Source: an uncultured Gallionellaceae bacterium
Lineage (GTDB): Bacteria; Pseudomonadota; Gammaproteobacteria; Burkholderiales; Gallionellaceae
Reading direction: 5' to 3'
DNA: 38,558 bases
Assembly: GCA_903913145.1 (NCBI GenBank)
Contig: CAIWKC010000240.1
Coordinates: 1 to 38,558 of the forward strand
The notes below the pieces were generated by a model. That model saw only the letters and a program-made list of their open reading frames with translations. It had not been told where the DNA came from and made no database searches. The translations under genes were made by a program, and so were the position numbers. Of the stretch, positions 1-38,558 are shown piece after piece; position 1 is the stretch's first letter, and each line of letters starts with the position of its first letter.

Positions 1-256
1 ACCCATCCTCCGGGAATGGCATTTCCATGCCTAAAAGTTCGTTGTAACGCACCCAAACACTCTGCGCGAGCATCCGCATCTGCCGGCCGGCGTCGTTCAG
101 ATAATATTCCGAATGCACCGTATGGCCCGTAAATTTGAGAATCCGCGCGAGACAATCCCCGACCGCTGCCTGGCGGCCATGCGCGATCGTCAGCGGCCCC
201 GTGGGATTTGCGCTCACGAATTCCAGAATGGCTTTTTTGCCTTTCCCGATATCCCC
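1..256 (-). CDS. argS: arginyl-tRNA synthetase fragment, N-terminus missing, 3' end beyond window
   Basis: Reading the minus strand gives an open frame starting [20 protein letters not shown] and continuing through [15 protein letters not shown] and GRQMRML to the window edge. This is the start of the class I catalytic domain of ArgS, with TIAH at the HIGH-motif position. ArgS normally has about 100 or more residues before this point. Here an in-frame TGA (257-259) lies immediately upstream of the GDI codons and there is no start codon, so the N-terminal domain is absent. The fragment is visibly GC-richer than the following sequence. It is either a real rearrangement remnant or an assembly join at about 251-257. 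The TIAHGRQAA wording differs from the HVGHGRQ form I expect in betaproteobacteria, which favours a foreign origin (inference). Confidence 0.8.
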
Positions 257-283
257 TCAACTTCTATTATTTTAAGCCGATAA
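257..283 (+). promoter_or_regulatory. candidate sigma-28 (FliA) promoter for the haem chemoreceptor
   Basis: A perfect -10 box GCCGATAA lies at 276-283. Eleven bases upstream, at 257-264, is TCAACTTC, which matches five of eight positions of the TAAAGTTT -35 consensus. This spacing is the one known for flagellar sigma-28 promoters, which commonly drive chemoreceptor genes. The next gene, at 323, is a chemoreceptor. The -35 box touches the point where the argS fragment ends. Confidence 0.6.
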
Positions 284-322
284 CACTCATGTCGAGTTTT
301 GTCGTATGTATCAACCTAGAAT

Positions 323-2239
323 ATGGATAAGAAAGAAAAACGATTTTCGTTTAATAACTTTCGCTTGCAGTCAAAGTTCCAGATCGTGGTTCATTCCATT
401 ACTTTGGTTTTATTTTCTATCGTAACGGTCATTCTTTACAGTGCGATCAAGTCAACTATTTTGGAGTCGGTAAAACTTCGTGCCAATGTGGTTGCAAACG
501 AAGTGATCGACGGTGCTAATCTCTTGATGGTAACGGGTGAAGCCAGCAAGCCTGAAAACAGGAAATTGTTAATACAAAAAGTGTCAAGTTCTGGAAATGT
601 TGTCGGTCTGCATTTAGTTCGTACCGAGCAAGTAATTAATCAATACGGCCCCGGTTTGCCTGAAGAACAAATTTCAAATGATTTGGAACGCAATGCGATT
701 GCGACCAAAAATCCATCCTACTTGCTTGAGGAAAGCAATGGCAGGCCAATATTTCGCGTAGTGACTCCGTACATTGTGAGCCATAATTTTCATGGCACGG
801 ATTGCTTAACTTGCCATAAGGTCGAGTTGGGCAGCGTCAATGGGGCGTCGGATATTGAAATTGATCTGAGTCCCGAGTTTTCCAAACTCAATACGATCAT
901 GCTGATGTTGATAATCGGGCAGATAATCGTACAGTTGATTCTGTTTTTTATAATTCGGGCGGTGATGAAACGTTATGTCATTCGTCAATTAAATGAAGTG
1001 ATGAATTTAGCGAGCCGGATATCTCAAGGTAATTTGACAGAGCGTATTGAAATAACCACTGATGATGAAACTGGCCAGATGCTGTCAGCACTGCAACATA
1101 TGGTTATCAAGATTCAACGGCTCATCGTTGAATTAAGCGCGTCCCTTGATCAAGTCTCCCAACAGGAAATCAATTTTCATTTTGTTCAGGAAGAAGGCCT
1201 TGAAGGTGATTTTCTAAAGTCTGCGCTGCTTACTAATGAAGCGTTAAGGTTAATTGCAAAACAAAGGCAACAAATACTTGATGAACTTTTTCTCGGCAAA
1301 TTAGATGGCATCAACAGTTCAGGCCTGCTCAAGAATCTGAACTACAGTCATGATGACTTGATGGAAGTTGCTCAAGTTGTTGACAGCCTTTCTTCATTTG
1401 CCGAGCAATCAGCAAAGGCAGCCATAGAGGGCGCAAATGAGTCAAAGCTGGCGACTGAACAGATCGAGCAATTATCAAGGCAATCAGCCGAATTGGAACT
1501 GGCAGTTAACCATTTGCATGCAGAAGGTGCGAAGGCACTGCTGGCCACGAAACAAATTGACGTTATTGTGAAAAAAGTTAACCTGCTTGCTTTGAATGCG
1601 GCTATAGAAGCAGCCAGGGCTGGCGAATATGGGAAAGGCTTTGCGGTCGTCGCGGATGAAGTGCGCAAGTTATCTGAAATGACGGCCGTATTTTCCAATA
1701 ATATCCGGAATTCCTTAACCGCTGTAGCTACTGATGCAGGAAATATGCAGAATTCAGCAAAGGCAATGAATGATGCAACGAAAGCCTCTTTGGAAATGAC
1801 TTATCAGGTGATGGAGAAACTTGAAAGAGTAAGTACTTCAGCGTCAACTTCAAGCAAATCGTCCCACCTCGCAAAGTCGCTCACCATCGCTTCACTTGCT
1901 AAAATTGACAGCTTTGCCATGAAACAGATCGCCTACAGAATTGCGAGAGAACCAAGCGAGGTTCATCAAGAGCAAATAGCTTTGGGTAGCATTGACGCTT
2001 TAACTGCCGAGTTGCCGGAGTCATATCGTAAAAATATCTTCGACTTGGCAATTTCATTGTCGAGCTTGATTAATATGGCTGTTGATTCTGGGCTTGCTCG
2101 CAATCATGATGTTGCCATTTTTGAAAAAATGGAAACGGTAAATGATGAGCTTTGTACAGCAATTAATGAAGCGCTTGTGGAGGTGCGAGGGGAAATGCAA
2201 GGTTCCCAAAGTGGCAACAATAAAATTGAATTGTTTTAG
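323..2239 (+). CDS. methyl-accepting chemotaxis protein with periplasmic c-type haem motif
   Basis: A 638-residue membrane chemoreceptor. TM1 is at about residues 20-41 and TM2 at about 190-213, enclosing a periplasmic sensor domain. That domain carries C161-L-T-C164-H165, a CXXCH c-type haem attachment site, and resembles the DUF3365/Tll0287-like haem sensors. A HAMP-like linker follows (about 213-265), then the signalling tip around 418-450 ([32 protein letters not shown]). The C-terminal 120 residues ([17 protein letters not shown]) look like a CZB chemoreceptor zinc-binding domain, but the usual His/Cys ligands are not in place. It probably senses redox state or a haem-bound gas and feeds CheA. 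Transcription is likely flagellar, from the sigma-28-like promoter at 257-283. It converges with the HD-GYP gene. The ligand is unknown. Confidence 0.9.
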
Positions 2240-2283
2240 GGAAATGCCTATAAGGTTTTTTTTGATCTGCTATCGATGCTAAC

Positions 2284-3474
2284 TCACTGAACCGCATACC
2301 ATTTAGCCTGATTTATTCCCCATTTTTCAAAGGATTCGTGAGAAACAATCTTGTCACCCGAGGTAGACAGATCTATTGTTTCCGGGGTGACATAGGACAG
2401 TTTTCGAGCATCAAAAATTACTTCCACGATCGGTTGCAACAGTTTATCGGTCACAATTTCTCTTACTATACCCAACTTCCCGCTACTCATCCGCACCAGT
2501 GACCCCGCCGGATAAATACCGATACCTTTAATAAACGCTTGAATTAATCGGGCATCAAAATGAGTATCTCTCCATTCGTACATTTTGCTTAGAGCTTCGG
2601 CGGGGGGCATTCCTTTGTGATAAACACGGACAGAGGTGATTGCGTCATAAACATCAACCAGCGCAATAATTTGCCCATGCAAGCTAATTTGATCACCTTT
2701 CAAACCATGCGGGTAGCCAGAACCATCAAACCGTTCGTGATGCTGCGCAGCAGCATTGAATGCGACTTCACTAAGGCCGTGCACTTCTTTAAGCAGTTCG
2801 GCTGTACTCACCACATGAGTTCTCATGATTGCAAATTCTGCATTATCCAACTTCCCGGGTTTGTTTAATATTTTGCCTGGCACTTTCGCTTTGCCAATAT
2901 CATGAAGAAAACCGCCGAGCACAACCTCTTTGATTTCGTTATATGGCAGTTCCAATACATACCCTAAAGCAACTGCCAACGCTGACACAGAAACGGAATG
3001 CTGAAATGTATATTCATCTTGATTTTTCATCTGGGCAAGAGGCAATAAGGCAGAAGGGCAGCGATTCATGGAGTCAAAAATATTGTCGACCACCGCGCCG
3101 CACTGTTCCAAATGAACTTGCTTTCCAAGTCGAACTTCTTTCATGAACTCTTGCATTAATTTACTGGCGTTGGAATATAACTGCCTTGCGTGATCAAACT
3201 CCTCCTCGGGAGAAAGTTTGGACAAAACCAGAGATGCCGATGCAGACTCTTCCGGGATGGGTGTTTCGCTGTCAATGGTTTCGCTGGCCACATCTATACC
3301 GAGTGTCGTATCTATTTCGACTTGCCCAACTTCCGAATTTACAATCGTCTGCAATGTTTCGGCATTTTCAATCGTGAAACAATGCCACGCAAAAGGGTGG
3401 CCCTCCCAAACACGATTGAGATCGTAGATGTACATGCCTATTTTAAGTTGCTCAATCTTGATTATCTTATACAA
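2284..3474 (-). CDS. HD-GYP domain c-di-GMP phosphodiesterase with DUF3391 N-terminus
   Basis: A 396-residue cytoplasmic protein. The N-terminus (KIEQLKIGMYIYDL) is typical of the DUF3391 domain that precedes many HD-GYP domains. The catalytic domain shows H191-D192 (FLHDIGKAKVP), H245-H246 and the signature GSGYP at 251-255, followed by DVYDA. HD-GYP enzymes hydrolyse c-di-GMP to pGpG or GMP at a di- or tri-metal centre, and the visible metal ligands look intact. The start codon is TTG, chosen because the DUF3391 sequence begins there; a GAAAGG lies about 13 bases upstream. It sits 48 bases after the stop of the PAS chemoreceptor on the same strand, so the two are probably co-transcribed. 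This suggests taxis signalling coupled to c-di-GMP turnover (inference). Confidence 0.92.
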   Translation of the reverse strand: MYKIIKIEQLKIGMYIYDLNRVWEGHPFAWHCFTIENAETLQTIVNSEVGQVEIDTTLGIDVASETIDSETPIPEESASASLVLSKLSPEEEFDHARQLYSNASKLMQEFMKEVRLGKQVHLEQCGAVVDNIFDSMNRCPSALLPLAQMKNQDEYTFQHSVSVSALAVALGYVLELPYNEIKEVVLGGFLHDIGKAKVPGKILNKPGKLDNAEFAIMRTHVVSTAELLKEVHGLSEVAFNAAAQHHERFDGSGYPHGLKGDQISLHGQIIALVDVYDAITSVRVYHKGMPPAEALSKMYEWRDTHFDARLIQAFIKGIGIYPAGSLVRMSSGKLGIVREIVTDKLLQPIVEVIFDARKLSYVTPETIDLSTSGDKIVSHESFEKWGINQAKWYAVQ

Positions 3475-3522
3475 GTTTATTTGGCCTTTCTGATACTTAG
3501 ATGATTGAATTTAATTATTTGA

Positions 3523-5646
3523 TCAAATCTTAAATCGCTCGGCATTTAACTTCAGTCTATGGGACAAAGCTTCAAGCTTGATGATGCTTTCCCGCGTGTT
3601 GCCTACTGCCAGATGGTTTCTTTCAGCCAACTGCGCAATTCCCTCAATGTTTTGCGCGATACTTTCGGTCGCCGCTTTTTGTTCTGTGACTGCATTCGCA
3701 ATTTCGGTCATTCCAGCGGTGGTTTGATCAACTGCGTTCCCCGCTTCCAATAACAAGGTGGACACTTGTTGTATATTCGTTTGCGTCAGGTGGATTGAAC
3801 GAACGCCCTGTTCAATGGCTTTTTCGACTTGACCGGATTGTGCATCCAACTCCCTGGTAATAGTGTCGATCTCTGACGCGGATCGTGCCGATTTCTCGGC
3901 CAACTTCCTCACTTCATCGGCCACCACGGCAAAGCCCCGGCCTTGCTCACCTGCTCGTGCTGCTTCAATCGCTGCATTCAATGCAAGCAAGTTGGTTTGC
4001 TCAGCAATATCCTTAACTTGTTGGGTCATACCTGCAATCGTACGAGCCCGATCAATAAAATGGTTTGCCGAATTATCAACCTGCTGCATAACCTGTTCTA
4101 TATTTGTGATCTCAGTGACAATTGCATCAACGTTCCGATTTCCCTCGCGTGTTAGTTTCGCGCTTTCACTCGCTTGCTGTCCTACTAGCGTTGCATTTTC
4201 TGCCACCACAGATATGCTGACGGCTACTTCCTCTACCCCTGCAGCGGTAGAGAAAGCAGATTCATTTTGCGCAATTGACCCTTGATTCACCTCGTTGGCA
4301 GACTGCGTCAAAGACTGTGCGGCTTTTTGCATTTCAGCAGAACCTTTTTTGACGTCGTCAATATTGGCGCTGAAATTGATCATGAGCTCGTTAAAGGCAG
4401 AGGATATCTGTCCCATTTCATCACGAGGGTTGATATTAGCTGATCGCAAAGAAAGGTCTCCTTCGGTGGCAGATTTAACCATGAGGTTGCGCACTTGGTA
4501 GGCGGATTGAGTAATGTTATGAACCAGTCTTAAGCTATAAAGCAACATAATACAAACGCTGGCAAACATCGAAATTAGCAACAGGTGGTTGGAATGTCTT
4601 GCATTATCGGAGATGGAGTTAGAAGCCTGATAAATATCGGTCATTTCATGATCTGCGTAAGCTTCAACTTTATCCATGACAGCATCGCGTAATGGAATCA
4701 CTTTTTTAATTGACAGATTGGCGGCTTCATCAAAATGGCCTGCGGCCAAGGCTGCTTTTGTTGGTAAAACTGCCTCTATTCGATATTGGTCAACTGCACT
4801 TTTCAATTCTGCAAATATCTTTTTGCCGTTTTCAGAACGAATGTCTTTAACGAACTCATCCATCTCCTTCTGCATGGCATCCAGATTATTATCAATTAAT
4901 TCGAGATGTTTGCTGGTCGGGTGATCATGAAGTAAAGAAATCCTTCCATTGGGATCGTGCTGTAACGCAAAGGTGATTTGGCCTCGGACATTGCTCGCGT
5001 GTTCACCTATTTTGTGAATATTGACTGCCAAATTTAAACGTCTTTTGGCCACATCTGCAAAAGCCTCGTCAGCTTGCTTTAACGCAAAATAACCCTGACT
5101 TGCATCAAACAGCATGGCGGCTAGCATCACACCAAATGCAAGCCATAACTTTGTAGCAATACGCTCTGGAATGAGCTTATGCCACCACTGCCTGCGTTTT
5201 GCCGCACGTCCGCTCTGCAAGACCAAGTCTCCTTGCTTGCCTTCACGAAATTTGCGGTAAAGAACGCCGGCAACTTCAACATCCGATCGAGACGGTTTGG
5301 TGCGTACAGAAACATAACCCACACATTTGCCATTCTCTAACACTTGGCTAACATCGGCATGAACCCAGTAATAAAGGCCGTCTTTGCGCCTGTTTTTGAC
5401 GATCCCATGCCAAGACTGGCCTTGCTTCAAGCATGCCCAGAAATCAGCAAAGGCTTCAACCGGCATATCGGGGTGGCGCAATAAATTATGCGGTTGCCCG
5501 ATCAATTCATTTTCTGAATAGCCACTGGCTTCGATAAAGTCCTGGTTGCATGAAACGATGGTGCCGCTGATATCTGTACGAGATACGATAAATATTTGGT
5601 CTGATAATAGATATTCTTTGTCGACAATGGGCTGGTTGTTCCTCAA
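3523..5646 (-). CDS. PAS-containing methyl-accepting chemotaxis protein (Aer-like with periplasmic helical sensor)
   Basis: 707 residues. An N-terminal PAS domain (about 10-120) has the Aer-like stretches [14 protein letters not shown] and DGLYYWVHA, so a flavin or other redox cofactor is possible. TM1 is at about 163-183, then a helical 4HB-type periplasmic domain to about 353, TM2 at about 354-372, HAMP, and a long cytoplasmic coiled coil. Its tip, [20 protein letters not shown] then [16 protein letters not shown], is canonical. Unlike E. coli Aer, it has two membrane segments and a full periplasmic domain, so it could integrate a cytoplasmic and a periplasmic signal. The start is TTG at 5644-5646, preceded by a strong GGGGAAAG Shine-Dalgarno. 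A near-perfect palindrome lies 65 bases upstream (5711-5732). It is probably co-transcribed with the downstream HD-GYP gene. Confidence 0.92.
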
Positions 5647-5710
5647 AGCTTTCCCCTTTTATTATAGTAGTTATAGGCGTTAAAATTCTAGCTAATAACA
5701 TCTGGAGTTG

Positions 5711-5732
5711 ATATAGGCCATTTGGCCTATAT
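5711..5732. promoter_or_regulatory. perfect 10-bp palindrome upstream of PAS chemoreceptor
   Basis: ATATAGGCCA and TGGCCTATAT form perfect arms separated by two bases. There is no T-run, so it is not a terminator. It sits 65 bases upstream of the TTG start of the minus-strand chemoreceptor, inside a 302-base gap that otherwise holds only a doubtful short ORF. Dyads of this size are typical dimeric regulator sites. Part of the sequence recurs upstream of mshL and of the HD-GYP gene. Confidence 0.45.
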
Positions 5733-5799
5733 ATTTAGCGAAAAGATATAGACAAGCGCAGCGGACATTATTATCCACATAAAATCTGTAAGGAATTTA

Positions 5800-5952
5800 T
5801 TGCGTAGAATTTCACGATGCGAAATTAGTCATTTTGAAGATGCAGCGCCAATCACGACCGCATTGCTGAATCTAAACAAGCCAGAAGAATTTTTGCCTGG
5901 AAAAAATTTGCTTCACACAAATCCAAGCAATGAAAAAAACATTATCGACTAA
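5800..5952 (+). CDS. possible 50-residue hypothetical protein
   Basis: An open frame starts with TTG at 5800, with a GTAAGGAA Shine-Dalgarno at 5788-5795, and reads LRRISRCEISHFEDAAPITT and onward to a TAA at 5950-5952. It overlaps the last three bases of lpxH on the opposite strand. I do not recognise the sequence. There is no signal peptide or membrane segment. It fills most of the gap between two divergent transcription units. The ribosome site is decent, but TTG start and short length make chance plausible. It could be the degraded 3' end of a lost gene. Confidence 0.25.
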   Translation: MRRISRCEISHFEDAAPITTALLNLNKPEEFLPGKNLLHTNPSNEKNIID

Positions 5953-6695
5953 TTTTCCGGGAAGCTTTCGTCGGGAAATGTAGCCCAGATTGTTTTGTCC
6001 ACTTCACAGTGCAAAGCATTCGCATGTTTATCCCAATCACCCAAGACCCAGCGATCACAGGTGTGACCTTCAATATGATGCAGGTGATGTGCGGGTCGAT
6101 GTGTGTGTCCGTGAATGAGTTGTGGAAAATTATTTTCAATCAGCAATTCGTTTACGGCCTGCAGATTAACGTCCATGATACTCATCGATTTGTTCTGCTT
6201 TTCTGATTCACTTTTAGCACGCACTTGTTCTATTTGAGCTTTGCGCTGTGCCAGCGGAAGTTCAAGGAATTTGTTTTGCCAAGTCGTGTTGCGTACTTGT
6301 TGGCGAAAAGCTTGGTAGGCGGTGTCGTCAGTGCATAATGCGTCGCCATGCGTGAGTAAAGTTGGCGTGCCATAAAGGTCAAGCATAATTGGATCGATAA
6401 GCAGCTCTGCTTTACATGCATCAGCCAAATGCTTATTCATCAGGAAATCGCGGTTTCCATGCATGATATAAACTTTAGCTCCTAGCGAGGACAACTTACT
6501 TAAAGCGGCGGTGATTTCAACGTGGAATGGAGAGTCCAGATCATCGTCTCCCGCCCAGTATTCAAAAAGGTCGCCCAGAATATAAACTGCCTCGGCTTGC
6601 GGTGCGATATGCCGAATGAAGTAATGGAATCGCCGCGTCGTCTGCGGAGTAAGCATACTCAGATGCAGGTCGGAAATGAATAGAGAATGTGGCAT
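5949..6695 (-). CDS. lpxH: UDP-2,3-diacylglucosamine diphosphatase LpxH
   Basis: A 248-residue calcineurin-type phosphoesterase. It hydrolyses UDP-2,3-diacylglucosamine to lipid X and UMP, the fourth step of lipid A synthesis, at the inner face of the cytoplasmic membrane. All metal-binding blocks are visible: FISDLHLS (D9, H11), GDLFEYW (D42), HGNRDF (N81), THGD (H116) and HGHTHRP (H195, H197). Length is normal for the family (about 240). It lies 38 bases after the secreted cyclophilin gene on the same strand, with a hairpin terminator between, so it may have its own promoter or depend on read-through. Confidence 0.95.
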   Translation of the reverse strand: MPHSLFISDLHLSMLTPQTTRRFHYFIRHIAPQAEAVYILGDLFEYWAGDDDLDSPFHVEITAALSKLSSLGAKVYIMHGNRDFLMNKHLADACKAELLIDPIMLDLYGTPTLLTHGDALCTDDTAYQAFRQQVRNTTWQNKFLELPLAQRKAQIEQVRAKSESEKQNKSMSIMDVNLQAVNELLIENNFPQLIHGHTHRPAHHLHHIEGHTCDRWVLGDWDKHANALHCEVDKTIWATFPDESFPEN

Positions 6696-6703
6696 TGCGA
6701 ATG

Positions 6704-6728
6704 AAAACGGCGCTCAACGCGCCGTTTT
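6704..6728. terminator. rho-independent hairpin between cyclophilin gene and lpxH
   Basis: AAAACGGCGC (6704-6713) and GCGCCGTTTT (6719-6728) form a perfect 10-bp stem with a five-base loop. The plus strand runs on into T7; the minus strand, in the direction of the flanking genes, ends in TTTTC. The position right after the cyclophilin stop fits a terminator for the TPR/transpeptidase/cyclophilin operon. Confidence 0.75.
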
Positions 6729-6733
6729 TTTAT

Positions 6734-7339
6734 TTATTGTGTGATGATTTCGGCTTGGGTGATGATAACGTCTTCAGTTGGCACGTCTTGATGGAAACCT
6801 GTAGTGCTTGTTTTTACTTTCTTGATTGCATCAATGACCTCGGTTCCTTCGACCACTTTGCCGAATACACAATAACCCCAGCCTTGGCTGCTTTCGCTCG
6901 TAAAATTAAGGAAACTATTATTTTTTACGTTAACAAAGAATTGTGCTGTGGCAGAATGCGGGTCACTTGTGCGAGCCATCGCTACAGTATAAGCGTCGTT
7001 CGTCAGGCCATTATTAGCCTCGTTCGGGATCGCTGCATTGACTGGTTTTTGTTTCATGCCGGGCTCAAATCCCCCACCCTGAATCATGAAGCCGTCTATC
7101 ACCCGATGGAAAATTGTGTTGTTGTAGAATCCGCTATTTACATAGTCAAGAAAGTTCTTGACTGTATGCGGCGCTTTTTCAGCGTCAAGTTTGATAGTGA
7201 AGTTACCGAGATTGGTGTGAATTTTGACCATGCTAGATTTTCCTTTTTGTGCGGAGGTTGGATCTGCCTGCGCGGGCAGGACGCACAGGCCAGCGAGCAG
7301 TAATGCGAAAAGAGAAAGTGTTTTGACGATTTTCATCAT
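6734..7339 (-). CDS. secreted cyclophilin-type peptidyl-prolyl cis-trans isomerase
   Basis: A cyclophilin of the PpiA/PpiB type catalysing proline isomerisation. The core shows [29 protein letters not shown] (catalytic Arg region), [18 protein letters not shown] and [13 protein letters not shown]. An N-terminal signal peptide ([17 protein letters not shown] to AQA) places it in the periplasm. I choose the ATG at 7339 rather than the longer frame because it overlaps the upstream stop as ATGA and has GAGGG about eight bases before it. Without the leader it closely resembles cytoplasmic PpiB. It is the last gene of a three-gene operon with an L,D-transpeptidase and a TPR protein, suggesting a role in envelope protein folding. 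Confidence 0.93.
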
Positions 7340-8502
7340 GCGGAGCCCTCGTATACGATTTGCCATTTATCGTTGCGCTTCATCCAATATTGGCGTTTGA
7401 TCATGCGGTTGGAAAGGTTGTTGCTGTCATAATCCTGTTCGAAGTTTACTACGACCAAGCCGGGCTGGCTTGGATAAGGGAAAACACTGAGCTTGGAGAT
7501 AGATACCTTGATCCAGGTTTTACCTGAGTTGACCAGGCGTTTTTGATCCGAGAATGAAGCAAAGTTGACTGAACCTGTCGAAAAATCTTCTGCGTAATGG
7601 GCAAGGTAAGCATCGGTGTTGCGGCTCGCCCAATCGCTCCGCCATTGTTCAATTTCACCAAGCAGAGCATCACGATCCGCACGGTCGCTTTCATTGGCCC
7701 AATCCATTTGATTGGTAATGATCACCGGGGTGTGTCCAATTTGCACACGTTTACCGATTTGCAGAAGGTCGTCGTTGGACAGAACAACACAGCCATTGCT
7801 TGCACGGGGAGGGCGACTGTAGGTGTCGCTGGGTGTACCGTGCAACCAGATACCATGTCCGTCGCGTCCTTGCCGGCGATCCCATTCGTTTGGATAGCTT
7901 AGCGGATAAGCCACTGATCCGTAAAAATCAGTCAGCTTGTCTTTGGTCAGCTTTGAATTGATAAAGTAGACACCGAGTGGAGTTCTCTGGTCGCCTTCAG
8001 ATACTTTGTCGGCTCCTTTTTTGCCAACGCTGATATAAAAATCTGATACGTAACGAGCCTCTCCGTTTACGTTTTCATACAAGTACAAAGTGGATTTGCT
8101 TGTATCAACCACGATGGCATAGTGCTGATCGGCATCAAGTTGCCAGAGGTATTTTGGTGTCGTGTTAAATGGTTGCTGCTGCTGCACGCGAAGCAGCCTT
8201 GCTCGCGCTTCATCGCGCAAGTCTTCCATGCGGCCACGCGGGGCATTGGGCGCATTGCCGAAATCATTGAGTGCTTGTGAGCGCGCCAGCAGCAAATCCC
8301 CCTTGACGAGTTGCGCGAGTTTGAAGTTTGGATTTACCTTAAGGAGAGAATCCACCTCATTTAACGCGACATCAAGATTGTTATTGCCGATATCTTGAAG
8401 GCTATGTGCCAGCAAGGCCTCCATGCTTCGCGAATCTTTCTCCTCCGCAAGCACAGGGGAAGAGCAAATCGAGGCAATCAGGAATAAAGTGAGAATGCGC
8501 AT
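7336..8502 (-). CDS. L,D-transpeptidase (YkuD) with C-terminal NTF2-like Cds6-type domain
   Basis: A 388-residue exported protein with signal peptide (cleavage near VLA-EE, residues 19-20). An N-terminal helical region resembles TPR-like repeats (about 25-75). The YkuD catalytic domain (about 125-262) has H221 in the HGT motif and the nucleophile C238 in [11 protein letters not shown]. Such enzymes make 3-3 peptidoglycan crosslinks or attach proteins to the wall. The C-terminal 110 residues ([20 protein letters not shown] to KWQIVYEG) form an NTF2/SnoaL-like domain as in Cds6-type transpeptidases. The upstream TPR gene ends with a recognisably related domain. Three bases separate the upstream stop from this start, and the 3' end overlaps the cyclophilin by four bases. 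Confidence 0.93.
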
Positions 8503-8505
8503 ATA

Positions 8506-9525
8506 TTACTTGCCCGCGTGCTCTTCTACGATGAGCCATTTATCATTACTCTTTACCAAAACTAATATTTTATTGGAAGAGGTATGTAAATGACTTGCCT
8601 GATAGTGCTGTCTGAAATTGACTGTGGCATGACTGTCATCAGTTAACTTCACTTTGGCATCATTGATTACCACCTTAATGGATTTAGGCGCAGTAATTCT
8701 ATCCTTTCGCTGTTTTTCCCAGACATTTCGATCTTCACCATCCGGAGTCTTAAATTCTTTGGCGTAGAACTCCAGATATTTCTTTGCATTTTGTGAAGAC
8801 CATGCCTTGGCCCATTCGTGTACTGTACCCAGGACATCTTCATCTGAGCTTTTGGAAGGAGTGGGCTGGGTCAGTTGAATAGCGTCGGGTGCGGCAACCA
8901 CCGCCGGTTTTGTAACGCTTGCTACAGTAGGGGCAGATACTGTGGCGTCTGTTGCCGTGTTCGTAGTTGCGCTGGATGCAACTGTGTGTGATGAAGCGTT
9001 GGCACGGTGGTTACTGCTGCCAAATAAATCTTTGATCATTTCCAATTTGGTAGCCGTACTGGTATTGTTTTTGTCCAGTTGTAATGCGCGGTCATAAGCC
9101 TGACTGGCCATTTTGGCGTAAATATCGCCCAAATTTTCGTGGGCGGTAGCGTAACTGGGATGAGTGCGAATCGCAGCCTCCAAGGAAACTTTAGCTTTTT
9201 CATATTGACCTTGTCCGGCATACAGTACCGCTAAATTATTGTAGGGCTCGGGAAGGTCGGGATAGTCTTCGGTAAGTCCCGAAAACATCTTGATTGCTTC
9301 TGCTGTCTTTCCTTGTTCGGTGAAGATCAGCCCTTTCAGAAAACGAGCCTGCGCGTCTTTTGGTTTGCTTGCCAAAACAGCGTCCAGTTTTTCCAATGCT
9401 TGAGCTTGTTGTCCTTGCTTGAATAATTTGTTGGCATCCTGAATGTCGTCAGCAATCGCCATATTGAAACACAATAGCAATGCACTGAGCGCGGCACTTA
9501 GGCTAAATCGTTTGATCATATTCAT
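8506..9525 (-). CDS. periplasmic TPR protein with C-terminal NTF2-like domain
   Basis: 339 residues. A signal peptide (cleavage near MAIA-DD, about residue 25) is followed by TPR repeats at about 28-160 (FKQGQQAQALEKLDAVLASK, AEAIKMFSGL, YEKAKVSLEAAIRTHPSY). Then comes a low-complexity Ser/Thr/Ala/Val linker (about 170-225). The C-terminal domain (VHEWAKAWSSQNAKKYLEFY to KWLIVEEHAGK) matches the last domain of the downstream transpeptidase in layout and key words, so the two probably arose by domain sharing. The role is likely as a scaffold for cell-wall enzymes; the exact function is unknown. It is the first gene of the operon and is divergent from glnS. Confidence 0.85.
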   Translation of the reverse strand: MNMIKRFSLSAALSALLLCFNMAIADDIQDANKLFKQGQQAQALEKLDAVLASKPKDAQARFLKGLIFTEQGKTAEAIKMFSGLTEDYPDLPEPYNNLAVLYAGQGQYEKAKVSLEAAIRTHPSYATAHENLGDIYAKMASQAYDRALQLDKNNTSTATKLEMIKDLFGSSNHRANASSHTVASSATTNTATDATVSAPTVASVTKPAVVAAPDAIQLTQPTPSKSSDEDVLGTVHEWAKAWSSQNAKKYLEFYAKEFKTPDGEDRNVWEKQRKDRITAPKSIKVVINDAKVKLTDDSHATVNFRQHYQASHLHTSSNKILVLVKSNDKWLIVEEHAGK

Positions 9526-9702
9526 TGAAATAATTTTCCAGAAAATGGCATAAATTCAGGTCACAACGGTATAGTACGTTGGAAGGGGACGAATTCTACC
9601 AAATAAGTGCGTATCTTTCACAAGTTATCATGCTAACAGCCAAGGTGAGTTTACAGTTAAGTGTCAAGGTTAATGCTCAGCCCTTTTTCCTCACCTTTGC
9701 CT

Positions 9703-9874
9703 GGTTGTTGCCGACTTGTCGGCTTTACAACCACGGCCTGCCCTTTGCGGGTGCAATCCTCTGGTAAAGCAACAAGCCATTCGACTAAGCACGAAGAAGC
9801 AGTGCAAGTCGCTGGTTATCCCCATGGGGAGAGCGTAGCGAGGGGGGCGCAGCCAGACAATCGAATCGCTACGC
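9703..9874. other. hairpin-rich non-coding stretch in the lpp-side gap upstream of glnS
   Basis: The gap 9526-9937 has no convincing gene. It holds a strong hairpin with GGTTGT (9703-9708) and GCCGAC (9710-9715) pairing with GTCGGC (9718-9723) and ACAACC (9727-9732), with only small bulges. Next are a small CCTGC/GCGGG hairpin, a perfect palindrome CCCCATGGGG (9820-9829), and a 9-bp inverted repeat GCGTAGCGA (9833-9841) with TCGCTACGC (9866-9874). It could be a structured leader of glnS, a small RNA or a REP-like repeat. No ribosome site or long frame supports coding. Confidence 0.4.
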
Positions 9875-9937
9875 GAGCTTTGAATTCATGCCGCAAACTC
9901 ATTTTCAGGTAAAATCAGACATCTTTACGTCAAAGGC

Positions 9938-11629
9938 ATGTCACGATCCATGAGTAGCAATACACCTGTTCCACCTGCGCCGGTTTCCAATTTTATCCGC
10001 ACGATTATTGATGGCGATCTCGCCAGCGGCAAACACAAGAGCATCGTCACCCGTTTTCCACCGGAGCCAAACGGTTATCTGCATGTTGGACACGCCAAAT
10101 CGATTTGCCTTAATTTTGGCTTGGCAAAGGATTACAGCGGCACATGCAATCTGCGTTTTGATGATACTAATCCTGAAAAAGAGAGCGAGGAATATGCGTT
10201 ATCAATTCAGGACGACGTGCGCTGGCTGGGCTTTCAGTGGAATGGTGAAGTGCGTTGGGCGTCGGACTATTTTGGTGCATTGTACGAATTCGCAGTAGAA
10301 CTCATCAACAAAAGTTTGGCGTACGTTGACGATCTCAGCCCGGAACAAATGCGCGAATATCGCGGCACGTTAACTCAAGCTGGTAAAAATAGTCCGAACC
10401 GCGATCGTTCGGTAGCAGAAAACCTCGATCTTTTCACGCGCATGAAAAATGGTGAATTCGCAGATGGTGCGATGGTTCTTCGCGCCAAGATCGACATGTC
10501 CTCGCCCAACATCAATATGCGCGACCCCGCCATCTATCGCATTCGCCGTTCGCATCATATTCGTACGGGTGACAAGTGGTGCATCTATCCGATGTACGAT
10601 TATACACATTGTATTTCGGATGCCATTGAAGGAATTACTCACTCCATTTGCACATTGGAATTCGAGGACCATCGCCCTTTATATGACTGGGTATTGGACA
10701 ACATCACCATTCCGTGTCATCCGCGCCAATACGAATTTTCTCGCTTGGAACTGCATTACACCATCACCAGCAAACGAAAATTGTTGCAACTGGTTAACGA
10801 TAAACACGTAAGCGGTTGGGATGACCCGCGTATGCCCACCATCAGCGGTATGCGCAGGCGCGGGTACACACCCGAAGGCATTCGCGAATTCGCCAAACGC
10901 ATCGGCGTTTCCAAAAGCGAAAACAACGTTGACATTGCAGTGATGGAAGGCGCTATCCGTGAAGATTTGGAGTTGCGCGTACCGCGCGTGATGGCGGTAA
11001 TTAATCCTTTGAAAGTGACGATAACAAATTTTGAGGGAGCCCAAACGCGCGAAGCAGACTTTCATCCCAATCAACCTGATCTGGGTAAGCGTGTTGTTCC
11101 ATTCAGCAGTGCGCTATTTATCGAAGCGGATGATTTCGCCGAAGTGCCCCCGCCCGGTTGGAAGCGATTAACACTTGGCGGTGAAATTCGCCTGCGCCAC
11201 AGTTATGTAATGCGCTGCGATGAAGCGGTAAAAGACGCGACAGGTAAAGTGACCGAGTTACGTTGCAGTATCGACCATGACACCTTGGGCAAAAATCCGG
11301 AAGGGCGCAAAGTGAAAGGCGTGATTCATTTTGTCTCACGTGAACATGCGCTATCAGCCGAGATTCGTTTGTATGACCGTCTATTCAGCGTGCCGGAGCC
11401 GGATGGCGACAAAGAAGTGGATTTCTGCATACATCTCAATCCGGCGTCACTTACAGTTGTGCAAGGATGGGTGGAAAGTTGTGTGAAAGACGCACCACCG
11501 GAAACACGCTATCAGTTTGAGCGTCTGGGTTATTTTGTAACTGACCGCCGTGATCATCAGGCAGGAGGCAGGATAGTGTTGAATCGCACGGTGACGTTGC
11601 GAGATTCCTGGGCGAAAGAGCAGGGCTAA
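9938..11629 (+). CDS. glnS: glutaminyl-tRNA synthetase
   Basis: A 563-residue class I aminoacyl-tRNA synthetase that charges tRNA-Gln with glutamine in the cytoplasm. Visible are [18 protein letters not shown] (HIGH motif as HVGH, 49-52), [11 protein letters not shown], the GlnS-specific insert, and a KMSKS-like VSKSE. The C-terminal part contains the anticodon-binding beta barrels ([17 protein letters not shown]). Length is close to the E. coli enzyme. The start could be ATG 9938 or ATG 9950; neither has a strong Shine-Dalgarno. The upstream gap is unusually rich in hairpins. It probably forms its own transcript. Confidence 0.97.
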
Positions 11630-11745
11630 TTGTCATCGGGAGACTATTGATCAAATGACAATTCACGACTAAATATTGATAGCTTTTGCTTGGCGAACCG
11701 AAAACGACTTGATGGTTGATTTCAAATTATAAGGAATTAAAGAAG

Positions 11746-12129
11746 ATGAGTGCAAAGAAGAGTAAGGGCTCTGATAGCGAAAAAAAATTATTAGAGCACG
11801 CACACCGCGGGATACAACTTTTGACGGAACATAAACCCAAATTAATGGGAAAAATTCAAGCATTTATGGCTGAAGCTATGCAGCCAGGAGTGCTAGATAA
11901 AAAAGAAAAAGAACGAATCGCTTTGGGTATGGCGCTTACGCAGCAGTGCCACTATTGCATAGGGCTGCATATACGCGCATGCAAACAAGCTGGGGTTACG
12001 ATGGAAGAAATAATGGAGGTATGTGGAATAGGCATTATGATGGGAGGAGGTCCAGTTTTAACCCATATGGCGGAAGTTGAGCGTGCGCTAAATGAATTCT
12101 ATCTGGATGAAGATGGAGAACCGATTTAG
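11746..12129 (+). CDS. carboxymuconolactone decarboxylase / AhpD-like family protein
   Basis: About 127 residues. The helical core has the CXXC motif in QQCHYCIGLHIRACKQAG, the redox-active pair and following His of AhpD-like proteins, then IMEVCGIGIMMGGGPVLTH. Family members are alkylhydroperoxidase partners or decarboxylases; the CXXC favours a peroxidase-type role (inference). I choose the ATG at 11746 rather than 11716 because the Lys/Ser-rich start MSAKKSKGSDSEKK fits and AAGGA lies about ten bases upstream. The C-terminus is acidic. It stands alone between two tRNA synthetase genes, with 255 bases before cysS where I see no gene. Confidence 0.85.
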   Translation: MSAKKSKGSDSEKKLLEHAHRGIQLLTEHKPKLMGKIQAFMAEAMQPGVLDKKEKERIALGMALTQQCHYCIGLHIRACKQAGVTMEEIMEVCGIGIMMGGGPVLTHMAEVERALNEFYLDEDGEPI

Positions 12130-12384
12130 TAATTGTTTCAAACGCGCCAAGTTTTGAGTCAATTTGCCTTGCCGACTCGACGGAAATCTTGGTGAATGAC
12201 GAGTATCAAAAGAGAATTTTCAATGCGGACTGTCCGTTAATTAATGAAACTTGCAACTGTCAAGGAAGTTTCTGGGTTTCCATTTTAGCTTCATCATAAA
12301 AAACTTTTTTCGAGCTTTTTAAATACGAGTAATGTTGCCACCTTTAATTTAAGGTAAGTATCAATCTATTGATAATATATTTGC

Positions 12385-13779
12385 ATGCTAAAAATCTATA
12401 ACACGCTCGCCCGCGAAAAACAGGAATTCAAACCCATCGACGCCAATAAAGTTCGCATGTACGTGTGCGGCATGACGGTGTACGACTATTGCCACTTGGG
12501 ACATGCGCGCGTGATGGTGGTGTTCGACATGGTGTATCGCTGGCTGAAAGCTTCCGGTTTTGAGGTGAACTATGTGCGCAACATTACCGACATTGATGAC
12601 AAGATAATCAAACGCGCAGCTGAAAATAAAGAATCCATTCACGCGCTGACGCAACGTTTTGTCGATGCAATGCATGAGGATGCCGACGCACTTGGTGTGC
12701 AACGTCCCGACCATGAACCGCTCGCTACGAAATTTGTACCCCAGATGCTGGAAATGATCGCGCAATTGGAAAACAACGGATTGGCTTACCAGGCTGCGGA
12801 TGGTGATGTGAATTATGCGGTTCGAAAGTTTCAAGGCTATGGCAAACTTTCCGGTAAATCACTGGAAGATTTGCGTGCGGGTGAGCGTGTCGAGGTGGCT
12901 TCCGATAAAAAAGATCCACTCGATTTCGTCCTGTGGAAACACGCCAAAGAAAGCGAAGCCGAGGAAGTGAAATGGGATTCCAAGTGGGGGAAAGGTCGTC
13001 CCGGTTGGCATATAGAATGCTCCGCGATGGCTTCTGAAATTCTGGGCAATCATTTTGATATTCACGGGGGAGGTGCGGATTTGCAGTTTCCACACCACGA
13101 GAATGAAATTGCGCAAAGTGAAGGCGCACACAACTGCCAATTCGTGAACTATTGGATGCACAATGGTTTCGTGCGTGTGGACAACGAAAAGATGTCCAAG
13201 AGCCTCGGTAATTTCTTTACGATCCGCGAAGTGCTGAAAAAATATGATGCGGAAGTGGTGAGATTTTTTATCTTGCGCGCGCATTATCGCAGCCCTTTGA
13301 ATTATTCGGATGCGCATCTGGATGATGCGAAAGTTGCGCTGACAAGGCTTTATACAGCGCTCAAAAGCTCGCACCCTCCCGCCGAGTCTGGGGAGGGGAG
13401 TGTTGTTGACTGGAATTCGCCTCACGCCATTCGCTTCAAAGATTCCATGGACGACGACTACAATACGCCAGAAGCCATTGCCGTGTTATTCGACCTTGCA
13501 AATGAAGTTAACCGCAATCAAGCCGTGGAAGCCACGACACAACTTAGAACTTTAGCCGGTGTACTTGGTTTGTTGCAACGTGATCCGCAAATATTTCTGA
13601 AAGGTGTGACGAGCACTGGCGGATTGGATGAGGCAACAATCAATGCTCGGATCGAAGCCCGCATCGCTGCGAAGAAAACCAAAAATTTCGCCGAAGCTGA
13701 CTTCATACGAAAAGAGTTACTGGAGGCAGGAATTGTATTGGAGGATTCTGCACAAGGTACAACTTGGCGCAGAACCTAA
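12385..13779 (+). CDS. cysS: cysteinyl-tRNA synthetase
   Basis: A 464-residue class I synthetase charging tRNA-Cys. The zinc ligands C28, C212, H237 and E241 are in place ([30 protein letters not shown]). The HIGH motif is HLGH (37-40) and KMSKS is at 269-273. The C-terminal helical anticodon-binding region ([20 protein letters not shown]) is intact. No clear Shine-Dalgarno precedes the ATG. Its stop codon (13777-13779) overlaps the stop of the convergent pilin-like gene, leaving no room for a terminator between the two units. Confidence 0.97.
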
Positions 13780-14447
13780 GGCAATCTCCCGGCCATCACC
13801 ATACGGTTAAATAAAATATTGGGTGATATCCACATCACAAGATCATCAAATGTGGGTGTGAAATCATGGCTGACGAAAATTGTGTCGGTATCTGAGTTGC
13901 TAACCTCATCCGGAGCGAAGCTGGGTGAAAGTTGAATCCCGGCAGTCGTAAAAGCGCCAAATCCATTGTTGCCGTGAGAGATGAAAATAGCGGGAATGTT
14001 GCTTGCAACATTAGTACCGCCTGTTGCGGAACTTTTGACGGTCAATGTGCCGTTTGAGGACAGCGAAAAATTTGCTGTTAGAAAAGAACTTGAAGCCGAG
14101 TAGGTAAAACGTCTCCCCCAGGCATCAGTTTCACTTGTTCCTAGTGTTGCCCAGGGAATTACACCCAACGTTAACTTGCAGTCTGATATGCCTGCATTTA
14201 ATGCATTGGTGGCGATGGTTGCTTTGGCAGGACATGGCAAGCGGCCATTTGCCATCGAATAACCATACAGCGCATCTTTAATATCATTCATTTGTCTGAT
14301 GGTGTCATTCCTGTGTTGCTGATCGACTTGTGCGGTTATAGAAGGGATCAGCCCGTAAAGAAGAAGCCCGACGATAGTCAGGACGATGGACATTTCAAGC
14401 AATGAAAAACCAGTTATGTTTTCATTTGGCAAGAGAATCGTTTTCAT
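13776..14447 (-). CDS. type IV pilin-like / pseudopilin protein
   Basis: About 223 residues. The N-terminus has a class III signal, NITG followed by [14 protein letters not shown], so prepilin peptidase should cut after the Gly; Glu is at mature position 5, as needed for assembly. The hydrophobic helix (about 16-38) anchors it in the inner membrane before incorporation. Distal parts include LPCPA and [19 protein letters not shown]. The ATG at 14447 overlaps the upstream stop as ATGA and has AAGGTG about eight bases before it. Size and GVxPWxTLG wording suggest a minor pilin of the MSHA group rather than the major subunit. It is the last gene of the pilus operon. Confidence 0.85.
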
Positions 14448-15679
14448 TGGATGCACCTTAAAAGATCTGCACTGGGATTGTTGGGGTTAAAGGTCGAACT
14501 GCCGGTGAAATTTCCGGAGGCGGCCGTTGGCAACAAAAAAGCATTTAAGTTTGAGCCTTCAAGATAATTAGCCGGATTGGATTTGTCGTTTGTCGTCAAT
14601 CGTTGCTGCGTGTCTGTTTTTAGGCCTCCGAAAATAAGTACTCGAGTGCATAAGTTTGTGTTAGCGCCGTCAACAGTGATCGAAGACGGTGTCGGGAGGC
14701 GCGAAAAAAGCAACATTTCTTTCCAGTTATTGCAGAACGTTAGATTGCTTGGCAGAAGACTGCTGCATATATTGATACTGATGCCCTTGTTCGTGTTTAC
14801 AGGCATGACTGTTTGGAAGTAAGGGTCATTGATCAAGGATGCTAACTGGATGGAGAAATCATTGCGCCGAATAATGGCCCGAAATATTTCGTCAACGGTA
14901 ACAAAAAGGAATCGATCATTGTGATGGCTATTGTTCGCAAACACAAACTGCTTGTTTTTGGAATTGTGTGCAATTCGATTGTTTGTACCTTTGGGAAAAT
15001 AATTGACTGCATTCGAAGCGTCATCGGAACTAATGTAAGGATCGAGATAATTGCGCGCGTCGTAATTGCCGCCACATTGGGTATAGGCTGGATTGGAGAG
15101 AGCACGATCTTGTCTATCGAGAGGCTGACCGGGTGAAATGATTAAAGCGGCAATATTGTTCGTTATGGCGTTGCCGTCGCCATCAATGACATCAATCTGA
15201 CCTAGAGTGTCCCAATTAAAAGGGCTGTTTGTAGTGGGGTCGTTCTTAAAACGGCCTGAAACGGCGTACCATATACAGTCTCCCTGTCCATCTTGTAACG
15301 GTGAAATGCCTAGCGTTTTCCAGGGGACTTTTCCGATAACCGAGTAGTCGATATTATTGCCGGTGAAATTTGGCGGTGAACTTCCCTCCGCGGGTATATT
15401 GTCCATTCCAAAGCCCAAATCCGGCAGTCGCAAGTAGCCTGCTGATCCCAGTGAGGGCGTAGAAACCGAATCCCCGATCAGGGCATCCTTAGCTTGGGCT
15501 AGTGAGAGCGTTGTTTTGTTATCACGCGCGGTTCGCACAGATGAATTATTTAGGGAACTCACAAAAAAAGATGCAGCGCCCAATATGATGATGAGTAACA
15601 TGAGCAACAGCACTGCACCTTGCTTCAGATGAAGTTGACGGCGGACTTTGCCTGTAAGCGCCATCATGAGCCACCTCAT
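14444..15679 (-). CDS. PilX-like minor pilin-related membrane protein
   Basis: 411 residues. A short basic N-terminus is followed by KQGAVLLLMLLIIILGAASFF, one hydrophobic helix as in PilX-type minor pilins, but no Glu at position 5 and no consensus prepilin peptidase site. The following part (KDALIGDS, LRLPD, GKVPWKTLGISPLQDGQGD, YAVSGRF) is recognisably related to the next gene product ([37 protein letters not shown]), with a long C-terminal extension. It contains several Cys residues that may form disulfides outside the cell. Overlap by ATGA with both neighbours implies coupled translation. It is probably a tip or minor pilin (inference). Confidence 0.75.
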   Translation of the reverse strand: MRWLMMALTGKVRRQLHLKQGAVLLLMLLIIILGAASFFVSSLNNSSVRTARDNKTTLSLAQAKDALIGDSVSTPSLGSAGYLRLPDLGFGMDNIPAEGSSPPNFTGNNIDYSVIGKVPWKTLGISPLQDGQGDCIWYAVSGRFKNDPTTNSPFNWDTLGQIDVIDGDGNAITNNIAALIISPGQPLDRQDRALSNPAYTQCGGNYDARNYLDPYISSDDASNAVNYFPKGTNNRIAHNSKNKQFVFANNSHHNDRFLFVTVDEIFRAIIRRNDFSIQLASLINDPYFQTVMPVNTNKGISINICSSLLPSNLTFCNNWKEMLLFSRLPTPSSITVDGANTNLCTRVLIFGGLKTDTQQRLTTNDKSNPANYLEGSNLNAFLLPTAASGNFTGSSTFNPNNPSADLLRCIQ

Positions 15680-16059
15680 TTTGAGGTGGGTGGCGTCTCA
15701 ATTTGTGGTGGCGGTATGTTGTCGATGATTAAACGTTGCCCAACTTTGACTTCAATTGATTCGTTTTTCCCCGGTGCGGTTACAGGGACCGTGGTGGGAT
15801 TTTTGCCGGGGGCGTTATGCTGAGCTTTGCCGTTAATCCATGCTGTGCGGCTTCCGTCACTATGCTGAATAATGCCATTGACGACAATGTAGTGCGGTTG
15901 TTCGTTTGCGCCATCCTTGCCCGCGACCCGCAACGTTTGATGCTGATCAAGTAACTTGCGTTCATCCCGGCTGAAGAAAAGTCGACCCAAATCTTCTGCC
16001 TGCGCTATGGAACACAGCCCGAGAGCAATACAAAGAGCAAACCGAGTCGTTTTGATCAT
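15676..16059 (-). CDS. mshK: small exported MshK-like protein
   Basis: About 127 residues from the ATG at 16059, which overlaps the mshJ stop as ATGA; the longer frame to 16101 lies inside mshJ. A signal peptide (MIKTTRFALCIALGLCSIAQA) is followed by EDLGRLFFSRDERKLLD, the R-x-L-F-F/T-x-x-x-R-x-x-L-D word typical of MshK and related PilP-like accessory proteins. Then YIVVNGIIQHSDGSRTAWIN and a Pro-rich tail follow. Such proteins sit in the periplasm and connect the inner-membrane platform to the secretin. The gene symbol rests mainly on position after mshI and mshJ and on that motif. Confidence 0.65.
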   Translation of the reverse strand: MIKTTRFALCIALGLCSIAQAEDLGRLFFSRDERKLLDQHQTLRVAGKDGANEQPHYIVVNGIIQHSDGSRTAWINGKAQHNAPGKNPTTVPVTAPGKNESIEVKVGQRLIIDNIPPPQIETPPTSK

Positions 16060-16667
16060 GGCGTGCCTTTTTTCTTCATGGTGATCCAACCGCCGGTACA
16101 ATCCGCTTTCAGTTGCGTGACAGGCAAGACTTCGCCGGGGCTGTTAGTGCCGGCGCGTTCGAGAGTGCAGTGGTCAATAATGAACCAACCTCGGATGTTC
16201 GAACGCAGAGCATCAAAAAACTTGATCATTTGCATTTCATGTACAAGATCCAATTGCAAACTCAATCCGCTCAGTTTCAGGTCGAAATTGCCCATATCCA
16301 GCGTGGGACTGGGAGAGTAGTTTTGTTGGGGTGCGATGGTGTATTTAAAATCAACAAGGAGTTGATTCTGGTGCAATTTTGCTAAACCCTCCATCCAGTC
16401 CAGACGTTGTTCGCCACCAATGATCTTGTAATCGACCAGCGAGGCATATTCACGGGCGTAGATTGACATGTTCTCAAAGTCACTTTGAGCATCGTTAAGC
16501 TGTTTTCTCGCGTCAATTAAGTGCAGTTGGGCTTGTTGTCTAGCCTTGAGTGATTGGTCTACGTAATCAGAACTCAACCAAATGGCACCGCCGCTCAAAA
16601 GCAAACTAAGTGTGCAAGCGAGAAAGCTCCATTTGAGCAGGGGAAAATCAGATTTGGAGAAAATCAT
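16056..16667 (-). CDS. mshJ: MSHA biogenesis protein MshJ (PilO-like)
   Basis: 203 residues with one TM helix at about 13-32, then a coiled-coil stretch (about 35-65) and a small alpha/beta periplasmic domain. This is the layout of PilO/GspM-type platform proteins. LSGLSLQLDLVHEMQMIKFFDAL followed by GWFIIDHCTLER is typical of PilO-like ferredoxin folds. It partners MshI (PilM/PilN-like) in the inner-membrane alignment complex. It overlaps mshI by ATGA at its start and mshK by ATGA at its end. Confidence 0.75.
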   Translation of the reverse strand: MIFSKSDFPLLKWSFLACTLSLLLSGGAIWLSSDYVDQSLKARQQAQLHLIDARKQLNDAQSDFENMSIYAREYASLVDYKIIGGEQRLDWMEGLAKLHQNQLLVDFKYTIAPQQNYSPSPTLDMGNFDLKLSGLSLQLDLVHEMQMIKFFDALRSNIRGWFIIDHCTLERAGTNSPGEVLPVTQLKADCTGGWITMKKKGTP

Positions 16668-18154
16668 TCTTTTTGTCTCCAGATAAGTTTCAACTTAAAT
16701 TGCCCCGTCTTATTAGATTTTGACTGCAGATCACCACTAATGCTGCCTTTCGGGCTAAGATCAAGCGGCAAAGTTTGTGCAGTCACAGCATAGCCATGTT
16801 GAGTCAACGCTTGTTGAAATTCATCAAGATACGCTAGAGCGTTGCGGTAATCGGTGCCAAAATCGGTTAACTCGCCTTCAAAAGTAATTACTTGGGCAGG
16901 ATATGCTGAAGGTGCGGAATCGGCAGCACTGGATTGCCAGGAGATTTTGTCTGTTCGAATACGGATGAATTTATCAAGAACGCTAGTTAGGTTCATCAAT
17001 ATTTCTTCAGGCAAGGGCGAGTAATAGCTGAGTTTTCTAGTGATGGCTACCGCTGTTTTCATGTCAACGGCCGGCACCGTGGTAACCGGAAATTTGCTTT
17101 TAATTTCATCAGCCTGGAGTGATAATTTAGATGCCTGACTGAGTATTGGTTCGGTTTCAGAAACATACGACCGCCCTTCCAGGACGGATAAGCCGCTCCA
17201 TAGAATACTTACCAAAGCCGCGGTCACTGCGAAGCCGTAAAGAATCAAGCGCAATTGCCACAACAGGTAAAAATGCGTATGTACTGAATTGGCGTAATGG
17301 GTTGAGGGCGGTTTTACTGCAAGTAAATGCAAAAACAGCTTGGTGGCATCAGAATCCTGATAATCTGACTTCGCTTTAAGATGTTTGCCAAGCGTCTGAA
17401 TGTCCAGATAGGAATAGTGCAACTCCGGCGTGCTTTGCAGACGTGATTCAATCGCCATCTTGTCGTTTGCATGGCAAATGATGTACACATCAAGGATTTC
17501 TCCGGGAGACGGCAAACTTAAGCTCTTAAGGTATTGCTGAGTTCGAGGAGTCTCGATTGCGACTGATTCGCTAAAAGAATTGTTGCTGTTGATCGGAGTC
17601 AGGCGAGAAAAATGAAGACGTTTCTTATTAAAATAAGTTTGTCTCAAGCCTGCATGTTTTTCCCAAGAGAGTAACAGGACATGATCTGAGTTTATTTCTT
17701 TGAGCAGAGGTAAACTGATATTCGGCAGGGAGTGGATGCCGATGACTGGAGTTTTGTTGTTAAGCAGTGTGTCCAGCCAGGGTGAAATTCGCTGCGGATT
17801 GGTTAAAGCCGAGAACAACATTTCGTCATCGCGTCGTCCGTCAGGTTGACGGTGCATTACCCTCGCTTGGCGGAACAGAGTATTGCGGTAATATTGTTCA
17901 AACTTGCGAGCAATGAGAGCCCGACGATTTCCACCGGTCAAATGCGGGACTGTTTCCTGGCGAAAGTCCTCTTCGATAACATCAACCAGTAAAAAGGCTG
18001 GATTACGGTGTTGTTTCAAATATTCAGAAAATTGATCGCGGCCAGCGGAGTCGTTGGTGAAATACTGAGGCTCAGATAGCTTGCCACTTTCCCAAGTACA
18101 GGCTTGAAAATGTTCGGCACACAGAAAAAGTAATGTTTTGCTGGTTAAGCTCAT
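16664..18154 (-). CDS. mshI: MSHA biogenesis protein MshI (PilM/PilN-like)
   Basis: 496 residues. A cytoplasmic N-terminal half (1-290) resembles a degenerate actin-like PilM/GspL domain. One TM helix at about 300-322 is followed by a coiled coil and a PilN-like periplasmic domain (about 345-496, with YYSPLPEEILMNLTSVL and ITFEGELTDFGTDYRNALAY). It thus combines in one chain what PilM and PilN do separately. It should form the inner-membrane platform with MshJ. The canonical actin-like phosphate-binding signature is not obvious, so nucleotide binding is uncertain. It follows mshG after seven bases. Confidence 0.8.
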   Translation of the reverse strand: MSLTSKTLLFLCAEHFQACTWESGKLSEPQYFTNDSAGRDQFSEYLKQHRNPAFLLVDVIEEDFRQETVPHLTGGNRRALIARKFEQYYRNTLFRQARVMHRQPDGRRDDEMLFSALTNPQRISPWLDTLLNNKTPVIGIHSLPNISLPLLKEINSDHVLLLSWEKHAGLRQTYFNKKRLHFSRLTPINSNNSFSESVAIETPRTQQYLKSLSLPSPGEILDVYIICHANDKMAIESRLQSTPELHYSYLDIQTLGKHLKAKSDYQDSDATKLFLHLLAVKPPSTHYANSVHTHFYLLWQLRLILYGFAVTAALVSILWSGLSVLEGRSYVSETEPILSQASKLSLQADEIKSKFPVTTVPAVDMKTAVAITRKLSYYSPLPEEILMNLTSVLDKFIRIRTDKISWQSSAADSAPSAYPAQVITFEGELTDFGTDYRNALAYLDEFQQALTQHGYAVTAQTLPLDLSPKGSISGDLQSKSNKTGQFKLKLIWRQKE

Positions 18155-18161
18155 GGGCGAC

Positions 18162-19364
18162 TCACATTTTCACCTTGCTGATGATATCGTAGATCGGTGA
18201 CAGTACCGACAGCATAACCCAGCCTAACAAAGCCCCAAGAATAATTGTCATTGTCGGTTCGATCATCACCTGAACCTTTTTGATTGAATCTTTTACATCA
18301 CGGTCATAGAAATAACTGACATTCAGCAACGCTTGATCAAGCTGTCCTGTCGCTTCACCGACTTTGAGCATACGCACCACCAATGGAGGGAATATGCCGG
18401 TTTTTTCAAAGCTTTGAGTGAGATTCTTGCCGGACTCAATTTCGTGCATAACGTCATTCAAACTTTTTGAGATTACCTGATTGTTGGCGAGATCTCGTGA
18501 ATTGGCGATGCAATCCAATATTGTGATTCCTGAACTGTACATCATGGCGAAGGTATTGGCGAAACGAGCCAAAATAATTTTGCGCAAAACGGGACCTGTG
18601 GGCCAAACATGAAGCTTAAAATTGTCGACGTGGAATTGCAGGCCGGGATTCACGGAAAGCGCACCCTTGTAAATGCCAAACAGAACAAAGGGGAGCGAGA
18701 GTAGGATGTACCAGTAATTGACAAACACAGCTGAGGTGGCCAACAGCAAGCGTGTTTGGAATGGAATTTCCTGTCCCATACCTTTAATGAATCCAACCAG
18801 TTGAGGAACGAGATAGATCATCAGGAAGAACGTGATGGCGATAACCACAGTGCCGACAAACAAAGGATAAATCATCATGTTTTTAGTCTGCGAGGCCATC
18901 TCGTCCTGCCACTTTAAGGACTCGGTCAGATGTCTGAATACGTCGGAGAGTTTTCCGCTTTCTTCTCCCGCATGGGTCAAATTGACCGTGATTTTGTCAA
19001 AAGCATTTGGATGCTGAGCCATCGCTTGGGAAAGTTTTTTACCGCTTTCGATTGATTCTACCAGGCTCGCGATAATTTCACGAAATGTGGGGTCTTCCAT
19101 ACTATCGCGCAAATCGGCCAAACATTCGAGCAGGGGAACGCCGGCACGAGTGAGCTGATCCAGGTTGAAGAAAAAAGTAATCAGATCGATACGTTTGACT
19201 TTCGAACTTCCGAAAGTCGACGCATTTTCTTCTTCTTTGGCGTTGATAAGATCGAGTCCGCCACGCTTCAATCTTAATTCGAGGTCAATCAAGTTAGCCG
19301 CGTCTTGCAGACCCTTGGTAGATTTGCCCTCGGCATCAATCGCTTTGTAGGAATACATGGCCAT
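18162..19364 (-). CDS. mshG: type IV pilus inner-membrane platform protein MshG (GspF/PilC family)
   Basis: 400 residues of the GspF/PilC/MshG family. It has two T2SSF domains with family words LTRAGVPLLECLADLRDS, LTHAGEESGKLSDVF, MYSSGITILDCI and MLKVGEATGQLDQAL, and three hydrophobic segments (about 165-190, 215-235, 370-392). It is the polytopic base that the assembly ATPase turns or deforms to add pilins. It lies 12 bases after mshE. Confidence 0.92.
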   Translation of the reverse strand: MAMYSYKAIDAEGKSTKGLQDAANLIDLELRLKRGGLDLINAKEEENASTFGSSKVKRIDLITFFFNLDQLTRAGVPLLECLADLRDSMEDPTFREIIASLVESIESGKKLSQAMAQHPNAFDKITVNLTHAGEESGKLSDVFRHLTESLKWQDEMASQTKNMMIYPLFVGTVVIAITFFLMIYLVPQLVGFIKGMGQEIPFQTRLLLATSAVFVNYWYILLSLPFVLFGIYKGALSVNPGLQFHVDNFKLHVWPTGPVLRKIILARFANTFAMMYSSGITILDCIANSRDLANNQVISKSLNDVMHEIESGKNLTQSFEKTGIFPPLVVRMLKVGEATGQLDQALLNVSYFYDRDVKDSIKKVQVMIEPTMTIILGALLGWVMLSVLSPIYDIISKVKM

Positions 19365-19376
19365 GCTGTATTCCCC

Positions 19377-21083
19377 TTACATGCGATCAGTCAAATCAAC
19401 GACACGCGAGACTTCGGCAATTGAAGTTTGACCTTGAATGACACGACGGATACCGTCTTGTGCAAGCGGACGAAAGCCTTTTTCGAGTGCGCAATGCTTT
19501 AAGTCCCGCATGCTGGCACGGCGCGAAACGAGATCGTCAATATCGCTGTCCATTTTGAAAATTTCCATGATCGCACGCCGACCTTTGTAACCTTGATGGT
19601 GGCAAAGGTCACATCCCGCAGCGCGATAAAGAGTCGTCTCGTCGCTATGCGACAAACCGAGAATTTTGCGTTCAGTATTGTCGGGACGGTAGCTGTATTT
19701 GCAATGGGGACACAAGGTTCGGATCAAACGCTGAGCAACGATGCCGATGATGTTACCTGCCAGAATATCCGGCAAAATACCAATATCAAGCAGACGAGGA
19801 ATCGCACCGATGGCTGAGTTTGTGTGGAGAGTGGAATATACCTGGTGACCTGTCATGGCAGCGCGAAAAGCCATTTCGGCGGTAGGATGATCACGAATTT
19901 CACCGACCAGAATAATGTCCGGATCTTGGCGCATCATGGATCTGATACCGCTGGCGAAATCCAGCTTTGCGGCTTCGTTCACAGAGCTTTGCCGGATCAG
20001 CGGAATGGGATATTCCACCGGGTCTTCCAAAGTCATGATGTTGACTGATTCGGTGTTGACGTGTTGCAACACGGAATACAACGTTGTCGTCTTTCCGCTA
20101 CCCGTAGGGCCGGTTACCAGCACGATGCCTTCCGGTTTGGCGATGATGTTTCTGAGTGTGTTCAGGGCAAGGTCGTCTAGCCCGATTTGGTCGATGGGTA
20201 CAATGCCTTTTTGCCGGTCCAGTATACGTAGGACAAGATTCTCGCCATGCGTGGTCGGGTGCGAGGCAACACGAAAATCAATAGGCCGACCTGATAGTCT
20301 TAATGAAATACGCCCATCTTGCGGGGCACGAGTTTCGGCAATGTTCATCCCGCTCATTACTTTCATGCGTACGACCATGGCGGGCCAAAAACTCTTATGC
20401 AAGCTGCGCACTTGGCGTAGCACGCCGTCAACGCGATAGCGAATACGCAGGAAACTGCTTTCCGGTTCAAAGTGAATATCTGACGCGCTTTGCTGAACAG
20501 CTTCAGTGAGGAGTGCATCAATAAGACGGACCACCGGCTGGCTGAATTCATTTACGCCTTGCTGGAGATTCTGGTAATCCATCTCGCCCGGCTCAATCTC
20601 GTGCAAGATGCCATCAATGGAAAGTTCAAAGCCGTAGTACTGGTCGATAGCGCGCAGAATGTCAGATTCACTGGCGAGTTGGGTAATGAGTCTGTACTCG
20701 TCCTTGAGCAGTGCGCGCACTTGGTCAAGCGCGATGATATTGTCTGGGTCTGCGATTGCCAGTGTCAGATTTTTATTGACCGAATCAACTGACAACGGCA
20801 GTAATTGGTAGCGTCGCGCAACGTCTTTGGGAATAAGCGATACTGCGGCAGGGTCGATGATGACAGTTGAAAGATCGACACTTTCTTGCCCGAGATTTTC
20901 TGAAAGTACGTCCCGGATTGTGGCTTCAGAGAGAAATCCCAAGCGCACCAACAACCGTCCCAGTGGTTGCGGGGATTTGTTTTGTTCTTGGGCTGCGATG
21001 CGCAATTGGTCTTCGCTAATAACGCCTTTGGCGATCAACAATTGACCGATAGGCTGCTGGGACTGTGCATTGAGTGCTGCCAT
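19377..21083 (-). CDS. mshE: MSHA pilus extension ATPase MshE (GspE/PilB family) with MshEN repeats
   Basis: 568 residues. The N-terminus has two tandem MshEN-like repeats (about 11-35: PIGQLLIAKGVISEDQLRIA; about 40-64: PLGRLLVRLGFLSEATIRDV), the c-di-GMP-binding module known from V. cholerae MshE. The usual leading Arg/Lys of each RLG word is replaced by Pro, so affinity may be altered. The ATPase domain has Walker A GPTGSGKT (325-332), the Asp box (IMTLEDPVEYP), Walker B (DPDIILVGEIRD), and a tetracysteine zinc site (CPHC and CDLC). A strong AAGGAAC precedes the ATG. A 38-residue ORF lies between mshN and this gene. Confidence 0.94.
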   Translation of the reverse strand: MAALNAQSQQPIGQLLIAKGVISEDQLRIAAQEQNKSPQPLGRLLVRLGFLSEATIRDVLSENLGQESVDLSTVIIDPAAVSLIPKDVARRYQLLPLSVDSVNKNLTLAIADPDNIIALDQVRALLKDEYRLITQLASESDILRAIDQYYGFELSIDGILHEIEPGEMDYQNLQQGVNEFSQPVVRLIDALLTEAVQQSASDIHFEPESSFLRIRYRVDGVLRQVRSLHKSFWPAMVVRMKVMSGMNIAETRAPQDGRISLRLSGRPIDFRVASHPTTHGENLVLRILDRQKGIVPIDQIGLDDLALNTLRNIIAKPEGIVLVTGPTGSGKTTTLYSVLQHVNTESVNIMTLEDPVEYPIPLIRQSSVNEAAKLDFASGIRSMMRQDPDIILVGEIRDHPTAEMAFRAAMTGHQVYSTLHTNSAIGAIPRLLDIGILPDILAGNIIGIVAQRLIRTLCPHCKYSYRPDNTERKILGLSHSDETTLYRAAGCDLCHHQGYKGRRAIMEIFKMDSDIDDLVSRRASMRDLKHCALEKGFRPLAQDGIRRVIQGQTSIAEVSRVVDLTDRM

Positions 21084-21096
21084 CTTGTTCCTTAAG

Positions 21097-21213
21097 TTAC
21101 TCGCCAGATAGTGCCGTCAAGTACTCGGGGAGGCCAGAGAAATCACACTTGCTCAACTTAGACGCAAGTGAATATCCTTCTGGATTAATTTTCCGAGTGT
21201 ACTCAATATGCAT
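21097..21213 (-). CDS. 38-residue small ORF between mshN and mshE
   Basis: An ATG at 21211-21213, six bases after the mshN stop, opens a frame reading MHIEYTRKINPEGYSLASKL and then SKCDFSGLPEYLTALSGE to a TAA at 21097-21099, 13 bases before mshE. The position, in an otherwise gap-free operon and filling the gap almost exactly, argues for a real gene. The sequence is soluble-looking with one Cys and no membrane helix. No clear Shine-Dalgarno is seen, but translation could be coupled to mshN. I do not recognise the family. It was too short for the usual length cut-off. Confidence 0.5.
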   Translation of the reverse strand: MHIEYTRKINPEGYSLASKLSKCDFSGLPEYLTALSGE

Positions 21214-21218
21214 TATAT

Positions 21219-22424
21219 TCAGTGACTGCCGATTTGGTTTAAACGCTGTTGGGCTTGGTCACGGTTGAAACCGGAATTGCCGGAGGTGCCAAATTGCAAA
21301 GCTTGCCGATAATACTGCGCTGCAGCAGTGCGTTGTCCGATATGGTCCAGGCTGATAGCCAAATTGAACGCAAACAGTGCATTAGTCGGTTCAATCGACA
21401 GAGCATTAAAATAGGCCTGCTGTGCCTCTGCCCATCTTGATTGATCGGCATATTGATTTGCCAGTGCGAAATTCAGGGCCGCAGAATCGGGTTGCTGAGA
21501 GAGAAGTTGTTTTAAGTGACTTTCTTTTCCGGTTGGATCACCAGGTCCGAATGAAGTAAGCGCGGCCTGAGCAATCGGATCGCGCGGATCAAGTGACAAA
21601 ACGCGGCGGTAATACTGAATGGCAGCATCATCCTGTCCTTGCTGCTGGGCAATTGCAGCCAGACCCAATAGGGCATCGCGATTTTTAGAATCTTTGGAGA
21701 TCGCATCATGATAAAGCTTTCCGGAAGTTTCGTAGTCGCCTTTCTGATATGACTGATAAGCACTAGTCAAAATCAAGTCGATTGAGTCAGGCTCTTGCCT
21801 GTGCTGGATTTCCAGTGATGAAATATTTTGTTTGTAAGGTTTTGCAATTTGAGGTGCATTTTTCCGGGCAACGTAATTATTGGCTTGATTGTTAACTTGA
21901 GGCGCATGCTTGATTGAAGGTTTTTCAGTTGCTGTGACAGGAGTCGAAGTTTCAGGAACAGGCGTTAACGGAACCAAGGGTGATGGAGTTACTGTTGCCA
22001 CTGCGACTGGTCGGGGTGTGGTAACTGGCGCCGCAATGTGCTGCTGCGGTGGCGCACTATAGTAGAAGCGTTGATTAGGTGGCGTGATTTGAATGTAAAC
22101 ATAGGAGCCATACACTACCGCAAAAATACCCCCGCCAATGGCAGCGATGGGAACCGGCCCCAATCGGCGACGTTTTTTTTGGGGTGTCTTTTTGGCTGCA
22201 AATAAGTTTTCACCGGCTGCACGCGAGGAGCTTGTTTTACTTGGGCTGGCCGGAGATGAGACGTTTGTTTGATTGTTACCAGAAGTTGGAAGTGCCTCAG
22301 ATTGCGCGCCCGTAACTGGCCGCACTGGTGATGGTTGAATCTCTTCCAATTTTAGATCATCAATGCTCACGTGTTTATCCTTATTTCCATCCGACTTTTT
22401 CAAAGCGTCGAGTAACAGGCTCAT
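21219..22424 (-). CDS. mshN: MSHA biogenesis TPR protein MshN
   Basis: 401 residues. The N-terminal MSLLLDALKKSDGNKDKH is typical of MshN/GspB-like proteins. A basic stretch (KKRRR) precedes one TM helix at about 91-112. A Pro/Thr/Val-rich linker follows (about 115-190). The periplasmic C-terminal part has at least four TPR units (about 220-395: YQKGDYETSGKLYHDAISKD, DAAIQYYRRVLSLDPRDP, WAEAQQAYFNALSIEPTN, AAAQYYRQAL). It probably bridges membrane and secretin during assembly. The start overlaps the mshL stop by ATGA. Confidence 0.85.
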   Translation of the reverse strand: MSLLLDALKKSDGNKDKHVSIDDLKLEEIQPSPVRPVTGAQSEALPTSGNNQTNVSSPASPSKTSSSRAAGENLFAAKKTPQKKRRRLGPVPIAAIGGGIFAVVYGSYVYIQITPPNQRFYYSAPPQQHIAAPVTTPRPVAVATVTPSPLVPLTPVPETSTPVTATEKPSIKHAPQVNNQANNYVARKNAPQIAKPYKQNISSLEIQHRQEPDSIDLILTSAYQSYQKGDYETSGKLYHDAISKDSKNRDALLGLAAIAQQQGQDDAAIQYYRRVLSLDPRDPIAQAALTSFGPGDPTGKESHLKQLLSQQPDSAALNFALANQYADQSRWAEAQQAYFNALSIEPTNALFAFNLAISLDHIGQRTAAAQYYRQALQFGTSGNSGFNRDQAQQRLNQIGSH

Positions 22425-24289
22425 AATTTTTGCTTTTCCTGAGGCTCGATCTTGCGCGATTTATCTTCAAGAAAGTCGGAATTGGGCAAGTTGCTGCGGA
22501 ATTCGCTAAAGTCACCATCAATGCTGGCCTCCTTAATAACAATAGGACGTATGAAGATTACAAGTTCCGATTTTATATTGGTATCGTTGCGATTTTTAAA
22601 TAGGTTGCCTAAAAAGGGTATACGTCCCAAAAAAGGAATTTCATCAGAAAAATTGTCTATTTCATCTTGCATCAATCCGCCCATTACTGCGATCTGGTTA
22701 TTTTCGATCCGCAGAACAGATTCCATTTCTCTTGTTTGCGTTTGTGGAATCTTGCTGACTACCGGTTGTGTTGTACAGTTAGGTACTCCAGCACAAGGAT
22801 TGGACAAGCTTGGATTGGGATCATTGACGTAACCAAACAAACGGGTAATAGACGGACGCATGTTCAGCAATACGCTATCGTTGTCGTTTATTTGCGGCGT
22901 GACACTCATGGTAAACCCGATGGGGACGCTATTTGGAGTTGTCGTGTAGGTGGTTTGCGATGATGTTTGATTTGTCGTGGTGTTTGCTTGAATAGTGAAA
23001 TAGACATAGTTGTCCACAACTCGCAACATTGCAGTTTGATTGTTCATTACACTTAATTTCGGACTGGACAAAACCTTTACGGTTCCAAAGGAGTCCATAA
23101 GTTGCACTGCTGCGGATAGCGCTCCGATTCCGGAGTTGGGGCTTTTGTAATCCAAAGTGAATATGTTCCCGGCAGTTCCAGCCAATGCGGGTAACTGTGT
23201 ACCAGTTCCCAGTTGGCTGGCTTGAAAGCCATTGCTCCCTGATCTTAAACTCTGCCAATTGATGCCATGTTGATATTGTTTACTTAGACGTACTTCGACA
23301 ATGGTCGCTTCGATTAGCACTTGTCGATGTGAATTGGTCATGACATTGGAAATGAATTCCTGAATTTTTTCATGCTGTTTTGATGTTGCGCGAACTGTAA
23401 TGATGCCATTTTCAGGATTGGAAATAACGGATGCAGCTTCACGGAAAGTGTTGCGAGACGTGACAGTTGTCCCTTCGTCTTCTATTGAGGCGGCATTGGG
23501 GCTGTTTTCTATACCGCCTTTTGCGGCAGCTTGCTTTTTACTGTTGCTGGAGGATTGCTGTACGCCAGTTCCGGTGGTGCTCGAACTGGAACTTCGCTGT
23601 ACTGAAGTTTCACTTGAGCCATCCGGCAAAATTTTGTCGGTTTCACGCAAAATATCTTTTATATTTGATTCCAGTCTTTCCCAGAAGTGGTTTTTCGATG
23701 AGCTCACAATCGATAATTTCGAGTTATTGCCCCCAGCGCCACCTCCTGCATTTCCAGCGGCGCCACCACCCCCGACTTGAGTCGAATTAGAGATGCCGCC
23801 ATCCGAGTCCCGTGTCATATTGACGTAATCTATCTTGTAAGTTTTAAGATAGGGTGAATCAGGCATGACGATCAGATTGCCATTATCGAACTCATAGCGC
23901 ATTTCCACCTGCTTGGATATCCGATTGAGAATTTGAGGTAACGTTTGGTTGATCGCGTTGATTGTGACATTTCCTTGTACGCCAGGGGTAATGTCGAGAT
24001 TTATTTTGGCGTCACGAGCCAAAGCAAAAAGTATTTCCTGCGCCGGCACATTGGTTACGACAACGCTGTAAGTTTCAACTCTATTGCTGGGTTTTGGCGG
24101 TTCGAGCGGAATAGTACGTTTGTTAGCCTGGGGTATATCGCCATTGCCTTGAGATGTTTCGACATCTTTAGCTTGAATGTGTCTATCTGATGGCTGAAAA
24201 GTTTGCGAGCCGGAAGGCTTTGTTCCGCTACAGGCGGATATAATTGTAAGACTCGAAAGTAGCAGTATGAGACGTAACTTCATTTTCAC
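22421..24289 (-). CDS. mshL: MSHA secretin MshL (GspD/PilQ family), lipoprotein
   Basis: 622 residues. A lipoprotein signal peptide with lipobox around C20 (TIISAC-SG) is followed by an STN/N0-like domain (about 73-145: VVVTNVPAQEILFALARDAK). A Gly/Ser/Asn-rich low-complexity insert lies at about 170-260, then an N1-like domain (ITVRATSKQHEKIQEFI) and the C-terminal secretin barrel (RQVLIEATIVEVRLS, VKVLSSPKLSVMNNQTAMLRV, VMGGLMQDE, PFLGRIPFLGNLF). It forms the outer-membrane gated channel for the pilus. A strong AAAGGGGTG Shine-Dalgarno precedes it. The 123-base gap before it is the largest in the operon and holds a dyad. Confidence 0.92.
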   Translation of the reverse strand: MKMKLRLILLLSSLTIISACSGTKPSGSQTFQPSDRHIQAKDVETSQGNGDIPQANKRTIPLEPPKPSNRVETYSVVVTNVPAQEILFALARDAKINLDITPGVQGNVTINAINQTLPQILNRISKQVEMRYEFDNGNLIVMPDSPYLKTYKIDYVNMTRDSDGGISNSTQVGGGGAAGNAGGGAGGNNSKLSIVSSSKNHFWERLESNIKDILRETDKILPDGSSETSVQRSSSSSTTGTGVQQSSSNSKKQAAAKGGIENSPNAASIEDEGTTVTSRNTFREAASVISNPENGIITVRATSKQHEKIQEFISNVMTNSHRQVLIEATIVEVRLSKQYQHGINWQSLRSGSNGFQASQLGTGTQLPALAGTAGNIFTLDYKSPNSGIGALSAAVQLMDSFGTVKVLSSPKLSVMNNQTAMLRVVDNYVYFTIQANTTTNQTSSQTTYTTTPNSVPIGFTMSVTPQINDNDSVLLNMRPSITRLFGYVNDPNPSLSNPCAGVPNCTTQPVVSKIPQTQTREMESVLRIENNQIAVMGGLMQDEIDNFSDEIPFLGRIPFLGNLFKNRNDTNIKSELVIFIRPIVIKEASIDGDFSEFRSNLPNSDFLEDKSRKIEPQEKQKL

Positions 24290-24329
24290 CCCTTTGAACG
24301 AGTGCGCAACCTAACATCTTTAACCTACT

Positions 24330-24355
24330 TAGGCAATATGTCATTTGGCCTAGAT
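24330..24355. promoter_or_regulatory. dyad upstream of mshL sharing sequence with the 5711 palindrome
   Basis: TAGGC (24330-24334) and GCCTA (24348-24352) form a short dyad. The stretch CATTTGGCCTAGAT (24342-24355) matches CATTTGGCCTATAT of the palindrome upstream of the PAS chemoreceptor at 13 of 14 positions. It lies in the 123-base gap between mshM and mshL, so an internal promoter or operator is plausible. Confidence 0.35.
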
Positions 24356-24412
24356 ATTAGCACTTTCAATCGGTTAAGACAGTTATTTCAAGTTGATCCA
24401 CCATTGTTAAAC

Positions 24413-25966
24413 TTAATAACTATCCAGCGAATTCAATGTTGGAGCAAAAGCATCTTTATAACGCTGCGGTAGGTTTTGCAATCCTGTATGCGCTTCCTCG
24501 CTGTTGGCGTAAACTCCATAGAGCACTCGGAAACCATTTTTACCTTTGATTTTAATAGGAATTATATATATGTCCGATAGTTTTCCGATACTTTTTGCAC
24601 GACTTAAAAATCGTTCAATTCGAATGGGTCTGGGATCTTCGGTGTAATACAGCTGGATGCTGACTCCGCTTTTGTCTGTATGAGAGAGCATTTCCTTGGT
24701 AGCTGCCAATCTTTCTTGCAATAGGGGGTTAGAGGAAGACGATTCTTTTTCTTCGGCATTATTTTTCGCAGGAATATTAGTATGTTTTTGAATTGGTTTG
24801 GTTTCAGTCGACGCAGAACTGGGTTGCAAATTTGGCGAAGATGAAGTCCCACCGGTATTTGGTGCAGAAACCGAATGGGTTTGCAAAGCCACTGCCAACT
24901 GCAGAGTTGGCACATTTTGGGAAAATTGAGTTGGGGCTGAAGCTGGCATTGATGTTGAGACTATTGGGCTAGAAGCAACAACTGAACTTGATGGAATAAC
25001 GTTCAAGGGTTTAACCGCGGCAATAACAGGCATTTTGTCTGAAGACTGATTAGACGAATCTGGTTTGCCAAGCATAAAAACTGTGATGGAGAGCGCAAAA
25101 ACGAATAGCGCGACACCAGCGATGATGGATATTTGCTTGCGGCTCAACCAAGATTTTACCGGAGTAAGTTCACTGTCCCGGATCGCCGCTTGTACATGAC
25201 GAACCTCAATATTGTGGGTGTTTTCAACGAAGGCGGCGAGTAAAGATTTGTCAGCCAAAATATTGACGCGGCGCATGAGACCGTTGGATGCTTTGCCAAC
25301 AAGATTGATCGCGGCAGGTGAAAAAATATCCGGCCCATGATAGCCCGCAGCGCGCATGCGAAACATGAGATATTCCTCAATGAGCTTCTTGGAAAGCGGT
25401 TGCATGTTGAAGTGATGCACAATACGATCTTTGAGCTGCCGCATATTGTTTTGTTCAAGCTTTACATCGAGTTCGGGTTGCCCGAACAAGACGATTTGAA
25501 TTAACTTGTGTTTGCCGATTTGCAGATTGTAGAGCAGGCGCAATTCTTCCAGTGTATCCAGCGGCATAGCGTGCGCCTCGTCTACCAGGACTACACAGCG
25601 TTCCCCTATGTTGTATTTGGCAACCAGATGGTTGTTCAGATTTTGCAGCAATATGCTGACGCGTTGACCTTCCAGATCCAGTTCCAATCCGTCAGCGATG
25701 GCATAGAGCAATTCGTCGCGTGTCAAGCTGGGGTTGGCAAGGTAGATGGCTTTGATATTGGTGGGTAACCGATCCAGCAACATACGGCATAGCATGGTTT
25801 TTCCGCTGCCGACTTCACCGCTGATCTTGATAATTCCTTCACTTTCAGTAATCGCATAAATCAGCGCATTGAGTATTTCTCCGCGATTGGCTCCGGAGAA
25901 GAAAAATTCTGTGATTGGCGTGATTTTAAAAGGAGGCTCGTTCAAGCCAAAATGTTCGAGATACAT
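24413..25966 (-). CDS. mshM: ExeA/MshM-type AAA+ ATPase with C-terminal SPOR-like region
   Basis: 517 residues. The N-terminal AAA+ ATPase (1-270) begins MYLEHFGLNEPPF and has Walker A GEVGSGKT (50-57), Walker B VVLVDEAHAMP and the GspA/ExeA helical lid. A TM helix lies at about 279-299. The periplasmic part is a Ser/Pro/Thr-rich linker (about 310-420) ending in a domain (VSIQLYYTEDP to NSEEAHTGLQNLP) that resembles a SPOR repeat, which binds denuded peptidoglycan glycan. ExeA-type proteins help the secretin pass the cell wall. The ATG directly follows the stop of the response regulator gene. Confidence 0.9.
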   Translation of the reverse strand: MYLEHFGLNEPPFKITPITEFFFSGANRGEILNALIYAITESEGIIKISGEVGSGKTMLCRMLLDRLPTNIKAIYLANPSLTRDELLYAIADGLELDLEGQRVSILLQNLNNHLVAKYNIGERCVVLVDEAHAMPLDTLEELRLLYNLQIGKHKLIQIVLFGQPELDVKLEQNNMRQLKDRIVHHFNMQPLSKKLIEEYLMFRMRAAGYHGPDIFSPAAINLVGKASNGLMRRVNILADKSLLAAFVENTHNIEVRHVQAAIRDSELTPVKSWLSRKQISIIAGVALFVFALSITVFMLGKPDSSNQSSDKMPVIAAVKPLNVIPSSSVVASSPIVSTSMPASAPTQFSQNVPTLQLAVALQTHSVSAPNTGGTSSSPNLQPSSASTETKPIQKHTNIPAKNNAEEKESSSSNPLLQERLAATKEMLSHTDKSGVSIQLYYTEDPRPIRIERFLSRAKSIGKLSDIYIIPIKIKGKNGFRVLYGVYANSEEAHTGLQNLPQRYKDAFAPTLNSLDSY

Positions 25967-27400
25967 CTAAAAATCCCCTTTGCTGTGTTTTTTTAACGCA
26001 TTATGTTTTTGCAATGCTTCAATACGACTATACAAGGTTGTGCGGGCGATACCGAGAAATTTTGCCGCTTCACTCACATTGCCTCGGGCCAAATCCATGG
26101 CCATATCAACATGGAGGCTAGTATAGTCCATCAACTGCTGGTCCAGATTGAAGGTCCCTTGCTGCATGGCAAATTTAGCCTCGTTCAGATGCTCCGATAT
26201 CATGTCGCCTGACGGGGCACCGGTCAAATCAAGCTCGGCTTCCAATTCCGGCACATCAATTATTTGCCCCGGATATTTTGTTGTGAGTCGAATAACAATG
26301 TTACGTAGCTCTCTGGTATTGCCCGGAAATGAATAATTTTCCCACAATTTTTCCGCTTGTTCATTCAGGCGGAACGGGGTGTTTTGAGATTGAGCGGCAT
26401 AAAATTCGCGAAAATTTTCGAGCAACAAAAATTTATCGGAACTTAATGAACGCAGAGGGGGAACTTGAATGGTGAATATGCTTAAGCGGTGATATAAATC
26501 GACACGAAAATTGCCTTCACGAACGGCAGCTTTCAAATCATGGTTAGTTGCTGCAATGATGCGTGCCTTACTTTTTCGTGCGACAGTTTCACCGACGCGA
26601 TGAAATTCCCCATTTTCCAACACGCGCAACAATTTGGCCTGAAGTTCAAGTGGAATTTCGCCAATTTCGTCAAGAAATAATGTTCCCGCCCCGGCTTCTT
26701 CGAAGAAACCCACTTGAGAAGTTGTTGCGCCGGTAAAGGCACCTTTGATATGACCGAAAAATGCCGACTCAAGCAGATTGGAAGTAATAGCTGCGCAGTT
26801 ACAGACAATGAATGGTGCCGAACTATTGGAACTGAATTTTTGCAGGGTGGCTGCAACCAGTTCTTTTCCGCTACCCGACTCGCCTTGTATGAGCACAGGA
26901 TAGGGTGTTGCAGCATACAATTCAATTTGTTGACGCATCGCTTGCATGGGGGGGCTCGTTCCGATAATCACGGGACTGGCACTACCCTTTAAGGAGTCGG
27001 GAATTTTATCTTCAATCTGAATTCTGAGTGCGCTATGCAGTTGTGACTTGATCGTTTCAGGCGAGCAGGGTTTTGAAACGAATTCGATGGCCCCCAGGGC
27101 GCGTGCGTGTCTTGCGTTTGCCTGTTCATCCTGTCCGGATAAGGCAATAACCTTGAGTTTGGGCAAGTGCGCAAGCAACTCGGCAATTAGTCTAAAGCCT
27201 TCCTCCGGGCGATGCGGCGTAGGTGGCAAACCCAAATCGACAAGTGCCAGTTGAAGCGGTACGTCCATGTCACGCAACAGGCGGATGGCATGGGCACGAT
27301 CTTCCGCCAAATGAATATTAAATTCATCAGCAAGTGCATGGCGCAAACTGTCGCGAATGAGCGGATCGTCATCCACGATAAGTAGGGAAGGAAGGGTCAC
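25967..27400 (-). CDS. orphan sigma-54-dependent response regulator (NtrC family)
   Basis: About 477 residues from the GTG at 27400. A receiver domain (LLIVDDDPLIRDSL; phospho-acceptor D55 in LALVDLGLPP; Lys in SKPCS) is followed by an AAA+ domain with Walker A GESGSGKE and the sigma-54 contact loop GAFTGA. The C-terminal Fis-type helix-turn-helix is NVSEAAKFLGIARTTLYSRI. It resembles the PEP-CTERM-box/PrsR group of regulators. I prefer GTG 27400 over TTG 27460 because the receiver domain begins there and the extra codons lie in a perfect inverted repeat. No histidine kinase is adjacent. As first gene of the pilus operon it probably controls pilus or surface genes from sigma-54 promoters; I could not find a convincing -24/-12 box nearby. 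Confidence 0.9.
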   Translation of the reverse strand: MTLPSLLIVDDDPLIRDSLRHALADEFNIHLAEDRAHAIRLLRDMDVPLQLALVDLGLPPTPHRPEEGFRLIAELLAHLPKLKVIALSGQDEQANARHARALGAIEFVSKPCSPETIKSQLHSALRIQIEDKIPDSLKGSASPVIIGTSPPMQAMRQQIELYAATPYPVLIQGESGSGKELVAATLQKFSSNSSAPFIVCNCAAITSNLLESAFFGHIKGAFTGATTSQVGFFEEAGAGTLFLDEIGEIPLELQAKLLRVLENGEFHRVGETVARKSKARIIAATNHDLKAAVREGNFRVDLYHRLSIFTIQVPPLRSLSSDKFLLLENFREFYAAQSQNTPFRLNEQAEKLWENYSFPGNTRELRNIVIRLTTKYPGQIIDVPELEAELDLTGAPSGDMISEHLNEAKFAMQQGTFNLDQQLMDYTSLHVDMAMDLARGNVSEAAKFLGIARTTLYSRIEALQKHNALKKHSKGDF

Positions 27401-27430
27401 GCGGCTGTCCAAATGTGTCAATATTTGCCA

Positions 27431-27468
27431 AATTACGATTGCGCTCAGAATAGCCCGCAATCGTAATT
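27431..27468. promoter_or_regulatory. perfect 13-bp inverted repeat upstream of the sigma-54 regulator
   Basis: AATTACGATTGCG (27431-27443) and CGCAATCGTAATT (27456-27468) are exact reverse complements separated by 12 bases. The repeat lies 31-68 bases before the GTG start. There is no T-run on either side, so it is more likely an operator (possibly autoregulatory) or a stable hairpin in the 5' leader of the pilus operon than a terminator. Confidence 0.6.
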
Positions 27469-27644
27469 AACTCAAGTATTTGAAAAAATATGCTTTTGAA
27501 AAAATTGAGCAATCTATAAAAAGCACGGGGTCTAAATGATCGAGCGGACTCGCCAATCCATTACGCCCTCTTTTCCACAAGAGGGTGACAGGATATCAGG
27601 AGCTGGAGTATGCGCAGCTTGAATTTGAAGTGTTGATAATGCTT

Positions 27645-27863
27645 TAATTTTTGGCTATGTCCGTAAATAGAGTTGGTCATTTTTTCAAAATATTTCAACT
27701 GGTATACGCGAACACCCCCTCCCCCCCGGGGGGAGGGTTGGGGAGGGGGTGATTTTTAGTGTTGTGATAATCATGTTCGTATAATGGCTTATGACTTAAA
27801 AAGTCCATACACTGATTGACTTGCGAAACTACCAACGCTATTTACGGACATTGCCTAATTTTT
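27645..27863. mobile_element. MITE-like element with terminal inverted repeats and 8-bp target duplication
   Basis: The element body is 27653-27855 (203 bp). The left end GGCTATGTCCGTAAATAG and the reverse complement of the right end GGCAATGTCCGTAAATAG continue to 25 bp with 23 matches. Directly outside, TAATTTTT occurs at 27645-27652 and again at 27856-27863, an exact 8-bp direct repeat as made by transposition. There is no transposase gene, so it is non-autonomous. GG-starting ends and 8-bp duplications fit IS1595-like families (inference). A G-rich hairpin sits inside. It lies between the divergent pilus regulator and the outer-membrane barrel gene, where it could supply promoters or insulation. 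The rest of the 27401-28117 gap shows only a small CCCTCTT/AAGAGGG hairpin (27566-27585). Confidence 0.8.
27714..27750. repeat. C-rich/G-rich hairpin with G-quadruplex potential inside the MITE
   Basis: ACCCCCTCCCC (27714-27724) is the exact reverse complement of GGGGAGGGGGT (27740-27750). The G-rich strand 27728-27749 has four G runs of six, three, four and five separated by one or two bases, which meets the usual G-quadruplex pattern. It may be the structural core of the element or a separate repeat inserted in it. Confidence 0.7.
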
Positions 27864-28117
27864 TATAGAGGAGGGGAGGTGCTGTGGATTTGGGGGTGCC
27901 TCTCATTGAAAAAATCTTCAGTGTAAATATCAATTTATCTTATTGATAATAAGCAGAAATTCAAAGCGCCTGGAATTAAGCCCACAAACCCCCTCTTTTC
28001 ATTAAGTTGTTATCACTATTCCTGAAGTATTTTAAGCATTCAAAGGTAAATTGTCAGGACTGAGCCGCAGTGGTTGTGAAAAAGCATCATCAAAAGTTCA
28101 TTTTTGATATTAAGGGC

Positions 28118-28774
28118 ATGGAGTATTCAAAATATTTTGAAATGTTAAAAATAATGAGGCAAATTCTCTTGCTATTGTTTTTGTCGCCTTTGAGTTGCGC
28201 AGCTTTAACAGTTGGCGAAAATCGGAATAAGTATGTGATCGATTCTTATCCTGCAATGAATAACGGTGATAGAGGAAAATATCTTAACGTAACAAGTTCC
28301 AGTACATTCAATTCGACGCTTGATTCCAAATTTTCTTTGGTTGCTGAAAGTAGTTCCTCTTATGGTGTTTACTTGGGATACCAATTCAACAAGATTTTAT
28401 CCGTTGAAGGCGGCTACACATCGCTACTCACCGACACCATTGTGAAAGCTTCAAGCAATGCCATTGGTACTACTTCAATTTCAGGCGGAGAGGTTGCGAT
28501 GTTAATAAATTTTCCAGCATGGCAACTTCTTTCTCCTTTCATTCGGGTGGGGTCTGCAAGAATGCTTGAAACGGACGTAGTCAACGCGGCTTATGGGGGC
28601 GGTTCGACTAAAACCTCTCTTTCTGGAAATGTATTCGGAGTCGGGTTTCAATTTAACATCATGCGCGGGCTTTACCTCCGCGTTGGATACAACTCCTATA
28701 ACTTGAAAGACACGCCAAACACTTATACCCCGCATTTGCAAGACATGTATGGTTCCCTGATATATAAATATTAA
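28118..28774 (+). CDS. OmpA-like outer-membrane beta-barrel protein
   Basis: About 218 residues. A signal peptide (ILLLLFLSPLSCAA) is followed by alternating amphipathic strands (YGVYLGYQFNKILSVEGGYT, ISGGEVAMLINFP, LLSPFIRVGSARM, NVFGVGFQFNIMRGLYLRVGYNSY) and a terminal aromatic residue (SLIYKY), the pattern of small eight-strand barrels. The start is uncertain: GTG 28070, ATG 28118 and ATG 28142 are all in frame, and 28118 gives a plausible leader. The closest family word is OmpA N-terminal domain-like or OmpW-like; no peptidoglycan-binding domain is present. The propeller lipoprotein gene follows after 17 bases, probably in one operon. Confidence 0.75.
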   Translation: MEYSKYFEMLKIMRQILLLLFLSPLSCAALTVGENRNKYVIDSYPAMNNGDRGKYLNVTSSSTFNSTLDSKFSLVAESSSSYGVYLGYQFNKILSVEGGYTSLLTDTIVKASSNAIGTTSISGGEVAMLINFPAWQLLSPFIRVGSARMLETDVVNAAYGGGSTKTSLSGNVFGVGFQFNIMRGLYLRVGYNSYNLKDTPNTYTPHLQDMYGSLIYKY

Positions 28775-28791
28775 CTTGGAAAGACAGCCCG

Positions 28792-30543
28792 ATGCTGCTT
28801 AAATTTAAATCGATCACTCCTAGATTTTTGGATATTCGCTTTAGCCTCATTGTGATTTTATTCTTGAATCTTGCAAGTTGCGGAGGCGGGAATAGCAATT
28901 GGAATGGATGGCATAATGCTGCAGGAACTTGTATAGCGGGTTGTCCTATTGTTTCCCCCTCAGTTCTTTCAACTACACCGGTAAATACTGCAACCGCAGT
29001 GAATGTTTACACATCTATTTCGGCAGTATTTAGCACAGCAATGGATTCCGCTTCATTGACTTCAACAACATTTACTGTGAACAACGGAGTGACGGGGACG
29101 GTGAGCTATAACGGCACTACTGCCACCTTCACTCCTTCAATTAATTTGGCTCCTTCGACAACCTATACTGCAACCATCAATACCACTGTAAAAGATGTCA
29201 GTGGCGTTGCTATTGCGGCTCCTTATTCGTGGACATTTACGACAGCGGCAGCCCCAGTTGCACCCATTAACGTATATGCCATTTCGGGAATAAATAACAT
29301 GACGATCACCTGGTCGCCCGCTGTCGGGGCAAATTTTTACAATATTTACTGGGGAACAACGTCAGGTATTACCACTTCATCAAACAAAATTGCCGGCGCA
29401 ACCTCTCCCTATCTGCAGACCGGACTTACCGCAGGAAATACCTACTACTACCGGATAAGTGCGGCGAATACAGGTGGCGAGACACTTTCAAGCGAAATAT
29501 TTTCGTTCGTATACACGGGGGGAAGCACTACAGGACTTTTCGCAACAACCGGCAACATGGGCACCGCCAGATACAATCACTCTGCGACTCTGCTGCCAAA
29601 TGGCAAAGTACTTGTTGCGGGAGGCAGGGGAACTGCCTCTCTCTCATCTGCAGAAATTTATGATCCTTCAACGGGACTCTTTACTGCAACCGGCAGCATG
29701 ACAACCGCTAGACACGGCCATACAGCGAACCTACTTCCGAATGGCAAGGTGCTTATCTCCGGCGGAATTTCAGGAACGACATCTCTCGATACCGCTGAAA
29801 TATATGATCCTGCAACGGGTCTGTTTACAGCGACCGGCAACATGACAACGACAAGGGGATTTCACAGATCGACATTACTTCAAAATGGTAATGTGCTTGT
29901 CTCAGGAGGTCAGAGTAATAGCGGATATAACAACTCTGCCGAAATGTACGATCCTTCTACAGGTCTATTTACTTTGACTGGCAGCATGGCGACAGCGCGC
30001 GGCGATCATATAGCAACATTGCTCACGAATGGTAAGGTGCTGGTTTCGGGAGGGTATTCAGGAACAGCCTATCTCGCCACCGCCGAAATATATGATCCTT
30101 CAACAGGCCTATTTGCTGCGACTGGCAGTATGGGTTACTCAAGGTATTTTCACATATCAACACTACTTCCAAATGGCATCGTATTAGTTTCCGGTGGATA
30201 TTCGGGAACATTCTTTACCTATCTCGCAATCGCTGAACTGTACGACCCCTCAACAGGTCTATTTTCAGGGACTGGCAACATGACCAACGTAAGGGGTAAA
30301 CATACTTCAACGCTGCTTCCAAATGGTAAAGTACTTGTCGCAGGAGGACTGGGAAATAACGGGTACACCGCCACTGCCGAACTATTCGATTCTGCAACAG
30401 GATTAGGATTGTTTAATCCTATTAGCGATATGACAACCGCGAGGGGTGATCACACTGCGACGTTACTTCCAAATGGCAAAGTACTTGTAAATGGAGGTTA
30501 TGACGGGTCGGCAGCTATCGCTAACTCAGAACTGTTCTATTAA
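28792..30543 (+). CDS. lipoprotein with Big_5, fibronectin III and seven Kelch-like propeller repeats
   Basis: 583 residues. A lipoprotein leader ends in LASC-GGG (C30). Residues about 55-150 form a Big_5/SbsA-type Ig-like domain (SVLSTTPVNTATAVNVYTSI, FSTAMDSASL, TYTATI). Residues about 153-240 are a fibronectin type III fold (MTITWSPAVGANFYNIYWGT). The rest is seven tandem units of about 48 residues, each with the plan GLFxxTGxM-xxxR-xxH-xxTLLPNGKVLVxGG then AExYDPST. Seven blades would close one complete beta propeller. Such proteins face the surface or periplasm and bind polysaccharide or protein; the ligand is unknown. The last unit ends at the C-terminus with SELFY. Repeats are also clear at the DNA level, so copy number could vary. 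Confidence 0.85.
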   Translation: MLLKFKSITPRFLDIRFSLIVILFLNLASCGGGNSNWNGWHNAAGTCIAGCPIVSPSVLSTTPVNTATAVNVYTSISAVFSTAMDSASLTSTTFTVNNGVTGTVSYNGTTATFTPSINLAPSTTYTATINTTVKDVSGVAIAAPYSWTFTTAAAPVAPINVYAISGINNMTITWSPAVGANFYNIYWGTTSGITTSSNKIAGATSPYLQTGLTAGNTYYYRISAANTGGETLSSEIFSFVYTGGSTTGLFATTGNMGTARYNHSATLLPNGKVLVAGGRGTASLSSAEIYDPSTGLFTATGSMTTARHGHTANLLPNGKVLISGGISGTTSLDTAEIYDPATGLFTATGNMTTTRGFHRSTLLQNGNVLVSGGQSNSGYNNSAEMYDPSTGLFTLTGSMATARGDHIATLLTNGKVLVSGGYSGTAYLATAEIYDPSTGLFAATGSMGYSRYFHISTLLPNGIVLVSGGYSGTFFTYLAIAELYDPSTGLFSGTGNMTNVRGKHTSTLLPNGKVLVAGGLGNNGYTATAELFDSATGLGLFNPISDMTTARGDHTATLLPNGKVLVNGGYDGSAAIANSELFY

Positions 30544-30674
30544 ACGAAATAAACCACGCTATTGGAGCAGGTGTTTTTTTAAGTATTTATTTCGTATTGC
30601 TGTAAAGCAGTGTTGTGGGTGATAGAGGTGTGGTTTAGAATGCACGCTCTTCAAACGAGCAGGAAAATTCATTT

Positions 30675-31478
30675 GTGTCTCCGCAACCGCTTGTAGAAAT
30701 TCGCGACGTTAATTTTGCCTACGGCTCTCGCCCTATTCTGAAAGGAATAAATATGACTTTCCATAAAGGACAAGTCATTGCCATTATGGGTGGGAGTGGC
30801 TGCGGTAAGAGTACGCTATTTCGCCTGATCGGGGGTGCAATTAAGCCTACCAGGGGCGAAATCAAAATCGACGGTCAGGTAATTCACAAACTTGATCAGC
30901 ATGCGCTTTATGCGATGCGCCGCAAAATGGGTGTATTGTTTCAATTTGGTGCGCTGTTTACAGATATGTCGGTCTACGATAACGTGGCATTTCAAATGCG
31001 TGAGCACACCGATCTGCCTGAAGAAATTATTCACGATCTGGTGATGATGAAATTACACACGGTTGGTTTGCGCGGCACGCACGCCTTGATGCCCTCAGAG
31101 CTTTCCGGCGGGATGGCGCGACGTGTGGCGCTGGCTCGTACAATCGCGCTGGATCCGATGTTGATTCTGTATGACGAGCCGTTTACCGGACTTGATCCTA
31201 TTTCGCTTACCGTGGTCGGAGATTCGATTCGCCGGTTAAATAGTGCACTGGGGGCCACTTCGGTGGTGGTGACGCACGATATTCAAGAGTCGATGAAACT
31301 CGTTGACTACATTTATTTTATCGCGGACGGTGTGATTGCGGCTGAAGGTACACCGGACGAAATAGAAGCCTCCAAAACGCCCTTTGTGCATCAATTTGTG
31401 CATGGAGAACGGGATGGCCCGGTTCCTTTTCATTATCCGGCTGGAAACTATATGCAGGATCTGGGAGTAAGCATCTGA
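30675..31478 (+). CDS. mlaF: phospholipid ABC transporter ATP-binding protein MlaF
   Basis: 267 residues, ATPase of the Mla system that moves phospholipid between outer and inner membranes to keep outer-leaflet asymmetry. Walker A is GGSGCGKST (39-47), Q-loop FQFGALF, signature LSGGMARRVALART, Walker B LILYDEPFTGLDP and switch His in VVTHD. The C-terminal tail (VHQFVHGERDGPVPFHYP) is typical of MlaF and contacts its neighbour subunit. The start is GTG with AGGAAA about nine bases upstream. First gene of mlaFEDCB. Confidence 0.96.
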   Translation: MSPQPLVEIRDVNFAYGSRPILKGINMTFHKGQVIAIMGGSGCGKSTLFRLIGGAIKPTRGEIKIDGQVIHKLDQHALYAMRRKMGVLFQFGALFTDMSVYDNVAFQMREHTDLPEEIIHDLVMMKLHTVGLRGTHALMPSELSGGMARRVALARTIALDPMLILYDEPFTGLDPISLTVVGDSIRRLNSALGATSVVVTHDIQESMKLVDYIYFIADGVIAAEGTPDEIEASKTPFVHQFVHGERDGPVPFHYPAGNYMQDLGVSI

Positions 31479-32266
31479 TGTCTGTCGTGAATAGTGTAAG
31501 AAATATCGGGCATGCCGTGATTGATGCAATCTGGCGTATCGGCTACGCCACGCGCTTCTTCACGCTGATATTGCTGAACTCCGGTTCAAGTTTTCGGCGT
31601 TTTAGATTAACGGTGAAGGAGCTATATTTCACTGGTGTGATGTCTCTGATCATTATTCTGGTGGCGGGGCTATTCGTTGGCATAGTGCTTGGTTTGCAGG
31701 GTTATGAAATACTAAAAAGATATGGCTCGGAATCAGCGCTAGGTACACTTGTGGCACTCAGTTTGTTGCGCGAGTTGGGGCCGGTTCTGGCGGCATTGCT
31801 CTTTGCGGGACGTGCCGGCTCGGCGATGACGGCAGAAATCGGTTTGATGAAAGCTTCGGAGCAGCTTGCCGCGATGGATATGATGGCGGTAAGCCCGATC
31901 GCGCGCGTGGTGGCGCCGCGTTTTTGGGCAGGCGTTATTTCCATGCCGATTCTGGCGACGATATTTTCAGTCATGGGCGTGTTTGGCGGCTATCTGGTGG
32001 GCGTGATTTATATTGGCGTCGACGAGGGGTCATTCTGGTCTCAGATGCAAGGCTCAGTTGAATTTCAACATGATGTATTGAATGGCGTGTTTAAAAGTTT
32101 TGTGTTTGGTGTCGCCGTAACGGTGATCTCGGTGTTTGAAGGCTTTGATGCACCGCCGACTGCCGAGGGCGTGTCAAGGGCAACCACGCGCACCGTTGTC
32201 CAGTCATCTTTGGTTATTTTGTTGTTAGACGTTGTTTTGACCGCATTTATGTTTCGGGGGAATTGA
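31478..32266 (+). CDS. mlaE: phospholipid ABC transporter permease MlaE
   Basis: 262 residues, integral inner-membrane permease of the Mla complex. Family words include LYFTGVMSLIIILVAGLFVG, LGLQGYEILKRYGSESALG, RELGPVLAALLFAGRAGSA and MTAEIGLMKASEQLAAMDMM. There are five to six hydrophobic segments. It overlaps the mlaF stop by one base (TGATG). Confidence 0.96.
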   Translation: MSVVNSVRNIGHAVIDAIWRIGYATRFFTLILLNSGSSFRRFRLTVKELYFTGVMSLIIILVAGLFVGIVLGLQGYEILKRYGSESALGTLVALSLLRELGPVLAALLFAGRAGSAMTAEIGLMKASEQLAAMDMMAVSPIARVVAPRFWAGVISMPILATIFSVMGVFGGYLVGVIYIGVDEGSFWSQMQGSVEFQHDVLNGVFKSFVFGVAVTVISVFEGFDAPPTAEGVSRATTRTVVQSSLVILLLDVVLTAFMFRGN

Positions 32267-32267
32267 C

Positions 32268-32729
32268 ATGGAACGAACCTCACTGGATTTGTGGGTAGGT
32301 GCATTTGTAGTGGCCGGAGTGCTCGCGTTAACATTTTTGGCATTCAAAGTGGGCAATATGAGTACCTATAATGCTTCGGAGTCGTATAATTTAAAGGCTA
32401 GTTTTAACAATATCGGCGGACTCAAGACGACCGCTTCGGTCAGAAGTGCCGGAGTGTTGATAGGACGTGTAACCGAGATTAAACTTAACCCGCAACGTTA
32501 CGAAGCTGAGGTTACATTGAGCATCGATAAACGCTATCAATTTCCAAAAGATACACTGATTAGTATTTTGACCTCAGGGTTGTTAGGCGAACAGTACCTC
32601 GGCCTGAAACCAGGAGCGGATGACGAAATGTTGAAAAATGGCGATGCAATTAAACAGTCGCGTTCTGCGCTAGTGCTGGAAGATCTGATCGGCCAAGTAG
32701 TTGCCAGCAAGGCGGAGAACGCAAAGTAA
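32268..32729 (+). CDS. mlaD: MCE-domain substrate-binding protein MlaD
   Basis: 153 residues. A single N-terminal membrane helix (about 8-27) is followed by one MCE domain (YNLKASFNNIGGLKTTASVR, GVLIGRVTEIKLNPQRYEA, LISILTSGLLGEQYLGLKPG). MlaD forms a hexameric ring on MlaE that carries lipid through the periplasm. The C-terminal tail (ALVLEDLIGQVV) is the hydrophobic helix that lines the pore. Two bases separate it from mlaE. Confidence 0.95.
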   Translation: MERTSLDLWVGAFVVAGVLALTFLAFKVGNMSTYNASESYNLKASFNNIGGLKTTASVRSAGVLIGRVTEIKLNPQRYEAEVTLSIDKRYQFPKDTLISILTSGLLGEQYLGLKPGADDEMLKNGDAIKQSRSALVLEDLIGQVVASKAENAK

Positions 32730-32743
32730 ATATCGGGGGAGTT

Positions 32744-33385
32744 ATGAAACGATTGGTAGTTGCAGTATTTGGTCTGACGTTGTTGAGTTTTGCCATGTTC
32801 ACTAGGGCTGACACGATTGTCGCGCCCGATGTAATGGTAAAGACAGCCGTGCAGGATGTACTGGCAGTGTTAAAACAGGGAAAGTCGGATAAGAAACAAA
32901 TACAGGATTTGGTGGACACCAAGGTGTTGCCCATGTTTGATTTCACCCTGATGACTAAACGCGCAGTGGGACCGATTTGGAAAACCGCCACACCTGAGCA
33001 AAAAAAGATACTGGTTGATGAATTTCGCAATCTATTGGTCAGAGTTTTCATCGGCAAAGCCTTTACTGGTGTTACCAATGTCTCAGTGAAATTCGAGCCA
33101 ACAAACTTTGCTGAAGGCGATGACCAAGTTACCGTGAAAACGCTTATCTCAACACCCGGAGATACTCCTGTGGCAGTGGAGTATGATCTAAAGAAAACTT
33201 CTGCCGGTTGGAAAGTGGTTGATTTTTCTGTTGCAGGACCAAGACTGGCCTTAGACATTTATAGCAATCAATTTCGCGATCCATTGCAACAAACAGGTAT
33301 CGATGGATTAATCAAATTCCTGGAAGATAAAAATCGTGCAGCAGAGGCTGCATTGGCTGCAGGGCATAAGGCTGCAGTAAAGTGA
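32744..33385 (+). CDS. mlaC: periplasmic phospholipid-binding protein MlaC
   Basis: 213 residues with signal peptide (MKRLVVAVFGLTLLSFAM, cleavage near TRA-DT). The core (VLPMFDFTLMTKRAVGPIWK, EFRNLLVRVF, YDLKKTSAGWKVVDFSVAGP) is the Tol_Tol_Ttg2/MlaC fold, which shuttles phospholipids between MlaA at the outer membrane and MlaD. GGGGGAG lies just upstream of the ATG. No mlaA lies between mlaD and mlaC, although several betaproteobacteria carry it there. Confidence 0.94.
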   Translation: MKRLVVAVFGLTLLSFAMFTRADTIVAPDVMVKTAVQDVLAVLKQGKSDKKQIQDLVDTKVLPMFDFTLMTKRAVGPIWKTATPEQKKILVDEFRNLLVRVFIGKAFTGVTNVSVKFEPTNFAEGDDQVTVKTLISTPGDTPVAVEYDLKKTSAGWKVVDFSVAGPRLALDIYSNQFRDPLQQTGIDGLIKFLEDKNRAAEAALAAGHKAAVK

Positions 33386-33675
33386 GCGACTCGGCAGAAA
33401 ATGTTTTGAAGTTAAGCGGCCCCTTGACTATGAATACCATCACGAACATTTTCGGGACGGGGTTACAGTTGTCCGAAGTGAAAGCCGCTCTGGTTGTTGA
33501 CTTTGCAAAAGTTGAGGCTGTGGATTCATCTGCGGTGAGTTTGATGCTGTCATGGTTACGCACAGCGAAAAGTAAAAATGTGAAACTGTCATTTATTAAC
33601 GTCCCTCATAACCTGCTCAGCTTGGCTAACTTGTACGGAGTAGCGGAGTCATTATCGTTACCAGTGGATTCCTAA
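33382..33675 (+). CDS. mlaB: STAS-domain Mla subunit MlaB
   Basis: 97 residues forming one STAS domain (LKLSGPLTMNTITNIF, ALVVDFAKVEAVDSSAVSLM, LSFINVPHNLLSLANLYGV). MlaB binds MlaF and stabilises the ATPase. The conserved Ser region VDSSAV is present. The start is GTG, overlapping the mlaC stop as GTGA. The BolA-like ibaG gene that follows mlaB in E. coli is absent here; the next 187 bases have no gene I can support. Confidence 0.9.
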   Translation: MSDSAENVLKLSGPLTMNTITNIFGTGLQLSEVKAALVVDFAKVEAVDSSAVSLMLSWLRTAKSKNVKLSFINVPHNLLSLANLYGVAESLSLPVDS

Positions 33676-33850
33676 TAAAATATCATTCCCGGGAACAGTA
33701 AAAATTTAGGTGAGGAGCTTTTGTAGCCGAAAGGAGTACCGTGCAATTGTGCAAGGTTGATCCCACGAATGTACGGGTTCAGCCCGCATGGGGTAAAAAC
33801 TCTTGGCAACAAAGAATAGTCCCACCTGCTCACACAACGAATATTAATAA

Positions 33851-35113
<1,263 letters not shown>

Positions 35114-35242
35114 AAAATAAATTTGTATTAATATGCTAGATATGTTTAGTTTCGCTTTAGGCCATCCCCGAATATAAAGCTTTCTTCGCCGTGCGACATT
35201 GCTCGCAAAAAATTACTTTCCAATTCGATAATAATGATTAAT

Positions 35243-35276
35243 TTGGTTGCTGTGTACGTTAGCACACGGTAACCAA
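35243..35276. promoter_or_regulatory. 13-bp inverted repeat upstream of the DUF5670-like gene
   Basis: TTGGTTGCTGTGT (35243-35255) and ACACGGTAACCAA (35264-35276) pair over 13 positions, with two G-T pairs, around an eight-base loop. No T-run follows. It lies about 185 bases upstream of a small membrane protein of a stress-associated family, so an operator is possible. The rest of the gap 35114-35460 is AT-rich with no frame of note. Confidence 0.4.
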
Positions 35277-35460
35277 CCCTTATTCACTAATATTGTTCAA
35301 GTGAGCGAGAAATCTTGCTCAGATTAATGCATAAAGTTGTCGTGGGTATCTTGACTGTTTACAAACAAGTGTCAGAGCTGTTCTAAGCAAGAACAACGTC
35401 AAACTGATTGATCCGAGCAAATGATTGCCGGAAAAATAATCAAACTGAAAGGTCAATAAC

Positions 35461-35598
35461 GTGTTGTATACCATTGCCGTAGTTATGATCATCTTGTGGT
35501 TACTCGGACTTATAACGTCCAATACCATGGGAGGATTCATCCATATTTTATTAGTGATCGCTATCGTGGTTGTCCTGCTGAGAATAATTAATGGCTAA
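35461..35598 (+). CDS. lmo0937-family / DUF5670 small membrane protein
   Basis: 45 residues starting with GTG and reading LYTIAVVMIILWLLGLITS then NTMGGFIHILLVIAIVVVLL and RIING. Two hydrophobic helices with a short GG-containing turn match the lmo0937/DUF5670 family of tiny membrane proteins closely. GAAAGG lies about 12 bases upstream. Members are often induced by stress in proteobacteria; the function is unknown. It stands alone between murA and cbpA, with a dyad in its upstream region. It is shorter than usual ORF cut-offs. Confidence 0.85.
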   Translation: MLYTIAVVMIILWLLGLITSNTMGGFIHILLVIAIVVVLLRIING

Positions 35599-35708
35599 CT
35601 GAGTCTCGAGAAAATTACCGGAAATTTTTCAAACGTGAATAAACTCGTTCACATTGCCTTGCATTTTGAAATCGTAAAACATATTCGGAGCTATTAAAAA
35701 AATTAACC

Positions 35709-36656
35709 ATGGAATTCAAGGATTACTACAAAATCATGGGTGTTGCACGCGATGCGACTCAAGATGAGATTAAGCGTGCGTACCGTCTGCTTGCACGTAA
35801 ATATCACCCTGACGTTAGTAAAGAGCGCGACGCCGAGTCGCGTTTCAAGGAAGTAGGCGAAGCCAATGAAGTACTCAAGGATCCAGAAAAGCGCGCGGCC
35901 TATGACAAGTTGGGAGCCAACTGGAAAGCAGGGCAGGACTTCCGCCCACCTCCTGATTGGAATACAGGCTTTGAATTTGCAGGAGGTGGTTTCAACGGTG
36001 GTGACTCGGCACAATTTAGTGATTTTTTTGAATCTCTTTACGGACGAGATTTTAGTCAAAACAATAATGGTCGTACGCGGTTTCATGGCAATGGCAAAGA
36101 CCACCATGCAAGGGTGTTGATTGATCTGGAAGACGCTTATCTTGGTGCAATCCGTACCTTCACTCTGCAAGTCCCAGAAGTTGATGCTCAGGGTCGTGCA
36201 GAGATGCGCGAGCGCAAACTTAACGTGACCATACCCCGCGGCATTCGTGGCGGGCAGCATATTCGTCTGGCAGGACAAGGCGCATCAGGGTTCGGACAAG
36301 GTAAAGCTGGCGACTTGTATCTGGAAATCGAATTTCGTCCACATTCTTTCTACCGTGTTGAGCAACATGATGTCTATCTTGACTTCCCGGTCGCCCCGTG
36401 GGAGGTCGCTTTGGGAGCGACATTGAATGTTCCCACCCCCAACGGAGTCGTTGAAATCAAAATTCCTGTCGGTGCTACCTCCGGCAGTAAGCTCAGGCTT
36501 AAAGGCAGAGGGATACCGTCGAGCACGCCGGGTGACTTCTATGCGGTGCTTAAAATCGCCTTGCCGCTTGCAGAGAATGATGCGGCTAAAGCCGTTTATC
36601 GTAATATGTCAGAGCAATTCAAATCCTTCAAACCGCGCAGCAAACTGGGAGTATGA
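35709..36656 (+). CDS. cbpA: curved DNA-binding protein CbpA (DnaJ-type co-chaperone)
   Basis: 315 residues. An N-terminal J domain (1-70) has the HPD motif in KYHPDVSK. A Gly/Phe-rich linker follows (about 85-125), then two DnaJ C-terminal beta domains (about 130-300: IPRGIRGGQHIRLAGQG, LRLKGRGIPS). There is no zinc-finger domain, which separates CbpA from DnaJ. It stimulates DnaK and in E. coli also binds curved DNA as a nucleoid protein. Its partner modulator cbpM overlaps its stop by four bases. Confidence 0.94.
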   Translation: MEFKDYYKIMGVARDATQDEIKRAYRLLARKYHPDVSKERDAESRFKEVGEANEVLKDPEKRAAYDKLGANWKAGQDFRPPPDWNTGFEFAGGGFNGGDSAQFSDFFESLYGRDFSQNNNGRTRFHGNGKDHHARVLIDLEDAYLGAIRTFTLQVPEVDAQGRAEMRERKLNVTIPRGIRGGQHIRLAGQGASGFGQGKAGDLYLEIEFRPHSFYRVEQHDVYLDFPVAPWEVALGATLNVPTPNGVVEIKIPVGATSGSKLRLKGRGIPSSTPGDFYAVLKIALPLAENDAAKAVYRNMSEQFKSFKPRSKLGV

Positions 36657-36979
36657 ACATGGATAGCGAAGGGATGCAGTTGCATCTAAGCGGAATAATT
36701 TTGGAAGAACAAACTGAGTTAACCCTGGCCGACATTAGCCGAACTTGCGCGGTGCATGAGGAATACATAATCGAATTGGTGAATGAGGGTGTCCTTGCGC
36801 CAGTCGGGCGAGAACCAGTCAGTTGGCGGTTTAGCGGTGCACACATGCACCGTGCAACGGTGTCTCAACGCCTGCAGCGCGATTTGGGAATCAATCTCGC
36901 CGGAGTGGCACTTGCTTTGCAATTGCTGGATGAAATTAATGCACTGAGGGAAAGTATAAGGGTGATTGAAACAAAATGA
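36653..36979 (+). CDS. cbpM: CbpA modulator CbpM (MerR-like HTH)
   Basis: 108 residues. The sequence LTLADISRTCAVHEEYIIEL then VNEGVLAPVG and FSGAHMHRATVSQRLQRDL is the MerR-like fold of CbpM, followed by a C-terminal coiled coil (LLDEINALRESIRVIE). CbpM binds the J domain of CbpA and inhibits both its co-chaperone and DNA-binding activity. The start overlaps cbpA as ATGA; a second ATG six bases later is also possible. Confidence 0.9.
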   Translation: MNMDSEGMQLHLSGIILEEQTELTLADISRTCAVHEEYIIELVNEGVLAPVGREPVSWRFSGAHMHRATVSQRLQRDLGINLAGVALALQLLDEINALRESIRVIETK

Positions 36980-37035
36980 AGGCGACTAATCAGTAAGTAT
37001 CCGGATGTAATTAGTAATGGACTGTGCGGGAATTA

Positions 37036-37063
37036 GTAGCAAGCTCTTCTCCGAACTTGCTAC
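37036..37063. terminator. possible hairpin terminator after cbpM
   Basis: GTAGCAAG (37036-37043) and CTTGCTAC (37056-37063) form a perfect 8-bp stem with a 12-base loop, 57 bases after the cbpM stop. The following bases are only modestly T-rich, so termination may be weak. It separates cbpM from the CoA-transferase gene. Confidence 0.4.
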
Positions 37064-37140
37064 ACAAGATTTCTTCCCTTATCAATCATCAGGCCCATAG
37101 GTAATATTTCTTGCTATGAATTTTTTCCCCGGTAAAGCAC

Positions 37141-38558
37141 ATGCCACTTCAAGTAATTCCGCAGCAAATTAACGGCAAGCGCAACAAGATAATCAGTGCA
37201 ACTGACGCAGCGCTATTGATTGGCGACGGCGTAACGATTGCGACTGGAGGTTTTGTTGGAATTGGTTTTGCAGAAAATATTGCTGTAGAAATTGAGCAGC
37301 GCTTCCTTGGTACAAGTCCGCTTTCAATAGCTGGCAGCCCCCGAAACCTGACTATTGTTTATGCCGCAGGTCAGGGTGACGGTAAAGAACGTGGTCTCAA
37401 TCATTTCGGACATGAAGGTCTGGTGTCGCGTGTCATTGGCGGTCACTGGGGATTGGTATCTAAGTTGCAGCATCTTGCAATCACGGATCGCATAGAAGCC
37501 TACAATTTGCCGCAGGGTGTTATCACCCATCTCTTCCGCGATATTGCTGCGCACAGGCCGGGGTTGCTTTCGCAAGTGGGGCTCGGTACTTTTGTTGATC
37601 CGCGTTATGGTGGAGGCAAAATTAATTCCATCACAAAAAAAGACCTCGTCGAGTTAAAGATAATTGATGACGAGGAATATCTTTTTTACAGAACATTCCC
37701 AATTCACGTAGGTATTATTCGTGGAACTACGGCCGATCCAGATGGTAACGTTACGATGGAAAAGGAGGCCTTGACGCTAGATGCGCTGTCTATCGCGATG
37801 GCAGCGCATAACTCCGGGGGAATCGTTATCGTACAGGTTGAGCGTATCGCCGAACGAAGGTCTCTCAACCCGCGACAGGTCAAGATTCCAGGCATCTTGG
37901 TTGATTACGTGGTGGTTGCCGAGAAACCCGAATACCACATGCAGACGTTCCTGGAGCAATACAACCCGGCGTTTTCCAGCGAAATTAAGATTCCAAGTTC
38001 GGCATTCCCAGTTATGGCTTTATCAGAGCGCAAGATCATCGCCCGCCGAGCGGCGCTTGAACTCAAAGTCAACGACATCGTTAATCTGGGCGTCGGCATG
38101 CCGGAAGGCGTTGCAAATGTGGCTGCTGAAGAAAATATGATTCACCTACTAACACTGACCACCGAACCCGGTGCCATTGGCGGTATCCCGACGAATGGAT
38201 TAAATTTTGGTGCTTCAATCAATGCGGAAGCAATCATCGATCAGCCTTACCAATTTGATTTCTATGATGGGGGCGGACTTGATATCGCCATTCTCGGACT
38301 GGCGCAGGCCGATTCCTGTGGCAACCTCAACGTCAGCAAATTTGGACAACACTTGACCGGTTGCGGAGGCTTCATCAGCATCAGTCAAAATGCGAAAAAA
38401 TTGGTATTTGTCGGAACTTTCACTGCGGGAAAATTGGTAGCAAAAATTGCTGATGGTTGTTTAAAAATAATCAAGGAAGGTGACACAAGAAAATTCATTG
38501 GCGTCGTCGAACAGCGCAGTTTCAGTGGCGAACACGCCTTCAAGCGCGGACAGCAAGT
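37141..38558 (+). CDS. acyl-CoA:acetate/3-ketoacid CoA-transferase (YdiF-like), 3' end beyond window
   Basis: An open frame of 472 codons from ATG 37141 to the window edge. The N-terminal CoA-transferase domain has [18 protein letters not shown] and [20 protein letters not shown]; the second domain has [18 protein letters not shown] and the active-site Glu E342 in [11 protein letters not shown]. Both subunit-like domains are in one chain, as in E. coli YdiF and propionate CoA-transferases (about 520-530 residues), so about 50 residues are missing. It would move CoA between short-chain acids in the cytoplasm through a glutamyl-CoA intermediate. The substrate cannot be told from sequence. The upstream 161 bases hold only the hairpin at 37036-37063. 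Confidence 0.9.

Follow-up and report, generated by a model that had tools for sequence, protein, structure and literature searches.

The divergent intergenic region studied here holds a short segment with inverted ends, and it raises the question of what this segment is, how it came there, what its GC-rich centre consists of and whether it changed the genes on its two sides. We analysed it within a stretch of 38,558 nucleotides, referred to below as the window, which is contig C240 of the host genome (a draft MAG with 439 contigs, a total of 3.61 Mb and a completeness of 93.4%). An initial annotation had described the segment as a MITE whose insertion could have rewired expression. The MITE reading stood, the rewiring found no support, and a separate repeat family at the GC-rich centre had been missed. 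We consider, at a probability of about 85%, that the segment is an IS1595-type MITE which was moved in trans by an IS1595-family transposase and is now a passenger, and that a second repeat, in shortened form, makes up its core.

Structure of the element

The MITE body has 203 bp (27653-27855), and its parts are collected in Table 1. The 25-bp ends with 23 inverted matches, the length of the body and the exact 8-bp duplication were all right to the base in the initial annotation. The first 24 bp of the left end differ from the form GGCAATGTCCGTAAATAGCGTTGG at two positions at most and from GGCTATGTCCGTAAATAGCGTTGG at one at most. When the whole window was searched for inverted 25-mer pairs with at least 23/25 matches at a spacing of 100-700 bp, the MITE pair alone was found, and five dinucleotide shuffles gave 0 pairs at a spacing of 100-400 bp.

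Table 1. Features of the MITE and its flanks, in window positions.
Feature	Position	Strand	Remark
Regulator-side flank conserved in congener G006	26901..27513	.	76% over 616 aligned bp
Left target-site duplication, TAATTTTT	27645..27652	.	Identical to 27856-27863
Left terminal inverted repeat, 25 bp, GGCTATGTCCGTAAATAGAGTTGGT	27653..27677	+	
Left arm, conserved among family-A copies	27678..27712	+	80-98% over 56-61 bp, end included
GC-rich palindromic core, CACCCCC...GGGGGTG	27713..27751	.	Probably a shortened palindrome of a dispersed family
Right arm, conserved among family-A copies	27752..27830	+	80-93% over 97-103 bp, end included
Right terminal inverted repeat, GGCAATGTCCGTAAATAGCGTTGGT read from the right	27831..27855	-	23/25 to left repeat
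Right target-site duplication, TAATTTTT	27856..27863	.	
Outer-membrane-protein-side flank conserved in G006	27939..28900	.	86% over 962 bp

The MITE has no coding capacity, as had been stated: there is no ORF of at least 80 aa inside it, and no stop-to-stop frame of at least 100 aa overlaps it. No Rfam family matched the window at gathering scores. The predicted RNA fold of the MITE is much more stable than that of its shuffles on both strands (z of -6.6 and -7.6), which is expected of a MITE with a palindromic core; if transcribed, the MITE would fold into a long hairpin.

Copies in the host genome and distribution of the ends

With E values of up to 10 allowed, blastn of the MITE against its own genome listed 83 matches. 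The 20-base end motif, with up to three mismatches, was matched 41 times in this genome, while the reversed-pattern control was matched once. Paired related ends delimit 16 candidate elements including the window copy, so that the check for other copies yielded 15 further candidates, and these place the MITE beyond chance. In this count a 691-bp false pairing at C356 was left out, and a truncated pairing at C9 was replaced by the full C9 element of 255 bp.

A duplication of 7/8 or 8/8 bases, AT-rich in every case, accompanies 13 of the 16 candidates, in a search that let the ends shift by as much as 2 bases and thereby favours finding a duplication. At 11 of these 13 the duplication lies at the expected ends, and C107 and C175 require a shift of one end by 1 base; the three candidates with no 7/8 duplication are C366, C375 and C93. 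Stop-to-stop frames of at least 100 aa do not overlap 11 of the 14 own elements checked, and they touch C175, C356 and C87. In the congeners G006 and G007, one of seven paired candidates has a 7/8 duplication, with a 1-base shift, and some of these pairings may be false.

Among 60 relatives the end motif occurred in four genomes, namely the host, the same-genus G006 and G007, and G009 of another genus, which has one end. The order was sampled with 399 genomes, the host among them but not G006, G007 or G009; apart from the host, the sole match was an isolated end in G666. This end (L268) has no partner, and no obvious transposase was seen by eye among the ORFs. The exact end motif is present in two records of genome_contigs, both of them Gallionellaceae MAGs, the host's own records being perhaps left out there.

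Related ends closing 16 candidates, 13 of them with a duplication, together with a congener locus that lacks the element, mean that this is a real MITE. Its description as a transposed non-autonomous element is thus borne out by copies elsewhere with their own duplications and by the G006 locus. The initial annotation had named two things that would speak against it, no copies anywhere and presence of the element in all relatives; they are contradicted by the 15 further candidates and by G006. The MITE is an ordinary new family in a Gallionellaceae genus.

Insertion site and neighbouring genes

On one side of the MITE is a gene for a sigma-54 response regulator (PF00158, PF00072), and on the other side a gene for an OmpA-like beta-barrel protein followed by one for a Kelch/Ig-like protein. 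Close orthologues of the regulator gene are present in G005, G006 and G002. In G006 both flanks are conserved (Table 1), and the two conserved blocks are separated by 151 unalignable bp in which the MITE is absent. The search for an empty site succeeded in part: the orthologous locus of G006 has both flanks and no MITE, but it is no base-exact empty site, as the exact site is not preserved. G005 and G002 align to the window within the regulator gene only, have no alignable intergenic region and are uninformative on the MITE. Since the flanks are conserved in G006 without the element, the insertion is lineage-specific relative to that genome, and since the conserved blocks lie beside both genes, it took place in the unconserved middle of the intergenic region. 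A short hairpin, CCCTCTT...AAGAGGG, was also seen by eye on the regulator side of the MITE (27566-27585), in a stretch that is unconserved in G006.

The position between divergent genes and the strong predicted hairpin could suit an insertion that altered expression of the regulator or surface-protein genes. The blocks beside both genes are, however, conserved in G006 without the MITE, and a scan for sigma-70-type signals, the only type covered, found no promoter or terminator inside it. Rewiring of expression is for these reasons unsupported, and we regard it as unlikely. The same position, with a fold that is very stable on both strands, might also be expected of a hairpin that is a fixed part of the divergent region, with a regulatory or terminator function, and merely looks like a transposon. 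Such a hairpin would not have copies with related ends elsewhere, each with its own duplication, nor be missing from the orthologous locus of G006, and no promoter or terminator motif was found in it, so we give this explanation hardly any weight. The window copy is better seen as a transposed element which now would be a passenger in the unconserved middle of the region.

Candidate mobiliser

Transposase genes were searched with PF12762 in the host's own genome and in 150 genomes of the family, and the same 150 genomes were searched with the end motif. The end motif occurred in 12 of the 150 genomes and its reversed control in 16, mostly with one match each; because the control was as frequent, isolated ends with three mismatches were disregarded unless an IS1595 gene adjoins. 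The search located the form GGCTGTGTTCGTAAATCATGTTGG in G090 and G081, at two of three places beside PF12762 matches. This form shares 19 of its 24 bases with the MITE end GGCTATGTCCGTAAATAGCGTTGG, the inner GTTGG included. It is exact at the ends of L151 and L155, and the ends of L152-L154 deviate from it by 1-2 bases. L151 and L152 are IS1595 elements of 1081 bp, the former with the duplication TAAAGTTA/TAAAGTTA and the latter with a 7/8 duplication (ATAAAATT/ATAAGATT). In L153 and L154 the ends lie beside the transposase, with the left end 1 base off and no duplication, and in L155 both ends surround a shortened transposase gene. A complete IS1595 element of 1047 bp was found in the same-genus G005 (L157:1897-2943); it has the ends GGCTATGTCTGC and the duplication TTTTTAAA, and shares the first 9 end bases with the MITE. 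The transposases match NF033547, the IS1595 family, at 2.4e-53 (L151), 5.6e-52 (L153) and 1.8e-54 (L157). Duplications of 8 AT-rich bases are common to the MITE copies and to the complete elements L151, L152 and L157.

An IS1595 element with the exact MITE ends (GGCTATGTCCGTAAATAG) was found neither in the own genome nor in the 60 relatives, the 150 family genomes, the 399 genomes of the order or genome_contigs. The sole PF12762 match in the host genome (C292, L160:3262-4419, one in-frame TGA counted) has no MITE-like ends. The transposase gene with the same ends that the initial annotation had suggested looking for was thus not found, and the relatives gave only the related IS1595 ends (19/24). 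Among the IS1595 loci L121-L150, 28 of 30 lack ends plus duplication at the criteria used, and the remaining two (L143 and L149) have ends with a duplication which are different from those of the MITE, so only some IS1595 elements of Gallionellaceae share the MITE ends. L159 and L160 have no ends with duplication, and no MITE-like ends stand beside the gene in L158, L159 or L160.

The homology of ends and duplication makes IS1595 the best candidate mobiliser. The MITE resembles this family (NF033547, PF12762) in ends that start with GGC and are 19/24 identical to the G081/G090 form, and in its 8-bp AT-rich duplication. Unlike the IS1595 elements of 1047-1081 bp, it has 203 bp and no transposase, and no IS1595 parent with its interior or its exact ends was found. 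We infer that an IS1595-family DDE transposase acting in trans would recognise the ends of about 24 bp and move the MITE, leaving an 8-bp duplication of an AT-rich target. By title, no paper in the literature searched has an IS1595 MITE as its topic.

The palindromic core

Arm and core figures were obtained from the seven copies in which both arms were matched over most of their length; the shorter matches of the C366, C375, C9 and G006 copies, whose cores measure 78-266 bp as cut, were left out of the ranges. When the family-A copies are compared with the window copy, C143, C148, C175, C231, C356 and C79:10777 keep both arms, and the segment between the arms has 166, 233, 54, 167, 33 and 254 bp, respectively, while that of the window copy has 40 bp. 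Across these seven copies the core thus occupies one and the same place with a length of 33 to 254 bp. The family-A cores are nested palindromes by eye. We take the arms to be the MITE proper. What lies between them is probably a second repeat in shortened form, one of the dispersed C/T-rich palindromes.

A second group of elements has related ends and other arms, with the palindrome CCCGACAAGTCGG in C92 and C333 and variants of it in C79:4139 and C107. In this group the CCCGACAAGTCGG-like palindrome lies at the centre of the element (L094:5013-5211, L097:2898-3107, L100:2140-2361 and L099:2940-3161). The C87 element (L090:1109-1370), again with related ends and other arms, has the core palindrome GTCATTCCCGCG. 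This core consists of two CGTCATTCCCGCG repeats in inverted orientation, which look like REPs of the CGTC class, with CGTC adjoining ATTCCCGC. There is no GTAG or CGTC tag in the core sequence of the window copy, the only copy to which this statement refers. Integron attC sites and CRISPR repeats were considered for the identity of the core and rejected, as only dispersed, variable palindromes were seen.

When the window core was compared with its own genome by blastn, it gave 10 matches to C104, with 84-91% identity over 34-41 bp (E 3.5e-7 to 2e-3), and four of these 10 are palindrome units adjoining a DUF559 domain. The C104 locus (L165, G000:C104:1500-6500, frame 2-4816) has an open frame of 1604 aa with several in-frame C/T-rich palindromes and with helicase, HA2, OB and DUF3418 domains, and from this architecture we take it to be hrpA. 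The DUF559 domain in it (PF04480, E 3.7e-39) is enclosed by two C/T-rich palindromes, and its only match to a solved structure is 3hrl, named endonuclease-like protein (E 6.5e-25). The score of the window core against each of four hrpA palindromes was reached by 0 of 300 dinucleotide shuffles, and the cores of two G006 MITE copies also scored above all 300 shuffles. Judged from these sequence comparisons, the window core is a member of the palindrome family that flanks DUF559 in the host genome.

Two other explanations concern the origin of the MITE and of its core. The families ISL3 and IS66 also make 8-bp duplications, and a mobiliser from such a family would agree with the lack of a parent with identical ends; it is improbable in view of the 19/24 end bases, inner GTTGG included, which IS1595 elements of Gallionellaceae share with the MITE, and of the AT-rich 8-bp duplication common to IS1595 elements of the same bacterial family. 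The core might also be no mobile palindrome at all but a GC-rich hairpin whose length changes within the MITE through slippage or template switching; this is possible but doubtful. Core lengths vary widely, the inverted segments are nested, and no core-less MITE copy that would document an insertion of the core was seen. But the same units are dispersed outside MITEs, in frame in hrpA among other places, and the match of the core to these units goes beyond composition. We therefore prefer an IS1595-type MITE with a second repeat in its centre.

DUF559 and palindromes beyond the host

To 32 Gallionellaceae DUF559 loci, 30 of which were scored as two lie too near contig ends, we applied a run criterion chosen after the loci had been seen, and found pyrimidine- or purine-rich runs within 200 bp on both sides at 27 of 30 and on one side at 3 of 30. 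Both-sided runs were found at 0/30 PF12762 loci, at 1/20 regulator loci and at 0/52 boxes elsewhere on the same contigs. In a motif-free test, a locus was counted as positive if the inverted similarity of its two 250-bp flanks was above that of all 100 shuffles. With 22 of 31 Gallionellaceae DUF559 loci long enough for this test, 21 of the 22 were positive, as were 19 of 28 DUF559 loci of other Pseudomonadota (L239-L266; L267 left out), the loci being the best-scoring ones returned by searches and not a random draw. Positive controls numbered 0/18 for regulators and 3/22 for PF12762. The 19 loci show that the association of DUF559 with inverted repeats in its flanks extends beyond Gallionellaceae.

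In 14 hrpA loci, which were picked for DUF559 within a long frame, the domain stands before a PIIQVSGRTYPVE-like motif (first site) in 11 and before PATYEQIHKALL (second site) in three; the pattern read the first site in 12 of the 14 loci and the second in only four. In the host hrpA the first site has DUF559 and the second a palindrome-only insert (57 aa), whereas in the hrpA of G133 it is the first site that has the palindrome-only insert (49 aa) and the second that has DUF559. One element occurring in full and in miniature would give this arrangement, which is an association and not proof of movement.

In other Gallionellaceae, DUF559 also occurs in frame in genes which, by their motifs, we take to be methyltransferase-like (L232-L237; two sites, by eye) and methionyl-tRNA-synthetase-like (L238). 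The DUF559 domains of L232-L238 are bounded by linkers that resemble palindrome-encoded ones.

The window MITE may thus carry the miniature of an undescribed mobile element, a reading that we put forward tentatively and at slightly less than even odds. The element would consist of a gene for a DUF559 (Vsr-like) endonuclease between C/T-rich palindromes, would insert in frame into host genes and would shed palindrome-only derivatives. DUF559 would then be the mobiliser of a palindrome type widespread in Pseudomonadota, in the way that homing endonucleases act with inteins and introns, and the MITE would be a second-level vehicle. DUF559 could instead ride between palindromes that are moved by something else. 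The link between DUF559 and the palindromes is potentially new as an association, and the mechanism proposed here is hypothetical.

Taken as a MITE, this family of a Gallionellaceae genus is useful without being unusual, and IS1595 is a credible mobiliser for it. Of wider interest is the tie that its core makes between one particular enzyme and a dispersed palindromic repeat. Should DUF559 indeed move the palindromes, a single small protein would be enough to test directly how they spread as in-frame inserts. A domain of unknown function would then gain a role, and the MITE would be a clear case of one mobile element carrying another.

Comparison with known repeat systems

Bacterial MITEs such as RUP, NEMIS and ERIC, as listed in PMC3733652, are similar to the present family in being short, with inverted ends and a duplication, no gene, a mostly intergenic location and many copies. 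Unlike those MITEs, it combines constant arms with a palindromic core whose length ranges between 33 and 254 bp among seven copies, and quite different palindromes, CCCGACAAGTCGG and GTCATTCCCGCG, occur in other elements whose ends are related. The same source describes REPs of the GTAG and CGTC classes as short palindromes that often occur in opposite pairs (Di Nocera et al. 2013, PMC3733652), and reports them sometimes inside other palindromes and inside genes, including those of RNA helicases and tRNA synthetases. The core of the C87 MITE is like the CGTC-class REPs described there. The C/T-rich palindrome of the window core was not met in the parts of PMC3733652 consulted; CCCTC begins no word in that paper, and DUF559 has 0 occurrences in it. 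Among the publications that mention DUF559, none concerns palindromic repeats as judged by title and the start of the abstract, in a search with most subscription journals and preprints outside its range.

Rickettsia palindromic elements (RPE) are palindromes in frame within genes, according to PMC3733652 and PMC10969869. The hrpA repeats of the host are like RPE in being inserted in frame, and they are unlike RPE, as described there, in that two of the hrpA palindromes enclose a DUF559 endonuclease-like domain.
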